A DNA stretch of 5,098 bases from Candidatus Zhuqueibacterota bacterium (GTDB taxonomy: Bacteria; SM23-31), in NCBI GenBank assembly GCA_022562855.1, contig JADFON010000183.1:1-5098 (forward strand), written 5' to 3'. The notes below the pieces were generated by a model. It saw only the letters and a list, made by a program, of their open reading frames with translations. It was not told the origin of the DNA and did not search any database. The position numbers and the translations under genes were made by a program. This document shows, in pieces, positions 1 to 5,098 of this stretch. The stretch's first letter is position 1, and every line of letters starts with the position of its first letter.

Positions 1-50
1 TGGTTTCAAAGAATTCTATCAGTCATTTATTTTTCCTTTAACAGACACGC

Positions 51-2756
51 TTACTTCTTTTTCTTCAGATAAGGCACACCGTTAACCATCCAATCCGGCG
101 CCGGTTCGCCTTTAAGATGGTGGTCGAAAAACTGGTTCACCCGGCGTGTATAATCTTTTTGATTTTCGATCTTTCTAAGGCTGTGCAATTCTCCGGGGTA
201 AGACAGAAAAATCACCGGTTTATTGTTAAAGCGGAGCGCATTATAGAATTCCAGACCCTGGTTATATTCAACGGTCGGGTCGTCAACCCCGTGCAAATAT
301 AACAGCGGCGTGTCCATTGTCCTGACCCATGTTATCGGCGATTGCTCCCTGTACAGTCCGGGATCGTCATAGGGATTTGTGCCATATCTTCCCTGCCCGT
401 ATATATCATACCTGTGATTGTTTTGACCGCTGCCCGTAAATATTATATTGAACTCTCCGAGGAGATTGATCGGCGCTGCTCCGGATGCGATAGCGGCAAA
501 CATTGTTGATCTTGTCGCGATATAAGAAGAGCCGCCGCCACTGTAACTGTGTCCATGCAGACCTATGCGTTCAGGGTCGGCATATCCCATCTCTATAACC
601 TTTTTCACAGCCGCCTCCACACATTCAAGCATGTCTGAATGTGACGTGCGTGTCCTGAAATGAATATCGGGCTGCATCACGAGATAGCCATTACTCACAA
701 AACGGGCAAATTGTGGTGATGATGCGTATCGCGGCGCGGTATAACGATGGAGATTTTGAGAGTTTTTCTCATAGAAATTAACAAGCATTGGCAGACGCTG
801 TCCCTCGATATAATCATCGGGAATTCCAAGTGTCCCCTGCAGCCGTACGCCATCTTTGTTTGTGAAATCGAAAAGTATTCTGCGCCCCCAAACAAATTCC
901 GACTGGTGGGGATTAGCATCGGTCATTCGTTCCGGGTAAGAAAACCGGGAATCGCTCACATAATAATCCGGGAAATCTGTAAACATTCCGATAGTGTACA
1001 AATATTTATCCGCATTCTTCGCTTTTCGCACAGTACCGAACCGTTTGTCGTCATAAATCAGCTTCTCCATCCTTCCATCTTTTAATTCATAATAGCCTGC
1101 TTTTTTTGTCCATTGTCCGTACGCCGATAGAAGGACCGGTTTCGATAAATCGACAAACCGTTCCTCCGTGTCCAACCTGACGTATCTGAACCGGATTTCT
1201 TCTTTGGCTCCCAATCCTCCGGTCAGGTTTGTCGCTTTACTACCGTCAAGTGGCTGCAGCCAGAGATCGTATCTATGATTCAATATGACCGCTTTACCGT
1301 CCTTTGTCCAGCCCGAAACCCCGTATGGAGGTTTCGTACCTACCCTGTCATATTCAGCATTTACAAATTTCACCGGGGTGGATTTTGTCAGATTGGTTTT
1401 CTCATCCGTTTCCCGGTTGTACAGCCAGACATTCTTGTCGTGCCAATATAGAAAATTTTTACTGTCGGGCGATATCCCCAGTGTTCTTCCTTGTTCCTTC
1501 AGGAAAAGAGTACGTTCACCGGTTAAAGTGTTTACCCGGTAAAAATCTGCCCTGGCTTCTTTCCAGTCCGAGACATACTCCCTGTTATCCCTTCCGACGC
1601 CCCATTCGCCGTCCCTTGATAAAGTAACCGTCCGCATCGATTCGCCCGTAAGCCTGATAAATCTTTTATTTGTCAGATTGTAGACAGACTTGTAGGTAAA
1701 ATTCCGGTCGGCGTTTGCACGCGCTTTTTGCACAGTCTGGATGCGGTCGTCTTTCCAGTGGAATATATCGACCGTAGAAACCGGTTCGGCATCATCGTCT
1801 TTTTCCGGTTCATCTTCCTGCTTTTTTATCCCAAAAAATACCCTTGAGAGGTCCTTACTCCATGAAAGAGTTCCCTTTTCGCTGATGATAATATTCTCCG
1901 GAAATCCTTCGATTGAAGAGGGATCGAATTCGTTAACCGCAGGCTCCCCGCTTTCCAACCCGGTAAAGGCAAGCAATACATTGTCTTTGTGCACTTTTTT
2001 CTTATCTTTTGTCCCTTTCAGGACTGCGATTACAAATCCTTCCTCATCCCACGTCATCTGCGCATAGTCGGCTTTACCGCTGTCGACCGGTCTTCGTGCC
2101 CCGCTGCCCAGATACATAATTGATATTCCGTTTCCGTCTTTATCCGCTGCGTCCGTCGTATACGCCATCATGGTACCCGGTTTATTAAAACTAAAGCTGC
2201 CCACATTCCCAATTAGGTCGTCGTACCCTCTTTCCAGATTTCGCATAATGAGGTCTGTGCCGTTATGCTTTGCGTCACTGTCGGACTTGGCTTTTTTTAC
2301 CGCTAAATACATTGATCCTTTCGAAAATCTGAACGAAGAAGTATTGTCGTAAGTTATTTTTTCACCCGTTTCAAGGTTCATCAATTGCGTTTTTTGGGTA
2401 ACGGGTTTCTTGTCCTTTCGCAGTTTCTCGGCTTCCTTAAAAGGCAGGGTTACCCTGTATGAGACCCATTTTGAGTCGTCGGAGAATGAAGGATTTGAGC
2501 CGCTGGGGATTTCATACTCCTTAACAGTCGAGAGGCTTTTCACATACAACGTGTCATCCATAGTACGGGTCCGGTACGAAAAAGTGATCCAGTTGCCATC
2601 GTCGGATAGAACGGTAGAACCAATTGTCCTCCACCTCGCATAATCATCGAAGGACAGGGCTTTTTTGCCGCCGTTTACCTGCGCAAAAACATGAGATGCA
2701 GTAAGTATAACCGCGATGCAGAATATCAAGGGAAGATATCGACGAATACTCTTCAT
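51..2756 (-). CDS. Exported S9 family (prolyl oligopeptidase-like) serine peptidase, complete
   Basis: Predicted exported serine peptidase of about 901 residues that would hydrolyse peptides in the periplasm or outside the cell; the exact substrate cannot be read from sequence. Residues 1-25 form a signal peptide: basic KSIRR, hydrophobic LIFCIAVILTA, and a likely cut after VFA before Gln26. Residues of about 30-610 look like a TolB/DPP-IV-type beta-propeller, with repeated 'S.DG.W' and 'LWLQPLDG' blades and an acidic linker just before Trp334. Residues of about 622-895 are the alpha/beta-hydrolase domain. The catalytic triad is Ser737 (GHSYSGG), Asp826 (HGVDD) and His858 (YPGELH), spaced 89 and 32 residues apart as in S9 enzymes. 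The start at 2756 is chosen over an in-frame ATG at 2792 because GGAGG lies 6 nt upstream and the signal peptide then begins correctly. It stops with TAA after a KKKK tail. It is a paralogue of the damaged gene upstream. Confidence 0.93.
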   Translation of the reverse strand: MKSIRRYLPLIFCIAVILTASHVFAQVNGGKKALSFDDYARWRTIGSTVLSDDGNWITFSYRTRTMDDTLYVKSLSTVKEYEIPSGSNPSFSDDSKWVSYRVTLPFKEAEKLRKDKKPVTQKTQLMNLETGEKITYDNTSSFRFSKGSMYLAVKKAKSDSDAKHNGTDLIMRNLERGYDDLIGNVGSFSFNKPGTMMAYTTDAADKDGNGISIMYLGSGARRPVDSGKADYAQMTWDEEGFVIAVLKGTKDKKKVHKDNVLLAFTGLESGEPAVNEFDPSSIEGFPENIIISEKGTLSWSKDLSRVFFGIKKQEDEPEKDDDAEPVSTVDIFHWKDDRIQTVQKARANADRNFTYKSVYNLTNKRFIRLTGESMRTVTLSRDGEWGVGRDNREYVSDWKEARADFYRVNTLTGERTLFLKEQGRTLGISPDSKNFLYWHDKNVWLYNRETDEKTNLTKSTPVKFVNAEYDRVGTKPPYGVSGWTKDGKAVILNHRYDLWLQPLDGSKATNLTGGLGAKEEIRFRYVRLDTEERFVDLSKPVLLSAYGQWTKKAGYYELKDGRMEKLIYDDKRFGTVRKAKNADKYLYTIGMFTDFPDYYVSDSRFSYPERMTDANPHQSEFVWGRRILFDFTNKDGVRLQGTLGIPDDYIEGQRLPMLVNFYEKNSQNLHRYTAPRYASSPQFARFVSNGYLVMQPDIHFRTRTSHSDMLECVEAAVKKVIEMGYADPERIGLHGHSYSGGGSSYIATRSTMFAAIASGAAPINLLGEFNIIFTGSGQNNHRYDIYGQGRYGTNPYDDPGLYREQSPITWVRTMDTPLLYLHGVDDPTVEYNQGLEFYNALRFNNKPVIFLSYPGELHSLRKIENQKDYTRRVNQFFDHHLKGEPAPDWMVNGVPYLKKKK

Positions 2757-2760
2757 TATT

Positions 2761-2767
2761 TTCCTCC
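2761..2767 (-). promoter_or_regulatory. Ribosome binding site that decides the start of the intact S9 gene
   Basis: The minus strand reads GGAGGAA, with the GGAGG core 6 nt before the ATG at 2756-2754. The alternative in-frame ATG at 2792 is preceded only by GGGATGTGTTAG, with no convincing Shine-Dalgarno sequence, and would put 12 extra residues ahead of an otherwise standard signal peptide. This supports the shorter start. Confidence 0.85.
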
Positions 2768-2864
2768 GTAAAGTAATGGGGTTCGGTTTCATCTAACACA
2801 TCCCGAACATTTAGAATGGGACAGAAAATCAAAACAACTCGTTTTATTGTTTTTTCTCATTATG

Positions 2865-2872
2865 CAAAGTTA
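2865..2872 (-). promoter_or_regulatory. Possible Bacteroidetes-type -7 promoter element for the intact S9 gene
   Basis: The minus strand carries TAACTTTG, an exact match to the TAnnTTTG -7 consensus known for Bacteroidetes housekeeping promoters. It lies about 110 nt before the start codon, after the terminator of the upstream gene, so it is well placed. I see no TTG at the expected -33 position, and an 8-base degenerate match can occur by chance in AT-rich DNA, so this is a weak call. Confidence 0.3.
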
Positions 2873-2892
2873 TTCTTATCCACCGGGAGGGT

Positions 2893-2935
2893 ATCTCTCC
2901 TTCTCTTTCGAAGAGAAGGGGCAGGGGGATGAGTT
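2893..2935. repeat. REP/MITE-like hairpin with G-rich flank in the intergenic region
   Basis: CCTTCTCTT (2899-2907) and AAGAGAAGG (2911-2919) are perfect 9-bp inverted arms around a TCG loop. They are followed by GGCAGGGGGATGAGTT. This arrangement, a CTCTCCTTCT hairpin plus a GGGCAGGGGGATGAGTT-like tail, resembles an abundant dispersed intergenic repeat I recall from many Bacteroidetes and other environmental genomes. Only one copy is in the window, so the dispersed nature is inference. It sits between the terminator and the candidate promoter. It has no long T run on either strand and so is unlikely to be a terminator itself. Confidence 0.5.
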
Positions 2936-2949
2936 CAATACTTTCTTCC

Positions 2950-2992
2950 AAAAAAACCGCAGCGGCAATCTATTAGCCCCTGCGGTTTTTTT
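2950..2992 (-). terminator. Rho-independent terminator downstream of the broken S9 gene (symmetrical)
   Basis: The stem pairs CCGCAG (2957-2962) with CTGCGG (2980-2985). After a single C-C mismatch there is an inner GGC/GCC pair (2964-2966 with 2976-2978) around a 9-nt loop. The stem is flanked by seven A on one side (2950-2956) and seven T on the other (2986-2992), so it gives a U-tract when read from either strand. It lies 37 bp past the TGA of the upstream S9 gene and would separate its transcription from that of the intact gene. No gene on the plus strand runs into it within this window. Confidence 0.85.
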
Positions 2993-3028
2993 ATATTTTT
3001 TCATTCAAGGTAATATGCCGCTCAATTA

Positions 3029-4753
3029 TCATTTTTTCTTCTTAAGAAATGGGACGCCGTTTACCATCCAGTCCGGAGCGGGTTTATCCTTCAGATAGTG
3101 GTCGAGAAATGCCATCATACGAATCTGGTAATCCTTTTGGTTTTCATATCGCCTCAGACCGTGTGCCTCACCGGGATATGATAAAAGAATGACATTTTTC
3201 CCGTTAAAACGAAGCGCGTTATAAAACTCTACCGCCTGCAGCCATTCCACAGAACCGTCCGCAGTGCCATGCAGTATCATCAGCGGAGTATTCATGCTTC
3301 TCACATGATAGATTGCCGACTCATTCTGGTACAACTTCAGGTCGTCATATGGATTGGTCCCGAACCTGCCCTGACCGTAAATGTCATAACGGTGCTGGCT
3401 GGTGCCGCTTGTTTTCCACAATTGATTAAAATCACTAACAAGGTTTGTCGCTCCCGCCCCATAAACGATTGCAGCGAACATATTCGACCTCGTTGAGATA
3501 TATGCCGAACCCTGACCGCTGAAACTGTGCCCGTGCAGACTTATTCTATCCGGGTCGGCATACCCCATCTCGATCACTTTTTTCACTGCCGCTTCAACAC
3601 AGTCCAGCATATCCGAATGGGTAGTAACCGTATTAAAGTAAATGTCCGGCTGCATAACTAAGTATCCGTTGCTCACCAAACCGGCAAAATTCGGAGAACC
3701 TGCGATACGCGGCGTTGTGTACCGGTTCAGGTTTTGAGAATTTTTCTCATAGAAATTTACATGCATTGGCAATTTCTCACCTTCGACATAGGTATCCGGG
3801 ATTGCAAGAGTACCCTGGAGTTTCACCCCTTTTTTATTTTTGAACTCAAATAATATCCGGCGTCCCCAATTGAATTCAGACTGCTGAGGATTGGCGTCGG
3901 TGACCTTTATTGGATTCGTAAACTTGGTGTCGCTTACATAATAATCAGGAAAATCTCTAAAAGTTTGTATGGTATACAAAATCTTATCCGCATTCTTTGC
4001 CTTGATTGGTCTGCCAAATCTTTTATCATCGTAGACGAGATTTTCCGTTTTTCCGTCTTTCAACACCGAATAACCCGCCTTCTTCGTCATTTGTCCTAAT
4101 GTTGAAAACATCATCGGTTTCGATGTGTCGATAAAGTCATTCGTGCCGCCTCTGCCTCTACCGCCTCTGCCGCCGCCGCCGCCGCCTGGGCGAGGTTCTA
4201 TGTTCACATACCGGAATACGATTTTGTCTTTTTCTCCGAGTCCGTTTGTCAGGGGCGTAGCCTTACCGCCGTCCAATGGCTGTAAAAACAGGTCGTATTT
4301 GTGGGTAAGAATGACATGTTTACCATCTTTTGTCCAGCCTGTTACACCATAGGGAGGTACTTCTCCCGGACGGTCGAATTCTTTGTTCCTGAAATCGGCG
4401 GGACCATTTTTCGTTAGATTGGTATTTTCGCCTGTTTCAATGTCATACAACCAAACATTTTTGTCTTTCCAATACAGGTAGCGCTTGCTGTCCGGTGAAA
4501 GACCCAGCGTTCGTCCCATTTCTTTGAACATAGGTGTCCGTTCACCGGTAGAAGTGTTTACCCTGTAATAGTCGGCGCGGCGTTCTTCCCAATCCGATAT
4601 ATAATCCCGGTCGTCCTGCCCGACTCCCCATTTTCCGTCTTTTGTCAGCGCAATAGTACGCATGCGCGTGTCTGTCAGCTCGATAAACCTGTTGTTATTG
4701 AGACTATAAGCAGACCGGTAGCTAAAATTCTTGTCCCTGGTTGCCTGTACCAT
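3029..4753 (-). pseudogene. S9 family serine peptidase, N-terminally broken paralogue (catalytic part intact)
   Basis: This open frame of 574 codons aligns without frameshift to the C-terminal part of the neighbouring S9 peptidase; over the last 96 residues I count 64 identities by hand. It keeps the end of the beta-propeller and the whole hydrolase domain, with triad residues Ser410 (GHSFSGQ), Asp499 (HGTAD) and His531 (YPGEAH), at the same 89 and 32 residue spacing as in the intact copy. Homology does not start at the Met at 4753 but runs nine codons further upstream (ADDRIQSVQ) to a TAG at 4781-4783 that replaces a Trp codon. The Met has no clear ribosome binding site, and there is no signal peptide. 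A Gly/Arg insertion occupies residues 190-203. If translated from this Met, the product would be a cytoplasmic half-propeller hydrolase, probably misfolded, so I call it a decaying gene. A sequencing error at the stop would not restore the missing N-terminus. Confidence 0.8.
4145..4186 (-). repeat. Low-complexity Gly/Arg-coding tract inside the broken S9 gene
   Basis: Six consecutive GGC codons are followed by RGGRGRGG, giving 14 residues (190-203 of the 574-codon frame). The intact paralogue has a short DTEER segment at the matching place, so this copy carries about 16 extra residues between the FRYV strand and the SKP strand of the propeller. It is in frame and most likely a loop expanded by triplet slippage. 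Confidence 0.85.
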
Positions 4754-4780
4754 CTGTACCGACTGTATCCTGTCGTCCGC

Positions 4781-5083
4781 CTAATGCCAAATATCGACGT
4801 CCGCAACCTTTTTTCCGTTCTTTTTCTTTCCAGCATTAATTGAATCCAGTAAGGGTTGCGGTTTGTCTGGACTCTGGCTCTGGCCGCTCTCTTCGCCCAC
4901 ATCTGGCGCCCCGGCATAAACTTCTTTACCATCCGAGTTTGGGTCTTTCGCTTCCATTCCTTCCGGGATTGGATCCTCCACTTCCATGCTTTTCCAGCCC
5001 AACTTTTCACAATAGGCAATGGTATCCTTCCTATCGTTTGTTTCAACCATCACGCCACTTGGCTTTTCCCAATGGATCATCAT
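4781..5083 (-). CDS. Short chimeric ORF: unknown N-terminus joined in frame to an S9 peptidase fragment, ending at an amber stop
   Basis: A 100-codon frame begins with tandem ATGs at 5083 and 5080 behind a good ribosome binding site. Residues 1 to about 45 (start MMIHWEKPSG, with VETNDRKDTIAYCEKLGW following) do not match the S9 family. Their style, a short strand pair with 'GV.VET' then a helix ending in GW, resembles small phage-associated hypothetical proteins, but this is a weak impression. Residues of about 45-75 are an acidic, Gly/Ser/Pro-rich linker. Residues of about 76-100 (ending KKVADVDIWH) match the segment before the conserved HW-x-DDRIQ motif of the intact paralogue (TVDIFHWKDDRIQ), so the frame runs directly into the broken peptidase gene. 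There is no signal peptide. About 235 residues of the expected S9 N-terminus are missing. Whether any protein is made is unknown; it may be a rearrangement or assembly join. Confidence 0.6.
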   Translation of the reverse strand: MMIHWEKPSGVMVETNDRKDTIAYCEKLGWKSMEVEDPIPEGMEAKDPNSDGKEVYAGAPDVGEESGQSQSPDKPQPLLDSINAGKKKNGKKVADVDIWH

Positions 5084-5090
5084 TGTAAAA

Positions 5091-5098
5091 ATCTCCTA
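5091..5098 (-). promoter_or_regulatory. Ribosome binding site of the chimeric ORF
   Basis: The minus strand reads TAGGAGAT at the window edge. Its AGGAG core is 9 nt before the first ATG (5083) and 12 nt before the second (5080), which favours the first. Its quality suggests that the unknown N-terminal part comes from a genuine gene start rather than from random sequence. Confidence 0.65.

Follow-up and report, generated by a model that had tools for sequence, protein, structure and literature searches.

A phage-like ORF start ahead of a truncated S9 peptidase gene at a contig end: a probable assembly chimera

Two S9 peptidase genes and an unrelated ORF start

The window analysed here is the entire contig C189 (5,098 bp), so that the odd ORF start it harbors lies at a physical contig end, with only 15 nt of sequence upstream of the first ATG (5083). 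The contig belongs to a metagenome-assembled genome (MAG) of 491 contigs and 2,513,371 bases, and carries two S9-family peptidase genes in tandem, both on the minus strand, together with the following features:

51..2792, minus strand: intact tandem S9 paralogue, the downstream gene (913 codons; PF00326, E 1e-21)
3029..4807, minus strand: S9-family peptidase gene, 3' two thirds only, from VADVDIWH*ADDRIQ... onwards, with a TAG as its only break (Peptidase_S9 PF00326, E 3.4e-24; 75% identity to the G001 orthologue)
4781..4783, minus strand: in-frame TAG where S9 relatives have the conserved Trp codon (TGG) of HW-x-DD
4781..5083, minus strand: 100-codon ORF with a tandem ATG start (5083, 5080), closed by this TAG (ORF list and frame reading)
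4808..4831, minus strand: Lys-rich stretch GKKKNGKK, the likeliest join site, which could belong to an S9 linker or to a phage ORF tail
4832..4990, minus strand: variable tail (residues 32-84), probably the remainder of a phage small ORF; nothing significant in Pfam, PHROGs, phage or plasmid records, phage ORF tails being likewise variable
4991..5080, minus strand: phage-derived part, the N-terminal motif conserved in a small ORF that follows P22-type coat-protein genes (39-67% identity, 14 phage loci)
5093..5097, minus strand: AGGAG, resembling a ribosome-binding site, 9 nt ahead of the first ATG (direct sequence reading)

Secure S9 homology begins only at VADVDIWH (4807) and continues downward from there. 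Judging by its family, this part would encode a prolyl-oligopeptidase-like serine peptidase that is exported, with its true start expected outside the contig: the N-terminal region with its signal peptide is missing here, but present in orthologues. The closest known counterpart is the S9 peptidase of bacterium SM23_31 (LJUD01000064.1, with an S9 frame of 907 codons), which shares 72-75% identity over 574 residues and the same two-gene tandem, but differs in that the gene considered here lacks the N-terminal 333 residues and signal peptide, has TAG for Trp, and contains an extra RPGGGGGGRGGRGRGG loop. This Gly/Arg-rich loop of the upstream S9 gene (4141-4200) has no equivalent in L003 and L004, the closest orthologues, and a similar one is present in L053. 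In L003 (G001:C35), the tandem has its second S9 gene split across two frames, in a frameshift-like manner.

The catalytic Ser, Asp and His motifs of PF00326 (GHSF, HGTAD and GEAH) are intact, and no further stop, frameshift or decay is seen in the 574-aa S9 remainder. Its differences to the G001 orthologue fall mostly on third codon positions (106, 82 and 305 at positions 1, 2 and 3, respectively), with pN of 0.16 and pS of 0.76 (dS being saturated), a pattern of strong constraint that makes this remainder look like a functional gene.

The N-terminal end is entirely different. Approximately 84 residues of the ORF are unrelated to the intact paralogue and to any S9 relative, which confirms the foreign start proposed by an earlier sequence-only reading and makes its estimate of approximately 45 unrelated residues too short; the tandem ATGs behind AGGAG that it described were also found by direct reading. 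Its comparison of approximately 333 residues normally ahead of the HW-x-DD motif with 100 codons here holds as to the numbers, but the motif itself is broken by the TAG. The closest orthologues (G001, G002) do have 333 residues ahead of this motif (within sequences such as ...EKKKDDEPVADVDIWHWKDERIQ...), and the other readable relatives 333-362 (up to 450), bar one cut at a contig end, in a count that leaves out some more distant relatives without a recognisable motif. The N-terminus is normal in all S9 relatives whose full gene is readable, and the start seen here occurs in none of them, so that no homologue sharing these N-terminal residues, by which the start would have passed for a natural variant, exists among them.

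When the upstream S9 frame is read upward, it gives IWH*ADDRIQ, the TAG (4783-4781) splitting the foreign start from the S9 part. The two are in the same frame, as had been claimed, but not in one continuous ORF, the stop having been missed, and the upstream S9 gene has no uninterrupted start-to-end frame. No fusion protein is therefore encoded without readthrough. The Lys-to-Ala change beside the TAG was considered as additional damage and then dropped, since an intact relative (L054) reads HWADDRIQ; the sole abnormal change is thus Trp to TAG, for which a base error or the misjoin itself is the likeliest source.

Where the two parts meet can be bracketed: GKKKNGKK resembles S9 linkers (EKKKDDEP, GKKGKKDP) as much as a phage tail (NKKGNKK in L039), and since it fits both, an exact position is not placeable. 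It falls strictly between 4991 and 4808, with the Lys-rich stretch at 4831-4808 as the most likely site, instead of the 4846-4880 interval suggested earlier. The G+C content of 4801-5000 (51.5%, vs 37-54% elsewhere) is not decisive in this respect. Between both S9 genes (2951-2993), an inverted repeat (CCGCAG...CTGCGG), preceded by an A-run and followed by a T-run, appears terminator-like by eye, and is absent from the pattern-scan list.

A small ORF next to P22-type coat-protein genes

The ORF start gave only chance-level matches in Pfam, PHROGs and NCBIfam, no match in plasmid records and nothing better than E 0.1 in 59 other genomes, and no relative emerged when viral and genome collections were scanned for exact peptides of the 81-residue start. 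Viral contigs also lacked an exact 22-mer spanning the join. By tblastn, a weak match (E 0.3) was obtained on gp11 of the Pseudoalteromonas phage vB_PspP-H6/1, a 45-codon gene flanked by coat-protein and head-completion genes. The search was then extended from this match to a two-sequence profile, which retrieved 2 viral contigs, and to a four-sequence profile, which retrieved 12 (11 of them new); the phage family was reached by this route alone.

In total, 14 phage loci contain a small ORF matching residues 2-31 (5080-4991), with 43-67% identity over 30-50 residues, or 39% over a longer stretch in L043. These ORFs share the motif M-x-x-W-x-[KR]-P-S-G ... E-T-N-D ... Y-x-x-[KS]-L-G-W with the start studied here, as illustrated by gp11 of vB_PspP-H6/1 (KX257490) and the IMG/VR loci L034-L046. 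Gene order agrees with the sequence match: in each of the 14 loci the small ORF follows a P22-type coat-protein gene, which shares 49-69% identity with its L034 counterpart; the two are adjacent in 11 loci and 0.6-1.3 kb apart in L037, L039 and L043. Downstream of the small ORF, nine loci (L034 among them) have a detectable adaptor gene resembling the L034 one (PHROG 637, Ad3). The phage origin of residues 2-31, which the sequence-only reading had raised as a possibility, is thus well supported by sequence and gene order alike.

Unlike this conserved N-terminus, the tail is not conserved among the phage ORFs, in which it is variable and often Lys-rich, and residues 32-84 are probably such a tail. 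A further difference is that the ORF here runs into S9 sequence, and that its coat gene would be expected past the end of the contig. The small ORF (L034 3001-3177 and 13 other loci, L033 and L035-L046) recurs downstream of P22-type coat-protein genes, a position that suggests a head-related accessory protein. Its L034 and L035 versions have no PHROGs family match, and the copy on this contig likewise matched no Pfam, PHROGs or NCBIfam family. The present locus brings to light a small ORF recurring beside the coat-protein gene of P22-like phages.

Origin of the junction

With the phage identity of the start, its contig-end position, the TAG and the intact orthologues established, how could a phage ORF come to precede a peptidase gene? 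An assembly chimera at the contig end is most probably the answer, and the best of the three options (real fusion, prophage or mobile-element boundary, chimera) initially considered. The last 250-290 bases of the contig would correspond to a fragment of a P22-like tailed phage, namely the start of the small gene downstream of the coat gene, that the assembler would have joined to mid-gene S9 peptidase sequence, the A-rich Lys-coding linker being the probable site, leaving the true 5' part of the peptidase gene (approximately 330 codons with the signal peptide) off the contig. Several observations favour this chimera: the foreign DNA is the terminal piece of a short contig, with the switch of origin near its end; the MAG yielded neither a second copy of the ORF, nor a P22-type coat or head-closure gene, nor anything else P22-like; no relative has such a start, and in L047 and L048 the orthologue has no phage-like genes ahead of it; the TAG breaks the supposed fusion; and the S9 remainder is constrained, with its catalytic motifs intact. 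Counting against it, a search of the other contigs of the MAG (79.6% complete) did not recover the missing 5' part of the S9 gene, leaving a misjoin without its proving second half, and virus-bacterium chimeras represented a small share of contigs in a simulation study (0.914% with one assembler setting; PMC3901335). The present contig resembles the chimeric metagenome contigs of that study in combining two origins, the switch being located here close to one end.

Other explanations have to be weighed against the same evidence. A real chromosomal junction, by which illegitimate recombination or the decay and deletion of a prophage would have fused a phage head-region start and its ribosome-binding site to a truncated exported peptidase gene, turned into a pseudogene by the TAG and now decaying in the population, is unlikely. 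It would fit the solid phage origin of the start, the in-frame join of two parts running in the same direction, and a TAG of the kind that a dying gene would gain, but the junction sits within approximately 290 bp of the contig end, P22-type coat and head-closure genes were not found in the MAG, and the remaining 574 codons show third-position bias without a further stop or frameshift. Prophage boundaries of P22-like phages lie at the integrase/attachment end, while the phage piece here belongs to the interior of the head-gene cluster; this, with P22-type coat and head-closure genes not found in the MAG, makes the prophage boundary mentioned in the sequence-only reading improbable.

A non-phage start, either an ordinary S9 N-terminus peculiar to this lineage or some unrelated gene of the host, is very unlikely: residues 32-84 do match nothing known, but the initial 30 residues correspond to the small ORF of 14 coat-gene-linked phage loci, whose gene order contradicts a non-phage origin, and the 59 other genomes provide no counterpart better than E 0.1. 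A functional phage-peptidase fusion, obtained by readthrough of the TAG or with the S9 part translated from an internal start (e.g., 4753), is the hardest of all to credit. Both halves share a frame and a ribosome-binding site lies ahead of the ORF, but the conserved Trp is replaced by a stop, the architecture is absent from all relatives, and such a protein would have neither the signal peptide nor a complete propeller domain. Given the TAG between the halves, a working gene fusion is not supported, and the start and the peptidase are probably not a real fused gene.

As for what could have caused the misjoin, A-rich words common to both sides of the junction are suggestive only, as they reach at most 12 nt, below usual assembly k-mers and easily occurring by chance. 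Among the relatives, the contig L048 (LJUC01000030.1), binned as Phycisphaerae SM23_30, carries S9 genes among amidohydrolase-like genes, one of them approximately 69-72% identical to the upstream S9 gene described here, which may reflect misbinning or gene transfer. For annotation, caution is needed in that a short contig end can pass for a phage-peptidase fusion.
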